Assembly (NCBI RefSeq): GCF_000732925.1
Contig: NZ_CP008953.1
Span: forward strand, 8,053,001 to 8,117,000
Source: Amycolatopsis japonica
Lineage (GTDB): Bacteria; Actinomycetota; Actinomycetes; Mycobacteriales; Pseudonocardiaceae
Direction of reading: 5' to 3'
DNA length: 64,000 bases
Both the position numbers and the translations under genes were made by a program. Of this stretch, positions 1 through 64,000 are shown one piece after another. The notes under the pieces are model-generated. The model was not told the origin of the DNA, did not search any database, and worked only from the letters and a program-made list of their open reading frames with translations. Numbering within the stretch: position 1 is the stretch's first letter; every line of letters begins with the position of its first letter.

Positions 1-2199
1 ACGGTGCTTCGCCAGCTCCTCGGCGACCATGAGGATCCCGGCGCTGCCGACACCCACGTAGGGCAACGTCCGGGTCTCGCCGTCGCGGACCTGCAGCGAG
101 CCGTCGTCGGACTCGACGCACTCCTCGATGTCCCGCTCCAGCGCCTGGTCGGCGAAGGACAGCCAGCCTTCTTCGCGGGTGCGTTCGAACAGCCGCACGA
201 ACAGCAGCGCCGGACCGGACCAGCCATTGAGCAGCCCTGCGCGGCCGAAGTCGCCAGGCGGGTCGGCGATCTCGAGCGCTTCGGCGAGCCGGACGGCGGT
301 GGCGAGCGCCTGCCTGCCGAACTCGTTGTCCTTACGGGCAACCGCGAAATGCAGCTGAGTGAGCCCGATCCCGGACAGGCCGCCTTCCAGACCGTGGTCG
401 GTGGTCTGGTCGACCAGCGTCGTCGACGCCGTCAAGAGCTTGGTGGCCTCTTCGCGGTAACCGAGCTCTTCGAGGACGTATGCGATCCCGTACGAGCCGT
501 CGTAGAACCCCGGCCGTCCGGGCGGATCGCGGCGGATCGAGTCCAGCAGCCAGCGTTCGTGCGCGGGATGCCGCTCGCCGCTGACCGCCTTCAACGCGTG
601 GAGGACGCCGGCCGCGCCGTAGCCGAAGCACGCTCCGCCGACACGGAACTGCTCGATGTCGCCGGGGAAGAGCCGGTCGGTGCGCTCGGGGGTCGCGCTG
701 GCGAGGATCGCCTCGGTGATCTGCTTGCGGACCAGCGCCCAGTCCGGTCGTTCCTGGTCCAGCTCGGTGGCGCTCGTGAGCGGCGGCACGTTCCGGGGTG
801 CGAGCTCCGCGACGATCGAGTCGGCGTAGCCCTCCGGGACGTCGAAGCGCTGCTGGACGAAGTCCGCGAGCCCGCGCAGTTTCGCCGGGGCGAGTTCGAG
901 GAGCGTCGTGAGCGGCAGGAAGATCCACAGCTTCAGAACGGCGAGCGCGTACTCGTCGACCTCGAACCCGTTCCGGTCCCTCGGCGCGCGGAAGCCGGGC
1001 GCGCCGAGCGCGGGCCGGGTGCCGCTTTCGACGTCCGAAGCCATCTCGAAGTCGATCAGGGAGACCGCGTCGTCGTCCCCGTCCACGAGGATGTTCAGCG
1101 AGTGCAGGTCGCCGAAGACGATCCCGCGTTCGTGCACCTCGCCGACCATCGCCTCCACCCGGCGGACCAGCGCCAGCGCGCGTTCGGTGTACGCGGCGAT
1201 GTCGGCCTCGGTGGTGTCGCGCCGGGTGAGCGGGTAGTTGCGGGCCAGCCAGTTGCCGAGCGAGACGCCGGGCATGTACTCCATCGCCAGGAAGTGGTGC
1301 TCCCAGACGGTGAAGCGGTCGTAGGCGGTGGGGATGCCATCGATGCCCTTCAGCCGCTCCAGCACCTCGTGCTCACGGCGGAGGCGTTCGACGGCGTCGA
1401 CCTCGTCGCGGTCCAGGCCGGCGAACGGCCTGGCCTCCTTGAGGACCACTCGTTCGTCGTCGGCCTTCCGGTCGGCGAGGTACACGCCGCCGCCGTTGGA
1501 GAAGTGCAGAGAACTTTTCACCTGATAGGGGAACTGATCCGCTCCGCCGCTCTTGCGAGCTGCGAGATGAGGCGCGAGGAACTCCGGAATCGTCACCCAG
1601 TCGGGTACGGAGAAGGTCGGTTCGCGCTTGTCCGGGACCAGCGTCCCGTCCGGTTTGCGTATCGCGAGGACCCGCTTGCCGTCGAGTTCGACCCATTGCT
1701 CGGCGAATCCGCCGTAGCGGACGTAGAGCGGGCCGGCACCATACCGAAGATCACTGAGAATGTACGCCCCGGGCTCGCCGTCGAGCTTCGCCGACAACGC
1801 CGCGAGAACACGCTCCAGCTCGTTGTTGTCAGCCGGATAAAGAGTCAGTAACTTACCGCTTCCGTCACGCGGAGCGTATTTCGAATTCCTGGCCAGCAGG
1901 GTCGTCCGCGAACGCAGATGCTTGTACGACACGGCGTGCTCGACACAATGCTCGTGCACCTTCACGAGCACCCGCTCGGCGTTGCCCAGACCTGCCGACA
2001 CGTGGATTTTCCAGCCCTGCAAGGGAAGGTTTCGAGCAACAGGGTGCAGCAACCGCCAAACTCCGCGCACTCCGGTGCGCCAGCCGTCCCCAGGAGCGGG
2101 CAACAGGGAGGCGAAATCGTCGGCGGCGTCCCCGGTTTCCCGCTGTTCATCGAAGAACAGTGGATCGGCGAAGCAATACGCTTCGTACCGGACGTCCAT
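1..2199 (-). CDS. Class III/IV lanthipeptide synthetase LanKC (C-terminus beyond window)
   Basis: Multidomain enzyme that phosphorylates, dehydrates and cyclises Ser/Thr/Cys of a precursor peptide. Only 733 residues are inside the window. The N-terminus MDVRYEAYCFADPLFFD is the typical LanKC lyase start. The kinase domain spans roughly residues 200-480, with GIVFGDLHSLNILVD as catalytic loop (about residue 363) followed by LIDFE. The C-terminal LanC-like part shows repeated helical-barrel GxxG motifs (CFGYGAAGVLHAL, GSYGIAYVLEELG, GLSGIGLTQLHFA, GVGSAGILMV). The zinc-ligand region that separates class IV from class III lies past the left edge, so the class is undecided. The ATG at 2199 is preceded by AAGGAGGGG, a strong ribosome site. 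I could not find a precursor gene upstream; it may lie beyond position 1. Confidence 0.9.
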   Translation of the reverse strand, partial: MDVRYEAYCFADPLFFDEQRETGDAADDFASLLPAPGDGWRTGVRGVWRLLHPVARNLPLQGWKIHVSAGLGNAERVLVKVHEHCVEHAVSYKHLRSRTTLLARNSKYAPRDGSGKLLTLYPADNNELERVLAALSAKLDGEPGAYILSDLRYGAGPLYVRYGGFAEQWVELDGKRVLAIRKPDGTLVPDKREPTFSVPDWVTIPEFLAPHLAARKSGGADQFPYQVKSSLHFSNGGGVYLADRKADDERVVLKEARPFAGLDRDEVDAVERLRREHEVLERLKGIDGIPTAYDRFTVWEHHFLAMEYMPGVSLGNWLARNYPLTRRDTTEADIAAYTERALALVRRVEAMVGEVHERGIVFGDLHSLNILVDGDDDAVSLIDFEMASDVESGTRPALGAPGFRAPRDRNGFEVDEYALAVLKLWIFLPLTTLLELAPAKLRGLADFVQQRFDVPEGYADSIVAELAPRNVPPLTSATELDQERPDWALVRKQITEAILASATPERTDRLFPGDIEQFRVGGACFGYGAAGVLHALKAVSGERHPAHERWLLDSIRRDPPGRPGFYDGSYGIAYVLEELGYREEATKLLTASTTLVDQTTDHGLEGGLSGIGLTQLHFAVARKDNEFGRQALATAVRLAEALEIADPPGDFGRAGLLNGWSGPALLFVRLFERTREEGWLSFADQALERDIEECVESDDGSLQVRDGETRTLPYVGVGSAGILMVAEELAKHR

Positions 2200-2624
2200 C
2201 GAGCGCCCCCTCCTTGGCACCAATCGGATGGGCCATGTGCACCATCGCGATGCAGAATATTCCACCCGCCGGACCCCGAACGGCCAATCCGCCATATCGG
2301 GGGTTCGGATGGGCTGTTCAGGGACGTGAATTCGAAAACTACCGAATGGTAGGGGTACCCAGCGTGAGATCAACTCGGATTCCAACCACCCGGTCGGTGT
2401 GTAACAGGAACGCACCGGTGCCGTAATCCCAGGTCGAGGCACCGAACGCAATAATGCGCAAGGAAATTGACAGTGCGCCAACCGGCCGCGTTTCGTGATC
2501 TATTCACCCGAGGTCTGGACCACTGCCGGGCCCGTGGCGCCCGCCACGCGGCCCACCGGTCGCCCGTCGGCGATGATCGGCCCGGAGGTACGTTGTCGCC
2601 GGTGGAGCGGGTAAGGAGGCCGAC
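2200..2624. other. Divergent intergenic region without recognisable gene
   Basis: This 425-base gap separates the leftward LanKC gene from the rightward membrane-protein genes and should hold both promoters. It is less GC-rich than its neighbours. A TTGACA hexamer reads rightward at 2467-2472, but no good -10 hexamer follows at 16-19 bases. Both strands were checked for a short lanthipeptide precursor (acidic leader with an LxxLQ motif and a Ser/Cys-rich core) and none was seen. Confidence 0.5.
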
Positions 2625-2990
2625 GTGATCACAGGGTTCGCGGTGACCGTCGCGATCTGCGCGACGCTGGTCGCGGTGTGGAGTTTCGTCCAGGCGGCGC
2701 GCAAGAAGTTGCCCGACAACGCACTGCTCGCCGGCCTCGCCGTGATCGAAGTACTCCTGGTGGCCCAGCTCGTGATCGGTGTCGTCCTGCTGATCGGCGG
2801 CGGCCGCCCCGGCAGCATGGCCACCTATCTCGCCTACCTGATCGGCTGCCTGGTCGTGCTTCCGCTCGGGACGTTCTGGGCGCTGGCCGAGCGCACCCGG
2901 GCGAGCACCGCGATCCTCGGCATCGCGTGCCTCGCCATCCCGGTGATGGTGCTCCGGCTGCACGAGGTGTGGGCGGGCGCCAGTGCCTGA
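2625..2990 (+). CDS. Small integral membrane protein, unknown function
   Basis: 121 residues with about four hydrophobic segments (near residues 2-22, 35-60, 66-88 and 94-113) and almost no soluble domain. The GTG start follows a clear GTAAGGAGG ribosome site. The gene overlaps the next membrane-protein gene by 8 bases, so the two are surely co-transcribed and probably act together in the membrane. I do not recognise a named family beyond the conserved hypothetical membrane proteins common in actinomycetes. Confidence 0.8.
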   Translation: MITGFAVTVAICATLVAVWSFVQAARKKLPDNALLAGLAVIEVLLVAQLVIGVVLLIGGGRPGSMATYLAYLIGCLVVLPLGTFWALAERTRASTAILGIACLAIPVMVLRLHEVWAGASA

Positions 2991-3405
2991 AGAAACCGAG
3001 GAGAAGACGGTGGACACCGCGACGGACAAGGCCTCCGGCCCGGGACGGATCCTGGTCGCCGTGTACGCGATCTTCGCGCTGGCGGCGACCTCGCGCGCCG
3101 CCGTGCAGATCAGCACCAAGTTCCACGAAGCCCCGCTGGCCTACGCCCTCTCCGCGTTCGCGGCCGTGGTCTATCTGCTGGCCACCGTGGCGCTGGCCCG
3201 CCGCGGCGCGGGCTGGTGGCGGATCGCGCTGATCGCCTGCGGCGTCGAACTGCTCGGCGTGCTGACCGTCGGCACGTTCAGCCTTTTCGACCGCGAGGCC
3301 TTCCCCCACGCCACCGTGTGGTCGGTGTACGGGCAGGGCTACCTCTTCATCCCGCTGGTGCTGCCGGTGATCGGGTTGTTCTGGTTGCGGCGGACGAAGC
3401 CCTGA
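2983..3405 (+). CDS. Small integral membrane protein, unknown function
   Basis: 140 residues. A charged N-terminus of about 22 residues (EETEEKTVDTATDK) is followed by four likely membrane helices, including RILVAVYAIFALAATS and LFIPLVLPVIGLFWL. The GTG start lies inside the end of the preceding membrane-protein gene, giving translational coupling. The pattern matches small actinobacterial conserved integral membrane proteins found in pairs. No catalytic motif is visible and the function is unknown. Confidence 0.8.
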   Translation: MPEETEEKTVDTATDKASGPGRILVAVYAIFALAATSRAAVQISTKFHEAPLAYALSAFAAVVYLLATVALARRGAGWWRIALIACGVELLGVLTVGTFSLFDREAFPHATVWSVYGQGYLFIPLVLPVIGLFWLRRTKP

Positions 3406-3420
3406 CGGCGAGCGTGCCGC

Positions 3421-4407
3421 TCACTTCTCGAAGCAGCCTTTTTCGTTGAGCGGGCCGAACGTCGGCAGGACCAGCCCGCACAGGTAGCCGTCGATCCAGC
3501 GGCCGTTGCCCGCGACGTTGGTGAGCACCCGGATCGCCGGCGCGAACGCGGCGATCCCCTTGGCCAGCGAATCCTGATTGCGCTGGAGCATCGACGTCAG
3601 CCGGTCGAGTTGTTCGAGCACCGGCCCCAGCTGCCCGTCGTTGTCGGCGATGATGCCGTCGAGCGCGGTCGCGAGCCGTTTCGAGCCGTCGAGCAGGTCC
3701 TTGATCGCCTGCTGCCGGGTGGAGATCGCGCGCAGCAGCGCGTTGCCGTCCTGGATCAGCCGCTGGGCCTCGGTGTCGCGGTCGACGAGGGTCTGCGAGA
3801 CCTGCCGCGTGTTCGCGACAAGCGTCCGGAGCTGCCGATCCCGGGAAGCGATGGTGCCGGAGAGCTTCGTGATCCCGTCGAGCGCGGAGCGGACGTCGGC
3901 GGGCGTATCGGCGAAAGTCGCCGAAATCGTGTCGAAGCTTCTCGCCAGTTGGCCGACGTCGATGGCGTCGACGGTTTTCGACAAATCCCGAAACGCTTCA
4001 AGGACGTCATACGGCGCGGTGGTCCGCCGCAGCGGGATCGGGTCTCCGGGGTCGAGGATCGCTTCGCCACGCGGGTCGAGCGCCAAATACTTCTGTCCCA
4101 GGACGTTCTTGATCTGGATGGACGCGCTCGTGGCGTCGCCGACCCAGGCGTCCTTCACCTGGAAGGAGACGAGCACGCGATCGCCTTCGAGGTCGATTTC
4201 GGAAACCTTGCCGACCTTCACCCCGGCGATCCGGACGTCGTTGTCGGCGCGCAGTCCGCCCGCGTCGGAGAATTCGGCGGAATACGTCGTGCCGCCGCCG
4301 ATCACCGGCAAAGCGTCGGCGTTGAGCGCCGCCGCCATGCCGAGGGCCATCGTGGTGAGCCCGGCGAGCGCCACCTTGACCGGATCCACCGCGCCGAAGG
4401 ACCTCAT
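3421..4407 (-). CDS. Mce family lipid-transport protein, isolated copy
   Basis: 328 residues. One N-terminal membrane anchor (VKVALAGLTTMALGMAAAL) is followed by the MCE domain at about residues 40-120 (GGLRADNDVRIAGVKVGKV, then GDPIPLRRTTAPYD). A long helical region after it (about 130-290) is typical of the tunnel-forming helices of actinobacterial Mce subunits. Mce proteins work as hexamers in ABC-type lipid importers of the cell envelope. A complete mce operon has six mce genes plus yrbE permeases; none is nearby, so this is a stand-alone copy. The ATG at 4407 was chosen over an upstream in-frame start because GAGGTGAG precedes it. The C-terminus has two cysteines (YLCGLVLP, KGCFEK) that could form a disulfide. 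Confidence 0.9.
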   Translation of the reverse strand: MRSFGAVDPVKVALAGLTTMALGMAAALNADALPVIGGGTTYSAEFSDAGGLRADNDVRIAGVKVGKVSEIDLEGDRVLVSFQVKDAWVGDATSASIQIKNVLGQKYLALDPRGEAILDPGDPIPLRRTTAPYDVLEAFRDLSKTVDAIDVGQLARSFDTISATFADTPADVRSALDGITKLSGTIASRDRQLRTLVANTRQVSQTLVDRDTEAQRLIQDGNALLRAISTRQQAIKDLLDGSKRLATALDGIIADNDGQLGPVLEQLDRLTSMLQRNQDSLAKGIAAFAPAIRVLTNVAGNGRWIDGYLCGLVLPTFGPLNEKGCFEK

Positions 4408-4513
4408 CGTCTCACCTCGCAGGTCACGAGCGGCAAAGCTTAGGGGCCACTCTTGCCCATCGCCAGGCGAAACGTTGCACCGATCGGGTGGCAACGTCTG
4501 TCCATTGTAGACA

Positions 4514-4897
4514 CTAGGGGACGTCGAGCCGGACTTCGTAATGGAGCGTCTTGTACTTCTTCAGCCGGTGGAAGAGCGGGACGAGGAAGCCGTGCAAGAG
4601 CCGATGTTTCCTCGCCAGGAGGGTGGCCGCGTGCCGCGCCTCGGCGCCGTCGAGCAGGCGGACCCGCGCGTTCACGGGCTCCCCGGTCGGGACGCCGCGG
4701 AACGTCGACGGGGCGATCTCGACCCGCGGATCGTTGCGCATCCGCTTGGCCTTCCACGCCGCGTCATACGTCCGGATGTACGCGTGATCGCCTTCGACGG
4801 CGATGTTGATCGGCGTCCCGATGGGTGTCCCGTCCCGTTTGAAGGTCTTCAGCAAGATCGTCTTCTGGGCGGTGAATTCGGTGAGCTGCTTAGTCAT
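4514..4897 (-). CDS. PPOX-class F420- or flavin-dependent oxidoreductase
   Basis: 127 residues of the split-barrel pyridoxamine-5'-phosphate-oxidase-like fold, usual length for the actinobacterial PPOX group. The N-terminal strand pair (KTILLKTFKRDGTPIGTPINIAV) and AYIRTYDAAWKAKRMRNDPRVEIAPS are characteristic. Members bind F420, FMN or haem, and the substrate cannot be read from sequence. It is followed on the same strand by nothing coupled. The MerR gene upstream (4935-5327, same strand) may be in the same transcript. Confidence 0.85.
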   Translation of the reverse strand: MTKQLTEFTAQKTILLKTFKRDGTPIGTPINIAVEGDHAYIRTYDAAWKAKRMRNDPRVEIAPSTFRGVPTGEPVNARVRLLDGAEARHAATLLARKHRLLHGFLVPLFHRLKKYKTLHYEVRLDVP

Positions 4898-4934
4898 GTC
4901 ATGAGGACGAAGCCGCCACGCGAAACGTGACGGG

Positions 4935-5327
4935 CTACCGCCAGAGCTCGTTCGCGGTCCCCCGCGCGACGTGCTCCTCGTAGACCTCGACCTTCCGGCT
5001 GATCAGTTCCAGGCAGTCGGCCAGCTCGGCGATCCGGTCGCGGACGGTGTTCTGGTGTTCCCGCAGCAGTTCGAGCCGCTTTTCCTCGTTTCCCGGCCCT
5101 TGGCGGACGAGTTCGGCGAATTCGCGGATGACGGCGAGCGGCATTCCGGACGCCCGGAACTTCGTGCAGTTCAGCAGCCAGTCGACGTCGTGTTCGGTGT
5201 ACACGCGGCGCCCGTTCGCGTCCCGTTTCACCGGTGCCGCGAGCAGCCCTTCCTTCTCGTAGAAACGAAGCGCGTGGACGCTGAGGCCCGTCCGCTCGGT
5301 GACCTGGCCGATCGCGAGTTCCGTCAC
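4935..5327 (-). CDS. MerR family transcriptional regulator
   Basis: 130 residues. The N-terminal winged helix-turn-helix is clear (IGQVTERTGLSVHALRFYEKEGLL, with RRVYTEHDVDWL as wing). A long dimerisation coiled coil follows (about 75-120). It lacks an obvious metal-binding Cys set, and the C-terminal effector part is short, so it resembles stress- or aldehyde-responsive MerR proteins (SoxR/AdhR/NmlR type). The start is GTG at 5327. It is transcribed divergently from the SDR gene at 5384, and a MerR-type promoter lies between them, so it very probably activates that gene and itself. Confidence 0.9.
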   Translation of the reverse strand: MTELAIGQVTERTGLSVHALRFYEKEGLLAAPVKRDANGRRVYTEHDVDWLLNCTKFRASGMPLAVIREFAELVRQGPGNEEKRLELLREHQNTVRDRIAELADCLELISRKVEVYEEHVARGTANELWR

Positions 5328-5345
5328 CGGACCGACGATAGCGCC

Positions 5346-5376
5346 TTGACCTAGAGAGCCCTCTAGCTCTTAGCGT
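5346..5376 (+). promoter_or_regulatory. MerR-type promoter with 19-bp spacer and palindromic operator
   Basis: TTGACC (5346-5351) and TAGCGT (5371-5376) are separated by 19 bases, the over-long spacing that MerR activators correct by DNA untwisting. The perfect inverted repeat CTAGAG-AGCC-CTCTAG (5351-5366) fills the spacer. The SDR start codon is at 5384, about where transcription would begin, so the mRNA is probably leaderless. Seen directly in sequence; regulation by the adjacent MerR is inferred. Confidence 0.75.
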
Positions 5377-5383
5377 CCGCCTC

Positions 5384-6340
5384 ATGACCACCGCACAGCA
5401 CAAGATCGGCTCCGGCTTCGGCGCGCGCAGCACCGCCGAAGAAGTACTGAACGGCATCGACCTCTCCGGCAGGCTCGCCCTCGTCACCGGCGGCTATTCG
5501 GGACTGGGCCTGGAAACCACGCGAGCACTGGCGAACGCCGGCGCGCACGTGGTCGTCCCCGCGCGCCGTCCGGCCGACGCCGAGGCCGCCCTCGCCGGGA
5601 TCCCTGGCACCGAGGTCGGCGAGCTCGACCTGGCCGACTTGGCGAGCGTCGAGGCCTTCGCCGGCCGCTTCCTCGGCACCGGCCGCCCGATCGACATCCT
5701 GATCGCGAGCGCCGGGATCATGGCCGCGCCGGAACGGCGGGTCGGCCCCGGCTGGGAGTCGCATTTCGCGATCTGCCACCTCGGTCACCACGCCCTGGTG
5801 AACCGGCTTTGGCCCGCGCTGAAGGCCGGCGGCGGCGCCCGCGTCGTCACGGTGGCCTCGTCCGGCCATCACTCGTCGCCGATGCGCTGGGACGACGTCC
5901 AGTTCGAGCGCGGCTACGACCGCTGGCTCGCCTACGGCCAGGCCAAGACGGCGAACGTGCTGTTCGCCGTGCACCTGGACAAGCTCGGCACCGAACACGG
6001 GATCCGCGCGTTCAGCCTGCATCCGGGCGCCATCCTCACTCCCCTCCAGCGGCATCTGCGGCCGGAGGAGATGGTCGAGCGCGGCTGGATCGACGAGCAC
6101 GGGAACCAGGCCGACCCGGAGTTCAAATCGCCGGAGCAGGGCGCGGCCACCCAGGTCTGGGCGGCGACGTCGCCGCGGCTCGACGGGATGGGCGGGCTCT
6201 ACTGCGAGGACTGCGACGTCGCCGAGATCGCCGCTGAGGAGGGCGAGTGGGTCGGCGTGCGCCCGTACGCGATCGACGCCGGTGAGGCCGAGCGGCTGTG
6301 GAAGTTCTCCGCCGGCCTCACCGGGGTCCCCCTCGGCTAG
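5384..6340 (+). CDS. Short-chain dehydrogenase/reductase (SDR)
   Basis: 318 residues. The Rossmann motif TGGYSGLG at about residue 36 is the TGxxxGxG NADP-binding loop, and ARRP after the second strand suggests NADPH. The NAG-like motif appears as ASAGIM. The active-site Ser is in VTVASSGHHS and the catalytic Tyr/Lys in YGQAKTAN. The C-terminal region is long, as in retinol-dehydrogenase/WW-oxidoreductase-like SDRs. It lies alone behind a MerR-controlled promoter, suggesting induction by a small electrophile or oxidant. Its stop codon overlaps that of the convergent lipase gene within the shared bases CTAG. Confidence 0.9.
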   Translation: MTTAQHKIGSGFGARSTAEEVLNGIDLSGRLALVTGGYSGLGLETTRALANAGAHVVVPARRPADAEAALAGIPGTEVGELDLADLASVEAFAGRFLGTGRPIDILIASAGIMAAPERRVGPGWESHFAICHLGHHALVNRLWPALKAGGGARVVTVASSGHHSSPMRWDDVQFERGYDRWLAYGQAKTANVLFAVHLDKLGTEHGIRAFSLHPGAILTPLQRHLRPEEMVERGWIDEHGNQADPEFKSPEQGAATQVWAATSPRLDGMGGLYCEDCDVAEIAAEEGEWVGVRPYAIDAGEAERLWKFSAGLTGVPLG

Positions 6341-7425
6341 TTCCAGAATTTGATCTCCGGGTTGTCCGCCACCGGCCCGTCGAGCAACGGCTGGTGCCCA
6401 CCGCGCAGGTTCGCGTCGAAGAACGCCGAGACGTACGCCCTGGTCAGCTGCATTCCGCGCTCGCCACCGAGCAGGCCGGGCTTGGTCAGGCCGAGCTGTT
6501 CACCGAGGACGCCGACATCGGTGAAGGACGCGTGCCCGGCCGTCGCGACGCTGATCCAGCGCTTCCAGCCGGTGAGGTTCGGCCAGCTGCCCGCCCAGGT
6601 CGTGTCCGGGCCGGCCGGGGTGTACTCGCTTTCGCGGCCGAGCAGCAGGAACGGCCGGTCGATACCGGACGCGGGGATCGGCGACCACAGCCTGCCGTCC
6701 ATGTCGACGCCCGCCCGGATCCGCTGGTCGTCGACCATCGCGGTCGGCGCGCTGTAACCGCCGATGGAATGGCCCGCCATCCCGATCCGCGTCCGGTCGA
6801 TCAGCCGGGCCCAGCGCGAGGAAGGCTTGGTCAGGGTGTCGAGCACGAAGGAGACGTCCGCGGAGCGGATCGGCGGGAGCAACGTGGAGTCGGATCCGCA
6901 GGCGGCGCATTCGGTGACGTGCCCGTCGGGGAAGGCGGTGCCGTGGGACTCGTAGTTGTGGCCGATCAGCGCGACCACGAAACCCTTGCTCGCCAGGTCT
7001 TCCGCCAGGCCGGTGAGTGTGGTGCGCGGTTTGCCGAATCCCGGCGACAGGACGACGAGCGCGTGCCTCCCCGGCAGCGGCGGGGCGTCGACCCTGGCGC
7101 TGGTCCGGAGCCCGGAGAGCAGCCCGGGGTCGACGTCGGGCAGGCCCGATTCGGTCAGGAACGCCTTCGCCTCGGCCGAGGTGAGGTAGGGCCGTTTCGC
7201 GCCGAACGGCACCAGCGCGGGGTAGAACATCGACACCATCAGCTCGCGCGGCCCGGTCGGCACCCAGGGGTCCTTGCGCGAAGAGTCGATCAGATGCAGA
7301 TCGCTGGAGCCGACGGGATGCGAGCCGGTCGGCGGCGGCAACTTCAGTCGTGGAGCCGCCGCGGCCGGGCTCGCCAAGGACACCATGCCGGCGAGGGCGA
7401 CCAGCGCGACGAGAAGCCTTCTCAT
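6337..7425 (-). CDS. Secreted alpha/beta hydrolase, PAF-acetylhydrolase/lipase-like
   Basis: 362 residues. The N-terminal signal peptide (MRRLLVALVALAGMVSLASPAAAA, cleavage near residue 24) predicts export. The nucleophile elbow is GHSIGG (about residue 219). VLSPGFGKPR supplies the oxyanion-hole region and a late GHASFTD the probable catalytic His, with Asp in VDMDGRL. The arrangement is that of bacterial platelet-activating-factor acetylhydrolase-like esterases. Two cysteines (ECAACG) are close together. It converges on the SDR gene with four bases shared. Confidence 0.88.
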   Translation of the reverse strand: MRRLLVALVALAGMVSLASPAAAAPRLKLPPPTGSHPVGSSDLHLIDSSRKDPWVPTGPRELMVSMFYPALVPFGAKRPYLTSAEAKAFLTESGLPDVDPGLLSGLRTSARVDAPPLPGRHALVVLSPGFGKPRTTLTGLAEDLASKGFVVALIGHNYESHGTAFPDGHVTECAACGSDSTLLPPIRSADVSFVLDTLTKPSSRWARLIDRTRIGMAGHSIGGYSAPTAMVDDQRIRAGVDMDGRLWSPIPASGIDRPFLLLGRESEYTPAGPDTTWAGSWPNLTGWKRWISVATAGHASFTDVGVLGEQLGLTKPGLLGGERGMQLTRAYVSAFFDANLRGGHQPLLDGPVADNPEIKFWN

Positions 7426-7565
7426 GAGGATTCCGTTTCTGTCGGGGATCTTCCTGCGTCCAGCCTGGGACCCGCCGTCGTATTCGCGCGTCTGCCGCAG
7501 GTCGTATCCCGATGTCTGTCGCGAGAGGGATCCGCGAGGCCCCGATCCGGGATTACGCTCGGCCG

Positions 7566-8762
7566 GTGCTCTCCTTCCTCAGGAATCACCCGAAAGCCGT
7601 GGACATCGGGCTGACCGTGCTCATCGGACTGTCCACTGTGGTCTCGGCCGACGATCCGGAGGGCTTCGACTGGTGGCTGACCTCGTTGGTGTCCTTGGCT
7701 TCCCTGCTCGTCCGGCACCGCAATCCCACGATCACCTTCGCGACCGGCGCGACGGTCTCACTCCTGCATCTGGCCATGGGCAACGATCTTCGCCCGGTCG
7801 ACGTCGTGGCGTTGATCGGTCTCTTCTCCGTCGCGGCGTGGGGGTCGCGACGGCTTTCGTTCGCCTTGCTGGCGGCGAGCCTGCTGGTCACCGGGGCGTG
7901 GGCGATCCACGCCGCCGACGCGAATACGCGGGAACCGGCTCCGCCACCGCCGCGGATCATCATCATCGATCGGCTGGCACCTCCCGGCCCCGAAGACGAC
8001 CAGGTGCAGGACTGGGGCGGTTTCGCCGGCATCGGGTTGTCGCTCGCGGTGGCGTGGCTCGCCGGGCTGAACACACGGCAGCGCCGGATCCGCCTTTCGG
8101 TGCTGGAACAGCGGGCCGCCGACCTCGAACGCGAGCGGGACACCCAGGCCGCGCTGGCCGTGGCCGCCGAACGCGGCCGCATCAGCCGCGAGCTGCACGA
8201 CGTCGTCGCACACGCGCTTTCCGTGGTGGTGTTGCAGGCGCAGGGCGCCCAAGCCGAACTGGAACGGCGGCCGGAACGGACGCGGGAAGCGCTCGACGCC
8301 ATCGTCGGCACCGGACGGACCGCGTTGGGCGAGATCCGGCGCCTGCTCGGCGCGCTCGGCCAGGACGAGCCCGATTGGGAGCCCCAGCCGGGCGCGGAAC
8401 GCCTGCCGCGGCTGGCCGCCGACATCCGTTCCGCGGGGACGCCGGTCGAGTTCCTGGTCGAAGGGGAACCCCGCCCACTTCCGTCCACAGTGGACTTGGC
8501 GGCGTACCGGATCGTGCAGGAAGCGCTGACGAACGTGCTGAAACACGCCGGTCCGGCGGCGTCGGTGACTATCGTGATGCGGTATGGGCCCGAGACGCTG
8601 GAGATCGAAGTGACCGACGACGGCATCGCGACGGAAGAGCCGTCCGGCGCCGGGCACGGCCTCGAGGGCATGCGGGAGCGGGTGAACGTCCTGGGCGGCA
8701 CCTTCGACGCGGGACCGCGTCCGGAGCGCGGCTTCGTCGTCCGCGCGACCCTGCCGTCATGA
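7566..8762 (+). CDS. NarL/DesK-type sensor histidine kinase
   Basis: 398 residues from the GTG at 7566; an in-frame ATG at 7512 would add 18 residues but has no ribosome site. About four to five membrane helices occupy the first 170 residues. A short coiled coil leads to the HisKA_3 dimerisation domain with phospho-acceptor His in ISRELHDVVAHALSV (about residue 210). The HATPase_c domain shows the N box (EALTNVLKHAG) and G box (GHGLEGMRERV). It autophosphorylates and passes phosphate to the response regulator encoded directly after it, whose ATG overlaps this stop codon (ATGA). The signal sensed is not evident. Confidence 0.93.
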   Translation: MLSFLRNHPKAVDIGLTVLIGLSTVVSADDPEGFDWWLTSLVSLASLLVRHRNPTITFATGATVSLLHLAMGNDLRPVDVVALIGLFSVAAWGSRRLSFALLAASLLVTGAWAIHAADANTREPAPPPPRIIIIDRLAPPGPEDDQVQDWGGFAGIGLSLAVAWLAGLNTRQRRIRLSVLEQRAADLERERDTQAALAVAAERGRISRELHDVVAHALSVVVLQAQGAQAELERRPERTREALDAIVGTGRTALGEIRRLLGALGQDEPDWEPQPGAERLPRLAADIRSAGTPVEFLVEGEPRPLPSTVDLAAYRIVQEALTNVLKHAGPAASVTIVMRYGPETLEIEVTDDGIATEEPSGAGHGLEGMRERVNVLGGTFDAGPRPERGFVVRATLPS

Positions 8763-9406
8763 CCATCCGGGTGGTAATCGCCGACGACCAGTCGCTCGTG
8801 CGCACCGGCCTGCGGATGATCCTGGACAACGCGGACGACATCGACGTCGTCGGCGAGGCGGGTGACGGGGCGGAGGCCGTCGCGCTGGTGGCGGACCTCG
8901 ATCCGGACGTGGTGCTGATGGACATCCGGATGCCCGAGATGGACGGCGTCGAGGCCACCGCCGCGATCGCCGCGGCCCACCGTGCCCGTGTCCTGGTGCT
9001 GACCACGTTCGACCTGGACGAATACGTCTACGCCGCGCTCCAGGCCGGGGCCAGCGGCTTCCTGCTCAAGGACGCGCTGGCGCCGGATCTGCTCTCCGGC
9101 GTCCGCGTGGTCGCCTCCGGCGAGGCCACTCTCGCGCCGACCGTCACCCGGCGGCTGCTCGACCGCGTCGTCACCGGCCTGCCCGCGGCGCCGCCGGACG
9201 ACCGGCTCGCCCTGCTCACCGGACGGGAGAACGAGGTGCTGCAGCAGCTGGCCAGGGGCCTGTCCAACGCCGAGATCGCCGAACTGCTGTTCCTCTCACC
9301 GGGGACGGTGAAAACGCACGTCGGCCGCATCCTCACGAAGCTCGGCCTCCGCGACCGCGTCCAAGCGGTCGTGTTCGCCTACGAATCCGGGCTGATCAGC
9401 CGCTGA
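8759..9406 (+). CDS. NarL/LuxR-family response regulator
   Basis: 215 residues. The receiver domain has the acidic pocket (VVIADDQSLVRTG), phospho-acceptor Asp in VVLMDIRMPEMDG (about residue 54) and Lys in FLLKDA. The C-terminal LuxR helix-turn-helix is complete (LTGRENEVLQQLARGLSN, then FLSPGTVKTHVGRIL). It is the partner of the upstream kinase, with ATGA overlap, and a DNA-binding transcription factor when phosphorylated. The last 11 bases overlap the convergent acetyltransferase gene. Confidence 0.95.
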   Translation: MTIRVVIADDQSLVRTGLRMILDNADDIDVVGEAGDGAEAVALVADLDPDVVLMDIRMPEMDGVEATAAIAAAHRARVLVLTTFDLDEYVYAALQAGASGFLLKDALAPDLLSGVRVVASGEATLAPTVTRRLLDRVVTGLPAAPPDDRLALLTGRENEVLQQLARGLSNAEIAELLFLSPGTVKTHVGRILTKLGLRDRVQAVVFAYESGLISR

Positions 9407-10040
9407 CCGCGGCGGGCGCGCGCCAGTGCTTGCCTCGGCGGGGCCGCCGGTGCTGGCCACGCCTGCCGAGATCACCGAGGGCGTCCAGAGGCCGTGCGGC
9501 GAATTCCTCGGCCGTGATGCCCATCCGCACCAGGTACTTGATCTCGCCGCGCACGACTTCGGTGTCGGCCAGCCTGCCTTCCTCGCGGAAGCCGAGGCCG
9601 CCGTGCAGCGAGAGCGACGCGAGGTTGCCGCCGTACACGCTGACCTCGCATTTGCGGAAGCCGCGCTGTCCGAACATATGCGCCAGCAGGACGGTGATGG
9701 CGTCCGTGGCGTAGCCGCAGCGCTGGTGGCGCGGCGCGATCCCGATGCCGTAGCCGAACCGGCCGGTCGCCGGGTCGGCGCCGATGGTGCAGACCGAGCC
9801 GACCAGCATGCGGCCGCGCACGGTCTCGATACCGAAGTGGATGTCGTCGCCGGCGGACCCCGAACGGTGCGAAGCCCAGTGCCGGTGCCCGCCGCCGATC
9901 AGCGGCGTCGCCTCGCGGGCCATGTCGCGGTCGAAGCCCATCAGGACCCGGCGGTCCCGGAGGCCGACCTCGCGCAACCGCACCTTCCGCCCGACCTGCT
10001 CGGGCTCCAGGGCGGAGCGGCTCACCGCGTCCGGCCGCAC
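9396..10040 (-). CDS. GNAT family N-acetyltransferase
   Basis: 214 residues. The acetyl-CoA-binding core is seen as GYGIGIAPRHQRCGYATDAITVLLAH (motif A, with R/Q-x-x-G-x-G/A reading RHQRCGYA), then KCEVSVYGGNLASLSLHGGLGF and EEGRLAD. This is the RimJ/RimL-like pattern that acetylates an amino group of a protein or small molecule. The GTG start at 10040 is the best available and has only a weak ribosome site. The C-terminal 30 residues are rich in Arg and may be disordered. The substrate is unknown. Confidence 0.85.
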   Translation of the reverse strand: MRPDAVSRSALEPEQVGRKVRLREVGLRDRRVLMGFDRDMAREATPLIGGGHRHWASHRSGSAGDDIHFGIETVRGRMLVGSVCTIGADPATGRFGYGIGIAPRHQRCGYATDAITVLLAHMFGQRGFRKCEVSVYGGNLASLSLHGGLGFREEGRLADTEVVRGEIKYLVRMGITAEEFAARPLDALGDLGRRGQHRRPRRGKHWRAPAAVSG

Positions 10041-10094
10041 GGGTGCTCACGAACGATCACAAGCATGCTTCGACGATATCGGTAGCCGAAACGC

Positions 10095-10131
10095 CCGAAG
10101 GCCCCCACCCGGTACGGATGGAGGCCTTCGG
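10095..10131 (-). terminator. Hairpin terminator of the cold-shock gene
   Basis: CCGAAGGCC (10095-10103) pairs with GGCCTTCGG (10123-10131), a nine-base-pair stem with further pairing possible in the loop. It lies 12 bases past the cold-shock stop codon. No U run is needed in high-GC actinobacteria. Confidence 0.65.
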
Positions 10132-10142
10132 CGTGAAGAAAG

Positions 10143-10346
10143 TCAGATGGCGACGACGCGCTGGGCCTGCGGGCCCTTCTGACCTTGGCCGATCTCGAAC
10201 TCGACGCGCTGCCCCTCGTCCAGGGACTTGAAACCGCTGCCCTGGATCTCCGAGTAGTGCACGAAAACGTCCGGTCCGCCGTCGTCCTGAGCGATGAAGC
10301 CGAAGCCCTTTTCGCCGTTGAACCACTTAACGCTGCCCTGAGCCAT
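10143..10346 (-). CDS. cspA: Cold-shock protein, CspA family
   Basis: 67 residues, the standard length of a single cold-shock domain. RNP1 is KGFGFIAQ and RNP2 is DVFVHYSEI, and the start [18 protein letters not shown] is nearly universal in actinobacterial CspA. It binds single-stranded RNA and DNA as an RNA chaperone in the cytoplasm. It is monocistronic, with a hairpin terminator downstream and a roughly 150-base leader region upstream, as expected for genes controlled by mRNA structure. Confidence 0.97.
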
Positions 10347-10493
10347 ACTTTTTTACCTGCTCTTCATAGCGAGTCTGAGCCCATTCGATGCCCCGATCTC
10401 GCCGTCCATTGTCGCAGGTCTTGCCCGTTTGCACACGCTGCCATCCCGAACCGGGTCATTTCCCCAGGTCAGCGTCGACCTTCCCGGCCGCTT

Positions 10494-10516
10494 GACCTTG
10501 ACGCTGCGTCAGGGTC
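10494..10516 (+). promoter_or_regulatory. MerR-type operator/promoter before hydrolase-merR operon
   Basis: A near-perfect 23-base palindrome reads GACC-TTGACGC-T-GCGTCAG-GGTC. It overlaps TTGACC (10492-10497) and TTGACG (10498-10503). The start codon of the hydrolase gene follows at 10530, so the transcript is almost leaderless. The -10 hexamer is poor (GAGCCT), fitting an activator-dependent promoter. The MerR encoded second in this operon is the natural regulator; this is inferred. Confidence 0.65.
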
Positions 10517-10529
10517 GGAGCCTTGCCGC

Positions 10530-11363
10530 ATGACGAACACACCCCCTGTCGGAGGACTCCAAGAGATCGACGAGCACCGCCTTTTCGTGCACCGATCGGG
10601 TGAAGGTGGGCCCGCCGTCGTGTTCTTGCCGGGCGCCGGCGCGGTCGGCCTCGACTACTTCGGCGTCCAGCAGGAGGTCGCGCGGTTCACCACCGCCGTG
10701 GTGTACGACCGCGGCGGGACGGGCCACAGCGACGCCCTCCCCCTGCCCCGCACCGCCGCCGCGGTCGCCTCGGAACTGCGCGAGCTGCTGGTCAGCCTGG
10801 ACATTCCCGCCCCGTACGTGCTGGCGGCGCACTCACTCGGCGGCCTCTACGCGCACCGGTTCGCGCAGCTCTATCCGCGCGACGTGGCCGGGCTGGTCTT
10901 CCTGGACGCCCTCCATCCCGACTGGGACGACTTCATGCCGCCCGAGGCGAGCCTGTCCGCGGCCGGGCGGCCGTCACCCGGTCCGGATCGCGCCGCCCTT
11001 CGCACGATGTACGCCGAGCTGCGCGAGGACTACCCGGAAGACGTGCGCGAGGCGCTCGTCGACGCCAAGGTGAGCGACGAGTGGCTGCGCATCGGCGCCG
11101 CGGAGCGCACCGGGCTGGTCGCACTCGCCACCGAACTGCGAGCCGGGCCGGAGCTGCCCGACGTCCCGGCGATCGCGCTCACCGTCGTCGCGCATCCGCC
11201 GAAGGAGATCGACGAGGCCAAGCTGAAGATGGACGCGGCCCGGGTCGGCGGGTTCTCCCGAGGGGAGCAACGCGTCCTCACCGACACACTGCATCATCGG
11301 CTCTGCTTCGATCGCCCTGACGCGGTGGTCCAGGCGATCCGCGACGTCGTCGACGGCATTTAG
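10530..11363 (+). CDS. Alpha/beta-fold hydrolase
   Basis: 277 residues. Strand/oxyanion motif VVFLPGAGAVG, nucleophile elbow AAHSLGGLYAHRFAQ (about residue 104), acid residue after VFLDALHPD and late His in DTLHHRL. This is the compact haloperoxidase/esterase-like hydrolase family without signal peptide, so cytoplasmic. It heads a two-gene operon with a MerR regulator (20-base gap) behind a palindromic operator, so it probably acts on the inducing compound or a related ester. The substrate is unknown. Confidence 0.88.
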   Translation: MTNTPPVGGLQEIDEHRLFVHRSGEGGPAVVFLPGAGAVGLDYFGVQQEVARFTTAVVYDRGGTGHSDALPLPRTAAAVASELRELLVSLDIPAPYVLAAHSLGGLYAHRFAQLYPRDVAGLVFLDALHPDWDDFMPPEASLSAAGRPSPGPDRAALRTMYAELREDYPEDVREALVDAKVSDEWLRIGAAERTGLVALATELRAGPELPDVPAIALTVVAHPPKEIDEAKLKMDAARVGGFSRGEQRVLTDTLHHRLCFDRPDAVVQAIRDVVDGI

Positions 11364-11383
11364 GCTCAAGAAGAGGAGGACGG

Positions 11384-12103
11384 GTGCTCACGATCGGCCA
11401 GCTCGCGGCGACCGCGGGCGTGACCGTGCGCACCGTCCGCCACTACCACCACATCGGCCTCCTGCCCGAGCCCGAACGGGACGCCTCCGGTTACCGCCGC
11501 TACACCGCGCAAGCGGCGGTGGACCTCATCCGGATCAGGACCCTCGCCGACGCCGGGGTGCCGCTGGCCCGCGTCGACGCGCTGCTGCACGCGGAACCCG
11601 CCGAGTTCGCCGCCGCCATTTCCGACATCGACGCCGAACTCCGGCGCAAGATCGACCGGCTCGCCGAAAACCGGCTCCGGATCGCCGAACTGACCGGCGG
11701 CGAGCGGCTCGTCCTGCCGCCCGACGTGGTCGCCCTCCTGGAGCGGATGCGCGGTCTCGGCGTCAGCGAGCAGCGGGTGCTGCTCGAACGCGACGCGTGG
11801 ATCCTGATGCGGGCGCTGGATCCCCGCGCCGTACCGGAACGGGTGCGGGAGAAGAACGCCGCCTTCGACGATCCCGAGACGCTCCGCGTGTACCTCGCGT
11901 GCGATCAGGCCGTCGGATGGGACCCGCGTGATCCGCGCCTGGACGCGCTCATCGACGACCTGGACGCCTGGGCGGTCGAACACGAACGGCGGGGCGGCCG
12001 TCCGGGGTACGGCGAGCTGGTGGTTTCCCGTGTCTCCGAGGCTTCCCCTGCGTGGCAACGCGTTGTCGGCGAACTCGCCCGGCGCCGCGCCGAGCGCGGA
12101 TAG
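11384..12103 (+). CDS. MerR family transcriptional regulator
   Basis: 239 residues. The N-terminal HTH is LTIGQLAATAGVTVRTVRHYHHIGLL with wing GYRRYTAQAAVDL. A dimerisation helix covers about residues 75-110 (AAISDIDAELRRKIDRLAENRL), then a helical C-terminal domain of about 120 residues. The large C-terminus resembles actinobacterial MerR proteins that bind drugs or small organics rather than metals; no Cys is present in it. The GTG start follows AGAGGAGG. It is second in the operon with the hydrolase and likely autoregulates through the palindrome at 10494-10516. Confidence 0.92.
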   Translation: MLTIGQLAATAGVTVRTVRHYHHIGLLPEPERDASGYRRYTAQAAVDLIRIRTLADAGVPLARVDALLHAEPAEFAAAISDIDAELRRKIDRLAENRLRIAELTGGERLVLPPDVVALLERMRGLGVSEQRVLLERDAWILMRALDPRAVPERVREKNAAFDDPETLRVYLACDQAVGWDPRDPRLDALIDDLDAWAVEHERRGGRPGYGELVVSRVSEASPAWQRVVGELARRRAERG

Positions 12104-12127
12104 TTCAGAGTCCCCGGCCGGCCTCGC

Positions 12128-13654
12128 TCACCCGTGCGCGTCGGGCTCCGAGCCGATCCGATAGGACACCGGCCTGCCTTCCTCGTCGCGCACCTCGACC
12201 GGTTTGCCGTCGGCGTCCACGATCTTGCCGTCGACGATCTTGTCGCCGTTTTCGAGCCGAGAGAAGGCTTTCAGGTCGGAGTAGTCGATCACCCTGGTCG
12301 CCGTCGCGAACACCGACGGATCACTGCCCGCCTTGGCCGGCTTGAGGTGGTTGAACAACAGGTTCAGCACGACGGCCGTGAGCGCGGCGGAGCTGATCCC
12401 CGAATGGAAGATCGTGCCGACCCACGCCGGGAAGTGGTGGTAGAACTCCGGTGCCGCGATCGGGATCATGCCCATCCCGACCGAGGCCGCGACGATCACC
12501 AGGTTCATGTTCCCGTTGTAGTCCACTTTGGACAGAGTCTTGATACCGGACGCGGCGACCGTGCCGAACAGCACGAGACCGGCACCGCCCAGCACCGGAT
12601 ACGGGATCGCGGCCACCACGCGGCCGAGCACCGGGAGCATGCCGAGGATCAGCAGGATCACGCCGCCGGCGGTCACCACGAACCGGCTCCGGATCCCGGT
12701 GATCGCGACGAGGCCGACGTTCTGGGCGAACGCGCTCTGCATGAAGCCGTTGAACACCGGTGCGATCGCCGAGGACGCCATGTCGGCGCGCAGCCCGTCG
12801 CCGATCCGGCGTTTGCCGACGCGGGTGTCGACGATCTCGCCGACCGCGAGGATGTCGGCCGTGGTCTCCGTGAGGGTCACCAGCACGACGATGAACATCG
12901 ACACGATCGCGGCGACGTCGAAGGTCGGCATACCGAAGGCGAACGGCGTCGGTACCGCGAAGATCGGGCCGTCCCAGACCTGGGAGAAATCGGCCTTGCC
13001 CAGCACGGCGGCCAGTACGGTGCCCACCACGATCGACAGCAGGATCGAGAGCCGGGAGATCGCCGGGACGGCGACCTTGCTGAGCAGCAGCACGATCGCC
13101 AGTGTCATCGCGGCCAGGCCGACGTTGGAGACCGAACCGAATTCCGGCGATCTGGTGTTGTTGCCCATCGCCCATTGGGCCGCGACCGGCATCAGGCTGA
13201 GCCCGATCACCGTGATGACCGTCCCGGTGACGACCGGCGGGAAGTACTTCACCAGCCGCGAGAACACCGGCGTGATGAGCAGGCCGAGCGCCGCGGAAGC
13301 GATCACCGAGCCGAAGACGGCGGGCAGCCCGCCGTCCGCGACGATCGCGGTCATCGTCGCCACACCCGCGAAGGAAGTGCCCTGGACCAGCGGCAGCCGG
13401 GAACCGAAGAAGGGGATGCCGAACGACTGCAGGATCGTCGCCAGCCCGCCGATGAACAGGCACGACGCGACGAGCAGCCCGATCTCCGCCGTCGAAACGC
13501 CCGCGGCACCGCCGATGATCAGGGGCGGCGCGATGATCCCGCCGTACATCGTCAGGACGTGCTGGATGCCGTAAGTGAAACTCTTGCCGATCCCGAGCCG
13601 TTCGTCCTCGGGCCTGCCGCTCGCGGCCGTTTCGGCCTGCGTCCTCTTCACCAT
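12128..13654 (-). CDS. NCS2 family nucleobase permease (xanthine/urate/uracil type)
   Basis: 508 residues with about 14 membrane helices, the length of nucleobase:cation symporter-2 proteins. Family signatures include GIQHVLTMYGGIIAPPLIIG in helix 1, the QGTSFAGVATM segment and the FNGFMQSAFAQNVGLVAITG segment that carries the substrate-contacting Gln/Asn. The Q-N-V-G pattern is the purine (xanthine/urate) form of the NCS2 signature. The C-terminal about 80 residues are soluble. A palindrome upstream (13711-13731) resembles IclR-type purine-catabolism operators. Function as a purine-base importer is well supported; the exact base is not. Confidence 0.9.
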   Translation of the reverse strand: MVKRTQAETAASGRPEDERLGIGKSFTYGIQHVLTMYGGIIAPPLIIGGAAGVSTAEIGLLVASCLFIGGLATILQSFGIPFFGSRLPLVQGTSFAGVATMTAIVADGGLPAVFGSVIASAALGLLITPVFSRLVKYFPPVVTGTVITVIGLSLMPVAAQWAMGNNTRSPEFGSVSNVGLAAMTLAIVLLLSKVAVPAISRLSILLSIVVGTVLAAVLGKADFSQVWDGPIFAVPTPFAFGMPTFDVAAIVSMFIVVLVTLTETTADILAVGEIVDTRVGKRRIGDGLRADMASSAIAPVFNGFMQSAFAQNVGLVAITGIRSRFVVTAGGVILLILGMLPVLGRVVAAIPYPVLGGAGLVLFGTVAASGIKTLSKVDYNGNMNLVIVAASVGMGMIPIAAPEFYHHFPAWVGTIFHSGISSAALTAVVLNLLFNHLKPAKAGSDPSVFATATRVIDYSDLKAFSRLENGDKIVDGKIVDADGKPVEVRDEEGRPVSYRIGSEPDAHG

Positions 13655-13710
13655 GGATCCGCCTCTCGGTAGAAGCGAGCGATGCCGGGCAATTTCAGTC
13701 TGCGGAGGTT

Positions 13711-13731
13711 AACTTCCACATAGCAGAAGTT
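13711..13731. promoter_or_regulatory. Inverted repeat upstream of NCS2 permease
   Basis: AACTTC (13711-13716) and GAAGTT (13726-13731) form a dyad around CACATAGCA, 57 bases before the permease start. The shape resembles the TTCC-NNNNN-GGAA-like sites bound by IclR/AllR-type regulators of purine and allantoin genes in actinomycetes. The dyad is seen; the regulator is a guess. Confidence 0.45.
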
Positions 13732-13867
13732 GCAAGACCCTGCCCGTACGGGTCGTCCTTCCGGCGCGCGGACAAAGATCCTTTCCCGCACAAGGAGCCG
13801 GGGCGCGGCGATGGTAGAAACGCCTGGCCCAGTCGGCGAGATCCCGAAGGCAGGAAGACGGCACAAC

Positions 13868-16800
13868 ATGGCGAATCCGCTGGTCGCTGAACGTGAGGAC
13901 TCCACCAAGGGGCATACCGGCGTTCCGCTGCTGGAATCGGCGAACGACCTCAAAGAAGGCATCGAGAAGGGCGACTGGGCCGCCGTCGCGATGGGTGCCG
14001 TCGGGACGGCTCTCGACGCGCTTTCGATGGCCATGGATCCGTTCGGGTCGATCCTCGCCGCGGGCGTCGGCTGGCTGCTCGAACACGTCGGCCCGCTGTC
14101 CGACGCGCTCGACGCCCTGACCGGCGACGCCGACCAGATCAAGGCGCAGGCCGAAACCTGGGCCAACATCGCCAAGGAACTCGGCGCCGTCGGCACGGAA
14201 CTGACCGACCTGGTCAAGGCCGACCTGCAGACCTGGGCCGGTGACGCGGCGGACCGCTATCGCGAGCGCTCGGCGGACACCGTCAACGTCCTCACGGCCG
14301 CGCAGAAGGGCTGCGAAGGAGCCTCCAGCGGGGTCAAGACCGCGGGCGAGGTCGTCGCCGCCGTCCGCACCCTCGTCCGCGACATCATCGCCGAACTCGT
14401 CGGCCACCTCATCAGCTGGGCGCTGCAGGTGCTGTTCACCCTCGGCATCGGGCTGACCTGGGTGGTGCCGCAGGTGGTGACCGCGGTCGCCAAGACCGCC
14501 GCGAAGATCGCCGACATCACGACCAAACTCGTCAAGGCGCTCAAGGGCCTGATGCCGCTGCTCAAGCGGGCCGACTCGCTCTTCGACGACGCGGCGAAGG
14601 CCCTGCGCAAACTGAAGGGCGGGAAGGTCGACGCCCCGCCGCCGCCCAAGACCAAGGGCGGCAACGATCGCGGGCTCGACCCCAAGAAGGACAAGGATCC
14701 CGACGAGGGCACCACCAGTTCCAGCGCCGACGGCAAACCCGACGGTGGCAACAACAACGGTGGCGGCAACTCCAACGACAAGGGCACCAACACCAAGTCC
14801 GACAACGACCAGACGAACAGCAGCGGCGCCGGCGGCGGGGGCGACCGGGACCGGGGCGGGAACAACGACACCACCAAGAAGGACGGCAACGGGGACCGCT
14901 CGACGTCTTCGGATTCCAAGAACTACTGCGGTGACCCCGTCGACGTCGCGACCGGTGAGGTCGTCATGAAGCAGGTCGACGTGACGTTGCCCGGCGACGC
15001 GGCGGAGCTGGAGCTCTCGCGCACGCATCTCTCGTCCTACACCGCCGGACGCTGGTTCGGTCCTTCTTGGACGTCCACAATGGACCAACGACTGGCGTTC
15101 ACGGGCGACCGGGTCTTGTTCTACGCCGAAGACGGCATGGTGCTCACCTATCCCGTTCCGGCGGCCACGCCCGTGCTGCCGATGCAGGGGCCGCGGCACC
15201 GGCTGCGCCGCGCGGCGGACGGGTACCGGCTGTCGATGGGCGATCGCGAACTGCGTTTCGCCGGTGCGGGCCGGATCCTGCCGCTCGTGGCCATCGAGCA
15301 GAACGGCGGGCGCACGGAATTCGCGTACGCGGCCGACGGCTCTCCCATGGGACTCCGCCGCGACGACGGCGTCGAAATCGCGATCGGCACGGCGAACGGG
15401 CGGATCGTCGCGCTCGGCGCCCCGGGTCAGCCGCCGCTCGTGCGCTTCGCCTACAACCGGCACGGCCAGCTGAGCACGGTCACGGACTACGCCGGGCGCC
15501 CGATGACGCTCGACTACGACTTCGGGCACCGGCTCGTCGGCTGGAAGGACCGCACGGGCACCTGGTACCGCTACGTCTACGACGACGCTGGACGCTGCGT
15601 CCGCGCCGTGGGCGCGAGTGGTTACTACAACGCGACGTTCGCCTACGAGCCCGGCGCGACCCGGCACACCGACGCCGTCGGCCACACGTGGACGTATCGC
15701 CTCAACGACGCCAAGCAGTTGATCGAACGCATCGATCCGCTGGGCAACTCCCAGCGCTACAGCTGGAACCGGCGCGACGAGCTTTTGTCCACAGTGGACG
15801 AACTCGGCCGCGAGACCGGTTACGAATACGACGAACACGGCGAACTGGTGGCCGTCCACCGGCCCGGCGGGGAAACGGTGTCGCTGGCACACGCCGAGGG
15901 CGAGGTCCGGCTCTCGGCGGGAGACGTCCGGCGGACGGTCCCCGCGTTCGATCCGGCCACCACCCTCACCGGCACCGGGCTGCCGATGGAGATCCCGGAC
16001 GCGCCCGACCCGCTCACCGACGCCCCCGTGACGGATCGCCCCGGCGATCGCGACCTGTTCGGCCGCCCGCGGCTCGCGTACACGGCGTCCGGTGGTGCGG
16101 CGAAGCTCGGATGGACGGCCGACGGCCGCCGCGCGTGGCGGCTCGGCCCGGACGGTGGCCGTGAGACGTGGGTGCACGACGCGGAAGGCCGCGTCGTCGA
16201 GCACCGCGACGCGACCGGAGCCGCGCGGCGCCGCAAGTACGGCCCGTTCGGCCTCGTCCTGGAGGAGACCGACGCGGCGGGCGCGCGCACGTTGTTCACC
16301 TACGACGGCGAACTGCGGCTCACCTCGGTGACGAATCCGAACGGCCTCACCTGGCGCTACGTCCGCGACGCCGCGGGACGGCTCGTCGAGGAGACCGACT
16401 ACGACGGCCGCCGGATCGGCTACACCTACGACGCCGCCGGGCAGCTGCTTCGTATGACCAGCAGCACGGGCGACGTGACCGAGTACTTCTACGACCTCCA
16501 GGGCAACGTCGTGGCGCGGCGTACTCCGGACGACGTCACCCGCTACGAATACGACGCGCTCGGCAGGTTGATCGTCGCCGAGAACATCGAGTCGCGGGTC
16601 GAGATGACACACGACGACAGGGATGAGGTCGTCGTCGACACGATCAACGGGCTCGGGGTGTGCTGGCGCCGCGAGGGCGACGTGCTCCTGCGCCGGACAT
16701 CGTCCGGTGTGGACAGTGAGTGGCGGTTCACCGAATCGGGACTGCCGCGGTCGCTGAAGATCGCCGGGCACGAGATCGAATTCGGCTACGACGACGCCGA

Positions 16801-18334
16801 ACGCGAGATCACGCGCAGCGTCGACGGCGCTGTGGTGCTCCAACGGCGCTTCGACGCGGAAGACCGGCTCGCCGAAGAGGAGGTCGCGGGGGTCGGGAAG
16901 CGCGTGTACGGCTACCGCCCGGACGGCAGGCTCGCCGCCGTCGACGACGCGATCCGGCCGTGGCGACTCGCCTTCGACGCCGCGGGCCGGGTCAGCGAGG
17001 CACGCGGACCAGCCGGCGTCGAGCGGTTCGCCCACGACGCGGCCGGAAACCTCACCCACGACGAGGGCGTCTACGACTCCGACGAGCGGGGCCGCGTCAC
17101 CGGCGACCGATCCTGCGCCTACGAGTGGGATCACCTCGACCGGCTGCGTTCGGTGCGCACTCCCGACGGCGCGTTCTGGACGTACCACTACGACCCGCTC
17201 GGGCGGCGGTTCGCCAAACGCCGGTGGCTGATCGATCAGGACGGCGAGGCCGAACTCACGCACGACGTCCGCTTCCTGTGGAGCGGGATGAACGTGGTCG
17301 AGCGCATGGACTACGACCCCGCCGACGAGTCGTACCGGCTCTTCACCTGGGAACGCTACGACGACGACCGCCCGGTCGCGCAGATCGAGCGCACCGGTGC
17401 CGCGGAAGCCGTGGCGTTCCGCGCCGTGATCACGTCGCCGGCGGGCACGCCGACCGAGATGCTCGACGAACGCGGCACGCTGGTCTGGCAGGACCGCAGC
17501 AGTTTCTGGGGTGTGCCGCTGCCCGGCGCGGACACCGCGTCGATGCCGCTGGCCTTCCCCGGCCAGCACCGCGACGAGGAAACCGGGCTGCACTACAACG
17601 TTTTCCGGTACTACGACCCGCGGACCTCGCGCTACCTCAGCCAGGACCCGCTCGGCCTCGCGGCCGCGCCGAACCCCGTCGGCTACGTCGATCAGCCGCT
17701 GCTCGTCGGCGACCCGCTCGGCCTCGCCGGCACCTGCGGCAAGAACGGGCCTGGCAGCCAGCCGCGGCCCCAGCCCGCCGGACCCAGCGGGCAACCCCAG
17801 CCGTTGCGGAGGAGCCCGCGGAAACCTCCCATCGACGTCGACAAGATGTCGAAGGAGGAGTTCGAGAAGTTCAAGCCGAAGCTCGACGAGATCCTGAAGG
17901 CGGACAAGCACTTCTTCTGGTCCGGCGGTACCAAGAAACGCAAACGCGGCGAAGAGGACGAGTACCTCGGCTCGATCGAGGAGAAGGCCACCAAGATCGC
18001 GAAGCAGAACGGCGGCAACACCCTCGAGGGCACCCTCAAGGACAACAACATCAAGATGCCCGGGTGGATCAACGATCCGAAGGACCCGAGGAGGCCGCTC
18101 GTCCAGGAGAAGTGGGACTACGTCTCCGAAACCTTCGCCAAGAACTCCAACAAGGACACGCACGTGGTCTTCCCCTACTGGCCGGGCAAGGGGCACGACA
18201 TCTACCCGCATCGCCGCGAGGACAACGTCTTCGACGTGACCGAGTACCCGCGGCTGGAAAAGATGGGGATCGACGACATCACCAAGCACAACGCCGAGAC
18301 CGGCCATACGCGCCCGTACCGGCACACCAAGTGA
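13868..18334 (+). CDS. Rhs/YD-repeat polymorphic toxin with CD38-like (ADP-ribosyl cyclase) C-terminal domain
   Basis: 1488 residues from the ATG at 13868 (GCAGGAAGA ribosome site). The order is: an N-terminal helical WXG100-like export region (about 1-230, with DLQTWAGDAADRYRER), a Gly/Asn/Asp-rich linker (about 255-345), a DUF6531 start (YCGDPVDVATGEVVMKQ), YD repeats forming the Rhs cage (about 390-1250), and the core terminus (RYYDPRTSRYLSQDPLGLA, then GDPLGLAG). The tip after about residue 1290 is the toxin. It has FFWSG (W1351), TLEGTL (E1387), KWDYVSETFA, THVV and FDVTEYPRLEKM (E1459). These line up in order with the WS, TLEDTL, FWKTVSRRFA, VHVM and SVEV blocks of CD38/ADP-ribosyl cyclase, so I infer an NAD(P)-degrading toxin exported by an ESX-type system. 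No immunity gene is adjacent. Confidence 0.85.
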   Translation: MANPLVAEREDSTKGHTGVPLLESANDLKEGIEKGDWAAVAMGAVGTALDALSMAMDPFGSILAAGVGWLLEHVGPLSDALDALTGDADQIKAQAETWANIAKELGAVGTELTDLVKADLQTWAGDAADRYRERSADTVNVLTAAQKGCEGASSGVKTAGEVVAAVRTLVRDIIAELVGHLISWALQVLFTLGIGLTWVVPQVVTAVAKTAAKIADITTKLVKALKGLMPLLKRADSLFDDAAKALRKLKGGKVDAPPPPKTKGGNDRGLDPKKDKDPDEGTTSSSADGKPDGGNNNGGGNSNDKGTNTKSDNDQTNSSGAGGGGDRDRGGNNDTTKKDGNGDRSTSSDSKNYCGDPVDVATGEVVMKQVDVTLPGDAAELELSRTHLSSYTAGRWFGPSWTSTMDQRLAFTGDRVLFYAEDGMVLTYPVPAATPVLPMQGPRHRLRRAADGYRLSMGDRELRFAGAGRILPLVAIEQNGGRTEFAYAADGSPMGLRRDDGVEIAIGTANGRIVALGAPGQPPLVRFAYNRHGQLSTVTDYAGRPMTLDYDFGHRLVGWKDRTGTWYRYVYDDAGRCVRAVGASGYYNATFAYEPGATRHTDAVGHTWTYRLNDAKQLIERIDPLGNSQRYSWNRRDELLSTVDELGRETGYEYDEHGELVAVHRPGGETVSLAHAEGEVRLSAGDVRRTVPAFDPATTLTGTGLPMEIPDAPDPLTDAPVTDRPGDRDLFGRPRLAYTASGGAAKLGWTADGRRAWRLGPDGGRETWVHDAEGRVVEHRDATGAARRRKYGPFGLVLEETDAAGARTLFTYDGELRLTSVTNPNGLTWRYVRDAAGRLVEETDYDGRRIGYTYDAAGQLLRMTSSTGDVTEYFYDLQGNVVARRTPDDVTRYEYDALGRLIVAENIESRVEMTHDDRDEVVVDTINGLGVCWRREGDVLLRRTSSGVDSEWRFTESGLPRSLKIAGHEIEFGYDDAEREITRSVDGAVVLQRRFDAEDRLAEEEVAGVGKRVYGYRPDGRLAAVDDAIRPWRLAFDAAGRVSEARGPAGVERFAHDAAGNLTHDEGVYDSDERGRVTGDRSCAYEWDHLDRLRSVRTPDGAFWTYHYDPLGRRFAKRRWLIDQDGEAELTHDVRFLWSGMNVVERMDYDPADESYRLFTWERYDDDRPVAQIERTGAAEAVAFRAVITSPAGTPTEMLDERGTLVWQDRSSFWGVPLPGADTASMPLAFPGQHRDEETGLHYNVFRYYDPRTSRYLSQDPLGLAAAPNPVGYVDQPLLVGDPLGLAGTCGKNGPGSQPRPQPAGPSGQPQPLRRSPRKPPIDVDKMSKEEFEKFKPKLDEILKADKHFFWSGGTKKRKRGEEDEYLGSIEEKATKIAKQNGGNTLEGTLKDNNIKMPGWINDPKDPRRPLVQEKWDYVSETFAKNSNKDTHVVFPYWPGKGHDIYPHRREDNVFDVTEYPRLEKMGIDDITKHNAETGHTRPYRHTK

Positions 18335-18353
18335 CGTTGCCTCTGACGGAGCG

Positions 18354-18369
18354 CTTTGGTATACCAAAG
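18354..18369. promoter_or_regulatory. GntR-like palindromic operator
   Basis: CTTTGGTATACCAAAG is a perfect 16-base palindrome, 20 bases after the Rhs stop and 25 bases before the amidohydrolase start. TGGTATACCA cores are typical of GntR (FadR/VanR branch) operators. No gntR gene is nearby, so the regulator acts from elsewhere. Confidence 0.6.
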
Positions 18370-18394
18370 GGAGCTCGTCGAGAAAGGTGCTCCC

Positions 18395-19603
18395 TTGTTG
18401 ATCCGTGACGTCCGCCCCTGGGGTGGACAGCGCAGCGACGTCGAAGTGGCCGATGGCCGGATCACCGCGGTACGGCCGCACGATCCCGCCGCCGAGACGG
18501 CGCCGGACACCGTCGACGGTCGCGGGCGGCTGCTGTTCCCGTCGTTCAGCGACGTGCACGTCCACCTGGACTCGACGCGGATCGGCCTGCCGTTCCGGCC
18601 GCACACCGGCGCGCCCGGCGTATGGGCGATGATGCTGAACGACCGCGAGAACTGGCGAAACGCCGAGGTCCCGCTGCCCGAGCGTGTCGCCGGGACGCTG
18701 GAGCGGATGATCGCCAACGGCACCACCCGCGTGCGCACCTACGCGCAGGTGGACGTCGACTGCCGGCTCGAGAAGCTCGACGCCGTCCTCGCCGCGAAGG
18801 AGCGCTTCGCCAAGCACGCGGACGTCGAGATCATGGCGTTCCCCCAGGCCGGGATCCTGCGCGAGCCCGGCACCGTCGACGTCCTGGAGGCCTCGCTGCG
18901 CTCGGGCGCCACGGTCGTCGGCGGGATCGACCCGTGCTCGCTCGACAAGGATCCCAAGGGGCATCTCGACGTCGTGTTCGGGCTCGCCGAGAAGTACGGC
19001 GTCGAGGTCGACATCCACCTGCACGAACCCGGCCACCTGGGCGTGTTCTCCACCGATCTGGTGATCGAACGGGTCCGCGCGCTGGACATGCGCGGCAAGG
19101 TCACCCTGTCGCACGCGTACGAACTGGGCTCGATCTCGGAATCGGTGAGCCGCCGGCTGATCGACACGTTCGCGGAACTGGACATCGCGATGGCGACCGT
19201 CGCGCCGTCGACCGACGGTCAGCTGTCGCTCGCGGACCTCACGACCGCCGGTGTGCGCGTTGGCCTCGGCGAAGACGGCCAGCGGGACTACTGGAGCCCG
19301 TACGGCAACTGCGACCTGCTCGACCGCACCTGGCAACTCGCCTTCACGAACGGCTTCCGCCGCGACGACCTGATCGAGATGGCGCTGGCCGTCGCCACGA
19401 TGGGCGGCGCGTCGATCATGAGCCACGACGTCCCGCGGCCGGCGGGCATCGCCGACCGGCCGGGGGTGGCCGTCGGCGACCGTGCCGACCTCGTGCTGGT
19501 GGACGGCGAGACCCCGACGAGCGCGGTGATGGACCGGGGCAAGGACCGCACGGTGCTGCACGACGGCGTCGTCGTGGCGGACGGGCTTTCGGTGGTGGGT
19601 TAA
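18395..19603 (+). CDS. Amidohydrolase, cytosine-deaminase-like metal-dependent hydrolase
   Basis: 402 residues from the TTG at 18395 (GAGAAAGG seven bases ahead). A further upstream TTG would start inside the palindromic operator and is unlikely. Metal-binding motifs are in order: DVHVHLD (about residue 55), DIHLHEPG, LSHAYELG and GLGEDGQRD. This matches the CodA/N-isopropylammelide type of the amidohydrolase superfamily, cytoplasmic enzymes that hydrolyse C-N bonds of ring substrates using one metal ion. The C-terminal beta part has PGVAVGDRADLVLVDG. It is isolated behind a GntR-like site. The substrate is not determinable; the purine/pyrimidine permease 4.7 kb upstream is a possible functional partner only by theme. 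Confidence 0.88.
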   Translation: MLIRDVRPWGGQRSDVEVADGRITAVRPHDPAAETAPDTVDGRGRLLFPSFSDVHVHLDSTRIGLPFRPHTGAPGVWAMMLNDRENWRNAEVPLPERVAGTLERMIANGTTRVRTYAQVDVDCRLEKLDAVLAAKERFAKHADVEIMAFPQAGILREPGTVDVLEASLRSGATVVGGIDPCSLDKDPKGHLDVVFGLAEKYGVEVDIHLHEPGHLGVFSTDLVIERVRALDMRGKVTLSHAYELGSISESVSRRLIDTFAELDIAMATVAPSTDGQLSLADLTTAGVRVGLGEDGQRDYWSPYGNCDLLDRTWQLAFTNGFRRDDLIEMALAVATMGGASIMSHDVPRPAGIADRPGVAVGDRADLVLVDGETPTSAVMDRGKDRTVLHDGVVVADGLSVVG

Positions 19604-19607
19604 ACCG

Positions 19608-19637
19608 TTGGCGCCCGATCGCGGCCGCTGCTAGCTT
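19608..19637 (+). promoter_or_regulatory. Sigma-70-type promoter of leader ORF and hydrolase
   Basis: TTGGCG (19608-19613) and TAGCTT (19632-19637) are separated by 18 bases. Transcription would start near 19644, about 30 bases before the leader ORF. Confidence 0.5.
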
Positions 19638-19674
19638 GCCGGAGGCCGTGCGAGCGAACGAGGAGGTGGTACCC

Positions 19675-19725
19675 GTGGACATTTCGACATGGGTGCTCCC
19701 CTCTGGGGTCACGGTCGGGCGATAG
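19675..19725 (+). CDS. Possible 16-residue leader peptide
   Basis: A GTG-started reading frame of 16 codons (MDISTWVLPSGVTVGR) with AGGAGGTGG ribosome site 7 bases ahead lies in the 168-base gap before the hydrolase gene and downstream of a plausible promoter. Around its end, GGTGCTCCC can pair with GGGAGCGCC further on, while CCCC-TCT-GGGG can form a competing small hairpin. This would suit attenuation or a translated regulator of the next gene. It could also be a chance frame; no amino-acid run (His, Trp, Leu) typical of attenuators is present. Confidence 0.45.
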   Translation: MDISTWVLPSGVTVGR

Positions 19726-19771
19726 GTCGTCCGGGAGCGCCGTTTCACGAGCACTCCCGAAAGGCACGACC

Positions 19772-20500
19772 ATGCACTTCACTTCCGAAAAACGCCTCGA
19801 AGACGGTGTCCTCGAGCGCGGATTCACCCTCGGCGAGATCCCCGGCGTCCTGTGGACCCCGGAGTCCACGGAGCCGGTCCCGCTGATCCTGATGGGCCAC
19901 CCCGGCGGACTGGGCAGGATGCACCCGCGGCTCGTGGCCCGGGCCCTCGCTTGCGCGGCGGATGGCTACGCGACGGCCACCATCGAGCTCCCCGGAGCCG
20001 GTGACCGGCCGCGTTTCACCGTCGTCGACGAGGCCCGCGCCGATCTTCAGCGCGTGCTGAAGGCCGGCGAGCCGGTCACCGACGACATCGTCGACCGGCT
20101 CGTCCTACCGCTGGTCGAAACGGCCGTCCCCGAATGGCGGGCCACCCTCGACGCGCTCCTCGCACTGCCTGAAATCGGCGGCCCGGTCGGGTTCTCGGGC
20201 GGGGTGATCGCCATCGGCACGCGGCTGGCGTTGGTCGAGCCGCGCGTCGAAGCCGCCGTCCTGTTCGCCGGGAGTTATGTGCCGCGCAGCATCCTCGAAG
20301 AGGCGCGGCAGGTCACCATTCCGCTGCACGTCCTGCTCCAGTGGGACGACGAAGGGAACGACCGGCAGCAGGCGCTGGATCTGTTCGACGCCTTCGGCTC
20401 CCAGGAGAAGACGTTGAACGCCAACATGGGCGGGCACACGGGCGTCCCGTCGTTCGCCGGGGAAGCCGCGGGCCGGTTCCTCGCCCGGCACCTGAAGTGA
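19772..20500 (+). CDS. Alpha/beta hydrolase (dienelactone-hydrolase-like)
   Basis: 242 residues without signal peptide. The oxyanion region is LILMGHPGGLGRMHP, the nucleophile elbow GFSGGVIAIG (about residue 133), the acid in LLQWDDEGNDRQ and the His in NMGGHTGVP. GxSxGG-like elbow and QWDDE are typical of dienelactone-hydrolase relatives and of small-molecule esterases. It is preceded by a leader ORF with potential hairpins. The substrate is unknown. Confidence 0.85.
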   Translation: MHFTSEKRLEDGVLERGFTLGEIPGVLWTPESTEPVPLILMGHPGGLGRMHPRLVARALACAADGYATATIELPGAGDRPRFTVVDEARADLQRVLKAGEPVTDDIVDRLVLPLVETAVPEWRATLDALLALPEIGGPVGFSGGVIAIGTRLALVEPRVEAAVLFAGSYVPRSILEEARQVTIPLHVLLQWDDEGNDRQQALDLFDAFGSQEKTLNANMGGHTGVPSFAGEAAGRFLARHLK

Positions 20501-20587
20501 CGTCCGGGGCCGCGGGCGGTACCGGCCGCGGCCCCGGCTTCAGGCCGTATCTTGAGCGGAACCGCGACGATCCGACCGGAGTGCGGA

Positions 20588-21571
20588 GTGGACGAACGAA
20601 CGCGAGAGATCCTGTGCGGTCTGAGGACGAACCCGGCTTTGCCCGGCCCTCTGCGCGCACTCCTGCCCGCTCCACCCGTGGCGACGGCACCTGACACGAC
20701 GTGGCACGACGTCGATCCGGACGTCGCGCGGGCAGCCGATCCGACCACACCCTCGGACGAGGTGCTCGCGTTGCTGGACCACGACAGCGCGCTGGTCCGG
20801 TGGACCCTCGCCGGTCGTCCGGACCTGCCCGGTGAGGTCCACGCGCGGCTGGCCGCCGATCCCATCCCGGGTGTCCGCGCGGACCTCGCCGCCAATCCCG
20901 CCGTGGTGTCGGAGCCGATCCTGCGCGGACTGGCGAACGACGAGGACGCGGACGTTCGGCGAAGCGTGGCGCACAACCCGTCCGTCCCGCTGGACGTCCT
21001 CACCCGCTTGGCCGACTCGATCCGGATCGGGCCGAGCCTGTTGCCTCGCGTCACGGCGGCGACGGACGAGGAACTGCGTCTTCTCGCGGCAGCACCGTCC
21101 GCACGGGTCCGCATGCTGGTCGCCGAGCGCGTCGCACTGCCCGCGGACGTCTTCGAACGACTCGTGACGGACGACGACATCCGTGTCGTCAAAGGAATCG
21201 CGCCGCACCCCGCGCTGTCGGCGGACCGGCTGTGGGCACTCGCCGAGCGGCACGGGCCGAGCCTGTTCCGCAGGCTCGCGACGAACCCCCACTGCGACCC
21301 GGACCTGCTGCATCACATGGCACACAACGCCACCGCACGCCGGATCTACCGCGCGGTCGCCGAACACCCGAACACGCGCGGGGAAACGTTGCTGCTCTGT
21401 CTCGGGGACGATGTCGCACGACGGTGGGCCGCGGCGCACCCGAACCTGCCGGCCGACGTCTTGATCGGACTCGTGGAGGACCCGAGCCTGGCCGGATGCG
21501 CGGCCGCCAACCCGTCACTCCCCGTCGAAGTGATGGAACGGCTGATCGCTACTTACCGCCATAACGGGTGA
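20588..21571 (+). CDS. LRV (leucine-rich repeat variant) protein
   Basis: 327 residues from GTG 20588, almost wholly built of about 24-residue LRV/HEAT-like repeats: for example DSALVRWTLAGRPDLPGEVHAR, DADVRRSVAHNPSVPLDVLTRL and LFRRLATNPHCDPDLLHHMA. The repeated signature is V-R-x-x-L/V-A-x-x-P/N-x-x-P-x-x-V-L-x-x-L-A. Such repeats form a right-handed helical solenoid for protein binding. Unlike the Azotobacter prototype there is no N-terminal Fe-S cysteine cluster. The gene stands between a hydrolase and the convergent sortase locus. The binding partner is unknown. Confidence 0.85.
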   Translation: MDERTREILCGLRTNPALPGPLRALLPAPPVATAPDTTWHDVDPDVARAADPTTPSDEVLALLDHDSALVRWTLAGRPDLPGEVHARLAADPIPGVRADLAANPAVVSEPILRGLANDEDADVRRSVAHNPSVPLDVLTRLADSIRIGPSLLPRVTAATDEELRLLAAAPSARVRMLVAERVALPADVFERLVTDDDIRVVKGIAPHPALSADRLWALAERHGPSLFRRLATNPHCDPDLLHHMAHNATARRIYRAVAEHPNTRGETLLLCLGDDVARRWAAAHPNLPADVLIGLVEDPSLAGCAAANPSLPVEVMERLIATYRHNG

Positions 21572-21587
21572 CGACGGGCTTCTGTGC

Positions 21588-22430
21588 TCACCCATGCCGG
21601 TCGTGGCTGTCGTCTCCTTCGAGCCGAGCGAAAACGATGACGTTGTCGCGATACGAGCGCACGGCTCGGTCGAAGGAACCGCCGCAGGTGATCAGCCGCA
21701 GTTCCGGGCCGGCGGTGCGGCCGTAGACCTCCTTGGTGGGAAAGCGATCTTTGGGGGCGTGGATGGTCCGGCGCACCACGAAGGTGACGACGGAACCGTC
21801 CGCGCGTTCGACGGTGACGCGATCTCCCGGCGCGAGTTCGTGCAGCCGGTAGAAGATGCCGGGCTGGGACGCGCCGTCGACGTGACCGACGATCACCGCG
21901 GGCCCGGTCTGGCCGGGCGCCGGTCCCGGCTCGTACCAACCCGCTTGCATCGGCGTGGTCACCGGCGGGGTCCGCATACGGCGGTTCGCGTCGAGGCCGA
22001 GCTCGATCAGCGACGAGTCGGCGCCGAGTCTGGGGATGTGCACCGCGACCGGGTTCACGCGGACCGCGGGATCGACGACCGTCCTGGCCGGCATCACCGG
22101 CGGTGAGGACGGTCGTGGGGCCGCCATGGCAGGCGCGGGCGGAGCCGGCATCGGGTTCGTGGTCAGGCTGATCACCAGCCCCATTGCCGCCGCGGCGGCC
22201 AAGGCCGAGGTGATCGCGCCGAACCCGGGACTCGGCCGGTCCTTGCCTCGGCGCAGCTGCCGACCGGCCTGCTGAAGTGTCTCCCAGCCGACGCCGACGA
22301 TGATCACGAAAGACGCGCTCACCACGGCGAAACCGGTGTTGCCCGGCAAGAACGTGACGGCGGCCAGCATCCACGCCAGGCCGACCAGGGCGAGCAGGAG
22401 CAGCCGGGTCCGGATGGTTTCGACAGCCAT
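21588..22430 (-). CDS. Class F sortase
   Basis: 280 residues from ATG 22430 (GGAGAGG ribosome site). Two or three membrane helices occupy the first about 110 residues, then a linker rich in Pro/Ala. The catalytic domain has His in VIVGHVDGAS, Cys in LRLITCGGSFD and Arg in NVIVFARLEG. This H-C-R triad and the TCGGSFD motif are the actinobacterial sortase F signature. It anchors surface proteins by transpeptidation outside the membrane. It is last in a leftward run of exported-protein genes (22502-27901) that are its likely substrates or partners, although none shows a classical LPxTG. Confidence 0.93.
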   Translation of the reverse strand: MAVETIRTRLLLLALVGLAWMLAAVTFLPGNTGFAVVSASFVIIVGVGWETLQQAGRQLRRGKDRPSPGFGAITSALAAAAAMGLVISLTTNPMPAPPAPAMAAPRPSSPPVMPARTVVDPAVRVNPVAVHIPRLGADSSLIELGLDANRRMRTPPVTTPMQAGWYEPGPAPGQTGPAVIVGHVDGASQPGIFYRLHELAPGDRVTVERADGSVVTFVVRRTIHAPKDRFPTKEVYGRTAGPELRLITCGGSFDRAVRSYRDNVIVFARLEGDDSHDRHG

Positions 22431-22501
22431 GCCTCTCCAGTCGTCGAACGAGGAGGGATGGTGTGGTGTGGCCGGGGCAAGGCCACACCACACCGTTCCC
22501 C

Positions 22502-24016
22502 CTATCGGAAGCGACGACGGCGCGCGGCTGCCGCCGTCACCATGAGCAGGGCGATCACCAGGAACGCCAGTCCGCCGCCGACGGGCCACTGATCGTCAGC
22601 GGTCCCGCCGCCACCGGCCTCGACGGCACCGGCGGGCACCGGGTATCCGGCGTCGACGTGCTCGCCGGAGGCGCCGTGGAGGGACGCTTCCGCCGAACCG
22701 CTGTGCGCTCCGGCCGCGTGGGAAACGAGACCGCTCCCCACCATGACCACTCCCTGACCGGCACCCACGGTGCCGTGCCCGGAGCCACCGGTCTGGTGAC
22801 CGGTCGTGCCGCCGGTTCCGCCGCCGGACGGCGGACCCGGGTGGGTTCCGGGGTCACCATGCGGGTCGCCGGTGCCCGGTACCGGCATCGGAGCCGGTGC
22901 CGGAACGGGTACCGGTGCCGGGCCGGCGGGGGCGAGGTAAGCCGTGCCGGTGGCGCCGGCCTGCTCACCGTTCGCCGTCGTGCCGGTGACCGTGACCGGT
23001 GCCGCGGTGGTGTCCGCGGACGGCGTGAACGTTCCCGTGCACACGGTGCTTTCCTTGGCGGCCAGAGTGCTGTCACCGCAGGTCAAGGCACCATTGGGAG
23101 TGGTGCTCTCGACGTTGCTGACCGTGCCGGTGCCGGAGTTCGTCACCGGCACGCTCACCGTCGCCGGCTGCCCGGCGGTGACCGGTACCGCGTTGCCCGG
23201 CGATCCGGCGTCAGTGCCGTTGACCGTGGGAGTGCCCATGGTCAGGTCGCACGAACACCCGGTGTCGCTGCCGGTACCCGGTGCGGGTGCCGGGCTGACG
23301 GCCGGCGCGAGGTAGGCGGTGCCGGTGGTGCCGGCCTGCTCACCGTTCGCCGTCGTGCCGGTGACCGTGACCGGTGCCGCGGTGGTGTCCGCGGTCGGCG
23401 TGAACGGCCCGGTGCACACGGTGCTTTCACTGGCGGTCAGCGTGCTGTCGTAACAGGTCATCGCACCGTCGGCGGTGGTGCCGCTGACGTTGCCGACCGT
23501 GCCGGTGCCGGTGTTCGTCACCGGCACTGTCACCGTCGCCGGTTGGCCGGCGGTGACCGGTACGGCGTTGTCCGACGATCCGGCGTCGGTGCCGTTGACC
23601 GTGGGCGTGCCCATGGTCAGATCGCACGAACACCCGGTGTCCGCCGGCGTCGACGTGGTCGTGGCGGTGGTGTCGGCGCCGGCCGTGCTTTCGCCCGCGG
23701 CGTCGGCCGATGTCGCCGCTACCGGGGTCGGCAGCGGCTCGACCGCCGGCAACGTCGTGACGTCACTGGCGGCTCCGCTGTCCGACGACGCGGTCGAGGC
23801 GGTGCCGGTCGTTGTCGCCTGCCGCGGCTGCACGAGCCCCGACACCAGCGATGTCACGGTGTTCAGCGGGCTGGTGCCCGCGGTCGTCTCGGTCATTTGG
23901 TTACCGGGTTCAGGAGGATCGGTGCCCTCCTCGGCGTGGGCCACACCCACGCCGAGGAGCATCAAGCCACCTGCGAGCAACCCGGCCTGAAGGGACCGTT
24001 TTACCCAGGTACGCAT
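22502..24016 (-). CDS. Exported surface protein with two tandem 125-residue Ig-like repeats
   Basis: 504 residues from ATG 24016 (GGAAAGG). A signal peptide (RSLQAGLLAGGLMLLGVGVAHA) is followed by a Thr/Ser-rich region. Two nearly identical domains start at TGCSCDLTMGTPTVNGTDAG and end at GTAYLAPA, each with a C-S-C pair plus two further Cys. A Pro/Gly/His linker precedes a C-terminal membrane helix (GGLAFLVIALLMVTAAAA) and RRRRFR tail. That end has the architecture of a cell-wall sorting signal but no LPxTG; AGYPVPAG precedes it at a distance. The domains look like the DUF11/CARDB-type beta folds of bacterial surface proteins. Next gene is sortase F. Confidence 0.85.
   Translation of the reverse strand: MRTWVKRSLQAGLLAGGLMLLGVGVAHAEEGTDPPEPGNQMTETTAGTSPLNTVTSLVSGLVQPRQATTTGTASTASSDSGAASDVTTLPAVEPLPTPVAATSADAAGESTAGADTTATTTSTPADTGCSCDLTMGTPTVNGTDAGSSDNAVPVTAGQPATVTVPVTNTGTGTVGNVSGTTADGAMTCYDSTLTASESTVCTGPFTPTADTTAAPVTVTGTTANGEQAGTTGTAYLAPAVSPAPAPGTGSDTGCSCDLTMGTPTVNGTDAGSPGNAVPVTAGQPATVSVPVTNSGTGTVSNVESTTPNGALTCGDSTLAAKESTVCTGTFTPSADTTAAPVTVTGTTANGEQAGATGTAYLAPAGPAPVPVPAPAPMPVPGTGDPHGDPGTHPGPPSGGGTGGTTGHQTGGSGHGTVGAGQGVVMVGSGLVSHAAGAHSGSAEASLHGASGEHVDAGYPVPAGAVEAGGGGTADDQWPVGGGLAFLVIALLMVTAAAARRRRFR
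22935..23637. repeat. Tandem direct repeat, period 375 bp
   Basis: Two copies (about 22935-23262 and 23310-23637) are offset by exactly 375 bases and differ at few positions, many of them synonymous or conservative. They encode the duplicated 125-residue domain of the surface protein. The near-identity suggests recent duplication or gene conversion. Confidence 0.85.
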
Positions 24017-24073
24017 GGGAAACCTTTCCAAGTTCTGCTGAGTTGATCAGTGCTCTCGGCGGTGTCCGGTCTG

Positions 24074-26623
24074 TCAGTGGGTTCCGGTGCCGGTGGCGGA
24101 CGATTGCGGCTGGTGGCCCCCGGTCGACATGGCCGGGTCGCAGGTGCACACACCGGTGGTGGTGTAGCTCTGCGAGAAACCGACGGTCGAGGTGTTGCCG
24201 GAAGCGTCCTTACCGGTGAAGGTCGCCTTCACCGCTTTGGCACCGGGACTCGCGGTGAACGTGATCGTGCACTGAGTGCTGGCACCCGGCGCGAGCGTCG
24301 TCCCGTTGCAGGTGACCCGGCCGTTCTGCGAGGTGCCTCGCAGGTTGGCGATCGGCGCGGTGCCGGTGTTGGTCATCTGCACCTTGACGGTGGACGTGCT
24401 GCCGGCGGGCACGGTCGCGGTCGAGTTCGAGCCGACCACGGCGCCGTTGACCGAAGGCTTGCCGGTGATCGACAGCTTGCCCGCACCCGCTTGCGTACCG
24501 GTGTAGAAGATCCGGCAGGCCTTGCTCTGCTGCGTGCCGTTCGGACCCGACACGGTGAAGTTGAACTGCGCGGTGTTCGAGCCCGGCCGCGCGGTCGTGG
24601 TGACCGTGCAGCGGGCCGTGCTGCCCGGCGCCAGCTGGGCCGAGCCGCAGTTCAGCTTGCCGAGCGAGGTGTTGCCACCCAGCCCGGACACCGGGACGGT
24701 GCCGTTGTTGGTCACCGGGATCGTGATGGTGACCGGGCTGCCCGACGGAACGTTCGGACCGGGGGCGCTGCCCGCGGCCTTCCCGTTCACCAGCGGGGTA
24801 CCGATGGAGATGCTCGCCGACGGCTGCGGCGTCGGGTGCGGCTGCGGGACCGGAACCGGCTGCGGCGTCGGAACCGGAACCGGAGTCGGCTTCGGCGTCG
24901 GCTGCGGGACCGGCTGTGGTTTCGGGGTCGAGCCCGGAACCACGTTGCCCAGCAGACCGGTCACCGGCGAGAGAATCCCGCCGACACCCGGCTGCCCGGC
25001 GCCGGGCAGACCCGGCAGGCTCGGCAGACCAGGCAGCCCCGGGAGCGGCGTGCCAGGAGCCGGGGTACCGGGCATGTCAGGAGCAGGCTTGCCCACATAA
25101 CGGATCGTCATCTCCGTGCTGACGGTCGAGCCGTTCGGCTTGGTGCCGGTGATCGTCAGCTTCGCGCTCTGCGAACCCGGCTTCGCCGGGGCCGTGAACG
25201 TGTAGGTGACGGTGCCGCCCGGCGCGACCGAGGTCGCGGACGGGGTGACGGTGCCGCCGGGGAACGAACCGCTCAGGTTGGTGAGCGTCTCGGTGCCGGT
25301 GTTCGTGAAGGTGACCGAACCCGAGACCGGCGAACCGGCCGGGATGGTCGGACCCTCGCCCGAGATCGGCGTGCCGCCGATGGCCGGAACGCCCGGTCGC
25401 AGCGGAGACGACCCCGGGGTGCCCGGTTTGGTGGGCGAACCGCCGAGAACGCCGCCCAAGGCAGGACCGACGAGCGGCAAGCTCCCGGTCGCCGTGTCAC
25501 CACCCGAGCCGGGCAGGCCCGGCATGCCGAGCGACTCGAACGTCTTGATGTTGTCGGTGACCTTCAGGACGTCCAGGACCGCGGCCGGGTCGCCGCTGCT
25601 CACCTTTTCGAACGCGGTCTGCCACAGCAGGCGCATGGCGTCGAAGTTGTTGCCCGCGAAGGACAAGTACTCATCCGGGGTGAACACCGTGTCGGGGCCG
25701 AGCCGGTTCATGATCTCGGCGACCTGGAGGGTGTTGTAGAGGTAGTCCGGTGCCAGGACCCTCGCCGGGTCGGGAACGCTCGGCATCCCCTTCTGGACGA
25801 AGTTGACCACCTTCTCCGGCGTCGGCAGCCGGGACATGTCGACGGCCATGGTCTTGGTGTCGATGGGCAGCCCCATGCCGCCGCATCCCGTCGCCATCGT
25901 GAGGTAGTCGGTGCCGTGGCCCCGCACATGCGAGGGGTTGAAGATCGGGATCCAGCCCAGCGGTCCGCCGTACGCGTCGATGACCGGCATATGCGAGTTG
26001 CCGATCGCACCGCTGGCCATGGACAGGATCAGGTTCTTGTACGCCGGGTCCGTGTGGTAGGTCAGGGCGTGCGAGTTGCTGCCCAGCAGCGGGATCCCGT
26101 CCTCGTTCTTCCACATGTGCTGCAGGAAGAAGTCGCACGCGTCGCCGCCGCCCTCATGGGTGGTGTCCCCGGTCGAGTGGCCGCCGGACTGATTCGGGTC
26201 GACGGACGTCTGCTTCGTCTCGCCGCCGAACAGGCCGCCGGTGAAGACGCCACCGCTGAGCACGTCGCCGCTGAGGAACTTGCCGACGGTCGGGATCTGC
26301 GCTGTCGGGAGGTCCCCCGTGGGGACCGGGCTGGAGGTGCCGCTCGTTCCGGAAGCACTCACCGACGAGCCGGGCTGAGAGCTCGTGAGCAGTGAGGTGG
26401 TGTCCGTTCCGGAAAGGCCGAGGCCGTCGAGGCCCGGCAAGGAAGCAGCGGCGGTGTTCGTGACCAGTCCGACGATCGCGAAGGTCGCGGTGAGCGATAT
26501 CGCCGCCCCGCGCAGTACGCGGTTCGATCGGCGGGAGAACGGATTTGCCGGGGAAAGGCCGATTGGGGCCCGTCCGCCGGGGACATCGGCGCGATGGCGC
26601 CGAGTCCGACGTGTGATTTTCAT
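24074..26623 (-). CDS. Large exported surface protein with Ig-like repeats and Pro-rich linker
   Basis: 849 residues from ATG 26623 (GGAGCG). The N-terminus is basic, then a membrane/signal segment (AAISLTATFAIVGLVTNTAAA). Residues about 100-350 form a unique domain (DACDFFLQHMWKNEDGIPLL, with Cys and His-rich patches). Next come a Gly/Pro region and three DUF11-like beta domains, the first ending TIRYVGKPAPD. Between them is a Pro-Gln/Thr repeat linker of about 40 residues (PKPQPVPQPTPKPTPVPVP). The protein ends in CTCDPAMSTGGHQPQ without membrane anchor. It shares the domain type and C-x-C motif of the next gene product, so the two probably assemble at the cell surface. Specific function unknown. 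Confidence 0.85.
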   Translation of the reverse strand: MKITRRTRRHRADVPGGRAPIGLSPANPFSRRSNRVLRGAAISLTATFAIVGLVTNTAAASLPGLDGLGLSGTDTTSLLTSSQPGSSVSASGTSGTSSPVPTGDLPTAQIPTVGKFLSGDVLSGGVFTGGLFGGETKQTSVDPNQSGGHSTGDTTHEGGGDACDFFLQHMWKNEDGIPLLGSNSHALTYHTDPAYKNLILSMASGAIGNSHMPVIDAYGGPLGWIPIFNPSHVRGHGTDYLTMATGCGGMGLPIDTKTMAVDMSRLPTPEKVVNFVQKGMPSVPDPARVLAPDYLYNTLQVAEIMNRLGPDTVFTPDEYLSFAGNNFDAMRLLWQTAFEKVSSGDPAAVLDVLKVTDNIKTFESLGMPGLPGSGGDTATGSLPLVGPALGGVLGGSPTKPGTPGSSPLRPGVPAIGGTPISGEGPTIPAGSPVSGSVTFTNTGTETLTNLSGSFPGGTVTPSATSVAPGGTVTYTFTAPAKPGSQSAKLTITGTKPNGSTVSTEMTIRYVGKPAPDMPGTPAPGTPLPGLPGLPSLPGLPGAGQPGVGGILSPVTGLLGNVVPGSTPKPQPVPQPTPKPTPVPVPTPQPVPVPQPHPTPQPSASISIGTPLVNGKAAGSAPGPNVPSGSPVTITIPVTNNGTVPVSGLGGNTSLGKLNCGSAQLAPGSTARCTVTTTARPGSNTAQFNFTVSGPNGTQQSKACRIFYTGTQAGAGKLSITGKPSVNGAVVGSNSTATVPAGSTSTVKVQMTNTGTAPIANLRGTSQNGRVTCNGTTLAPGASTQCTITFTASPGAKAVKATFTGKDASGNTSTVGFSQSYTTTGVCTCDPAMSTGGHQPQSSATGTGTH

Positions 26624-26863
26624 TTTCAACGCTCCAGTTCATGAGCGCCTGCCGATAAAATCGGCATGGCGGTTGACGTGTCTGCTGAGAAAAGGGGTTT
26701 GTTCACCGACAGCCCTGGACACCGAACCGTTTGATGGAGGTAGTGGCAGCGGGAGCTACAGACTGGCGATTTCAGCCCATGAGTTCGCGAGCCTGCCGTC
26801 GAGTTGCACCTCGGCGGTCCTGCTGTCGCTACCGATCAAAGAATTCACTTCGTGGCCGACACG

Positions 26864-27901
26864 TCAGTCAGGCGACACTGGAGGTTGCTGCGCGCGCTTA
26901 CGCAGCGGAGCGATGTGATCCGGGCCGACACTCCAGCAGGCGATTCGCTGGTCGTGGGCGGACCTCCCGGGCAGCACAATCGCGCCTTGCGCGTGGCCAC
27001 CGTTGGAGCCCGCCGACGAAGTGCCGGCGCCGGGCCCGACGGCGCCGATGGGCGCTGCCGGGAAACCAAGGGGAAGGCGGTCGACCGGGCGCTGCGAGCC
27101 GATGTCGGCAAGCGCCGCCGTCGCGGTCGGCCACTGGAACGAGGACGCCTCGTGCGGCCCGTTCACGCAGAACGCGCAGTCGCCGTCGAGCGGAGCCGCC
27201 GGGGCGGACACCACCGGCAGGTCCACCGCCGTCGAGGTCTGCGGCGCAGCCGAAACCGGCTCGCGGTGCGTTTCCGGGTCGGGCCGCAGGTGGGGCGGCT
27301 CCGGCTGCGAGCCCTCCGTCGCCGTGATCGTGACGACGCCCGGCACGCTGATCCGGGGCTGCAGGCCGGTGCTGGAAACGACCGGCGCGAGCGCGGACAC
27401 CGTGCCGGTGAGCTTGGTCGTGATCGGGTTGTCGAGCGTGCGGTTCACCGTGGTGACGGTCTCGCTCACCGCGGTGTCGACAGCCTGGGTGAGCGCGGTC
27501 GTCATCGCGGTGACCTGCTCGATCGCCGGAGCCAGCGCCGGCGCGGCCGAGCCGACCAAGGCCGTGGTCCGCCCGGCGGTCGTGTTCACGAGGGAGATCG
27601 CCTTCGTCGTGATCGGCGAGGTCGCGATCCGTGCGGCTGGCTCCGTCTCCTGGACGCCGACGGTCGCGAGTTCGCAACCCGGCGGCGCCGTGGCGGGGTC
27701 ACCTGGATCGCATCCGGAATCGGCGGCGACAGCGGTCTCGAAGGCGTTCATCACGGCGAAACCGGCGAGGATGAACGCACCGAGCAGAACCGCGCGGCAG
27801 ACCACGGCGAAGCAACTCGCCCGCCGCGAGGCGGGCTCGCGAAGACCGCGTGAAACGGGCGCCGTGCCCATTCCACCGTCGGTCGTTCGCAGCCACACCA
27901 T
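26864..27901 (-). CDS. Exported or membrane-anchored protein of unknown function
   Basis: 345 residues from ATG 27901 (GGTGGAG). After a basic start there is one hydrophobic segment (FAVVCRAVLLGAFILAGFAVM, about residues 31-51). A stretch rich in Ala, Thr and Val follows, with regular amphipathic pattern (about 85-175). A Pro-rich part contains the C-A-F-C motif (DGDCAFCVNG). It resembles other hypothetical secreted proteins of Pseudonocardiaceae. It is first of the leftward surface-protein/sortase group, separated from the next gene by 240 bases, so it may have its own transcript. Confidence 0.75.
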   Translation of the reverse strand: MVWLRTTDGGMGTAPVSRGLREPASRRASCFAVVCRAVLLGAFILAGFAVMNAFETAVAADSGCDPGDPATAPPGCELATVGVQETEPAARIATSPITTKAISLVNTTAGRTTALVGSAAPALAPAIEQVTAMTTALTQAVDTAVSETVTTVNRTLDNPITTKLTGTVSALAPVVSSTGLQPRISVPGVVTITATEGSQPEPPHLRPDPETHREPVSAAPQTSTAVDLPVVSAPAAPLDGDCAFCVNGPHEASSFQWPTATAALADIGSQRPVDRLPLGFPAAPIGAVGPGAGTSSAGSNGGHAQGAIVLPGRSAHDQRIACWSVGPDHIAPLRKRAQQPPVSPD

Positions 27902-28296
27902 CGCACTCCACCATTTCCGGCTTACTCGAAGGTTTGCCCCAACAGCAGACAGTAAGGACCCGTCAGGCAATAGGGAACTGCCACTTACGGGACCCGCGGC
28001 CGCCACTCCTTACAGTCTCCCCCGCCGCGAATGAACCACTCTCCGTCGGAGCCGTAACGCGGAAAATTCGACCTTATGACCACGATCGGGTGAATCGAAA
28101 TAGTGGCGGTCAACTGCTTGTCGAAATCCCAGCCCAGGGTCGAGGGTCACAGTTCGATAACTCGACATCGGGTGCCGGAAATTTTTGATCATCCCGCGTA
28201 AGAGAATGTGCGAACCGGCGTTCCACGGACATGGAGGCCGTGTTCGATCCCCGAAACGAACGCGATCGCGATCGATCCTCGGAAAGGACGGCCGCG
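27902..28296. other. Divergent intergenic region, AT-richer
   Basis: 395 bases between the leftward surface-protein locus and the rightward LuxR-type regulator. The stretch 28170-28200 is unusually AT-rich (GGAAATTTTTGATCATCC). I see no open frame with a ribosome site and no hairpin of note. An in-frame ATG at 28231 for the next gene is possible but lacks a ribosome site. Confidence 0.5.
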
Positions 28297-28842
28297 GTGG
28301 CGATAGTGGTCTACGCCGACCGGCCGAGTACGCGCCACGGGATCGCACGGTCCCTGCGGGGCGCGCCGGGGATCGGGCGCGTCGAATGCGCCGCGACCGC
28401 CGAGGAACTCGTCCGCGGCTACACGCGCGCGCCCGCCGACGTGGTGCTCGTCGCGGTCCGGCCGGACGAGCCGACCGGTCCCGCCGCCGCGGCGGCGTTA
28501 CTGTCGGTCGCCCCCGACGCCGCGGTGATCATGTTCGGGTCGTTCGGCACGGCCGCCGGGGCGCTGGTGCCCGGTATCGGCGGATTCCTCCGGAAGTACG
28601 ACGGCCTGTACCCCGAACCGGCCGCCGCGCCACCCGACGCCGAACGCCTTCGCCTGTCCGAACGTGAACTCCAGATCCTCTGGGGTATGGCACAGGGGAA
28701 ACGGAACATCCAGATCGGCGCCGATCTCGCGCTCTCCGAAGACAGCGTCAAGACCCACTGCAAACGAATCTTCCGCAAGCTGGGCGTCCACGATCGCGCC
28801 GAAGCGGTCGCCATCGGCTTCCGCGCCGGTTTCCTTTCCTGA
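28297..28842 (+). CDS. LuxR-type transcriptional regulator with degenerate receiver
   Basis: 181 residues from GTG 28297 (GGAAAGGAC ribosome site); an ATG at 28231 would add 22 residues. The N-terminal about 115 residues have receiver-like alternation (AIVVYADRPSTRHGIARSLR, then DVVLVAVRPDEP). The acidic pocket is reduced to one Asp and the usual phospho-acceptor position reads VAVR, so phosphorylation is unlikely. The C-terminal LuxR HTH is intact (LSERELQILWGMAQGKRNIQIG, ALSEDSVKTHCKRIFRKLG). Such orphan atypical regulators are usual near actinomycete secondary-metabolism or cell-surface genes. It stands divergent to the sortase locus. Confidence 0.85.
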   Translation: MAIVVYADRPSTRHGIARSLRGAPGIGRVECAATAEELVRGYTRAPADVVLVAVRPDEPTGPAAAAALLSVAPDAAVIMFGSFGTAAGALVPGIGGFLRKYDGLYPEPAAAPPDAERLRLSERELQILWGMAQGKRNIQIGADLALSEDSVKTHCKRIFRKLGVHDRAEAVAIGFRAGFLS

Positions 28843-28885
28843 CCCGCACGGGCCGGGCGGGGCGGCGCCCGGCCCGTGCGTGCCG

Positions 28886-29692
28886 TCAGGCCAGACGGAC
28901 CTGGAAGACGGCGACCCGGGCGTCATGCCCGTCCACGCGCATGTCCACGGTCTTGGTGTCGATGAACTGTTCCTGGACGACGCCGTTGCCCGCCAGCCAG
29001 TTGATGCGGTCGATCCCGGTGCCGAAGCACCGGCGCTCCGCGTCCAGGCCGGTGGCCTTGTAGTAGTTCGGGTTGTTGGTGTCCGCGGTCCAGAAGACCA
29101 GGCGCCCGACGTTGTGGTGCGCGAGCACGCGACTGGCGTGGATCCTCTTGTGCTCGTTCCACTCGTCGCGCAGGTCGGCGCGCTGGTCGCCGTTGTACGC
29201 GTTCGCGATGTAGTGCGAGTTGATCAGCGCGAACTGGAGCGTCGGGTGGCTCTGGTGACGCACCACGACCTCGTTGATCCAGCGCGGCGGGGTCACCCCG
29301 GTGATGCCGCCGTGCACATACGTGGTCTTCGCGCTCGCCACCTCCCACGGCTGCGGGATCGAGATCGGGATCCGGAACGACGTGTTGTGGCGCAGGAACG
29401 CGTTGTTGTACAGGGGCCCGAAGTAGTGATCGATCATCGCGGGCTCACCGGTGTCGCCCTCGTTGATCTCCTGCCAGCCGACCAGGGGCCGCACCAGGGA
29501 GTCACAGTTGCGGACGGCGTCGATCGCGGCCTCGCGCGCCCCGAGGTTGTCGCGGCCGATGTTGGCGGTGACGATCGGCAGCCGGATCCATCCCGTCGCG
29601 GCGGAAGCCGTACCGGCACCGGCGACCATGGCGCCGAGCGCGACACCTCCACCGAGAGCGAGCGCCTTGCGTCTGTTGAGCATTCCGGACAC
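28886..29692 (-). CDS. Secreted endonuclease/exonuclease/phosphatase-family protein
   Basis: 268 residues from GTG 29692 (GAAGGGAA ribosome site); ATG 29683 is an alternative. A twin-arginine-like signal (NRRKALALGGGVALGAMVAGAGTASAA) predicts export. The EEP fold is indicated by TANIGRDNLG (metal-binding Asn), VGWQEINEGD (catalytic Glu), FALINSHYI, VFWTADTNNPNY and a late DGHDARVAVFQV (catalytic His region). These are DNase-I/CdtB-like elements, giving a metal-dependent phosphodiesterase or phosphomonoesterase outside the cell. Nothing in the neighbourhood gives the substrate. It is divergent to the peptide/SagB unit across a 374-base gap. Confidence 0.82.
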   Translation of the reverse strand: MSGMLNRRKALALGGGVALGAMVAGAGTASAATGWIRLPIVTANIGRDNLGAREAAIDAVRNCDSLVRPLVGWQEINEGDTGEPAMIDHYFGPLYNNAFLRHNTSFRIPISIPQPWEVASAKTTYVHGGITGVTPPRWINEVVVRHQSHPTLQFALINSHYIANAYNGDQRADLRDEWNEHKRIHASRVLAHHNVGRLVFWTADTNNPNYYKATGLDAERRCFGTGIDRINWLAGNGVVQEQFIDTKTVDMRVDGHDARVAVFQVRLA

Positions 29693-30066
29693 AGCAGATT
29701 CCCTTCTCGCGCTGTCACAACGGGACACAGCCCGTGAAAGTGTCACAGAATGCGGCGCTGTTGTGACCCCTGTGCGCCAAAACTGCCGCTTCCCGGTCAG
29801 CGCGCCACCCCGGTCGCCGGGCTCGGCCGGGACCCGCCCCGGCGCGGCGAGCAGCCACCTCCCGCACCGCCTATCGCACGATCGAATATGCGGGCGCCGG
29901 CCGGGAAATGGCCACAATGGACGGTGAACCGAAATACCGGGTAGCACTTCTGAAGAAGACACCCCTATGCGGCGGGTCCATTATTGGAGGACCGCAGCCA
30001 CCGGCCGCAGGAAATGCGACAAGAGGATCCGGCTGAGGTGAGACGACAAAAAGGAGGTGACGGAAG
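29693..30066. other. Divergent intergenic region before the peptide/SagB unit
   Basis: 374 bases that must hold promoters for both the leftward secreted EEP gene and the rightward small-peptide gene. The part next to the peptide gene is less GC-rich than average. A 24-codon frame beginning at 29967 (MRRVHYWRT...) is present but has only a weak ribosome site. No convincing -35/-10 pair was found. The Shine-Dalgarno AAGGAGGTGA of the peptide gene sits at 30051-30060. Confidence 0.5.
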
Positions 30067-30141
30067 ATGAAGATCACGGTCAAGGTGCAGCGCACCGAAC
30101 TCCCGGTCAAGAAGATGCTGCTGTGTTCGCACACCATCTGA
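30067..30141 (+). CDS. Candidate RiPP precursor peptide, 24 residues
   Basis: The frame starts MKITVKVQ, contains the basic/hydrophobic stretch RTELPVKK and ends MLLCSHTI. A Shine-Dalgarno identical to the full anti-16S complement (AAGGAGGTGA) sits 6 bases ahead, predicting heavy translation. Directly after it come two hairpins, then a SagB-type flavin dehydrogenase and an MFS exporter on the same strand. A tiny highly translated gene, attenuating hairpins, a modifying enzyme and an exporter is the standard layout of a ribosomally made, modified peptide. The single Cys next to Ser, His and Thr at the C-terminus would be the modifiable core. I do not recognise the peptide. It could instead be a leader peptide, but it has no regulatory codon run. 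Confidence 0.65.
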   Translation: MKITVKVQRTELPVKKMLLCSHTI

Positions 30142-30142
30142 T

Positions 30143-30181
30143 CGACTGAGCCGCCGATGGCCTATATCGGCGGCGCAGTCG
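30143..30181 (+). terminator. Hairpin directly after the peptide gene
   Basis: CGACTG and GCCGCCGAT (30143-30158) pair with ATCGGCGGC and CAGTCG (30166-30181), 15 base pairs interrupted by one A/G mismatch, with a 7-base loop. It begins one base after the stop codon and could protect the mRNA 3' end or attenuate downstream genes. Confidence 0.7.
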
Positions 30182-30256
30182 AGTCGTGGCGGCCCATCGG
30201 GTCGGCTTGAAATCAGGCCGATCGTCTCCAGCGATGACCGCCGGATTCGATGAGAC

Positions 30257-30296
30257 CACTGCGGAGGGGTCGACTTCCTTCGACCCCTCCGCAGTG
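30257..30296 (+). terminator. Very stable hairpin between peptide gene and SagB gene
   Basis: A perfect 17-base-pair stem (30257-30273 with 30280-30296) has a six-base loop CTTCCT. No U run follows; the next gene starts at 30329. As a partial terminator it would let the peptide mRNA greatly outnumber the enzyme mRNA, as in many RiPP operons. Confidence 0.75.
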
Positions 30297-30328
30297 TACC
30301 TGTGTTGTGCCCGAGGAGGAACAGGACG

Positions 30329-31504
30329 ATGGAGCTGCGACGCGCCCGCTCCCTGGTGGGGTATTGGGTGAACGGGGACCTCGTCCTCGACGATTATCTG
30401 GCGGTCACCCCCGAAGACGGCGAGAAGCAGGGCATCGCCGTCGACGGCACGGCCGTGGAGCTGCTCAACCGCTTCGAGGAGTGGACCGATCCCGAGTCTG
30501 TGACCAGGGATTTCAACGGCTACGACCCCGCCTCCGTCGCGGAGGCCGTCGAGGCGCTCGCCGGTGCCGGCCTCCTGCGGACCAAGGAAGAGGCCGCCGA
30601 CGAAGACCTCATGCTCGACAAATGGAGCTCATGGGGACCGTCGGCGCAGTTCTTCCACTTCGGCACCAAGGACACCGCGTACATCACGCATGAACGCGCC
30701 GCCAGCGACGCCGAGGTAGCGGCATGGCGCGTGGCCGCCCGTACCGAAATCGAGGAAAGCGGCCCGCCGCCCGAGCCCTTCACCCGGCGCCCCGACGCGA
30801 AGCGCATCAGGCTGACACGGGCCTTCCTTCCGCTGCAGCGAGATTTCGGCGACGTGTTGCTTTCCCGCCGGACGCATCGTCATTTCACGACGGACGCGGT
30901 TCCGCTGCGCAGCTTTTCCACCATTCTGCATTACACGTTCGCGCCGATGCATTTCTTCGACGCCGGTGTGCTGGGCACGCTGACTCTGCGGACCAGCCCC
31001 TGTGGAGGCGCGAGGCACGAGAGCGAATGCTACATCGTCGTCCGCAACGTCGAATCCATTCCGCCCGGGCTTTACCGGTACTCGCAGGACGACCACAGTC
31101 TCGAAGTGGTCTCGCAGGAATTCGGTGACGAGGAACTGAACCGGCTCGTCTTCGGGCAGCGGATGATCACCACCGCGGGCTTCGTCGTCTTCCTCACCCT
31201 GAACGTCCACCGCGCGATGTACAAATACCGCAACGCGCGGATGCTCCGAACGGTGCTGCTCGACACCGGGCACCTCGCCCAGACCTTCGCCCTGTGCACC
31301 ACCGCGGTCGGCCTGGGGCCGTCACAGAACGACGCCTTCCGCGACACCGAGCTGGAAGCCGCGCTCGGCATCGACGGCGCGGGCGAGACGGCGCTGTACG
31401 TCCTCGGCGCCGGCGTCCCGGCTCGCCGGGCCGACGGCATGCCGGTGAGTGACACCCCGGAAGAAGTCGAGCGCCGGATCACCGAGGGCGCCAAGAACCA
31501 GTAG
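30329..31504 (+). CDS. SagB/ThcOx-type FMN-dependent dehydrogenase
   Basis: 391 residues from ATG 30329 (GAGGAGG, nine bases). The N-terminal about 100 residues form a winged-helix-like domain (RRARSLVGYWVNGDLVLDDY, LLNRFEEWTDPESVTRD) as in SagB-type proteins. The nitroreductase fold follows. FMN-binding Arg cluster FGDVLLSRRTHRHF, then RTSPCGGARHESECYIVVRN with GLYRYS, and NARMLRTVLLDTGHLAQTF with the late GLGPSQNDAF. Characterised members oxidise azolines in peptides to thiazoles or oxazoles, usually with a YcaO cyclodehydratase, which is absent here. The gene follows the candidate precursor and precedes an exporter by 16 bases, so it likely modifies that peptide. Confidence 0.9.
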   Translation: MELRRARSLVGYWVNGDLVLDDYLAVTPEDGEKQGIAVDGTAVELLNRFEEWTDPESVTRDFNGYDPASVAEAVEALAGAGLLRTKEEAADEDLMLDKWSSWGPSAQFFHFGTKDTAYITHERAASDAEVAAWRVAARTEIEESGPPPEPFTRRPDAKRIRLTRAFLPLQRDFGDVLLSRRTHRHFTTDAVPLRSFSTILHYTFAPMHFFDAGVLGTLTLRTSPCGGARHESECYIVVRNVESIPPGLYRYSQDDHSLEVVSQEFGDEELNRLVFGQRMITTAGFVVFLTLNVHRAMYKYRNARMLRTVLLDTGHLAQTFALCTTAVGLGPSQNDAFRDTELEAALGIDGAGETALYVLGAGVPARRADGMPVSDTPEEVERRITEGAKNQ

Positions 31505-31520
31505 AGGAGGAGGGCCGAGG

Positions 31521-32783
31521 GTGTCGGTCAAACCGGCGGACGGCGAGACGGTACGCGGCGACGAGTCGCTGCGTACCGTTCAGCGGCGGGTGATCCGCTC
31601 GCTCCTGCTCGTCCAAGCCGTCTTCTCGCTGATGTTCGCGATGGCGGGGCCGCTGATCTCGTTGATCGCCGAGCGGCTGACCGGCTCGGCGGGCAAGGCC
31701 GGGCTCGCGCAGGCGATGATCTACTGCGGGGCGGTGCTCTTCAGTGTTCCGCTGGCCTCGCTGTCGATGGACCGCGGACGGCGGACGGGGATCGCGGCGG
31801 GCTATCTGACGGGTGCGGCGGGCGCCGCGGCCGTCGTCCTCGGTGCGGTGTTCTCGACCTACGTCCTGTTGCTGGTCGGCGCCGTCGCCTTGGGGGCGGC
31901 ACTGGCCGCGGGCGCGCAAGCCCGCTACGCGGCGACGGATCTCGCCTCGGCGGACCGGCTGGGCAGGTCGATGGGCGTGCTCTCGTGGAGCTCCATCGCC
32001 GCCGCCGTCCTGGGCCCGGCCTTGACCGGTGCCTTCGCCGGGATCGGCCGGGGAGTCCTGCCGGAATTCTCGGGACCGTATGTCGCCATCGCGGCCGGGC
32101 TCGCCATCAGCGGGATGCTGGTCTTCGTCACGCTCCGGCCGGATCCGCTGCTGCTGGCCAGATCCCTCGACCGCGAGACGAAGGCGCGGCCGAAATTCCG
32201 CACCGCGCTGGCCGCGGTCGCCGGTGATCCGCCCGTGCGGCGCGCCGTCCTCTCGCTGATGATCGTGCACGCCACGATGATCTCGCTGATGAACATGGCC
32301 TCCATCCACCTGGACCACGGCGCGGCGACCCTCGCGACGATCGGTGTCGTGATCAGCGTGCACACCGCGGCGATGTTCCTTCCGGGGCCGCTGGTCGGTT
32401 ACCTGAGCGACCGGATCGGCGCGCACCGGATGCTGCTCATCGGGCTCGCCCTGGAGGTGGCCGCCGCGATCACACTCGCCGCCACTCCCGCGCACGATCC
32501 CTTCCTGGTCGGCCTCGGGCTCCTCCTGCTCGGCGCGGGGTGGTCCGCCGGCTACCTCTCCGGCTCGGTGCTGCTCACAGCGTCCACCCGGAGCGGCATC
32601 CGGACGCTGGTCCAGGGCGCCGCCGACTTCCTCGTGCTCCTCACCTCCGCCGGCGGCGCACTGCTCGCCGGCGTCATGGTCGCCTTGTGGGGCTACGGCG
32701 GGCTTTCCCTTTTCTGGGGTGCCGTGGTGGCGATCGTTTTCGTCCGGATCGCCACCGCCGCCCGACGCACATCACCGGAATAG
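31521..32783 (+). CDS. MFS transporter, probable peptide/product exporter
   Basis: 420 residues from GTG 31521 (GAGGAGGAGGG). Twelve predicted membrane helices; the cytoplasmic loop motif after helix 2 reads SLSMDRGRRTG (MFS motif A variant) and a second one GYLSDRIGAHR. The central loop contains DRETKARPKF. It lies 16 bases downstream of the SagB gene, so it is co-translated and would export the modified peptide or give self-resistance. Drug-efflux-type MFS exporters are common in small natural-product clusters. Confidence 0.88.
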   Translation: MSVKPADGETVRGDESLRTVQRRVIRSLLLVQAVFSLMFAMAGPLISLIAERLTGSAGKAGLAQAMIYCGAVLFSVPLASLSMDRGRRTGIAAGYLTGAAGAAAVVLGAVFSTYVLLLVGAVALGAALAAGAQARYAATDLASADRLGRSMGVLSWSSIAAAVLGPALTGAFAGIGRGVLPEFSGPYVAIAAGLAISGMLVFVTLRPDPLLLARSLDRETKARPKFRTALAAVAGDPPVRRAVLSLMIVHATMISLMNMASIHLDHGAATLATIGVVISVHTAAMFLPGPLVGYLSDRIGAHRMLLIGLALEVAAAITLAATPAHDPFLVGLGLLLLGAGWSAGYLSGSVLLTASTRSGIRTLVQGAADFLVLLTSAGGALLAGVMVALWGYGGLSLFWGAVVAIVFVRIATAARRTSPE

Positions 32784-32787
32784 GAGT

Positions 32788-32809
32788 GGCCGCCTGGGGC
32801 TCGAACCCA
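32788..32809 (-). repeat. Short tRNA-Lys 3'-end copy (island scar)
   Basis: These 22 bases are identical to 36181-36202, the T-arm/acceptor 3' part of the tRNA-Lys fragment. The copy lacks anticodon and D-arms. Such truncated 3' ends are left when integrative elements recombine into tRNA genes. It starts five bases after the MFS stop codon. Confidence 0.65.
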
Positions 32810-32852
32810 ATCCTGGGCCGGGTCTGGCGCCGCCTGCGGTCGTTTCCCGGGG

Positions 32853-33521
32853 ATGAACCGGGAAGATGATCACGCTTTCTCGTCTGCCAGGCTCTATGGC
32901 GTGACGACATCCGCGTGGGACGAAGTATCCACAGCAGTCGCGGCAGCGCCCTATCCGGTGGCCGTGCTCGCCCCGGACGGCGAACGCGCTGCCCACTGTC
33001 TGCGCGAATTGGGCATCACGACTACCTCGTGGTTGGGAGCCGTTGTCGGCCACACTGGAGGGTTACTGGTGGACCACGGGTGGCTGCGCATTCTCGGCAG
33101 CGGCGCGGAGGCATTGCCCGACATCCTCGACCGCGCCGAACCTGCCTCAGGTGCCTTGCCAGTCGCCTACGACGTGTTGGGCGGTATGTACGTCTGGGCG
33201 ACCAACCCTGCGGGGCGGCCGACCATCCGCTACTTCGGACCAGACGTCCTCGATTGGGAGGACCTTGAGCTGGGGTACGCCGAATGGTTGCACGCTGTGC
33301 TCGTCGGTTCGCTCGACAGGTTTTACGGAACCCTGCGCTGGCCCGGCTGGCAAAATGACGTCAGTGCGGTTGCAGCCGACCAAGGCATTCACACCTTCCC
33401 GCCGCCTTGGAGCAAAGAAGGCAAAGACCTCTCGACGGTGTCGCGGGCAGTCGTCGCACTGTCGGAGTTGGTATCGCTCCACCAGGACGCCGCACGGCAG
33501 TTGAGCGGACAGGACTCCTGA
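32853..33521 (+). CDS. DUF2625 family protein
   Basis: 222 residues; an alternative GTG at 32901 would remove 16. The family signature is clear: ELGITTTSWLGAVVGHTGGLLVDHGWLRILGSG, here around residues 50-85. VWATNPAGRPTIRYFGPDVLDWEDLELGY and YAEWLHAVLVGSLDRFYGTLRWPGW follow. The family resembles the SMI1/KNR4-like cytoplasmic fold that is common among immunity proteins of polymorphic toxins, but biochemical function is unknown. Neither start has a good ribosome site. The gene is flanked by imperfect 26-base direct repeats (32847-32872 and 33577-33603), suggesting it came as a mobile cassette. Confidence 0.7.
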   Translation: MNREDDHAFSSARLYGVTTSAWDEVSTAVAAAPYPVAVLAPDGERAAHCLRELGITTTSWLGAVVGHTGGLLVDHGWLRILGSGAEALPDILDRAEPASGALPVAYDVLGGMYVWATNPAGRPTIRYFGPDVLDWEDLELGYAEWLHAVLVGSLDRFYGTLRWPGWQNDVSAVAADQGIHTFPPPWSKEGKDLSTVSRAVVALSELVSLHQDAARQLSGQDS

Positions 33522-33597
33522 TCTGACGGCCCACACTTTCCCAGGAAGGGCTCTTGGTAAACCCGTTCGACCCAAAACCGGGGATAAACCGGGGAGA

Positions 33598-33829
33598 TGA
33601 TCTTGGTCTTGGGTGGCCACCACGCGTCCAGCGGCGGCCTGAGGTTCACGGCGAAGTGTGCGCCGTCCGTAGCGAACCCGGTTTCCTCGGCGAGCGTGTC
33701 GATGGCCAGCGTCATCCCCGGTCGCGAGTCGATCAATGTCATTTCCAGGTCGAAACCCACGGTGAACGGCACGACCACGCGGCACCTGGAATTGTCTATT
33801 CTCCCAAGTGAATATATTGGTCCGGTCAC
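33598..33829 (-). pseudogene. HAD-family hydrolase, N-terminal fragment
   Basis: From GTG 33829 the frame reads VVVPFTVGFDLEMTLIDSRP, then GMTLAIDTLAEETG and LRPPLDA. This is the HAD start (DxDxT nucleophile motif seen as DLEMT) of a phosphoglycolate-phosphatase-like enzyme. After about 77 codons the similarity stops and the frame runs into unrelated sequence until 33389. Motifs II-IV are absent, so it is inactive; the second catalytic Asp is also changed to Glu. Its start overlaps the stop of the HTH gene (GTGA), showing the original operon. Confidence 0.65.
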
Positions 33830-34797
33830 CGCCCGGACGGGTCACCCCGAAGCACCGCGGCGCCGAGTTCGGTGAGCGTGTGCCGCACGGACCTGCCATG
33901 TCTGCCCGTCCGGACGAGGTGCGCGGCCCGCAACGCGGAGAGATGCTGGCTCGCTGACGAGACGAGGACACCGGCCTGCTCGGCCACCTCGCTCGTGGTC
34001 CGCGAGTGGTCGAGCGATTCCAGCACGGCCGCGCGGCTGTGCCCGAGCAGCCGGGCCAGCGCGACGGCATGCGCCGGGTCCGGCCGGAGGTCGGGGCTTC
34101 GATGTTGGACCGGGTAAACCAAAACCGGGTTGTCGTCGTCACGCAACAACGTCACGGCGGTGCGGTGGCAGAAGAACGACGGCACCAGCACCAGTCCGCG
34201 GCCGCCGAGCACGACGTCCTGGTCCACCGGGTAGTCGACTTCGAGCACCGGCGGACGCCAGCGCAGGGCCGGCGGCAGCAACGCCAGCATGCCCGCGACA
34301 CCGTTCGCGGCCAGTCCCGCCGCCATGCGGGTGCGATCGGTGTGCACCTGTTCCTCGATCCGGTGCCAGATCGGCGCGATCGTCGCGCGGTGGTAGCCGG
34401 TCAACGCCGTCGCGAGCTGTTTCGACGCGGTCGCCGAGCCGTGCCACAACGCCTTGGTGAACGACGTGTCCGCGTGACCGGACCGCAGGTGTGCGAGGTC
34501 CTGGCGGAGGACGTCGCGTGGTGTCGACGCGACCTGCTCGGCGACTTCGGGCAGGTCGGCCTCTGTGGCCGGGGTGAGGAAGTCCGGGAAGTAGCCGCTC
34601 GGCGGGATCAACGCGGTCAGCGACCGCCGCCCGTCCGGCGGCGCGGTACGGGCGTGCCGGCGCCACGGCCCGACCAGCGCCCCGCCGTCACCGCGTTGCA
34701 GCCGGTGCAGACTCAGCACCGTCTCCCAGATCGGTACCGGCCCCGCCGCCAGTCTCGTCCGCGCCAGATCGGTAATCGAGAAATGCATACGCAACAT
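33826..34797 (-). CDS. ArsR-type winged-helix transcriptional regulator (long form)
   Basis: 323 residues from ATG 34797. The C-terminal about 70 residues are an ArsR-like winged helix (LGHSRAAVLESLDHSRTTSE, VSSASQHLSALRAAHLVRTGR). The N-terminal about 240 residues are a ligand- or protein-binding region starting MHFSITDLARTRLA. This long form is common in actinomycetes, usually coupled to a HAD hydrolase or transporter gene. Here the coupled downstream HAD gene is truncated. The effector is unknown. Confidence 0.85.
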   Translation of the reverse strand: MLRMHFSITDLARTRLAAGPVPIWETVLSLHRLQRGDGGALVGPWRRHARTAPPDGRRSLTALIPPSGYFPDFLTPATEADLPEVAEQVASTPRDVLRQDLAHLRSGHADTSFTKALWHGSATASKQLATALTGYHRATIAPIWHRIEEQVHTDRTRMAAGLAANGVAGMLALLPPALRWRPPVLEVDYPVDQDVVLGGRGLVLVPSFFCHRTAVTLLRDDDNPVLVYPVQHRSPDLRPDPAHAVALARLLGHSRAAVLESLDHSRTTSEVAEQAGVLVSSASQHLSALRAAHLVRTGRHGRSVRHTLTELGAAVLRGDPSGR

Positions 34798-34959
34798 CGC
34801 GCACCCCCCCACGCCCCGCGAGTACCATACCCGACGGACGTTTCACGGAGCATTGAAAAGTGTTCCCCCGGCCACGATCACCGAGCAGAGTGTGCCCCAC
34901 GACAAAGTGCGCGGTCACGGATTGCGCCGGACCGTGCCGTTTCAGCAAGGGGGATTCAC

Positions 34960-35442
34960 ATGCGCAAAACAATGGCCCGATTCATCCGGGCCGTCGCCGT
35001 GGTCGCGACCGGTGTGGCGGTGGCGACCGGCCTGGCGGTGCTCAACGCGCCCGCCGCGTCCGCAGGCGGCTGCGTTCCGCCGGTCTGCGGCGGGGTCTGG
35101 AACAACACCAGCAAGACCATGTCGGTCACGGTCAACCTGGGCTCCGGCTCCGGCCACTGCGACGTGTGGAACTACGACGGCGGCACCGCCAACAAGTTCA
35201 AGTACGCCAAATGCGACCAGCTTGATCTCGGCCGCGGCACGTTCGGTGGACCCCGGAACAAACCGCCCTACTTCGATGTGGACGCTTTTACCTACAACGG
35301 CCAGGGATATCACGAACGATTCGGACCACTCGGTACCTGGCACTGGCGCACAAAGGGCGTCTGGACCAAAATCCGCGATTACCAATTCGCCACGTGCAAT
35401 ATGGACGACGGCCAGATCTGGTGCACGATATTGCCGCTCTGA
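34960..35442 (+). CDS. Secreted small protein, unknown function
   Basis: 160 residues. A signal peptide (ARFIRAVAVVATGVAVATGLAV, cleavage after APAASA) gives a mature protein of about 125 residues. It has six cysteines (CVPPVC, HCDVW, KCDQ, TCNMD, WCTILPL), suggesting a disulfide-bonded extracellular fold, and is rich in aromatic residues. AAGGGGG precedes the ATG. It resembles small secreted hypothetical proteins of Amycolatopsis and Streptomyces; no enzyme motif is seen. Confidence 0.8.
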   Translation: MRKTMARFIRAVAVVATGVAVATGLAVLNAPAASAGGCVPPVCGGVWNNTSKTMSVTVNLGSGSGHCDVWNYDGGTANKFKYAKCDQLDLGRGTFGGPRNKPPYFDVDAFTYNGQGYHERFGPLGTWHWRTKGVWTKIRDYQFATCNMDDGQIWCTILPL

Positions 35443-35487
35443 TCCTGTGACCGGTGCTCGCCCCGGCCGCCGGGGCGAGCACCACCG

Positions 35488-35812
35488 TCAGGCGTGCTCG
35501 ATCTCGGCAGCGGCGTCGAGACCCAGCAGTTCCACGGACTTCGCACGCATCTCGTCCTTGCGGATCTTGCCGGTCACCGTCATCGGGAACCCCCTCGACG
35601 AGGTGCACGTACCGGGGCACCTTGTAGCGTGCGAGTCTTCCGGTGCAGAACTCGCGAACCGACTCTGCGGTGAGCGGTCGCGCCCCGTCGCGCATCCGGA
35701 TCCACGCCATCAGTTCCTCGCCGTAGCTCTCGTCGGGCACACCGATCACCTGCGCGTCCGGAATGTCCGGATGCGTGCAGAGAATTCCTCGATCTCACGC
35801 GGGTGCGCCAAG
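35488..35812 (-). pseudogene. Acyl-CoA synthetase (AMP-binding) C-terminal remnant
   Basis: Read in three frames it gives PREIEEF, then THPDIPDAQVIGVPDESYGEE, then LARYKVPRYVHLVEG and finally MTVTGKIRKDEMRAKSVELL. This is the C-terminal lid domain of fatty-acyl-CoA ligases, including the catalytic Lys of TGKIRK. At least two frameshifts are present (one extra G in the GAGGGGG run, one near 35780). The first three quarters of the gene are missing; the break at about 35812 abuts the recombinase remnant. Confidence 0.8.
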
Positions 35813-35824
35813 GCCATGATCGGC

Positions 35825-36169
35825 GCAAGACCAACCAGTCCATCGACCGGTACCTCAACGCGTTCGAGAACGGCACGCTCGATGAGGACGACCTCGCCTC
35901 GCGCTTCGCTGGTCTCAAGGCCAAGTCCAAGCAGCTTCGTACCCGTCGGGACGAGTTGACCGACAAGATCACCGACGTTCCCGCAGCACCGCCCGCAAGC
36001 TCGCATTGAGACGCTCATCGCCGAGATCAAGATCACGGCCGCAGACCGCATCATCCCGATCTTCCGCATCCCCCAACCACCGGCGGCCGAGGCCGCCATG
36101 AACCACAACGAGGCCCCGACCAGAGGAAAACCTTGGTCAGGGCCTCGAAGGAAGGTGTTCGTGCAATGA
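35825..36169 (+). pseudogene. Serine recombinase C-terminal remnant
   Basis: The first part (to 36009) reads TNQSIDRYLNAFENGTLDED, then LASRFAGLKAKSKQLRTRRDEL, the coiled-coil/zinc-ribbon end of large or resolvase-type serine recombinases. A frameshift follows and the end reads IETLIAEIKITAADRIIPIF and RIPQPPAAEA to the stop at 36167. The catalytic N-terminal domain is lost. It ends seven bases before the tRNA-Lys fragment, which marks it as debris of a mobile element. Confidence 0.8.
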
Positions 36170-36175
36170 CAAATT

Positions 36176-36234
36176 TGGTGGGCCGCCTGGGGCTCGAACC
36201 CAGAACCTACGGATTAAAAGTCCGCAGCTCCACC
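36176..36234 (-). pseudogene. 3' fragment of tRNA-Lys (anticodon TTT), attachment-site scar
   Basis: Reading the minus strand, the anticodon stem-loop CGGACTTTTAATCCG, the T-arm GGGTTCGAGCCCC and the acceptor end GGCGGCCCACCA are complete. Upstream of GGTGGAGC the D-arm and the 5' acceptor strand are replaced by unrelated sequence. A truncated 3' tRNA copy with encoded CCA is the usual distal attachment site left by an element integrated at a tRNA 3' end. By orientation, the element would lie to the right of 36234 and the intact tRNA further right, not seen in this window. Confidence 0.8.
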
Positions 36235-36589
36235 ATGTTGCCTAGTAGCGTTCAGTACCAAATTATGCCAGTTTGTGCAGGTCAACGCCAGTCTTCGCCG
36301 GGGCCGAGTGCCAGTCTGTACCAACGCGTGTCGGGCTCTACGTCGGCAACGGAGCCCAATCGGAGACGGCGTGGCCCCTACGACAGGCGTAGTGATTCCG
36401 AACTTGGAAATGGCGGTAGGGCTGTAGCCCCGTTCCAGCCGAGTTGTGTGGACACCTGCCACTCGGGCGGTCGCCCCCGTACGAGGCCCGCCGCAGACTG
36501 CGGTGTGGCCAAGAACCGAACATTCCTGTCATACCGATCGTCCGGCCACTGGCCGCAAGCGGGGAACCAAGCGCCAGGTCCCTCTGACG
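36235..36589. other. Island-border region without gene
   Basis: 355 bases between the tRNA fragment and the Shedu-like gene. Short related words occur in direct orientation near the tRNA end: GCCAGTTTGTGC (36268), GCCAGTCTTCGCC (36289) and GCCAGTCTGTACC (36310). They look like the arm-type repeats next to integrase core sites. GC content is below the surroundings. No open frame with a ribosome site was found. Confidence 0.5.
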
Positions 36590-37828
36590 TTAAGTCTCCC
36601 GGGGTTCGACGTCGTCTTCAGCCATGGTGACGTGCCATTCCGCGCGGGCAAGGAGTTCGTCGAAAGTCACGACTTCGGGTTCGTGGAGCTGTCGCCGATA
36701 CAGCTCGAAGGAGCGGATCCGGTCGCGATGATGCCCGCCGTCCTGCCCGACGAGTTGATCAAGGGTGCCGAGGACCAAGAAAGCCCGGGGCTTGAGCATG
36801 TAGGTGAACCCGCCTGGCACGTCCGAACCATCGGGAGCGACGTCTTGAAGGCGTTCACCGATCTCGCTCACCGCGCGATGCACCGTGCCCTGCACCTGTG
36901 CCACCCCGCCGGCCAGCTCGTCGGAGGGCGGCCAGCAACCCGACCGGTACTCGCTGGCGGCCAGCAGTGAAGTGCGATGAGTCTTGATCTCGGCGAACAC
37001 CATCGACTTGATCCGACCGGAGGTGCGCAGCAACGCGTCAGCCCGCTTGCCCACGCCGACGACCGATGCGCCGGCGACCACCTGCTCCAACTTCTGATCA
37101 TTCCAGGCCGTGAGCAGCTGACCGGTGAGCGGCACTCCGAGTATCCACGGGTTATCCTCGAAGAACCGTTGCCACACCGCCTCCCGCCGCCTCCCGGGTG
37201 CTTGCCCGACCTCAGCATCGAAATAGTCGTCATCACTCAGCAAACGCCGAAACTTCTGCAGCTGACCGCGGCGATGCGACAACGCGATCACATCGCGCGC
37301 GGACTCATCGTCGGAAATCAACTGCCGCAGCCGCGATGGGTCTTCGCGATAGATTCTCGTCAACGACTCCGGATTGGCGAACAGCTCCCGCACCAGAGAG
37401 TCGTCAACCCGTACAGACTGCTCGCCATCAGCCGGGATGCACTCGAGGGTGCGCAGCAACTCCACCAGCCGTCCCGCCTCCGGCTGCCTCAGATTCAGCT
37501 TCGTTTCGACTTTGCCTTGGCCTTTGGTCGGCACCCGCTGCACCCAGAGCTCACGGACATTGCCCGCTTCCCGCGCGATCAGCAGCTTGACTTGGTACCG
37601 GCCGGCCGGCGACTCGGAGATCAGCCACTGCTCTCCGTCAAGCTCCGCAGTTGTCTCCACCTCTGGATCGAACACCTTGTACACAAACCGGGCTGGCTGG
37701 CCGTTGTCCGCGGAATTCGGCCACGAAATCGGGAAGCTCGCCGACGCATAGGTCCGACTCGGAAGCCTGCCCTGCGCGTACGTCGTCTCATCGACGTCCT
37801 CACCCCACGGGCCCACGTTCACAATCAC
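36590..37828 (-). CDS. Shedu-type (DUF4263) anti-phage nuclease
   Basis: 412 residues from GTG 37828 (AGGGAG six bases ahead); the frame is open further upstream but without ribosome site. The C-terminal DUF4263 nuclease domain (about 230-400) shows VWQRFFEDNPWILGVPLTGQ, the metal-binding Asp in GVGKRADALLRT and E-x-K in SMVFAEIKTHRTSLL, then a Q in the GGVAQVQGTVHRA helix. This is the PD-(D/E)XK pattern of SduA, a single-gene defence system in which an N-terminal sensor region controls the nuclease. Its place directly inside a tRNA-bordered island fits a defence role. Confidence 0.82.
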   Translation of the reverse strand: MIVNVGPWGEDVDETTYAQGRLPSRTYASASFPISWPNSADNGQPARFVYKVFDPEVETTAELDGEQWLISESPAGRYQVKLLIAREAGNVRELWVQRVPTKGQGKVETKLNLRQPEAGRLVELLRTLECIPADGEQSVRVDDSLVRELFANPESLTRIYREDPSRLRQLISDDESARDVIALSHRRGQLQKFRRLLSDDDYFDAEVGQAPGRRREAVWQRFFEDNPWILGVPLTGQLLTAWNDQKLEQVVAGASVVGVGKRADALLRTSGRIKSMVFAEIKTHRTSLLAASEYRSGCWPPSDELAGGVAQVQGTVHRAVSEIGERLQDVAPDGSDVPGGFTYMLKPRAFLVLGTLDQLVGQDGGHHRDRIRSFELYRRQLHEPEVVTFDELLARAEWHVTMAEDDVEPRET

Positions 37829-38258
37829 ACCCCGCTCCCTGCCCAGTGGCCGAGTGGCCCTGGCGACCGCCAGACCATTGCCCACTGTGGTCGGCGGCCC
37901 ACTACCCGCCGTTACGGCGGTTATCACACCGAGACCGAAGGTGCCCCCGAAGAGATCCAGGACCGATGCGCGGTCATCAAACGCGACCAGCTGTGGCGGG
38001 GCGGGCGTCGTCGGCCTCCCCTGCCGACCGCACGTCTCAGTCGTGTTACGAAGCTCGGTAGCAACCCTTTCAGCTGTCGCAACCGGACACAGCGGCCCAC
38101 CCCCAGCACCACCTTGCCAGCTTTCCCTCAACGGCAACATAACCCCAGTTTCAACAGTCCTACTAAGACACTTCGTGGACAATCGGCCGTCCGGGTTTCG
38201 TTCGGTGGCTTGACTTGTTGCGACGACGTTACTTAGCCGTGCGCTTACCCTGGCCGTG
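37829..38258. other. Divergent intergenic region upstream of Shedu gene
   Basis: 430 bases between the leftward Shedu gene and the rightward ABC-operon promoter. The Shedu frame stays open back to 38182 but lacks a ribosome site and family similarity there, so I treat it as non-coding. No small gene or structured RNA is evident. Confidence 0.45.
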
Positions 38259-38304
38259 TTGACCTATACCCTATGGGGGCATACAGTCCCACTCACTCGA
38301 GTGA
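38259..38304 (+). promoter_or_regulatory. Promoter with palindromic operator for ABC/PLP operon
   Basis: TTGACC (38259-38264) and TACAGT (38282-38287) are separated by 17 bases, a good sigma-70-type promoter. The perfect palindrome TCACTCGAGTGA (38293-38304) covers the expected start of transcription, the position of a repressor site. A leader of about 110 bases precedes the first gene. Confidence 0.6.
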
Positions 38305-38405
38305 CGCGTAAGTGCACCACCACAGGGTCGCGCTTGACGCTCGGCGGTCTCTCCGGACGCCGCCGTGCGGCAGCGCCGCAGGCCCTCGTTCGTGAGGGAG
38401 ACGCT

Positions 38406-39242
38406 ATGCGAAAGTCACCAATCCATCTGTCCCGAAGGACATTCCTGTCCGCCACCATCGTCGCTTCGATCGGCTCCGTGGCGGCATGCTCAAGTACGGC
38501 GTCCGGTGACGTCCTCCAGAAGCTGCGCAGCGGCGGGAAGATCCGTATCGCGCTCACACAAGCGAATCCACCTTGGAACTTCGTCGACGGGTCGGGCGCC
38601 CCGGCGGGATACGACGTCGACGTGGCACACGATCTGGCCCGTCGACTGGGCGCCAGTGGCGTCGAGTTCGTGCAAGCCAGCTTCCAGACCTTCATCGAGG
38701 GCGTGAAGGCCGACCGGTTCGACCTGGTCATCTCCGGGCAGACCATCACCGCCGAACGCAAACAGCAAGTCGACTTCTCGCGTCCCTACGCAGTCAACGG
38801 GATCTCGATCTTCGTCGCCGAGGGGAACACCTCGATCAGCTCGCTGGCCGACCTGACGGGGAAAGCAGTCGCGGTGTCGGCCGGAACCACCCAGCACAAA
38901 TACGCCACGGAAAAGATCCAGGACGTACGCGTGAAGACCTATGACAACGCCACGCTCGGCCTGACGGACCTGTCCCGCGGCAACGCCGACGCCATGCTGG
39001 TTTCCCGCTTCCAGGGCGCTTATCTGGCGAGCAAGAACGGCCTGAGCGTCGAGCCGGTCGGGCCGCTGCTGGAAAGCGAGGTCAACGGGATGTCCTTCCA
39101 GAAGGATTCCGCGGCCCTGAAGCAGGCTGTCGACAAGGCGATCGACGAAATGATCGCGGATGGGACGCTCACGCGGATCTCCCAGCAGTGGCTGGGCGGG
39201 CTGGACATGGCGGCCGAACTGAAGGCGCTGCCGGCAGGTTGA
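38406..39242 (+). CDS. ABC importer substrate-binding lipoprotein, amino-acid type
   Basis: 278 residues from ATG 38406 (GAGGGAG). The N-terminus SRRTFLSATIVASIGSVAAC combines a Tat-like RR motif with a lipobox ending at Cys, so it is a lipid-anchored protein. The family 3 solute-binding fold is clear: GKIRIALTQANPPWNFVDGS, GYDVDVAHDLARRLG, DLVISGQTITAERKQQVDFS and DLTGKAVAVSAGTTQ. First of four tightly spaced genes with permease, ATPase and a PLP enzyme. The PLP enzyme suggests the ligand is an amino-acid or sulfur-containing betaine-like compound; this is inference. Confidence 0.92.
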   Translation: MRKSPIHLSRRTFLSATIVASIGSVAACSSTASGDVLQKLRSGGKIRIALTQANPPWNFVDGSGAPAGYDVDVAHDLARRLGASGVEFVQASFQTFIEGVKADRFDLVISGQTITAERKQQVDFSRPYAVNGISIFVAEGNTSISSLADLTGKAVAVSAGTTQHKYATEKIQDVRVKTYDNATLGLTDLSRGNADAMLVSRFQGAYLASKNGLSVEPVGPLLESEVNGMSFQKDSAALKQAVDKAIDEMIADGTLTRISQQWLGGLDMAAELKALPAG

Positions 39243-39276
39243 AAGGGTAGTCGACTCGTGTGGTGAGGAGGAAATC

Positions 39277-39921
39277 GTGGACCTGCTGGCCGGCGCGCTC
39301 CCGATGTTGTTGCAAGGACTGGGTGTCACGGTGCTGCTCGGTGTGGCGTCTTTCGTTCTCGGATCTCTTCTCGGTGCCCTGATCGCACTTGCCAGAATCT
39401 CCGATTTCCGGGTGCTGAGAGCTGTGGCGATCTCCTATGTCTCGGTGTTCAGGGGAACTCCGCTTCTGATCCAGATCATGTTGCTCTACTTCGGACTACC
39501 GCAGCTCGGGATCCAACTGGCACCCATCCCCTCCGCGATCCTGGCACTGACGTTGTTCTCCGCCGCCTACCTGAGCGAGAACTTCCGCGGTGGAATCCTG
39601 GGCGTCGACAAAGGACAGTGGGAAGCGTCATCGTCGATCGGCATGCCGTACTGGCGTACGTTCCGGCGGATTGTTTTCCCGCAGGCGATCAGAATCGCCA
39701 CGCCTGCCGTCGGTAGCCGATTCATCGCATTGATGAAGGACACGTCGCTGGCATCCGCGGTCACCGTGGTCGAGCTCACGCGGGTCGCGGAAAGTGTCGG
39801 CAATGCCAGTTTCCGCTACATGGAAGCGTTTCTGGTCGCGGCCTTGATGTACTGGATGATCAACACGGTGTTGTCCATCGGGCAGGGGATGCTCGAAAGG
39901 CGACTGGGAAGGGCGTATTGA
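39277..39921 (+). CDS. ABC importer permease, amino-acid (HisM/GlnP) type
   Basis: 214 residues, GTG start. Five membrane helices; [18 protein letters not shown] is the signature of polar-amino-acid permeases. The EAA loop is [20 protein letters not shown], which contacts the ATPase. It lies 34 bases after the binding protein and its stop overlaps the region of the ATPase start. It forms the membrane channel as a homodimer. Confidence 0.93.
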
Positions 39922-39923
39922 GC

Positions 39924-40730
39924 ATGAGCGACTTCACGATCGAGCTGACAGAAATCCGGAAGAGCTTCGGCGAACTCGACGTACTGTGCGGCGTGAACCT
40001 CGCCGTCGAGCGAGGTGAGGTGATCGTGCTGATGGGCCCGTCCGGGTCGGGAAAGACAACACTGGTGCGGTGTATGAACCTCCTGGAGGAACCCGACGCC
40101 GGCCACGTGCGCATCTGCGGATGCGACTTCGAATGCGGAACGCGCCGTGATCGCGGACGTAAGCGGCTGGAGCAACGCGCTCGCAGACACGCGGGGATGG
40201 TGTTCCAGCAGTTCAACCTCTTCCCGCACATGACTGCGCTGGGCAACGTGATCGAGGGGCCGCGGCAGGTGCGGAAACTGTCCGACGCCGCGGCGAAGGA
40301 ACTGGGGGAAAGACTTCTGGATCGCGTGGGGCTGGCGGACAAGAGCGGGGAGTACCCGTCCCGGCTTTCCGGCGGGCAGAAGCAGCGCGTCGCGATCGCC
40401 CGAGCGCTGGCCATGGAACCGGAGGTCGTGCTCTTCGACGAGCCGACCTCCGCGCTCGACCCGGAACTCCACGCCGAGGTCCTGGACGTCATCCAGAGTC
40501 TGGCTCGCGAGGGCATGACGATGGTGATCGTCACCCATGAGACGCATTTCGCGCGGGAGGTCGCCGACCGGATCGTGTTCATGGACGGCGGGGTGATCGT
40601 CGAGGAGGCCACTCCGGACGTCTTCTTCACGCGACCGTCGCAGGAACGGGCCAGGTCGTTCCTCCGCCTCGTCGATCATTCGGCAGTCATCTCGGCTCCG
40701 GCGCCGCGCCGCGGGGAGGAGGCGGTATGA
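39924..40730 (+). CDS. ABC importer ATPase, amino-acid (GlnQ) type
   Basis: 268 residues from ATG 39924. Walker [12 protein letters not shown]-loop FQQFNLF, signature [15 protein letters not shown], Walker [15 protein letters not shown] and H-loop IVTHET are all intact. There is a 10-residue basic insertion before the Q-loop ([16 protein letters not shown]). A C-terminal extension of about 20 residues is present. Energises the adjacent permease; overlaps the PLP gene by four bases. Confidence 0.95.
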
Positions 40731-41917
40731 CGGGGGAACCGTTCGATGTGGAGCTGGCCCGCAAGGAGACGCCGGGCTGCGCTTCGGTGATCCACCTCAA
40801 CAACGCGGGATCGTCGCTGATGCCGCAGCCCGTGCTGGACGCCGTGATCGATCATCTCCGTCTCGAATCCCGTATCGGCGGCTACGAGGCGGCAGCGGAA
40901 GCAGCTGACGACGTATCCGGGGTGTACGCCTCGGCCGCACGCCTGCTCGGTTGCACGCCACAGGAGCTCGCGGTCCTCGACAGCGCCACCCGCGCGTGGG
41001 ACCTCGCGTTCTACTCGATCCCGTTCCAGCAGGGCGACCGGATCCTGACCAGCGAGGCCGAGTACGCCAGCAACTTCATCGCGTACCTGCAGGTGGCGCA
41101 ACGGTACGGCGTTCAAGTGGAGGTCGTACCGAACGACGAGTCGGGCCAGCTGTCCGTGGCGCGTCTCCGCGAACTGATGGACGACAGGGTCCGGCTCGTG
41201 TCGCTGACCCACGTGCCGACCAACGGCGGCCTGGTCAACCCCGCAGTCGAGGTAGGCAGGGTGGCCCGCGAGGCCGGCGTCCTGTACCTGCTCGACGCGT
41301 GCCAGTCGGCCGGGCAGATGCCGCTGGACGTCGACGTCCTCGGCTGCGACCTGCTGTCGTTGACCGGTCGGAAGTACCTCCGCGGCCCACGCGGTACCGG
41401 CCTGCTGTACGTCCGGGCCGACCGGCTCGACGAACTGAGCCCTCCGATGCTCGACTTGCACGCCGCGACCTGGGTTTCACGCGACGGCTACGAAGTCCGG
41501 CCAGGAGCACGCCGGTTCGAGTCGTGGGAGTGCAACTACGCGGCGAAGATCGGGCTCGGTGCCGCGATCGACTACGCACTCGGCTGGGGGCTCGCGAGCA
41601 TCCGCGACCGGGTCTACCACTTGGCGGATGGCCTGCGCGTTCGTCTAGGCGGAATCCCCGGAGTCGAGGTACGGGATGTCGGGTCCGAGCGCTGCGGCAT
41701 CACCTCCTTCACCGCGGAAGGTTTGTCCGGCGAGGAGATCAAGGCGTTCATGGCGAGGCGCGGCATCAACGTGAGCGTCTCGCGGGTGGCGTCGACGCGC
41801 TGGGACATGGAAAACCGCGGGCTGGACGAAGTCGTCCGCGCGTCGGTCCATTACTACAACACGATCGAGGAGATCGATCTGTTCTGCCGGACACTCGCGG
41901 AGGCATTGGCCTCCTGA
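40727..41917 (+). CDS. Class V aminotransferase-fold PLP enzyme (cysteine desulfurase/lyase-like)
   Basis: 396 residues. PLP-binding Lys in [17 protein letters not shown] (about residue 220), cofactor Asp in [12 protein letters not shown], substrate Arg near the C-terminus. The start [11 protein letters not shown] and the [11 protein letters not shown] motif place it with the SufS/IscS, EgtE and isopenicillin-N-epimerase branch. The Cys loop typical of desulfurases is not seen, which favours a C-S lyase or epimerase. The ATGA overlap with the ABC ATPase gene indicates that the imported compound is its substrate. A pathway for a sulfur compound such as ergothioneine is a guess. Confidence 0.88.
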
Positions 41918-41971
41918 CGTGTGACTGCGCTTCAGCCCTGAACCAGTATGTGACGGGCGCAAATCCTCTGG

Positions 41972-42817
41972 CTAGCTGACTGGGCTGCGGCGTTCGAGGA
42001 AGACGGTGTCGTGCCAGACGCCGTCGCGTTGGGCGATGCGTTCGCGGATGCCGACGGTGCGGTAGCCGGCGCTGTGGTGCAGGGCGATGCTGGCGCGGTT
42101 GTCGGTGAAGATCGAGGTCTGCAGGGTCCAGAGCCCGGCGGCGTCGGCTTCGGTGACCTGTTTGAAGAGCAGGGCTTTGCCCACGCCACGGCCGCGGTGG
42201 TTCTCGGCGACGTAGACCGATGTCTCGGCGAGTCCCCGGTAGCACTCGCGTTCTGAGACGGGGGTGGCGGCGGTCCAGCCGGCGACCTCGCCATCGATGT
42301 CGGCGACCCACTGATGCCCGGGGAGCCATTTCGCGTCGAGCGTTTTGCGGCTGGGGACATCGGTCTCGAAGGTGGCGAGCCCGGTCGCGATGCCTTCACC
42401 GTAGATCCGGCGGACCGCGTCCCAGTCGTCGTCGCGAAGGGCGCGGATGGTGACGTCGTCGGGCACGTTGTCCGGGCAGCACGGACGTGGCGCGAGCAGG
42501 CCCATGACGGCGTCGGCCGCGTGCGGGAGCCCGCTGCAGCAGGCCTGATTGATCGTCACGACCGTGGCCGTGCCCTCTTTCCGCAGGTGAACGAAACCCA
42601 CATCAGCCAGTTTCCGGACGTGATGCGAGCACGTCGACTGGCTGGTTCCGAGGATCTCGGTCAGCGCACCGACGGTCAGACCGCGCGGTGAAGTCGCGAC
42701 CGCGTGCAGCAGCTTCACCCGCATCGGCTCGGCCAGACACGCGAACCACCCGGCATACGTCGCGGCTTCACGCTCGGGCAAGAGACCGGCGAGAGGAAGA
42801 GGCACAACGGTCGTCAT
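41972..42817 (-). CDS. ArsR-ArsN1 fusion: arsenical repressor joined to GNAT acetyltransferase
   Basis: 281 residues. The N-terminal about 115 residues are an ArsR repressor (CLAEPMRVKLLHAVATSPRG, QSTCSHHVRKLADVGFV), with Cys in STCSHH plus ACCSGL and RPCCPD as candidate As(III) ligands. The C-terminal about 165 residues are a GNAT domain (VTIRALRDDDWDAVRRIYGEGIATGLATFE, VAENHRGRGVGKALLFKQV, TDNRASIALHHSAGY). This is the ArsN1/phosphinothricin-acetyltransferase family, which acetylates the antibiotic arsinothricin. One polypeptide would both sense arsenical and detoxify. It is divergent from the flavoprotein/MFS genes across an operator region. Confidence 0.9.
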   Translation of the reverse strand: MTTVVPLPLAGLLPEREAATYAGWFACLAEPMRVKLLHAVATSPRGLTVGALTEILGTSQSTCSHHVRKLADVGFVHLRKEGTATVVTINQACCSGLPHAADAVMGLLAPRPCCPDNVPDDVTIRALRDDDWDAVRRIYGEGIATGLATFETDVPSRKTLDAKWLPGHQWVADIDGEVAGWTAATPVSERECYRGLAETSVYVAENHRGRGVGKALLFKQVTEADAAGLWTLQTSIFTDNRASIALHHSAGYRTVGIRERIAQRDGVWHDTVFLERRSPVS

Positions 42818-42826
42818 GCCACCCAG

Positions 42827-42870
42827 TATCGACCAGAATCGATGGTTGCGTCAATCGACTCCGGTCGATA
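42827..42870. promoter_or_regulatory. Probable ArsR operator of ars cluster 1
   Basis: TATCGACC (42827-42834) and GGTCGATA (42863-42870) form an outer inverted repeat. Two inner ATCGA elements (42838 and 42854) lie within, and further ATCGA words follow to 42905. The site sits between the divergent ArsR-ArsN1 and flavoprotein genes, where an ArsR repressor would control both. Confidence 0.6.
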
Positions 42871-42921
42871 CAGTCCCTCGCATCGACTCAATCGAGATGG
42901 ATCGATGAAAGGTGCATGGGG

Positions 42922-44259
42922 ATGAACGAGCTGCCCGTCGTGGTGATCGGAGCCGGCCCGGTGGGGCTGGCGGCCGCCGCCGAACTGGTGGAGCGGGGTT
43001 TCGAGCCGCTGGTTCTGGAGCGCGGCGTACACGCGGGCGCCGACGTGGCGGCGTGGAATCACGTGCGGTTGTTCTCGCCGTGGTCCGAACTCGTCGCCCC
43101 CGCGGCCGGGCGCCGGCTGGAGACCACTGGCTGGACCCGGCCCGACGGCGACGCGTATCCGACGGGCTCGGACTGGGCCGAGCTGTACCTGCGACCGCTG
43201 GCCGCGGCGCTCGGCGACCGGGTGCGCTTCGACGCCGAGGTGATCGGCGTCGCCCGCCGGGGACGGGACCGGGTCGTGGACAGCGGCCGCGACGACGAGC
43301 CGTTCACCGTGCACATCCGCGCCGCCGACGGGACAGAGCAGCGGATCGCGGCGCGGGCCGTGATCGACGCGTCCGGCACCTGGTCGACGCCCAACCCGCT
43401 CGGCGGCGAAGGACTTCCCGCCGCCGGAGAGCGTGCGGCGCCGGAGCGGATCACTTACCGGGTCCCGAATCTGGGCGACGAAGCGGTGCGAGCGCGATAT
43501 GCGGGCAAGCACGTGGTGGTCGCGGGCAGCGGGCATTCGGCGCTCACCGCGCTGGTCGCCTTGTCCGGCCTCGCGAAGGACGGCACGCGGATCAGCTGGG
43601 TGCTGCGCCGCGGCGCGGTCGGCAACACCTTCGGCGGCGGCGACGCCGACCAGCTTCCCGCACGGGGCGCGCTCGGCCTGCGCGCCCAGGAAGCGGTGGA
43701 ATCCGGACTGATCACGGTGATCACCGGATTCCGCACCGACGCCGTCGAACGCGACACCGGCGGACGGCTGACTCTGCTCTCCTCCACCGGACAACGGATC
43801 GAGCAGGTCGACGAGGTCGTCACCTTGTCCGGTTTCCGGCCCGACCTGACCTGGCTGTCGGAGATCCGGCTCGAGCTCGACCCGACACTGCAGGCACCGG
43901 TCGCGCTCGCCCCGCTGATCGACCCGAACGTCCACTCGTGCGGAACCGTGTATCCCCACGGCGCCAAGGAACTCGCGCATCCGGAGAAGGACTTCTACCT
44001 AGCGGGGATGAAAAGCTACGGACGGGCACCGACGTTCCTGGCGATGACCGGGTACGAGCAGGTTCGCAGCATCGCCGCCCAGTTGGCCGGCGACCACGAG
44101 GCGGCCGCGCGGGTCGAATTGCGCAGGGCCGAGACCGGAGTCTGCGGCGGCGCCGGCCTGTTCGACGAGCCGGACGACGCACCGGCCGCCAGTGGCTGCT
44201 GCGCGACACCCGAGCCGGAAGCCCTCACGCTGTCCGCGGCGTCGGCCGCCGTGCGCTGA
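42922..44259 (+). CDS. FAD-dependent oxidoreductase of ars cluster 1
   Basis: 445 residues from ATG 42922 (GAAAGG nine bases ahead). The FAD Rossmann motif VVVIGAGPVGLAAAAELVERGFEPLVLE is at the start; a second nucleotide-binding motif HVVVAGSGHSALTALVAL (about residue 195) suits NAD(P)H. The ending GLFDEPDDAPAASGCCATP has a Cys pair that could bind a metalloid. It belongs to the group of pyridine-nucleotide flavoproteins found in actinobacterial ars operons. Overlap region with the MFS gene (5 bases apart) shows an operon. Confidence 0.85.
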   Translation: MNELPVVVIGAGPVGLAAAAELVERGFEPLVLERGVHAGADVAAWNHVRLFSPWSELVAPAAGRRLETTGWTRPDGDAYPTGSDWAELYLRPLAAALGDRVRFDAEVIGVARRGRDRVVDSGRDDEPFTVHIRAADGTEQRIAARAVIDASGTWSTPNPLGGEGLPAAGERAAPERITYRVPNLGDEAVRARYAGKHVVVAGSGHSALTALVALSGLAKDGTRISWVLRRGAVGNTFGGGDADQLPARGALGLRAQEAVESGLITVITGFRTDAVERDTGGRLTLLSSTGQRIEQVDEVVTLSGFRPDLTWLSEIRLELDPTLQAPVALAPLIDPNVHSCGTVYPHGAKELAHPEKDFYLAGMKSYGRAPTFLAMTGYEQVRSIAAQLAGDHEAAARVELRRAETGVCGGAGLFDEPDDAPAASGCCATPEPEALTLSAASAAVR

Positions 44260-44264
44260 CCGCC

Positions 44265-45476
44265 ATGCCGATCGCGACCGCCGCGGCGTCGCCCGGGCTG
44301 ACCACGTCCGGGCTGCGCCGCGTGCTGGCCGTCCTCTGCGTCACCGAGATCACCAGCTGGGGCATCCTCTTCTACGCCTTTCCCGTACTGGCACCGGAAA
44401 TCAGCCAGACCACAGGCTGGCCGACCGCGTGGGTGGTCGCGGCGTTCTCGGCCGGTCAGGTCGTCGCCGCGCTGGCCGGGATCCCGGTCGGGCGGTGGCT
44501 CGACGGCAGAGGTCCCCGCTCAGTGATGACAGCCGGGTCGGTCTTGGCGGTGCCCGCAATCGTGGCCGTCGCACTGGCGCAGAACCTGGTGTGGTTCACC
44601 GTGGCGTGGCTACTGGCCGGGGTCGCGATGGGCGCGGTGCTGTACCCACCCGCGTTCGCCGCCCTGACCCGCTGGTACGGGCCGCGGCGGGTGTTCGCGC
44701 TGACCGTGCTCACCCTGGCCGCCGGTTTGGCGAGCACGGTGTTCGCGCCGCTGACCGCGCTGCTCACCGCGCACCTGGATTGGCGGGAGACCTACCTCGT
44801 CCTCGCGGTGGTGCTGGCCGTCGTCACCATCCCGGCACACCTGTGGGGCCTGCGCGGACCCTGGCCAGCGGCCGAACCGCCGCTCAGCACGCACAGCGAC
44901 CCGGCGCGGATCGCCAGGGGAATTCCGTTCCGGGGCTTGGTGATCGCGTTCAGCCTGGCGGCGTTCGCCGTCTACGCCGGAGTGATCAACCTCGTACCAC
45001 TGCTCACAGAACGCGGCGTCAGCAGCACGACGGCGGCGATCGCCCTCGGCCTCGGCGGCGCCGGACAGGTCCTGGGACGGCTCGGCTACACCACACTTAC
45101 CCGGCTGACCACGGTCCAGACCCGGACCGCGATCGTGTTCCTCGCCGCCGCCGCGACCACGGCCGTGCTCGGGCTGCTCACCACCACCGCCGGGCTGATC
45201 GTCGCCGCCATCATGGCCGGGATGGCGCGCGGCGTGTTCACTCTCCTGCAAGCCACCGCCGTGGCCGACCGCTGGGGCACCACCCACTACGGGCGCCTCA
45301 ACGCCCTCCTGCAAGCACCCTTGACCATCACCGTCGCCCTCGCCCCCTGGGCAGGCGCGGCCATCGCGAGCGGCATCGGCGGCTACTCGCCGACCTTCCT
45401 CGTGCTCGCCGCCGTCACGGTGGTCGCCGCGGTCCTCGCCTTCGCGGCAACACCTCATTCCGGAAGGAACTCATGA
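44265..45476 (+). CDS. MFS transporter of ars cluster 1
   Basis: 403 residues, 12 membrane helices. The start SGLRRVLAVLCVTEITSWGILFYAFPVLAP and the motif A VGRWLDGRGPRSVMT are typical of the monocarboxylate/oxalate-formate-like MFS members found in ars operons. Its stop overlaps the next ATG (ATGA). It probably effluxes an organic or inorganic arsenical produced by the neighbouring enzymes; the substrate is inferred. Confidence 0.88.
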   Translation: MPIATAAASPGLTTSGLRRVLAVLCVTEITSWGILFYAFPVLAPEISQTTGWPTAWVVAAFSAGQVVAALAGIPVGRWLDGRGPRSVMTAGSVLAVPAIVAVALAQNLVWFTVAWLLAGVAMGAVLYPPAFAALTRWYGPRRVFALTVLTLAAGLASTVFAPLTALLTAHLDWRETYLVLAVVLAVVTIPAHLWGLRGPWPAAEPPLSTHSDPARIARGIPFRGLVIAFSLAAFAVYAGVINLVPLLTERGVSSTTAAIALGLGGAGQVLGRLGYTTLTRLTTVQTRTAIVFLAAAATTAVLGLLTTTAGLIVAAIMAGMARGVFTLLQATAVADRWGTTHYGRLNALLQAPLTITVALAPWAGAAIASGIGGYSPTFLVLAAVTVVAAVLAFAATPHSGRNS

Positions 45477-46561
45477 ACGACCACGACGCCATCATCGTCG
45501 GCGGCGGCCAGGCCGGCCTCGCCGCCGCCCAGGCCCTGCGCAGCAGAGGCCTACGCCCGGTGATCCTCGAAGCAGACACCGAACCGGTCGGGTCCTGGCC
45601 CCGCTACTACGACTCGCTGACCCTCTTCTCCCCCGCCCGCTACAGCAGCCTCCCCGGACTGCCCTTCCCCGGTGACCCCGAGCACTACCCACACCGCGAC
45701 GAAGTCGTCGACTACCTGCGCCGTTACGCGGCCTGTCTCGACACCGAGATCCGCACAGGACACCGCGTCGACACCGTCACCCACGACGACGGCGCCTTCA
45801 CCGTGCACGCCGCCGGCGAACCCGCCTTCACCGCGCCGATCCTCATCGCCGCCTCCGGAGGCTTCTCCAAGCCTTTCCACCCAGCACTACCCGGCATGGA
45901 CACTTTCACCGGAAACCTCCTGCACAGCAGCGACTACCGCAGCCCGGAACCGTTCGCCGGACAGCGCGTGATCGTCGTCGGAGCGGGCAACTCCGCCGTC
46001 CAGATCGCCACCGAACTCGCCGGCCATGCCCACGTCACCCTCGCCACCCGGGCACCGGTCAAGTTCGCGCCGCAACGTCCGTTCGGGAAGGACGTGCACT
46101 TCTGGTCCGCCGCCGTCGGGTTCGACCACCTGCCGATCGGCCACCTGCTGAAGAAGCCGCTCACCTCGCCGGTCAACGACCCCGGCGTCTACAAAGCCGC
46201 GATCAGCCAGGGACGGCCGGATCAGAGGCGCATGTTCACCACCATCGACGGCGACACCGTCGCCTGGCCGGACGGACCACGCGAAGGCGTCGACACCATC
46301 CTGTTCGCCACCGGCTTCCGACCCGGACTGTCCTACCTGGACGGACTCGGCGCACTGGCCCGAAACGATCGGCCGCTGCACGACCGAGGCCTGTCCACCA
46401 CACACCCGGGACTGGCCTACGTCGGGCTGGAATGGCAACGCAGCTTCGCCTCCGCCACCCTCCGCGGCGTCGGACGCGACGCCCAGTACGTGGCTAAACG
46501 CCTTCTCGGCAGCGGCTCATCGCCGCGGACGGCGTGTTGCCAATCCGCTTCGGCGCGGTAA
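45473..46561 (+). CDS. ArsO-like flavin-dependent monooxygenase
   Basis: 362 residues. FAD motif AIIVGGGQAGLAAAQALRSRG, the FMO-type segment GSWPRYYDSLTLFSPARYSSLPG, NADPH motif VIVVGAGNSAVQIATELA and the late ATGFRPGLSYLDGL are all present. ArsO proteins are found in ars operons and thought to oxidise organoarsenicals. Third gene of the operon, coupled to the MFS gene. A close paralogue is encoded at 51758-52819 in ars cluster 2. The C-terminus has a Cys pair (TACCQSA). Confidence 0.88.
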   Translation: MNDHDAIIVGGGQAGLAAAQALRSRGLRPVILEADTEPVGSWPRYYDSLTLFSPARYSSLPGLPFPGDPEHYPHRDEVVDYLRRYAACLDTEIRTGHRVDTVTHDDGAFTVHAAGEPAFTAPILIAASGGFSKPFHPALPGMDTFTGNLLHSSDYRSPEPFAGQRVIVVGAGNSAVQIATELAGHAHVTLATRAPVKFAPQRPFGKDVHFWSAAVGFDHLPIGHLLKKPLTSPVNDPGVYKAAISQGRPDQRRMFTTIDGDTVAWPDGPREGVDTILFATGFRPGLSYLDGLGALARNDRPLHDRGLSTTHPGLAYVGLEWQRSFASATLRGVGRDAQYVAKRLLGSGSSPRTACCQSASAR

Positions 46562-46626
46562 CGCGTCTGGCGCCACCGGCTCGCACATGGTGCGATCCCT
46601 TGGTGCCGAGAAGAGGAGGCTGATCC

Positions 46627-47961
46627 GTGGGTGAGCCGCTCATACTGGTGATCGAGACCGCGGCGGGGACCGCGATCCGGCGTATCCCGGATGCCTCGCC
46701 GCTGCCCGACGCCGCGACACAGGGGTACGCGGCCGAGGACGCTGTCCGGGACGCCGCCGCGACATGGGGGTTGCCGGACTTCGTGTTCCCGCCTGAGCAA
46801 CAACGCACAGGTTCGGGAACACGAGAACTCGGAGACGGGCTGCTCCTGGTCGGCGACCAGGCAGCGGTTATTCAGTCCAAGAGCCGGACCAATCCCAGCG
46901 ACAAGCCGGAACGTGAACTGTCCTGGCTGGGCAAAAACGTGACGAAGGCGCTCGGTCAGGGCAGCGGAACTGTGCGGCGCCTCAAGCTCGCTGCCGCGGC
47001 GATGACCAACGCGCGCGGACGAACTATTCAGGTGGTGGGCGAGGACTACGAGTGGCTGACGGTCGTGGTGGTCGACCACGCGGATCCGCCCCGCGGCTAC
47101 CTGCCTCCCCAGGCACCGACCGGCGTTCCCGCGATCGTGATCCTCCGACGGGACTGGGAATTCCTGTTCGATCACCTGCGCTCCACCCGCGCGGTACTGG
47201 CCTACCTCATGCGCGCGGCCGGCGGCGACGCCGTCGAACTCGGCGACGAACCACGCCGCTACCACGAATACGCCCTCGCCGACATCGAAGCCATCCCCGG
47301 GGTCGTGGACCCGGCGCTGGCATCGCTGCTGGCCGAGAAACCGTGGGAGACGATCTCCGCGGCCCGGGCGCCACTGCATCCCGCCGGACACGACGAGCAG
47401 GCGCCTCACGTCATGCTCCGCATGATCATGGAGGACGTGGCGGAGACCCCGATTCCGGAAGGACGCGACGCCGACCTGCTGCTCATGCTCGCCGCCCTGG
47501 ACGGCTTGCCGGTCGAGCACCGGACCGAACTCGGCCGCAACCTGATCAAGTTTATAGAGTCCGCGGCCCAGCACACCAAGCCCGGCACCCTCATCCACAG
47601 CCGCACGGTCATCCCGACGCCCGGCGACTTCACTCCCCTGCAGTTCGTCGTCGCCTCACAGCTTTCCGAGGAGGCGCGCGATGCCTTGATGATCCGACTG
47701 CAGGTTCTGCACCACGACTACAGCACCGCCATCGGCGACTGGGAGCACTGCACGCTCGGCGTCATGCTCACACCCTCCACAGTGGCAGGACGGCTGTGGG
47801 ACACCAGCACGACGGCGCTCTGGGGAGACCAAGGTCAGCCGCCCGAGGTGATCGAGGAAGCGCGAGCCATCATCAACGAAGCCGCGGTCCGTGCAGCGTC
47901 GTCGGACGATGATCAGGATCCCGGCACGAGTCCTGGCGCGGACAGCAAGCCCGACAACTGA
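46627..47961 (+). CDS. Unknown protein with PD-(D/E)XK-nuclease-like N-terminus
   Basis: 444 residues from GTG 46627 (GAGGAGG). Residues about 45-100 read GLPDFVFPPEQQ, GDGLLLVGDQAAVIQSKSR; D-x(n)-Q-x-K after a beta strand is a known variant of the PD-(D/E)XK nuclease core. The rest is helical with a DUF-like middle (WEFLFDHLRSTRAVLAYLMRAAGG). I do not recognise a named family. It stands between ars genes, and its last 49 bases overlap the oppositely directed ArsR gene. A defence or recombination role is possible, not shown. Confidence 0.6.
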   Translation: MGEPLILVIETAAGTAIRRIPDASPLPDAATQGYAAEDAVRDAAATWGLPDFVFPPEQQRTGSGTRELGDGLLLVGDQAAVIQSKSRTNPSDKPERELSWLGKNVTKALGQGSGTVRRLKLAAAAMTNARGRTIQVVGEDYEWLTVVVVDHADPPRGYLPPQAPTGVPAIVILRRDWEFLFDHLRSTRAVLAYLMRAAGGDAVELGDEPRRYHEYALADIEAIPGVVDPALASLLAEKPWETISAARAPLHPAGHDEQAPHVMLRMIMEDVAETPIPEGRDADLLLMLAALDGLPVEHRTELGRNLIKFIESAAQHTKPGTLIHSRTVIPTPGDFTPLQFVVASQLSEEARDALMIRLQVLHHDYSTAIGDWEHCTLGVMLTPSTVAGRLWDTSTTALWGDQGQPPEVIEEARAIINEAAVRAASSDDDQDPGTSPGADSKPDN

Positions 47962-48287
47962 CTCAGCGTCTCGGTGCGCGGCCAGTAGTACACCCAAGTG
48001 CCGCGGCGCTCGCTGCCGACCAGCCCGGCCTCGCGCAGGACCTTCAGGTGATGGGAGATCGTCGGCCCGGTCAGGTCGAACGCGGCGGTCAGATCACACA
48101 CGCAGCTCTCCCCCTGCGCGGAGGTGATCAGCGACAGCAACCGCAGCCGCACCGGATCACCCAGCGCCTTGAACGCCTTCGCCAGGTCCACCGACTGCTC
48201 CGAGGACAACGGCTCAGCCGCGAGCGGCGCGCAGCAACCCTGCTCGATCACCGGCAGCAGCTTCAAACCCGCTTCAGACTTCGACAC
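47913..48287 (-). CDS. ArsR family As(III)-responsive repressor
   Basis: 124 residues. Winged helix AKAFKALGDPVRLRLLSLIT with the CVCDL motif (ESCVCDLTAAF), the classic ArsR alpha-3 metalloid site, and recognition helix TGPTISHHLKVLREAGLV. QGCCAP near the N-terminus adds a Cys pair. It is divergent from the small Cys-rich protein genes at 48365 and 48544 and very probably represses them through the 77-base gap. Its 3' end is antisense to the preceding gene. Confidence 0.93.
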   Translation of the reverse strand: MSKSEAGLKLLPVIEQGCCAPLAAEPLSSEQSVDLAKAFKALGDPVRLRLLSLITSAQGESCVCDLTAAFDLTGPTISHHLKVLREAGLVGSERRGTWVYYWPRTETLSQLSGLLSAPGLVPGS

Positions 48288-48364
48288 CCATCTATATTGA
48301 CATCCATCTAAGTCGGGCGCAAACTATCGGCACTGTTTCGATAAGCGTCTAGATAGGGCTTCCG

Positions 48365-48514
48365 ATGATCAAGCTCCTCCGTCGCCTGTTCACCAACACG
48401 CCGACCGTCGAGTTCTGCGACTCGTGCGTGCAGGTGTGCGCCGGCCAGTGCCGCGCCGACACCCTGCTCGACACCGCCCGCGACCGGGCACTGCAGCTGT
48501 CCACGCGATTCTGA
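48365..48514 (+). CDS. Small Cys-rich protein (49 residues)
   Basis: MIKLLRRLFTN start, then FCDSCVQVCAGQCRADTLLD. Four cysteines are arranged C-x2-C-x3-C-x3-C within 11 residues, after a basic start. It lies first in the ArsR-controlled transcript of ars genes, 30 bases before the CC-repeat protein. The arrangement suggests binding of metal or As(III). I do not know a named family. Confidence 0.7.
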   Translation: MIKLLRRLFTNTPTVEFCDSCVQVCAGQCRADTLLDTARDRALQLSTRF

Positions 48515-48543
48515 AACCCCTCGACACCACAAGGAGTTCTGTG

Positions 48544-48759
48544 ATGAGCAACGAAACTGCCGGCGGTTTCGCCGGTAACCCGGCCGAGGCCTTCACCCCG
48601 CCGGCCTCGAGCGGCTGTTGCGGCACCGCCCCCGCCAGCACGACGACGGCCACGAGCACCTGCTGCGGAACCACTGAGGCCGCGACCGCGGCCGGATCCT
48701 GCTGCGAACCGGCCGCGAAGGCCAACGCGGTGGCCGCTGGCGCCGGTTGCTGTTCATGA
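48544..48759 (+). CDS. CC-repeat small protein of the ars locus (71 residues)
   Basis: Four Cys-Cys pairs (SGCCGT, TCCGTT, SCCEPA, GCCS at the end) are spread over a Ala/Thr/Ser-rich, apparently disordered chain starting MSNETAGGF. ATG 48544 has AAGGAG ahead. Its stop overlaps the M28 peptidase start (ATGA). Such vicinal Cys pairs bind As(III) or other soft metals, so it could be a scavenger or chaperone for the resistance system; this is inferred. Confidence 0.75.
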   Translation: MSNETAGGFAGNPAEAFTPPASSGCCGTAPASTTTATSTCCGTTEAATAAGSCCEPAAKANAVAAGAGCCS

Positions 48760-50039
48760 CCGCGACGGCGTCCGCCTCTCGGCTGAAGGCCACGATCGCC
48801 GCGTTGGCCGACGACCGGTTCGCGGGCCGCCGGGCAGGGACGCCCGGCGGCCGCGCGGCCGGTCACTGGCTCGCCGGGCAACTGCGGGCAATCGGCGCGT
48901 CGGTCACCACCGACGAGTTCCCCGTGGCGGGCGTGCGGGAGCTGTATCGCACGCCCGAGTTCTCCTGGAGCGCGGACTCGGCACCTCGGCGATGGGTGCA
49001 CCGCCGAGACTTCGCCGAGCACCTCGCATCGACGGACCTGCCCGCACCCCGCACGGGCGAGCTCGCGTTCACCGATTCCGATGCGTGGCGGGAGAAGTGG
49101 GTGCTCGCGCCGAACCTGGGAGTTTCGGCGCGAGCACTGACCGAGGGCGCCGCGGGGTTGCTGGTGCCCCGCGGAACGGACGCCGCAGGTTGGATGCCGA
49201 AGATGATCGCCGGACCGTCGGTGGGCGCTTTGCCGGTGATCGCCGTCTGCACCGAGCTCCACGAAGAGATGACTCGTGCGGGGTCGGGCACGGTGACCGC
49301 CTCGATGCCGATGCGAGTTGTCGAGGTCGCCGGGTCGAGCGTGCACGGGGTTCTCCGCGAACCCGCTGGCAGGTCGCCGAATGTGTTGTTGACCGCGCAC
49401 TTCGATGGAGTGGGTGACGACCCGGAGCAGCGGCTGCCCGCCGCCGCGGACAACGCCTCCGGTGTCGCCGTCGTCCTCGAAGCCGCACGCCTGCTCGCGC
49501 CGTTCCTGCCGGACCACGTCGGGCTGGCGGTGAGCCTGCTCGACGGTGAGGAAGCCGGGGCTCGCGGGTCCGCGCATCACGCGCCCAGCGTGCGTTCCGG
49601 CACCTACGTGATTAACGTCGACGGCGCCGCCAAGCTCGGCGACGGTGCCGCGGTCGAAGCGGGCGGGCCCGCGCACGACCTGCTGGCCGCGCTCGACCAA
49701 GCGGGACGGGAGACCGGGGTTCCGTTGCGGGCCGGGGCCATGCCGTCGGACAACCGGCGCTACGCCGCCGCAGGGCTGCCCGCTGTCGGGATCGGCATGG
49801 GAATGCCCGGCTACCAGACCCCGGCCGAAACCGAGGACCGTGTCGAGACCGAAACCCTCGTCGCGGCGACCCGGCTCGTCGTGGCGACGGTGCTTCAGCT
49901 GGCGACCCACTCACGCGGCCGATCGCCTCGACTCGCGCCGGCATCCGATCACAGGCGATTTCCGTTGGCCGACAACGGTTTCGTCGATGCGCAGCTCAGC
50001 AGCAGTGCTCACCGCGCCAGGCCTCACGGCCCTCCTTGA
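48756..50039 (+). CDS. M28 family (aminopeptidase-like) metallopeptidase
   Basis: 427 residues from ATG 48756, coupled to the CC-repeat gene. M28 zinc-ligand motifs: LLTAHFDGVGDD (His, Asp), AADNASGVAVVLEAARLL (Asp), LLDGEEAGARGS (Glu pair), INVDGAAKLGDG. There is no signal peptide, so it acts in the cytoplasm. A PA-like insert lies at about 105-200. Its role in an ars operon is unclear; a conjugate such as a mycothiol- or peptide-linked arsenical could be the substrate. The end overlaps the convergent cation transporter gene by 44 bases. Confidence 0.85.
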   Translation: MTATASASRLKATIAALADDRFAGRRAGTPGGRAAGHWLAGQLRAIGASVTTDEFPVAGVRELYRTPEFSWSADSAPRRWVHRRDFAEHLASTDLPAPRTGELAFTDSDAWREKWVLAPNLGVSARALTEGAAGLLVPRGTDAAGWMPKMIAGPSVGALPVIAVCTELHEEMTRAGSGTVTASMPMRVVEVAGSSVHGVLREPAGRSPNVLLTAHFDGVGDDPEQRLPAAADNASGVAVVLEAARLLAPFLPDHVGLAVSLLDGEEAGARGSAHHAPSVRSGTYVINVDGAAKLGDGAAVEAGGPAHDLLAALDQAGRETGVPLRAGAMPSDNRRYAAAGLPAVGIGMGMPGYQTPAETEDRVETETLVAATRLVVATVLQLATHSRGRSPRLAPASDHRRFPLADNGFVDAQLSSSAHRARPHGPP

Positions 50040-50700
50040 CGGCGACGGCGGCGATGACGAGCGCGACCAGCGGATCGGCCCAGTACCAGCCAAAGAGGCT
50101 GTTGAGCAGCAGCCCGACGAGCAGCACACCGGAGAGGTACGTGCAGAGCAGGGTCTGCTTGGAGTCGGCGACGGCGCTTGCCGAGCCGAGTTCGCGCCCG
50201 GCGCGCCGCTGGGCGTAGGACAGGAACGGCATCACCAGCAGCGAGACCGCCGCCAGCACGATGCCGACCGTGGAGTGCTCGGCGGGGTCGGCGCCGAACA
50301 GACTACGCACGGATTCGACGGTGACATAGGCGGCCAGAGCGAAGAAGGAGACCGCGATCACCTTGAGAGCGGTCCGTTCGCGGGCTTCCGGGTCCTTGCC
50401 GGAGAACTGCCAGGCGACCGCCGCGGCGGAGGCGACCTCGATGATCGAGTCCAGCCCGAAGCCGATCAGCGCGGTCGAGGACGCGATGGTCCCGGCGGAG
50501 ATGGCGACAATCGCTTCGATGATGTTGTACGTGATGGTCGCGGCAACGAACAACCGCACCCGACGCGACAGGACCGCGCGCCGTTCCGGGCTCACGGAAG
50601 CCGCGGTGGTGCTAGACGCGGCACAGCAGCCGTCGGAACAGCCCTCGGCCGGCGCATCGGCCATCGGCAGGTTTTCGCTGGATTCCACTTGTTCGCTCAT
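49996..50700 (-). CDS. Cation-efflux (CDF/TMEM163-like) transporter
   Basis: 234 residues. The N-terminus has a metal-binding patch (EGCSDGCCAASS). Six membrane helices follow; IGFGLDSIIEVASAAAVAW carries the Asp of the metal site. The protein ends in GEHCC, another Cys pair. It overlaps the CmtR gene by four bases (same strand), so it is induced by that sensor, likely for Cd(II), Pb(II) or Zn(II). Confidence 0.88.
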   Translation of the reverse strand: MSEQVESSENLPMADAPAEGCSDGCCAASSTTAASVSPERRAVLSRRVRLFVAATITYNIIEAIVAISAGTIASSTALIGFGLDSIIEVASAAAVAWQFSGKDPEARERTALKVIAVSFFALAAYVTVESVRSLFGADPAEHSTVGIVLAAVSLLVMPFLSYAQRRAGRELGSASAVADSKQTLLCTYLSGVLLVGLLLNSLFGWYWADPLVALVIAAVAVKEGREAWRGEHCC

Positions 50701-51059
50701 CGGATCGTCCTGATGCTGATCGCCGTGGCACCGGGAGCAGCCTGGTCGTCGATGCAGGGCTCGTCAATGTCGACGGCGAGGACGACCTGGACGAGTTCCC
50801 GCAGCGCGCAGGCGAGGTGGGCGTCGGCCAGAGCGTAGCGGACCTGGCGGCCCTCATAGGTGGCCACGACCAGGCCGCAGCCGCGCAGGCACGCGAGGTG
50901 GTTCGACACATTCGAGCGGCTCAAGCCGAGTTGTTCGGCCAGTTTCCCTGGGTAGCTCACGCCATCGAGGAGGGCGACCAGGATCTTGCAGCGGGTCGAG
51001 TCCGCGAGAGCCCGGCCGAGCCGGGCGAGGGCGGCACCGCGGGTTTCACACGTCAGCAC
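50697..51059 (-). CDS. cmtR: CmtR-like Cd/Pb-sensing ArsR-family repressor
   Basis: 120 residues from GTG 51059. The winged helix is LADSTRCKILVALLDGVSYPGKLAEQ with recognition helix LSRSNVSNHLACLRGCGLV. Cys57, Cys61 and Cys102 (HLACLRGC, DEPCID) are at exactly the positions of the Mycobacterium CmtR metal site, and Cys24 is also present. This predicts Cd(II)/Pb(II) sensing. It is the first gene of the pair with the cation transporter. Upstream, CAGCTA...TAGCTG (51060-51104) forms an outer dyad that may be its operator. Confidence 0.93.
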   Translation of the reverse strand: MLTCETRGAALARLGRALADSTRCKILVALLDGVSYPGKLAEQLGLSRSNVSNHLACLRGCGLVVATYEGRQVRYALADAHLACALRELVQVVLAVDIDEPCIDDQAAPGATAISIRTIR

Positions 51060-51135
51060 AGCTAGAACAGTACATCGGTCACTGATATAACAGCAATAGC
51101 TGAACTATCTGCGAAACGACACTGGGAGGGAAGCG

Positions 51136-51742
51136 ATGGCTGCGGTCGCGTTGCTGGTGTACCTGACGTACCTGGGTCTGGCCTTCGGAATGCGTAGCTG
51201 GCAGCAGTACCGGTGCACTGGCGACGTCGGTTTCCGCGGAGTGAGCGGGCGTCCGGGATCGCTCGAGTGGTGGGGCGGCGCCCTGTTCGCGGTCGCGGTC
51301 GTGCTCGGCCTCGTGGCGCCGGCTCTGCAGTTGGCCAGCGTGGTGGGGCCGTGGGCGGTGCTGGATGCCGCCGGCGTTCACGTCCTGGGACTTTTGCTGA
51401 CACTGGCCGGAGTCGTGGGTACACTGGCCGCGCAGCAAAGCATGGGCACCTCATGGCGCATCGGGCGTCGATCAAACCGAAGCGACCCCTCTGGTCACCA
51501 GCGGCGTGTTCCGCTGGGCCCGCAACCCAGTGTTCACCGCGATGATCGCCGCCGCGCTGGAAATCACGCTGCTGGCACCGAACCTGGTTGCCTTCGCCGG
51601 TTTAGTCGCGCTGGCCGCGGCGATCGAGATCCAGGTCCGCGCCGTGGAGGAGCCTTACCTACTGACGGCCCATGGCTCCGCCTATCGCGACTACGCGTCG
51701 CGAACCGGCAGGTTCCTGCCGGGATTGGGGCGTCTGGCCTGA
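51136..51742 (+). pseudogene. Isoprenylcysteine-carboxyl-methyltransferase-family protein, frameshifted
   Basis: The first 110 residues (VALLVYLTYLGLAFGMRSWQ, membrane helices, MGTSWRIG) are in one frame and the rest (VFRWARNPVFTAMIAAALEI, EEPYLLTAHGSAYRDYASRT) in another. One extra G in the GGG run at 51463-51465 causes it; removing it gives a continuous ICMT-like protein of about 200 residues with the usual R-N-P and E-E-P-Y-L motifs. It could be a decayed gene or a sequencing error. It is divergent from the cmtR gene and may belong to that metal regulon. Confidence 0.8.
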
Positions 51743-51757
51743 GCGGATCTGGGTGGG

Positions 51758-52819
51758 TCACCGGCGACCGGTGTCCAATGCGGCCTTGATGTCGGTGACC
51801 GCGGCCCGCGCGGTCATGCCGACGCCGATGAGTGTGGCCGAGGCCGGCCCGGTCCAGTCGCCGTAGCCGAGCAGGTGCAGCCGGGGCTCGGCGACGGCGC
51901 GGGTGCCTTCGGTGGGGATGTGGCCGCGGGTGGTGCGCAGCCGCAGTGGGGCGAGGTGGCTCAACGCGGGGCGGAACCCGGTGCACCAGATGACCGCGTC
52001 GGCGTGCCGCCGGGTGCCGTCTGTCCACACAGGACCGTCAGCGTCGAGTCGCGCGAACATCGGGCTCGGCCGCAGCAGTCCGGCGTCGCGTGCTTCGCGG
52101 ACGGGCGGGACGGCGACGATGTCACCTAACCCGGCGACTCCGGCGGTGTCGGCCTGCCCGGTCTCCAGGGCTTGACGGCGCCGGGTGGCGACGTCGAAGA
52201 GGGCCTTGCCGTCGATGTGGTCGGGCAGGTAGCGGGGCGGGCGGCGGGTGACCCAGGTCAGGTTCGCCGTGCCCGCGAGGTCGGCGGCGATCTGTGCGCC
52301 GGAGTTGCCGCCGCCGACCACCACGACGTCCTGGCCTGCGAACTCCTCCGGGCCCCGGTAGTCCACCGTGTGCAGCTGGCGGCCGGTGAAACCGCCCGGC
52401 ATGAGCGGCAGGAAGGGACGCCACCAGGTTCCGGTGGCGCTGATGACCGCCTCGGCGCTCCACTCCCCTGTATCGGTGCTCACCTGGAACCGGTCGCTGT
52501 CCCGGGACACGGCGGTCACCGTCTCCCCGCGGCGGATCGGGAGTTCGTAGCGTTTCTCGTACGCGGCCAGATAGTCGACAACGTGTTCGGCGGTCGGATA
52601 CCCGGGCCCTGGATAGGGCGGCATCGGCCACCCCGGCAGGGAACTGTGCTGTGCCGGGGAGAACAGCCGCAGCGAGTCCCAGCCGTGGATCCAGGCGCCG
52701 CCCGGCTGGGTTCGGGCGTCGAGGATGACGAAGTCCAGGCCGGCGCGGCGCAGGTAGTAGCCCGCGGCGAGACCGGCCTGACCTCCGCCGATGACCACCA
52801 CCCGCACGGCTGCGGTCAC
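51758..52819 (-). CDS. ArsO-like flavin-dependent monooxygenase (ars cluster 2)
   Basis: 353 residues from GTG 52819, whose GTGA overlaps the acr3 stop. FAD motif VVVIGGGQAGLAAGYYLRRAG, FMO motif GGAWIHGWDSLRLFSPAQHSSLPG, NADPH motif DVVVVGGGNSGAQIAADLA and WCTGFRPALSHLAPL are intact. It is the last gene of the leftward arsC2-arsC-acr3 operon. It resembles the ArsO-like protein at 45473-46561 and probably oxidises an organoarsenical. Confidence 0.9.
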   Translation of the reverse strand: MTAAVRVVVIGGGQAGLAAGYYLRRAGLDFVILDARTQPGGAWIHGWDSLRLFSPAQHSSLPGWPMPPYPGPGYPTAEHVVDYLAAYEKRYELPIRRGETVTAVSRDSDRFQVSTDTGEWSAEAVISATGTWWRPFLPLMPGGFTGRQLHTVDYRGPEEFAGQDVVVVGGGNSGAQIAADLAGTANLTWVTRRPPRYLPDHIDGKALFDVATRRRQALETGQADTAGVAGLGDIVAVPPVREARDAGLLRPSPMFARLDADGPVWTDGTRRHADAVIWCTGFRPALSHLAPLRLRTTRGHIPTEGTRAVAEPRLHLLGYGDWTGPASATLIGVGMTARAAVTDIKAALDTGRR

Positions 52820-53907
52820 TCCGCGGGCGCTTTCGCGGTCCAACGCTTGCGCAACCAGAGGCTGACGTAGACCAGCGCGACGAGCACCGGTACTTCGATC
52901 AGCGGTCCGACGACCCCGGCGAGCGCCTGCCCCGAGGTGACGCCGAAGACGCCGATGGCGACGGCGATCGCGAGTTCGAAGTTGTTGCCCGCCGCGGTGA
53001 ACGCCAGCGTCGTGGTGCGCTCGTAGGAGAGACCGGACGCCTTGCCCAGCAGGTAGCCGCCGATCCACATGATCGCGAAGTACACCAGCAACGGCAGCGC
53101 GATCCGGGCGACGTCGAGCGGGCGGGAGGTGATGTTGTCGCCCTGCAGGGCGAACAGGATCACGATGGTGAACAGCAGGCCGTAGAGCGCGATGGGGCCG
53201 ATCTTGGGCAGGAACTCGCCCTCGTACCAGTCGCGGCCCTTGCTCCGCTCCCCGATGCGGCGGGAAAGGTATCCGGCGGCGAGCGGGATACCGAGGAAGA
53301 TGACGACGCTGAGCGCGATCTCCCACGGCGAGAAGTCGACGTTCGTGGTGTCCAAGCCCAGCCAGCCGGGGAGCAGGTCGAGGTAGAACCAGCCGAGCAC
53401 GCCGAACATGATCACCTGGAAGACGGAGTTCAGCGCGACCAGCACCGCCGCGGCCTCCCGGTCACCGCAGGCGAGGTCGTTCCAGATGATCACCATCGCG
53501 ATACACCGCGCGAGACCCACGATGATCAGCCCGGTCCGGTACTCCGGCAGATCGGGCAACATCAGCCAGGCGAGCGCGAACATCAGCGCCGGACCGAGAA
53601 TCCAGTTCAGCACCAAGGAAAGCACCATCGTGCGCTTGTCCTTGGTCACGGTGTCGAGCTTGTCGTAGCGGACCTTCGCCAGCACCGGGTACATCATCAG
53701 CAACAGACCGAGCGCGATCGGCAGCGACACCTGCCCGATCTTCACCGCGTCCAGCACACCCTGCAGACCGGGGATCACACTGCCCAGCAGAAGCCCGGCG
53801 CCCATCGCGACGATGATCCAGACCGGCAGGAACCGGTCCAAAAAGGACAGTTTGTGCAGGACGTCGGTGTCGGCCGGGGCACCGGCCTTGTCGGCGGTCT
53901 GAGTCAC
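52816..53907 (-). CDS. acr3: Arsenite efflux permease ACR3
   Basis: 363 residues from GTG 53907 (GGAG eight bases ahead). Ten membrane helices. The segment LARCIAMVIIWNDLACGD in helix 4 carries the essential Cys of ACR3 proteins, and AFTAAGNNFELAIAVAIGVFG contains the conserved Glu of helix 9. It expels As(III) coupled to the proton gradient. It follows the two arsenate reductase genes, which supply its substrate. Confidence 0.96.
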   Translation of the reverse strand: MTQTADKAGAPADTDVLHKLSFLDRFLPVWIIVAMGAGLLLGSVIPGLQGVLDAVKIGQVSLPIALGLLLMMYPVLAKVRYDKLDTVTKDKRTMVLSLVLNWILGPALMFALAWLMLPDLPEYRTGLIIVGLARCIAMVIIWNDLACGDREAAAVLVALNSVFQVIMFGVLGWFYLDLLPGWLGLDTTNVDFSPWEIALSVVIFLGIPLAAGYLSRRIGERSKGRDWYEGEFLPKIGPIALYGLLFTIVILFALQGDNITSRPLDVARIALPLLVYFAIMWIGGYLLGKASGLSYERTTTLAFTAAGNNFELAIAVAIGVFGVTSGQALAGVVGPLIEVPVLVALVYVSLWLRKRWTAKAPAE

Positions 53908-53947
53908 GGGCTGGTCTCCATAAGTGCGAGGAAGGCGGAAGTGAGGG

Positions 53948-54352
53948 TCAGGCGTCGAGGATTTCGGCGACCAGGCCACGGATCCGCCGGTCGATCTCGT
54001 CACGGATCGGGCGAACGGCCTCCACACCCTGACCCGCGGGATCCTCCAGCGGCCAGTCGAGGTAACGCTTGCCGGGGAACACCGGGCAGGTATCGCCGCA
54101 CCCCATGGTGATCACCACATCGGACGCTTCGACGTCCGCAGTGGACAGCTTGCTCGGCACCTCGGCCGTGATGTCCAGACCCCACTCGGCCAGTGCCGCG
54201 GCAGCAGCGGGGTTCACTTTCTCCGCGGGCTCGGAACCCGCGGACCGGACGGCGATCCGGCCGAGCGAGTAGTGCTGCAACAGCGCGGCAGCCATCTGGG
54301 AGCGGCCGGCGTTGTGCACGCACACGAACAACACCTCAGGCGTGCGGGACAT
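53948..54352 (-). CDS. arsC: Arsenate reductase, low-molecular-weight phosphatase type
   Basis: 134 residues from ATG 54352 (GAGAGGATCC). The P-loop CVHNAGRSQMAAALL is the CX5R active site, GCGDTCPVFPGKRYLDWPLEDP includes the second Cys and the general-acid Asp. This is the mycothiol- or thioredoxin-linked single-domain form. It reduces As(V) to As(III) for Acr3. Third in sequence: arsC2, arsC, acr3, flavoprotein. Confidence 0.95.
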   Translation of the reverse strand: MSRTPEVLFVCVHNAGRSQMAAALLQHYSLGRIAVRSAGSEPAEKVNPAAAAALAEWGLDITAEVPSKLSTADVEASDVVITMGCGDTCPVFPGKRYLDWPLEDPAGQGVEAVRPIRDEIDRRIRGLVAEILDA

Positions 54353-54416
54353 GAATGGATCCTCTCGAGACAATGTTGCTGCATTCATGACGATCGGTGC
54401 GAGTGAGCATCGATCC

Positions 54417-55058
54417 TCAACCCTGGAGTTCTTCGAGCAGTTGGCGGACCCGGCGGTCGATCTCATCTCGGATCGTCCGGACCACGCTCAGGGGCTGGTT
54501 CATCGGATCGGGCACGTCCCAGTCGAGGTAGCGCTTGCCTGGATAGACAGGGCAGGCGTCCCCGCAGCCCATGGTGACGACCACGTCCGCGGCACGGACG
54601 ACCTCGTCGGTCAGCGGCTTGGGGAACCCGTTCGACAGCTCGATGTCGAACTCGCCGAGCGCCTCCGTGATGACCGGCGGGATCGTCCCGGTCGGCTGCG
54701 ACCCGGCCGAACGGACCATGACATGCCCGAAAGCGTGGTGGGCGAGTAGCGCCGCGGCCATCTGTGACCGGCCGACGTTGTGCACGCAGACGAACAACAC
54801 CTGCGGTGCGGTGACCTGGGTCAGCCCATCGGCCTTGGCCAGGTCGAGCAGGCGTTCGCGGGCGAACCGTGCGGTCAGCGTGGACAGGTGGGTCTTGACC
54901 GTCGCCGTCCGTTCGAGCAAGTAGTAGGTCTCGGTGACGAAACGTTCGACCGTATCCCGGCCGAAGGTGCCCTGGAACCTGTCGCCGAGCTCGTCGGCAA
55001 TCCGATCGAGCACGTCCAGCACCTTGCCGGCGGGCAAACCGTCCGTGGCGTGGGTCAT
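54417..55058 (-). CDS. arsC: Arsenate reductase with N-terminal three-helix-bundle domain
   Basis: 213 residues. The N-terminal about 80 residues (LPAGKVLDVLDRIADELGDRF, TYYLLERTATVKTHLSTLTARFARERLL) are the actinobacterial three-helix bundle used for dimerisation. The C-terminal catalytic domain has CVHNVGRSQMAAALLAHHAF (CX5R) and GCGDACPVYPGKRYLDWDVPDP. The layout matches the mycothiol/mycoredoxin-dependent ArsC of Corynebacterium. First gene of the ars cluster 2 operon, divergent from arsR. Confidence 0.95.
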   Translation of the reverse strand: MTHATDGLPAGKVLDVLDRIADELGDRFQGTFGRDTVERFVTETYYLLERTATVKTHLSTLTARFARERLLDLAKADGLTQVTAPQVLFVCVHNVGRSQMAAALLAHHAFGHVMVRSAGSQPTGTIPPVITEALGEFDIELSNGFPKPLTDEVVRAADVVVTMGCGDACPVYPGKRYLDWDVPDPMNQPLSVVRTIRDEIDRRVRQLLEELQG

Positions 55059-55103
55059 GACGTCTCCTCAAGACAAGGACAACTGGATCGAAGTCTGTGA
55101 ATC

Positions 55104-55139
55104 CAATTCAAGAGCCTGCATCGATGTTTGTCAATTCAA
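55104..55139. promoter_or_regulatory. Probable ArsR operator of ars cluster 2
   Basis: CAATTCAA occurs twice in direct orientation (55104-55111 and 55132-55139) around the palindrome CATCGATG (55119-55126), between the divergent arsC2 and arsR genes. The region is AT-rich compared with its surroundings, as expected of a shared operator/promoter. Confidence 0.5.
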
Positions 55140-55181
55140 CCGGTATGATCTCCTTCGGGTCACCCGTACCGAGGAGGGCGC

Positions 55182-55649
55182 ATGGCGTTGGAGAACGGAC
55201 GCACCCGCAAGCCGGTGCCCGTCACACTGCTGATGGCCGAGCCCGCGGACGTCGTCACGCAGGAAGAGGCAGAGCGGGCGGCGAAGTTATTCAAGGCGTT
55301 GTCGGATCCGGTGCGTATCCGCCTGTTGTCGCTGGTGCGTTACTCGCCTGGCGGCGAGGCTTGTTTCTGCGACCTCGCCGAGGAGTTCGACATGCCGCAG
55401 CCGTCGCTGAGTCACCACCTTCGCGTGCTGGTGACGGCTGGGATCCTCGATCGGGAGCGACGCGGAACCTGGAGCTGGTACAGCGTCCAGCCCGAACTGC
55501 TACAGACCCTGGAAACGCTTCTGCGCAGCGGCGGCCCCCTCGCGGACCGAGCTGCTCCGCTCTCACCCCGAGAGCGGAGCTCCGCTGCTGAACCGCCCGT
55601 ACTCGCCACCATGGTGACTAGCCACTCGAGCCCAGCGGGCGGACACTGA
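55182..55649 (+). CDS. arsR: ArsR family As(III)-responsive repressor (ars cluster 2)
   Basis: 155 residues. Winged helix FKALSDPVRIRLLSLVRYSP with the metalloid site ACFCDLAEEFDM, recognition helix PQPSLSHHLRVLVTAGIL and the wing RGTWSWYSV. The N- and C-terminal tails (about 30 residues each) are longer than usual. It is divergent from the arsC2-arsC-acr3-flavoprotein operon and probably controls it and itself. Confidence 0.93.
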   Translation: MALENGRTRKPVPVTLLMAEPADVVTQEEAERAAKLFKALSDPVRIRLLSLVRYSPGGEACFCDLAEEFDMPQPSLSHHLRVLVTAGILDRERRGTWSWYSVQPELLQTLETLLRSGGPLADRAAPLSPRERSSAAEPPVLATMVTSHSSPAGGH

Positions 55650-55653
55650 CTGG

Positions 55654-56199
55654 ATGGACCGGGACGCGGTTCACCAGGACTGGGAACGAGTTCGTCTCAC
55701 CTTCGGCCGGCTACTCGACGAGGCGAGCGATGCCGACCTGCGCCGTCGTAGCGACGGAACGCGATGGACCAACCGGCAGTTGCTGTTCCACATGCTGCTC
55801 GGATTCCTGATCATGCGCGCCCTGCTGAACCTCGTGCGGCTGCTCGGCCGCCTCCCGCCCGGCGTCAGCCGCGGCTACGCCCGCCTGCTCAACGCGGGGA
55901 CTCGCCCCTTCGACGTCGTGAACTACCTCGGCTCCTGGCTCGCCGGAAACACGCTCACCCGACGGGCCATGAAGCGCCTCTGCGACCACACGATCAGCCG
56001 CCTCCACCACCGCCTCGACGCCGAAACCGACACCGACCTCGCCCGCGGCATGTATTACCCGGACCGATGGGATCCGTTCTTCACCGAGTACATGACCCTG
56101 GCCGACGTCTACCGCTTCCCTGCGCAGCATTTCGACTTCCACCAACAGCAGCTCAGGCTGCCTGCCCAAGGGAATCGTGACGGGCGCCAGGAACAGTGA
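55654..56199 (+). CDS. DinB-like four-helix-bundle protein
   Basis: 181 residues, starting four bases after arsR. RVRLTFGRLLDEASDADLRRRSDGTRWTNRQLLFHML is the DinB/YfiT-type start with the first His ligand, and MTLADVYRFPAQHFDFHQQQL supplies the others (His-x3-His). Such proteins are metal-binding thiol-S-transferases in actinobacteria, using mycothiol in some members. A role in conjugating the arsenical with mycothiol would fit, but is inferred. Co-transcription with arsR is likely. Confidence 0.8.
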   Translation: MDRDAVHQDWERVRLTFGRLLDEASDADLRRRSDGTRWTNRQLLFHMLLGFLIMRALLNLVRLLGRLPPGVSRGYARLLNAGTRPFDVVNYLGSWLAGNTLTRRAMKRLCDHTISRLHHRLDAETDTDLARGMYYPDRWDPFFTEYMTLADVYRFPAQHFDFHQQQLRLPAQGNRDGRQEQ

Positions 56200-56292
56200 A
56201 GCGATCGCGGTAGATCACTCCTTTGGCCGCTCACACGGTGACAAATCCGGAGTTACGTTGGGTAGTTCACGTGGACGGATCGGGGAGGTCCG

Positions 56293-57147
56293 ATGACGCA
56301 GCTTCCGATGTTCGGCCAGCCACCGGACACACCCACCGCCAAACCGGCGGGCGATCAGGCTGTCACCTTGCAGGTCCTGATCACCGTGAAAGCGGCGCCC
56401 AACCCCTCCGAGAAGTACGGCGAAACCGTCTGCGTGGCCGGGCTCAGCCTCGACCACGATCGCCCCGGCTGGATCCGCCTCTACCCGATCAACTTCCGCG
56501 AGCTCGGCCCTGACGCGAGCTTCGCGAAATACGACGTCGTGACGGTCGAGGCAGTCCCGGCGAGGCAGGACAGCAGACAGGAGAGCTGGCGACCGCGGAT
56601 GCCCACCCTGAAGGTCGGGAAACACCTGACCAAGTGGTCGCACCGCCGCCCGTGGATCGATCCGGCGATCAGCGAACACACCACGATGTGCCGTCTCGTG
56701 CGCGGCGCCACCATGAGCACGCAGTCACTGGCCCTCATCCGCCCGAAAAGGATCACGGCCCTGCGAATTACCCGGCATCAGGGTTGGTCGAAGGCTCAGC
56801 AAGCCAAGATCGACAGCTACGTCGGCCAGCTCGATCTGTTCGAGAACGAGGACCGGACGCCGCTACGAGCGCCACGGTTCGCCGGCACCTATCACTACGA
56901 GTGCGAAGAGCGCGATTGCAACGGCCACAAGCAGGGGTTCATCGACTGGGAGTTCGTCGCCTTCCAGATCCGGAACCTCCGCGGTATGAACGATGCCGAC
57001 GCCGCCCAACTTCTCGAGCAGCGGTTCTTGCGCGAAGTCTGCGGCCCTGACCGTGAGGTCGCCTTCTACGTCGGCAACGTCGCAGCGCATCCCCGGACGT
57101 TCAGCGTCCTCGGCGTTTACTGGCCGCCGCGGTCAGTTCCGAGGTAG
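56293..57147 (+). CDS. Unknown protein with C-x5-C-x2-H motif, convergent with DUF488 gene
   Basis: 284 residues. ATG 56293 follows GGGGAGG. After a Pro-rich start, residues about 25-95 form a beta-rich domain (VTLQVLITVKAAPNPSEKYG, RPGWIRLYPINFREL). Near residue 200 is YHYECEERDCNGHKQGFIDWEF, a compact Cys/His metal site, then EVAFYVGNVAAHPRTFSVLG. I do not recognise a named family. It overlaps the stop region of the DUF488 gene on the other strand by 15 bases, an arrangement suggesting joint mobility. A defence function is possible. Confidence 0.7.
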   Translation: MTQLPMFGQPPDTPTAKPAGDQAVTLQVLITVKAAPNPSEKYGETVCVAGLSLDHDRPGWIRLYPINFRELGPDASFAKYDVVTVEAVPARQDSRQESWRPRMPTLKVGKHLTKWSHRRPWIDPAISEHTTMCRLVRGATMSTQSLALIRPKRITALRITRHQGWSKAQQAKIDSYVGQLDLFENEDRTPLRAPRFAGTYHYECEERDCNGHKQGFIDWEFVAFQIRNLRGMNDADAAQLLEQRFLREVCGPDREVAFYVGNVAAHPRTFSVLGVYWPPRSVPR

Positions 57148-57591
57148 GCGGCCGGCGATCTCCGCCAGCACGACGTCACGATGACATCGCCGCTGGTCGG
57201 CTTCGAAACACAGTACGGCGACTCGTTCACCGGCAGACAGGCGAGCGAGTTCATCCAGGCTGGCCTGGGCCTCGGTGTTCTCCAGCAGCTCGACGTACCG
57301 ATCCTTTGCCTGCTTGAGCTCGGTCTCGTCACCGGCGAAGCCGGCCCGATTCGTCTTGAGGTTCCCGAGCTCGCGACGGTGGTCGTATTCGATCCCGGCC
57401 TCGGCCAGCGCGGCCCGTAGCGCTGTCTTGCTGAAGCCCCGCTTGCGCGAGATCGGGGTCAACCGGACGTCGACCAGACGCGTCACGCCACGCTGCACGA
57501 GCCCGTCGATGAACTCGGAGATCTCCTGCCCTTCGTATCCGACGCCGATGGCGCCGTCACGAAGCCGGGTCGCGCTGCTGGTCATGCCCAC
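57133..57591 (-). CDS. DUF488 family protein
   Basis: 152 residues. GVGYEGQEISEFIDGLVQRGVTRLVDVRLTPISR is the DUF488 signature, with YDHRRELGN, and AVLCFEADQRRCHRDVVLAE the conserved C-terminal Cys/His motif. The family has a predicted nuclease-like or nucleotide-binding role without proven function, and is often found next to defence or stress genes. Convergent with and overlapping the unknown gene at 56293-57147. Confidence 0.88.
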   Translation of the reverse strand: MGMTSSATRLRDGAIGVGYEGQEISEFIDGLVQRGVTRLVDVRLTPISRKRGFSKTALRAALAEAGIEYDHRRELGNLKTNRAGFAGDETELKQAKDRYVELLENTEAQASLDELARLSAGERVAVLCFEADQRRCHRDVVLAEIAGRLPRN

Positions 57592-57717
57592 ACCCTGTCA
57601 TGAGACCGCCCGTCGGACGACCCCTACCCCGCCTCTCTTCTACGCGGACCGCTTGTCGACACCTCACGTCTCGCGCTACGGTACTTATACCCCCTAAGAG
57701 TATACGAAGGAGTACAA

Positions 57718-58509
57718 GTGTCGGCCGACAAGTACTTCGAGCGCGCAGGAGCGTCGATCGCCTACCAATTCGAAGGATCCGGACCTCCGCTCGGTTACGC
57801 CCATGGCGTTCCGCTGAGTCGCAAAGCCGTGCGGAGCTTGGAGCTGTTCGACGTCGACTCCCTGGGCGCGGGGCGCAGCATGCTCGTCTACGACCAGCGC
57901 GGCCACGGCCGTTCGACCGGCCGCCCGATTCCCGAGGACTACCTTTTCGAGAACTTCGCGCAGGACCTGCTCGCGCTCCTCGACACCCTGGACATCACCC
58001 AGCCGACGGACTTCGCCGGGTCGTCACTGGGATGCGATACGGCCCTGCGCGCGGCCATCGCGGCCCCGGACCGTTTCCGTCGGCTCGTCCTGATGATTCC
58101 GCCAGTCGCCTGGACGCCTGACGCCGAACTGGCGAAGCAGTGGTACTTCGACAGCGCGGACAGCATCGAGGAACTCGGAGCGGCCCAATGGCGCCGGCAG
58201 TGGGCACACGCGGAGCCGCCGCCGATTTTCGCCGACTACCCGAATTACCGGTTTTCGCCTGATGTGTCGGACGCACTGCTCCCCGCGGTGTTGCGGGGTG
58301 TCGGCAGGTCGGACCTGCCCGCGCCCGAGGCGATCGCGACGCTGACGCACCCGACGCTGATCCTTGCCTGGGATACCGATCCCCTGCACCCCGCGTCGAC
58401 AGCCGAACGCCTGCACGAGCTCATCCCCGGATCCAGCTTGCACGTGTCGACGTCGGTGGCGGACATCAAGACCTGGACAGACCGCATCACCGAGTTCGTC
58501 AAGGCCTGA
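57718..58509 (+). CDS. Alpha/beta hydrolase
   Basis: 263 residues, GTG start with AAGGAG ahead. GYAHGVPLSRKAV, SMLVYDQRGHGRSTGRPI, nucleophile elbow FAGSSLGCDTALRAAI (about residue 101), acid in ILAWDTDPLHPAS. The usual late His position reads LHVSTSVADIKTW, so the catalytic His is not obvious, which is odd. Upstream, TATAC (57686-57690) and GTATA (57699-57703) form a small dyad in an AT-rich promoter. Function unknown. Confidence 0.82.
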   Translation: MSADKYFERAGASIAYQFEGSGPPLGYAHGVPLSRKAVRSLELFDVDSLGAGRSMLVYDQRGHGRSTGRPIPEDYLFENFAQDLLALLDTLDITQPTDFAGSSLGCDTALRAAIAAPDRFRRLVLMIPPVAWTPDAELAKQWYFDSADSIEELGAAQWRRQWAHAEPPPIFADYPNYRFSPDVSDALLPAVLRGVGRSDLPAPEAIATLTHPTLILAWDTDPLHPASTAERLHELIPGSSLHVSTSVADIKTWTDRITEFVKA

Positions 58510-58589
58510 GCCGAGGATTCTTCACCCAGCCGAGATGCGATAGCTCCGCTAGCCTCCATAGTAGATCCCACGTCGAGTGAGGTGAGACC

Positions 58590-58931
58590 GTGCTGGGTGC
58601 GGTGGCAGCATTCGGTGCCGTGGTCGTGCTCGTCGCCGCGGTCTACGGGTTCGCCAGGCTCATCAGGCTGGCGCCGATGGTCCGGGACGTGGCACCGTTT
58701 CTCTCCGGCGGATCACCTGCCGAGCACGCGGTCTCGCGGTATCACGTCCGCTGGTACACGATCACGATGGTCTTCCTCGCGTTCGACATGGAGATGGTCT
58801 TCATGTACCCGTGGACGCTCGTCGTCGCCGAGGTCGGAACGCCCGCCGTCGTGGAGATGTTCCTGTTCCTCGCCGTTCTGGTCGCCGGGGTGTGGTACGC
58901 CTGGCGAGAGGGCGCGTTCCGATGGACGTGA
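58590..58931 (+). CDS. nuoA: NADH-quinone oxidoreductase subunit A-like protein
   Basis: 113 residues, GTG start with GAGGTGAG. Three membrane helices and the family signature FDMEMVFMYPWTLVVAE. First gene of a Complex-I-like membrane operon; overlaps the next gene by 10 bases. In Complex I it helps form the quinone-binding and proton-translocating junction. Confidence 0.93.
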   Translation: MLGAVAAFGAVVVLVAAVYGFARLIRLAPMVRDVAPFLSGGSPAEHAVSRYHVRWYTITMVFLAFDMEMVFMYPWTLVVAEVGTPAVVEMFLFLAVLVAGVWYAWREGAFRWT

Positions 58932-59974
58932 GGGCTTGGCTGGTGCGGCGTACCCCGATACGTCCACTGATCGTCACCACATTGGGTGGTACGAACGTGC
59001 GGCTCGCCGCCGAGCGGGTCGCACGGATCCACGGCTGGCGACCTGCCCTGAGTCCAGCGGACGCCAACCTGCTGGTCGTCGCGGGGCCGGACGATCCCGC
59101 GATGACGCCTTTCCTTGACTCGATGTGGCAGCAGATTCCGGTCCCCAGGGCCCGGATCCACCTCGGGGTCCCGGAGGCGGTCGAAGCAGGACTCGCCTCC
59201 AGTGCGGATCAGGTGCGGTCGACCGAGGGGCAGCCAGAGGCCGAGATCAGCCCGCCTCACGAAGAGCACCGGACACCGATGCCCCACCACGACCAGATGG
59301 CGATGTCCCATGACCATGGCGGTCATGCCGGACACGACATGGGCGGCATGGAGATGCCCGGCGGGATCCCGATGGCGGACCGGGCTCCCGACCGGGACGA
59401 ACTCAAGCTCGACCAGCTGACTGTCCCTTTAGGACCGGGGCTACCCGCTTGGCCGAGCGGACTCCTCATCCGGGCCAAGCTCCAGGGTGACGTGATCCAG
59501 GAGGCGGCTGTCGACGTGCTCGGCAACCCTCCAGCGGGAACGGAGCCGTTCTGGGCGGATGTGCGACGCCACCCGGCGCGACGGCTCGACAGCTGTGTAC
59601 GGCTGTTGACAGTGGCGGGTTGGGAAGACGCGGCCATCACCGCGGCCCGGCTGCGGGACGACATCCTGGCGGACAAGGATGTGGAAAGCGCCGTCGCGCG
59701 ATGGGTGCGTCGGGTTCGTCGTTCCCGGACGCTGCGGTGGTCCCTGTCCGGCCTAGGTATCCTGAATGGTCCGAAGTGGACAGATCGGCCCGAGGAGGGC
59801 GACGCTTACGACCGCCTGATGCGGCGGCTGTCCCCTACTCCGACAAAGCATGACCCGGCCGCGATCCTGGACGCGCTGCCCCGGCTGCTGGCCGGCGCCG
59901 AGTTCGCCACGGCGCGGTTGATCGTCGCGAGTCTCGATCCCGACCTCGAGCGTCTCCGGGTGGCCCATGGTTGA
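58922..59974 (+). CDS. NuoB/NuoD-like fusion protein without Fe-S cysteines, with His/Met-rich insert
   Basis: 350 residues from ATG 58922. Residues about 45-90 (ADANLLVVAGPDDPAMTPFL, QQIPVPRARIHLG) match the pattern of NuoB (AD-L-V-G-x-M-P-x-L, MP-P-V-G). Residues about 150-205 (RDELKLDQLTVPLGPGLPAW, GLLIRAKLQGDVIQEAAVDVL) match the start of NuoD. Between them lies a metal-binding-like stretch with MPHHDQMAMSHDHGGHAGHD and GGMEMPGG. The chain has a single Cys (LDSCVRLL), so the N2 cluster ligands of true NuoB are absent. It sits where nuoB-C-D are in normal operons. It probably caps the membrane arm but cannot take electrons in the usual way. Confidence 0.75.
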   Translation: MDVRAWLVRRTPIRPLIVTTLGGTNVRLAAERVARIHGWRPALSPADANLLVVAGPDDPAMTPFLDSMWQQIPVPRARIHLGVPEAVEAGLASSADQVRSTEGQPEAEISPPHEEHRTPMPHHDQMAMSHDHGGHAGHDMGGMEMPGGIPMADRAPDRDELKLDQLTVPLGPGLPAWPSGLLIRAKLQGDVIQEAAVDVLGNPPAGTEPFWADVRRHPARRLDSCVRLLTVAGWEDAAITAARLRDDILADKDVESAVARWVRRVRRSRTLRWSLSGLGILNGPKWTDRPEEGDAYDRLMRRLSPTPTKHDPAAILDALPRLLAGAEFATARLIVASLDPDLERLRVAHG

Positions 59975-60893
59975 CGAACTGCCCTGGTGGGGCGGACTCG
60001 TACTGCCCCTCGCGCTGGGACTCCTGGTCGCCGCGGCGGCGTCCTGGGATTCGCTGCTGTCCGCGCGGGCGAGCGGCGCGAACGCCGGGCAGGCGCTTAC
60101 GCTGCCGTTCCGCGAGGCGGGTGGCCTGCTGGTGCAGCAGCGACGTCGCACGCTCGCCGCGGATACGCTGCTGTGGCGGGGTGGCGCGCTCGCCCTCGTG
60201 GTGGCCGGAGTCCTCGCGTCCCTGGTGACGCCGTTCGGCCGATGGGCGGTGGCCGACCTCTCGATCGGGATCGTCTGGTTCAACGCGATGGAGGTCGTCG
60301 CCTGGGCCGCGGTGTGGCTGGTCGGCTGGGGCGCGAACTCGGCGTACGGCCTCATCGGCGGATACCGGTTCATCGCTCAGGGGCTGGCCTACGAACTACC
60401 GCACATGTTCGCGTTGATCACCGCGGCACTCGGGGCCGGTTCGCTGCGGGTGGCCGACGTCGTCGCCGCGCAGGACTCGCTGTGGTTCGTCGCGTGGATG
60501 CCCATCGCCTTCGTCGTCTACCTGCTCTCGGTGCTGGCGATGTCGTACTGGGGTCCGTTCGACCAAGCGGTCGGCGCGGACATCGCAGGCGGGGCGACGG
60601 CGGAACTGTCCGGAGTGGACCGGTTGGTGTTCGCCGCGGGCCGGTGGCTGCTGCTGGTCTCCGGCGCCGCGTTCGCGGTGCCGCTGTTCCTCGGCGGCGG
60701 CGCCGGGCCGCTGCTGCCCTCCTGGTTGTGGACGCTGGTGAAGACGGTCGCCGTGCTCGGACTACTGGTGTGGGTCCGGCGCCGGATCCCGACGGTGCGG
60801 ATGGAGCGGTACGAAGAAGTCGCGTGGCTGGTGCTCATCCCGTTGACCCTGCTGCAGGCACTCGTCGTCGCCATCGTGGTGATCGCCCGATGA
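59967..60893 (+). CDS. nuoH: NADH-quinone oxidoreductase subunit H-like protein
   Basis: 308 residues, ATG inside the end of the preceding gene. Eight or so membrane helices. GLIGGYRFIAQGLAYELPH is the conserved quinone-channel motif with its Glu, and QAVGADIAGGATAELSGVDR corresponds to the matrix loop between helices. This subunit links the quinone site to the proton pumps. Confidence 0.92.
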   Translation: MVDELPWWGGLVLPLALGLLVAAAASWDSLLSARASGANAGQALTLPFREAGGLLVQQRRRTLAADTLLWRGGALALVVAGVLASLVTPFGRWAVADLSIGIVWFNAMEVVAWAAVWLVGWGANSAYGLIGGYRFIAQGLAYELPHMFALITAALGAGSLRVADVVAAQDSLWFVAWMPIAFVVYLLSVLAMSYWGPFDQAVGADIAGGATAELSGVDRLVFAAGRWLLLVSGAAFAVPLFLGGGAGPLLPSWLWTLVKTVAVLGLLVWVRRRIPTVRMERYEEVAWLVLIPLTLLQALVVAIVVIAR

Positions 60894-60910
60894 GGAAGGA
60901 GCCCGGCTGA

Positions 60911-61474
60911 ATGTGGACACAGATCGCCTTCTGGGCGTGCGCCGTCGGAGCCGTTGCCACCGGCGTTGCCGTCTTCCGGGTGGATTCGATGGCGCGGGCG
61001 ACGTTCGCTCTGCTCGCGTCGTTCATCTTCGCCTCGGGAACGGTCTTCCTGCTGAACCTCGCCTACCTCGGCGTCCTGGTCATCCTGATGATGATCATGG
61101 AGATGGTCGTCATGGTCGTCTTCATGATCATGTACATGATGAACCCCGCCGGGCTGATGCCGATGACGATGGTGCACAACCAGAAAGGGTCGCTGGCCAT
61201 CGCCGGAGGCGTGTTCGTGGCGCTCGCCGTGGGGATCTCGCTGGTCCGGTGGCCCACGTCGGACGCCGCGCGCCCGGCCGACCCGACACGTGCGCTCGGT
61301 GAGGCGCTGATGGGTTCGAAGATGCTGGTGATGATGGTGATCGGGTTGTGCCTCTTCGCCACGATGGTCGCCACGGTCGTCCTGGCCACGAACCGCGGCC
61401 GATACGACCGCTACGGCGATCGCCTCGACGCGAAGCGCCCGGACGACCCGGTCCGAGGGGGCCTGAACCGGTGA
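60911..61474 (+). CDS. nuoJ: NADH-quinone oxidoreductase subunit J-like protein
   Basis: 187 residues with five membrane helices. YLGVLVILMMIMEMVVMVVF carries the conserved helix-3 bend. The helix is unusually rich in Met (MIMYMMNP follows). It overlaps nuoK by four bases (GTGA). No nuoI gene lies between H and J, unlike in complete Complex I operons. Confidence 0.92.
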   Translation: MWTQIAFWACAVGAVATGVAVFRVDSMARATFALLASFIFASGTVFLLNLAYLGVLVILMMIMEMVVMVVFMIMYMMNPAGLMPMTMVHNQKGSLAIAGGVFVALAVGISLVRWPTSDAARPADPTRALGEALMGSKMLVMMVIGLCLFATMVATVVLATNRGRYDRYGDRLDAKRPDDPVRGGLNR

Positions 61475-61776
61475 CCCTCCAGTGGTTTCTCTACCTCGCG
61501 GCCGCGCTGTTCAGTGTCGGCCTGTACGGCGCGCTGTCCCAGCAATCGATCGTCATGATCATGATGGGCCTCGAACTGATGGCCAACGCGGTGATCGTGG
61601 CCGGTGCGGCGTTCTGGTACTTCGTCTCGCCGATGCGCCCCGACGGGCAAGTCGTCGTCCTCGTCGCCGTCACGCTGATGGCGCTCGACATGGCGGTCGG
61701 CTTCGCGGTGACGACCGCGATCTTCCGGCGCCGGGACGTCGACATGACCGACTCCGCCGCGGATCTCAAGGGCTGA
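61471..61776 (+). CDS. nuoK: NADH-quinone oxidoreductase subunit K-like protein
   Basis: 101 residues from GTG 61471. Three membrane helices; GLELMANAVIVAG carries the essential Glu of NuoK, and VAVTLMALDMAVGFAVTTAI the second conserved acidic position as Asp. Forms an antiporter-like proton path with NuoJ. Confidence 0.94.
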   Translation: MTLQWFLYLAAALFSVGLYGALSQQSIVMIMMGLELMANAVIVAGAAFWYFVSPMRPDGQVVVLVAVTLMALDMAVGFAVTTAIFRRRDVDMTDSAADLKG

Positions 61777-61780
61777 GCCG

Positions 61781-63613
61781 ATGGTCCAGTGGCTGCTCGT
61801 AGCGCTCCCCCTGGTCGTCGGCGGTATCCTCCTCGTCGCCGGGCACCCAGCCGACCGGCTCGCGCCTGCCCTCGGCGTTGGATCGGCGGCCTTGACAGCA
61901 GTGCTGGCGGTGGTCGCCGCGAGCAGCCGGCCGGACGCCTCGGCACCGCTGCTCGCCGGGCTGCCTGTCAGCTTGGCCGTGGACGGGTTGTCGGCGGTCA
62001 TGGTGGTCACGGTGGCCGTGATCCTGGTGGCGGTGCTCGTGTTCGCGTCCGCAGAGTTCGGCGCCGGCGAGTCCCGCGCCCGCTTTCACGGGCTGATGCT
62101 GGTCTTCGCGGGCGCGATGCTCGTCACCGTCTGCGCCCGGGATCTCATCGTGCTGCTGATGGCGTGGGAGGTCATGGGCGCGTGCTCGTATGCCCTGATC
62201 GGTTTCTGGTGGCGCGAGACCCGCCGTGTCGACTCGGGAACGCTCGCGTTGCTGACCACCCGATCGGCCGACCTGGGGCTGTATCTGGCGTCGGGCGCCG
62301 CGCTGGCGGGCGGGGTCGGAGGTCTCACGCTCGCCGGACTGCCTGAAGCAGCGGCCGGTTGGCGCGACGTCATCGCGGCCGGGATCGTGCTGGCCGCGAT
62401 AGGAAAATCCGCCCAGCTTCCGTTCAGCTTCTGGCTCTCCCGCGCGATGGACGGTCCGAGCCCCGTCTCGGCTCTGCTCCACTCGGCCACCATGGTCGCC
62501 GCCGGGGCGTACCTGCTCGTGCGGGTGGAGCCGCTTCTGGCCTCGACGGTCTGGGCGGCCGACGTCGTCGCCTGGATCGGTGCCGGCACGGCGGTCGTGC
62601 TCGGCGCCGTGGCGCTGGTGCAACGGGATCTCAAGCAGGTGCTCGCCGCGTCGACCTGTTCCCAGATCGGGTTCATGGTGCTCGCGGCCGGAGCCGGCGG
62701 ACCGGCGGCGGGGACGGGGCAGCTCGTGGCGCACGCCGCGACCAAGTGCCTGCTCTTTCTCGGTGCGGGTGCGTGGCTGGTGGCGCTGGACACGAAGGAT
62801 CTCGAACGGCTCCGTGGCGCGGCTCGGCGGTTCCCGTTCCTGGGCGTGGTGTTCACCGTCGGAGCTTTGAGCCTGGCCGGGGTACCGCCGCTGTCCATCT
62901 GGGTCAGCAAGGACGCGGTTCTCGCCTCGACACTCGCTGACTCCCCCGCCCTGTACGTCGCCGGTTTGGCCGCCGCGCTGCTGAGCGGGGCCTACGTCGG
63001 CCGGGTGCTGGCGTTGCTGTGGCAGCCCACCGAGACGACTCCGACGACGCGGTTGCGTCCGCTGTTGCTCGCACCGCTGCCGGTCCTCGCGGCGGCGGCC
63101 GCCCTGCTCGGCATCGGTGGCCTGCCTGGTCCCGCCGCCTGGTTCGCCGAATTCGTGGGCGGTTCCCCGGCGGCCGTACCCAACGGTGTGGAACTGCTGG
63201 TCTCGGGTGCAGTCGCGGTGGTCGGCGTGGTCGCGGCGGCCATCTGGACACGATCGCGGCCTGCGTTGTCCGGGGCCGGAAACGGGGTGCTCGCGGACTG
63301 GCTACGGCTGGAACGCCTCGCCGACCTGGTGGTCGCGAGGCCGACGATGCGGCTGGCGAGTGCCCTTGCGCGGTTTGACGATCACGTGGTCGACGGCGGT
63401 GTCCGGGCGGCCGCGGCGACGGGCACGGCGCTCGGGCGTCTGGCGGACGTCCGTGTCGAGTGGTCGATCGAAGGCGCGGTCCGCGGTGTGACGCGGACGG
63501 CCCGCGCGCTGGGCCGGCTCGCTCCGAAGGCTCAGACCGGGCAGCTGCACCAGTACTACGCCCAGGCCGCGGTCGCGCTGGGTGTGCTCGCCGTGCTGTT
63601 GATGATCCTGTGA
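61781..63613 (+). CDS. nuoL: NADH-quinone oxidoreductase subunit L-like protein
   Basis: 610 residues. Antiporter-like core: LMAWEVMGACSYALIGFWW (conserved Glu), KSAQLPFSFWLSRAMDGPSPVSALLHSATMVAAG (Lys and His path) and LVQRDLKQVLAASTCSQIGFM. The C-terminal part has the lateral helix and a final anchor (AALGVLAVLLMIL end). It is a main proton-pumping subunit. Coupled four bases after nuoK. Confidence 0.95.
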   Translation: MVQWLLVALPLVVGGILLVAGHPADRLAPALGVGSAALTAVLAVVAASSRPDASAPLLAGLPVSLAVDGLSAVMVVTVAVILVAVLVFASAEFGAGESRARFHGLMLVFAGAMLVTVCARDLIVLLMAWEVMGACSYALIGFWWRETRRVDSGTLALLTTRSADLGLYLASGAALAGGVGGLTLAGLPEAAAGWRDVIAAGIVLAAIGKSAQLPFSFWLSRAMDGPSPVSALLHSATMVAAGAYLLVRVEPLLASTVWAADVVAWIGAGTAVVLGAVALVQRDLKQVLAASTCSQIGFMVLAAGAGGPAAGTGQLVAHAATKCLLFLGAGAWLVALDTKDLERLRGAARRFPFLGVVFTVGALSLAGVPPLSIWVSKDAVLASTLADSPALYVAGLAAALLSGAYVGRVLALLWQPTETTPTTRLRPLLLAPLPVLAAAAALLGIGGLPGPAAWFAEFVGGSPAAVPNGVELLVSGAVAVVGVVAAAIWTRSRPALSGAGNGVLADWLRLERLADLVVARPTMRLASALARFDDHVVDGGVRAAAATGTALGRLADVRVEWSIEGAVRGVTRTARALGRLAPKAQTGQLHQYYAQAAVALGVLAVLLMIL

Positions 63614-63630
63614 AGAACGTGAGGTAGAGC

Positions 63631-64000
63631 GTGCTCAGCGTCGTGGTGTTCCTGCCGCTGGCGGCGGCGGTGGTCCTGTTCGCGGTGCCGCGCGTCTCCG
63701 CTCGGTTCGCCCGCTGGTGGTGGGTCGGCGTCTCCGCGGTGGAGTTCGCGTTGATCGTGGCTCTGTGGGTGGCGGCGCCGGTTTCCGACGGCTACGTCTA
63801 CGAGGTCAACCTGCGCTGGATCCCGAGCGTCAGCTCGGGGTATCACATCGGGGTCGACGGCTTGAGTCTTCCGCTCATCGCCCTCACCGGCGGTCTCTTC
63901 CTCGCCTGCGCGGTGTACTCGCTGCGGCAGGACAAGCGCGTGCGCTCCTTCGCCGCGCTGTTCCTGTTCCTCGAAACTGTGAGCCTCGGTCTGTTCGTCG
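63631..64000 (+). CDS. nuoM: NADH-quinone oxidoreductase subunit M-like protein, cut by window end
   Basis: The first 123 codons from GTG 63631 are present. WIPSVSSGYHIGVDGLSLPL is the NuoM signature, and the start LSVVVFLPLAAAVVLF is the first helix. The rest, and probably nuoN, lie beyond the right edge. Confidence 0.9.
   Translation, partial: MLSVVVFLPLAAAVVLFAVPRVSARFARWWWVGVSAVEFALIVALWVAAPVSDGYVYEVNLRWIPSVSSGYHIGVDGLSLPLIALTGGLFLACAVYSLRQDKRVRSFAALFLFLETVSLGLFV

Follow-up and report, generated by a model that had tools for sequence, protein, structure and literature searches.

We consider it probable (about 0.6) that the window, the 64,000-nucleotide stretch of the Amycolatopsis japonica chromosome analyzed here, holds a minimal RiPP operon in which a SagB-type flavoenzyme alone oxidizes the C-terminal core of a 24-amino-acid (24-aa) peptide, most likely to α,β-dehydroamino acids.

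Gene order and the SagB-type enzyme

The peptide gene, two hairpins, the SagB gene, and the MFS gene follow one another on the plus strand at positions 30067 to 32783, a row of parts that an earlier, sequence-only reading of this DNA had described, together with a full Shine-Dalgarno sequence, and that direct reading confirmed. The Shine-Dalgarno sequence AAAGGAGGTGA, a full complement (30050 to 30060), precedes the peptide gene, whose ATG lies at 30067 and whose stop codon ends at 30141. The translation, MKITVKVQRTELPVKKMLLCSHTI (24 aa), is that of a predicted precursor with a K/R/V-rich N-terminal leader and a C-terminal core around KMLLCSHTI. Folding of the gap located hairpin 1 (30142 to 30182) immediately 3' of the peptide stop codon and hairpin 2 (30257 to 30296), which has a 17-bp stem and no T-run. 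The genes for a SagB-type FMN-dependent dehydrogenase of 391 aa (30329 to 31504) and a predicted MFS exporter of 420 aa (31521 to 32783; Pfam MFS_1) complete the row. When the peptide, SagB, and MFS frames and those at 28231 to 28839 and 32853 to 33518 were scanned with Pfam and NCBIfam, no lanthionine synthetase, radical SAM, or HEXXH partner was found among the five.

The window enzyme passes the NCBIfam model of the SagB family, TIGR03605 (105.1 bits; cutoff, 78.4), and so has the FMN dehydrogenase expected of a TOMM; nitroreductase is the sole Pfam domain found in it. Residues K299-Y300 are invariant in all 28 sequences of the SagB family alignment and align with the Lys-Tyr pair of the cyanobactin oxidase CyaGox. 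The N-terminal region of about 100 aa (30329 to 30634) is possibly an RRE/PqqD-like leader-binding domain: hhalign matched it weakly to a profile of 15 PqqD hits (probability, 49%; E value, 1.7e-4; PqqD columns 8 to 67 of 67), and a PDB profile search with this region returned designed helical repeats (E value, 5e-4) and, more weakly, winged-helix regulators (E values, 0.019 and weaker) and no RRE.

In the mechanism that we propose, the short peptide would be the precursor, its N-terminal 14 to 16 residues (basic and V/I-rich in the window) serving as the leader, held by the RRE-like N terminus of the SagB protein, and its last 8 to 9 residues as the core. The SagB-type flavoenzyme, as the only maturase and with no prior YcaO cyclodehydration, would carry out a two-electron, two-proton oxidation of the core, with a predicted change of -2 Da per event. 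The most likely reaction would be α,β-desaturation of a side chain, giving dehydro-Leu or dehydro-His in the window and dehydro-Trp, -Phe, -Tyr, or -His in aromatic-tailed relatives. The leader would be cut off by an unlinked protease and the product exported by the MFS protein; in one branch, a FecBCD-type importer may recapture the product, which would suggest metal binding.

The peptide family and its tails

The comparison started from 110 loci, 30 of them the window and stretches taken by place and 80 from further retrieval. Removal of loci with a SagB of less than 340 aa and of loci identical over a 130-aa SagB stretch left 84, almost all actinobacterial, a set that still holds close relatives (L088 to L090). 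Under relaxed rules, a same-strand frame of 18 to 34 aa lies upstream of SagB in 73 of the 84 loci; in one other (L035), the peptide gene is a 46-aa frame with a Shine-Dalgarno sequence about 90 nucleotides downstream of SagB, and in 10 no recognizable peptide was found, the denominator including L175, a row at a contig edge whose frame is doubtful. Eight peptides with weak Shine-Dalgarno sequences were named by hand, seven of which proved to lie upstream of SagB, that of L035 being the eighth. The sequence-only reading had staked the pairing on conservation of the peptide beside SagB homologues, and these counts left it standing; the C terminus MLLCSHTI itself is not conserved among relatives. 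Genes of 18 to 34 aa are easily overlooked by annotation.

A stricter scan (ATG frame of 15 to 45 aa, Shine-Dalgarno of at least 5, within 350 nucleotides upstream of SagB homologues) was positive at 63 of 83 SagB loci and, when applied to the other genes of those loci, in 14 of 585 upstream regions, a difference that rules out a chance frame; the reverse strand gave 0 of 83 and shuffles gave 49 of 1,660. Distinct peptides numbered 67, counted after removal of the doubtful frame of L160 and with five added by hand (L035, L102, L110, L122, and L140), that of L035 entering as its last 20 residues only.

Comparison of make-up and variability across the family revealed a conserved leader and a hypervariable tail, so that what stands beside the modifying enzyme has the form of a RiPP precursor, the tail being its variable core. 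The tails differ between clades, are alike within clades, and follow the SagB tree: peptide type, labeled by author-defined patterns with type B as a residual class, changes 15 times on the tree, against a shuffle mean of 43.9, and none of 200 shuffles was that low. Pooled dN/dS was 0.64 for the group-B leader, 0.74 for NH, 1.25 for group C, and 1.43 for group-B tails, values in which a purifying signal over whole groups is weak or absent and which are unclean because tails of unequal length were aligned from the end. Identity by codon position in the conserved NH tails was therefore examined instead: RRKKTRSRLLNNH[G/A], found in 7 loci from several families, has identities of 0.95, 0.98, and 0.82 at the codon positions, whereas the following 45 nucleotides are only 0.37 identical.

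His, Trp, Phe, or Tyr occurs in the tails of 64 of the 67 distinct peptides, and the tails are enriched in His (3.3-fold), Trp (3.9-fold), Asn (4.2-fold), and Lys (3.5-fold), Asn and Lys being as enriched as His and Trp. Cys lies within the last nine residues in 3 of the 67, and Ser, Thr, and Cys are all absent there in 9; the Cys/Ser/His/Thr residues that the sequence-only reading had named as targets were thus too azole-centered a choice, and the Cys/Ser/Thr-rich core of TOMMs is lacking at the family level. The exception to the rarity of Cys is the window's branch of four loci, all of which keep the peptide, SagB, an MFS protein of one subfamily (that of the window matching those after SagB in the three others), and the motif KML-x-C with its Cys, common to the window, S. 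chryseus, S. albidochromogenes, and genome G1298. The window tail contains Cys, Ser, and Thr; those of S. chryseus and G1298 (MLACKAS and MLGCKAS) have no aromatic residue or His. No residue or residue pair recurs in every core, and the oxidation site is therefore a guess.

Trp and His are residues used in oxidative cross-links. The Trp/His-rich tails of other branches and the Cys kept at KML-x-C would accord with the same RiPP system carrying out another oxidation, be it an oxidative cross-link, a C-terminal oxidative decarboxylation, or a Cys-centered reaction of the thioether or thioaldehyde type. We regard such chemistry as unlikely, since no residue pair is shared by all cores and since the sole characterized YcaO-free domain of this type that we found, the nitroreductase domain of PflD, desaturates Phe to Z-dehydrophenylalanine, according to the available part of a 2025 preprint (PMC12636437).

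Tailoring and transport genes are group specific and go with peptide type. Among the RiPP-like tailoring genes, a JmjC_2 oxygenase is present in 10 of 12 group-C loci, and a methyltransferase accompanies both loci of group E and occurs in 7 of 39 others. The sister NH group carries a FecBCD-type importer (SBP in 12 of its 16 loci, FecCD in 11, and ATPase in 11). This association, the tracking of the enzyme tree by the tails, the tandem double peptide copies in L151 and L155, and the L035 peptide, which, being downstream, cannot serve as a SagB leader there, make it improbable that the short frame is a regulatory leader peptide and no substrate, with translation through frame and hairpins controlling SagB expression. 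Such control would fit a short frame with a strong Shine-Dalgarno sequence just 5' of SagB and the strong folding of the 187-nucleotide gap between the frames, the minimum free energy of which is -111.1 kcal/mol, compared with an average of -73.8 for dinucleotide shuffles (z = -8.2). Of 70 gaps at homologous loci, 50 have z scores below -2 (30 mononucleotide shuffles each). However, hairpins behind the precursor gene are usual in RiPP operons anyway. Hairpin 2 is probably an attenuator or an mRNA processing or stability element between the precursor and enzyme genes; for known RNA elements in the gap, Rfam returned only subthreshold matches to microRNA-type hairpins.

YcaO independence of the family

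SagB dehydrogenases are usually taken as azole finishers dependent on YcaO. The sequence-only reading had noted that no YcaO is adjacent, and this was borne out: a search of the whole genome found YcaO genes at two places, 6.45 and 2.01 Mb, both far from the window (8.05 to 8.12 Mb); one of the two has its own SagB-family gene after it (114.6 bits; cutoff, 78.4). Of the 61 genomes that carry the peptide-SagB unit, 15 (15/57 plus 0/4) yielded no YcaO, six of these being of untold completeness; the other 46 have some YcaO, and E. coli, serving as a control, also has one. The YcaO-free genomes include KML-x-C, NH, aromatic, group C, and Nocardiopsis-type peptides, and not the IHxQR type. Two of them belong to the window's branch and, their SagB proteins being 99% identical, represent one lineage. 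The family therefore needs no YcaO or azoline synthesis, and azoles made via YcaO in trans are ruled out as a family rule; the cyclodehydratase that TOMMs require is neither adjacent nor found in these 15 genomes, and at the family level the unit is as free of YcaO as PflD.

It is very improbable that in the window a YcaO encoded elsewhere makes a thiazoline at Cys that SagB oxidizes to a thiazole in trans, as in a linear azol(in)e peptide pathway whose genes are dispersed. The two YcaO genes, an enzyme above the SagB family cutoff that keeps the KY pair aligned with CyaGox, the Cys conserved in the branch, and the 46 YcaO-bearing genomes all suit such a pathway, but it is opposed by the 15 genomes with no YcaO match, one lineage of the window's own branch among them, by the YcaO here that already has its own SagB-family gene, and by the cores of most relatives, which have no Cys and in 9 of 67 cases no Ser/Thr/Cys in the last nine residues. 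The partner that the sequence-only reading had placed elsewhere in the genome thus has two candidates here, but the family does without one; the RiPP-like peptide-dehydrogenase pair with no adjacent cyclodehydratase, as that reading saw it, stands, and its azole-centered targets do not.

Related systems, possible metal binding, and significance

The available part of the preprint (PMC12636437) calls YcaO-free nitroreductases in RiPP clusters rare and functionally uncharacterized and reports that PosD, the other Pseudomonas nitroreductase fusion, was inactive in E. coli. Gene order suggests that PosD is Os1351, annotated as a SagB-type dehydrogenase, whose precursor Os1348 has 85 aa (PMC7726476). 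As far as that part of the preprint describes them, PflD and PosD resemble the window enzyme as SagB/nitroreductase-type enzymes acting on a ribosomal peptide with no YcaO, PflD giving a -2 Da desaturation, but differ in having an MNIO fusion (absent from the window enzyme by Pfam), a HEXXH oxygenase, a GNAT, and an NHLP-type precursor, whereas the window has a lone enzyme and its family precursors of 18 to 34 aa.

By E value, TIGR04511 (SagB_rel_DH_2, putative peptide maturation dehydrogenase) is the NCBIfam model closest to the window enzyme, at 144.9 bits under a cutoff of 240. TIGR04509 (mod_pep_NH_fam) is ruled out as the same precursor family by the size of its model (87 positions) and of the frame that it matches near the L174 dehydrogenase (about 100 aa); in genome G000, its best match lay at an unrelated place and scored 15.2 bits (cutoff, 34). 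The window thus has neither the enzyme nor the precursor of the Xanthomonad type. TOMMs (SagBCD and McbBCD) and cyanobactin oxidases (ThcOx and CyaGox) share the FMN dehydrogenase domain and the aligned Lys-Tyr pair, but the window's family has no cyclodehydratase and no Cys/Ser/Thr-rich core. Cyclic dipeptide oxidase belongs to the nitroreductase family. In the albonoursin pathway, it likewise introduces dehydroamino acids, as stated in the available part of PMC10880069, but its substrates are cyclodipeptides and not ribosomal precursors.

The FecBCD-type importer of the sister branch makes metal scavenging possible, if unproven; its best-scoring NCBIfam models, below cutoff, are named for parts of a putative F420-0 transporter and rank ahead of siderophore ones, and no dedicated importer lies beside the precursor at the window. 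Metal-responsive boxes (iron, zinc, copper, and nickel-type consensus patterns) showed no consistent enrichment in 19 promoter regions, a result that speaks against the metal idea; of 76 region-motif tests, two, those for zinc at L104 and for the nickel type at L098, beat every one of 60 shuffles. As speculation, an ATCUN site (LL|x-x-His after cleavage) would fit the NH tails and the window's MLL|CSH and misfit MLACKAS and MLGCKAS. An ATP-grasp gene near IHxQR-type loci was left out of the unit because its strand is inconsistent, being that of SagB beside it in L115 only and the opposite one in L116, L123, and L128.

More tentatively, the family may be a new actinobacterial RiPP class with very short precursors and a lone RRE-fused SagB as the sole class-defining maturase, which would perform a two-electron oxidation, such as desaturation, of hypervariable tails; the NH and KML-x-C branches would then make ribosomal metallophores exported by MFS proteins, those of NH being recaptured via the FecBCD importer. 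The peptide-SagB family is widespread and apparently undescribed, no matching description having been found in the largely open-access literature searched. RRE-like domains have been reported on some TOMM-type dehydrogenases and are considered possibly vestigial in the available part of that article (PMC7470986). A large and diverse family that joins SagB to a tiny precursor, in many cases as the only genes shared, and that extends to genomes in which no YcaO was detected, bears on the role of YcaO-free nitroreductases in RiPP clusters and on whether such RRE-like domains bind leaders.

Conservation of the peptide frame next to SagB

The frame for the 24-amino-acid peptide (30067 to 30141) has the Shine-Dalgarno sequence AAAGGAGGTGA in front of it and is followed by the SagB-type dehydrogenase (30329 to 31504) and the MFS exporter (31521 to 32783). 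The 187-nt gap between the peptide and SagB genes contains two hairpins (minimum free energy, -111.1 kcal/mol; z = -8.2 versus dinucleotide shuffles), and direct reading of the DNA agrees with the sequence-only reading on each of these elements. Two long, low-complexity Pro/Thr/Gly-rich frames, probably secreted, lie on the minus strand at 22502 to 26629, the first with repeated CDLTMGTPTVNGTDAG-like segments.

SagB homologues were sought in 80 genomes of the genus, 390 of the family, and 394 drawn from the class, and named-species genomes were scanned with SagB alignment A1 (80 loci kept); removal of short SagB rows and of rows identical over a 130-amino-acid stretch reduced 110 loci to 84. 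A strict scan of the 350 nt upstream of SagB (ATG start, 15 to 45 amino acids, Shine-Dalgarno value of at least 5) found a frame in 63 of 83 loci. As controls, regions upstream of other genes gave 14 of 585, the opposite strand gave 0 of 83, and shuffles gave 49 of 1,660. With GTG starts and weaker Shine-Dalgarno sequences allowed, and with partial selection by hand, an upstream peptide was found in 73 of the 84 loci. Locus L035 has its peptide approximately 90 nt downstream of SagB, and the upstream peptides plus this one comprise 67 distinct sequences. No peptide was found in 10 of the 84 loci, including L111, whose start is 98 nt from a contig edge.

The sequence-only reading would have been refuted by a peptide frame that is not conserved beside SagB homologues, and this was not what was observed. 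Seven loci, from Nocardia, Streptosporangiaceae, and Allonocardiopsis, share the 14 C-terminal residues RRKKTRSRLLNNH[G/A], with codon-position identities of 0.95/0.98/0.82 there and an identity of 0.37 over the next 45 nt; the corresponding values for four loci of the SNH peptide type are 0.90/0.93/0.76 and 0.36. Pooled dN/dS ratios (0.64, 0.74, 1.25, and 1.43) are less clear, being taken over whole, badly alignable groups. By its sequence pattern, the short frame looks translated and encodes a selected peptide.

Peptide types, phylogeny, and neighboring genes

The upstream peptides (18 to 34 residues) consist of a leader and a tail of approximately 5 to 12 residues. The leader is basic in most of them, e.g., M[K/R]xIxxxxxxVxR, and the first 14 residues are net acidic in 15 of the 67 distinct peptides. 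Tails vary between clades: MLLCSHTI, MLGCKAS, and MLACKAS in the window branch; LLSNHPA, LLNNHG, and TLTNHG in its sister branch, the NH group; LLHHPST and AHHPSL in group C; IIIQFSPS and IIVEFRAA in the Nocardiopsis/Streptomonospora type; IHYQR; and many aromatic tails, such as HWWWYAE and RIWNWSW. Within the last nine residues, His, Trp, Phe, or Tyr occurs in 64 of the 67 distinct peptides and Cys in 3, and the strongest enrichments relative to neighboring proteins are those of Asn (4.2-fold), Trp (3.9-fold), Lys (3.5-fold), and His (3.3-fold). Tandem copies upstream of SagB in L151 (MDIVIIEDREVVAHHPSL twice) and L155 (second copy, MDIVIIEDSEALAHHQGL) resemble RiPP precursor duplication.

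Peptide types, labeled by our own patterns, cluster on an IQ-TREE tree of the 84 SagB proteins, with 15 changes versus 43.9 after shuffling (0 of 200 shuffles as low). The window groups with the loci of S. chryseus and S. albidochromogenes (support, 95/81), joined next by S. albireticuli (100/99) and then by four SNH loci (99/97), three of them from the window's genus. A SagB from G1298, a genome of the order of Streptosporangium, is 64% identical and nearer to the window than the tree members. Because its locus repeats the order of peptide (MKVSVKVRQTPLKAKKMLGCKAS), SagB, and MFS exporter (61.6% identical), the triplet and the KML-x-C motif are present in all four window-branch loci. The four loci represent three lineages, since those of S. 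chryseus and S. albidochromogenes hardly differ from each other (99% identity).

Neighboring genes of nine types were sought by tblastn (E value, 1e-12) within approximately 6 kb of the unit. The 16 NH-group loci carry a Peripla_BP_2 binding protein (12 loci), FecCD permease (11), ABC ATPase (11), MFS (9), and a ferric-reductase-like membrane protein (5). The binding protein recurs in 1 of 12 group-C loci and 1 of 10 peptide-less loci (L111, an NH locus by its place in the tree) and was found by this search in none of the 39 aromatic or other loci. Group C has MFS in 12 of 12 loci and a JmjC_2 oxygenase in 10. A methyltransferase is present in both group-E loci and in seven aromatic or other loci, three of which have Nocardiopsis/Streptomonospora-type peptides; 30 of these 39 loci have none of the nine types, i.e., peptide and dehydrogenase only, as far as tested. 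Near NH-group units, we also observed ECF sigma factor genes (L074, L076, L103, and L108), a zinc-finger-like protein (Pfam zf-HC2, below cut-off; L034 and L076), and a His-containing membrane protein with no Pfam match (L103, L105, and L108), which could hint at metal-responsive control.

Further SagB-peptide units were encountered. The window genome has a second SagB (L041, G000:C1:2383019-2384044; approximately 35% identical) after a different 40-amino-acid peptide, MHDEDDDEFLYELEAEYKAQSTWGGFEPPPHGGPPFRSRR, with a large regulator-like gene ahead; peptides of this type (39 to 40 amino acids) occur in 18 genus loci (L041 and the L008-L026 set), 16 of which give codon-position identities of 0.96/0.97/0.83. 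Amycolatopsis anabasis (G004) has four different units (L035, L036, L038, and L039), with tails LLSNHFA, WHWRWEYK, LLHHPTT, and LLDHPSG. Another dehydrogenase-centered peptide system lies outside Actinobacteria, in Alkalisalibacterium (L174/L176), where a fragment of a SagB-like dehydrogenase has a TIGR04509 precursor close by.

YcaO cyclodehydratases in unit-carrying genomes

YcaO cyclodehydratase is the usual partner of SagB, and the sequence-only reading had asked whether one exists elsewhere in the genome (9.05 Mb); two were found. One, in L042 (G000:C1, near 6452897), is followed by a 489-amino-acid SagB-family gene (114.6 bits; cut-off, 78.4) and, by eye, an AraC-type regulator; the pair is apparently a self-contained cluster, and L042 is probably an ordinary azole RiPP cluster.

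YcaO was found in 42 of 57 unit-carrying genomes and not in 15; with four later genomes, all positive, the totals are 46 and 15 of 61. The 15 belong to the window branch (S. chryseus and S. albidochromogenes), the NH group (G211 and the single-contig G080 and G082), the aromatic-tail loci (G128, G133, G134, G640, and G697), the Nocardiopsis type (G771), and group C (G805, G808, and G809), with one further genome (G793). Completeness is 98 to 100% for nine of them, and the six reached via named loci have no figure. The IHxQR type was observed only in genomes with YcaO. Since YcaO was not found in these 15 carriers, the cyclodehydratase is not part of the shared chemistry of the SagB-peptide family.

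Proposed chemistry of the SagB-type enzyme

A Lys-Tyr pair is catalytic in azoline dehydrogenases. That of CyaGox aligns with K299-Y300 of the SagB-type enzyme, which, with the GH..QT core, is invariant in 28 of 28 SagB sequences. Aromatic, His, and Leu residues, common in the peptide tails of this family, are known dehydroamino acid sites. The N-terminal region of approximately 100 amino acids has a weak likeness to PqqD in a one-to-one profile comparison (49%; E value, 1.7e-4), and a PDB profile search with this region had no RRE (PqqD-like leader-binding domain) among its matches. The authors of RRE-Finder described RRE-like domains on cyanobactin, LAP, and thiopeptide dehydrogenases and considered them possibly vestigial (PMC7470986).

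The sole experimental precedent that we found for an FMN enzyme of this fold taking two electrons from an unmodified core is PflD, from a Pseudomonas RiPP system that lacks YcaO; its nitroreductase domain forms Z-dehydrophenylalanine (PMC12636437). The same study describes YcaO-free nitroreductases as rare, uncharacterized, and possibly able to make other dehydroamino acids and reports that the PflD homologue PosD was inactive in Escherichia coli (PMC12636437); the Os17 cluster protein carries a SagB-type annotation (PMC7726476). Because of the PflD precedent and the dehydroamino-acid-prone tail residues, we propose that the SagB-type enzyme would perform a leader-guided two-electron oxidation of the peptide core, by analogy most likely an α,β-desaturation. 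For the window branch, with its fixed Cys, the main alternative is a Cys-centered oxidation or a later thioether.

A metal-scavenging ancestor is plausible from the NH-group importer genes and tree position, but several observations count against metal scavenging: the window lacks the importer; a search of the window genome at an E value of 1e-15 gave a single binding-protein match (40% identical), which lies elsewhere; metal boxes were not consistent in 19 promoter regions; and NCBIfam places the NH importer closest to putative parts of an F420-0 transporter (143.4 of 392 and 267 of 437 bits), with siderophore and B12 models ranking behind and none of the matches reaching its cut-off.

We found no description of these short precursors or of lone SagB units in the open-access papers searched. 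RiPPs are an established kind of product, and for the proposed type of chemistry there is one precedent, in a preprint; the architecture of a short precursor with a lone SagB appears to be new.
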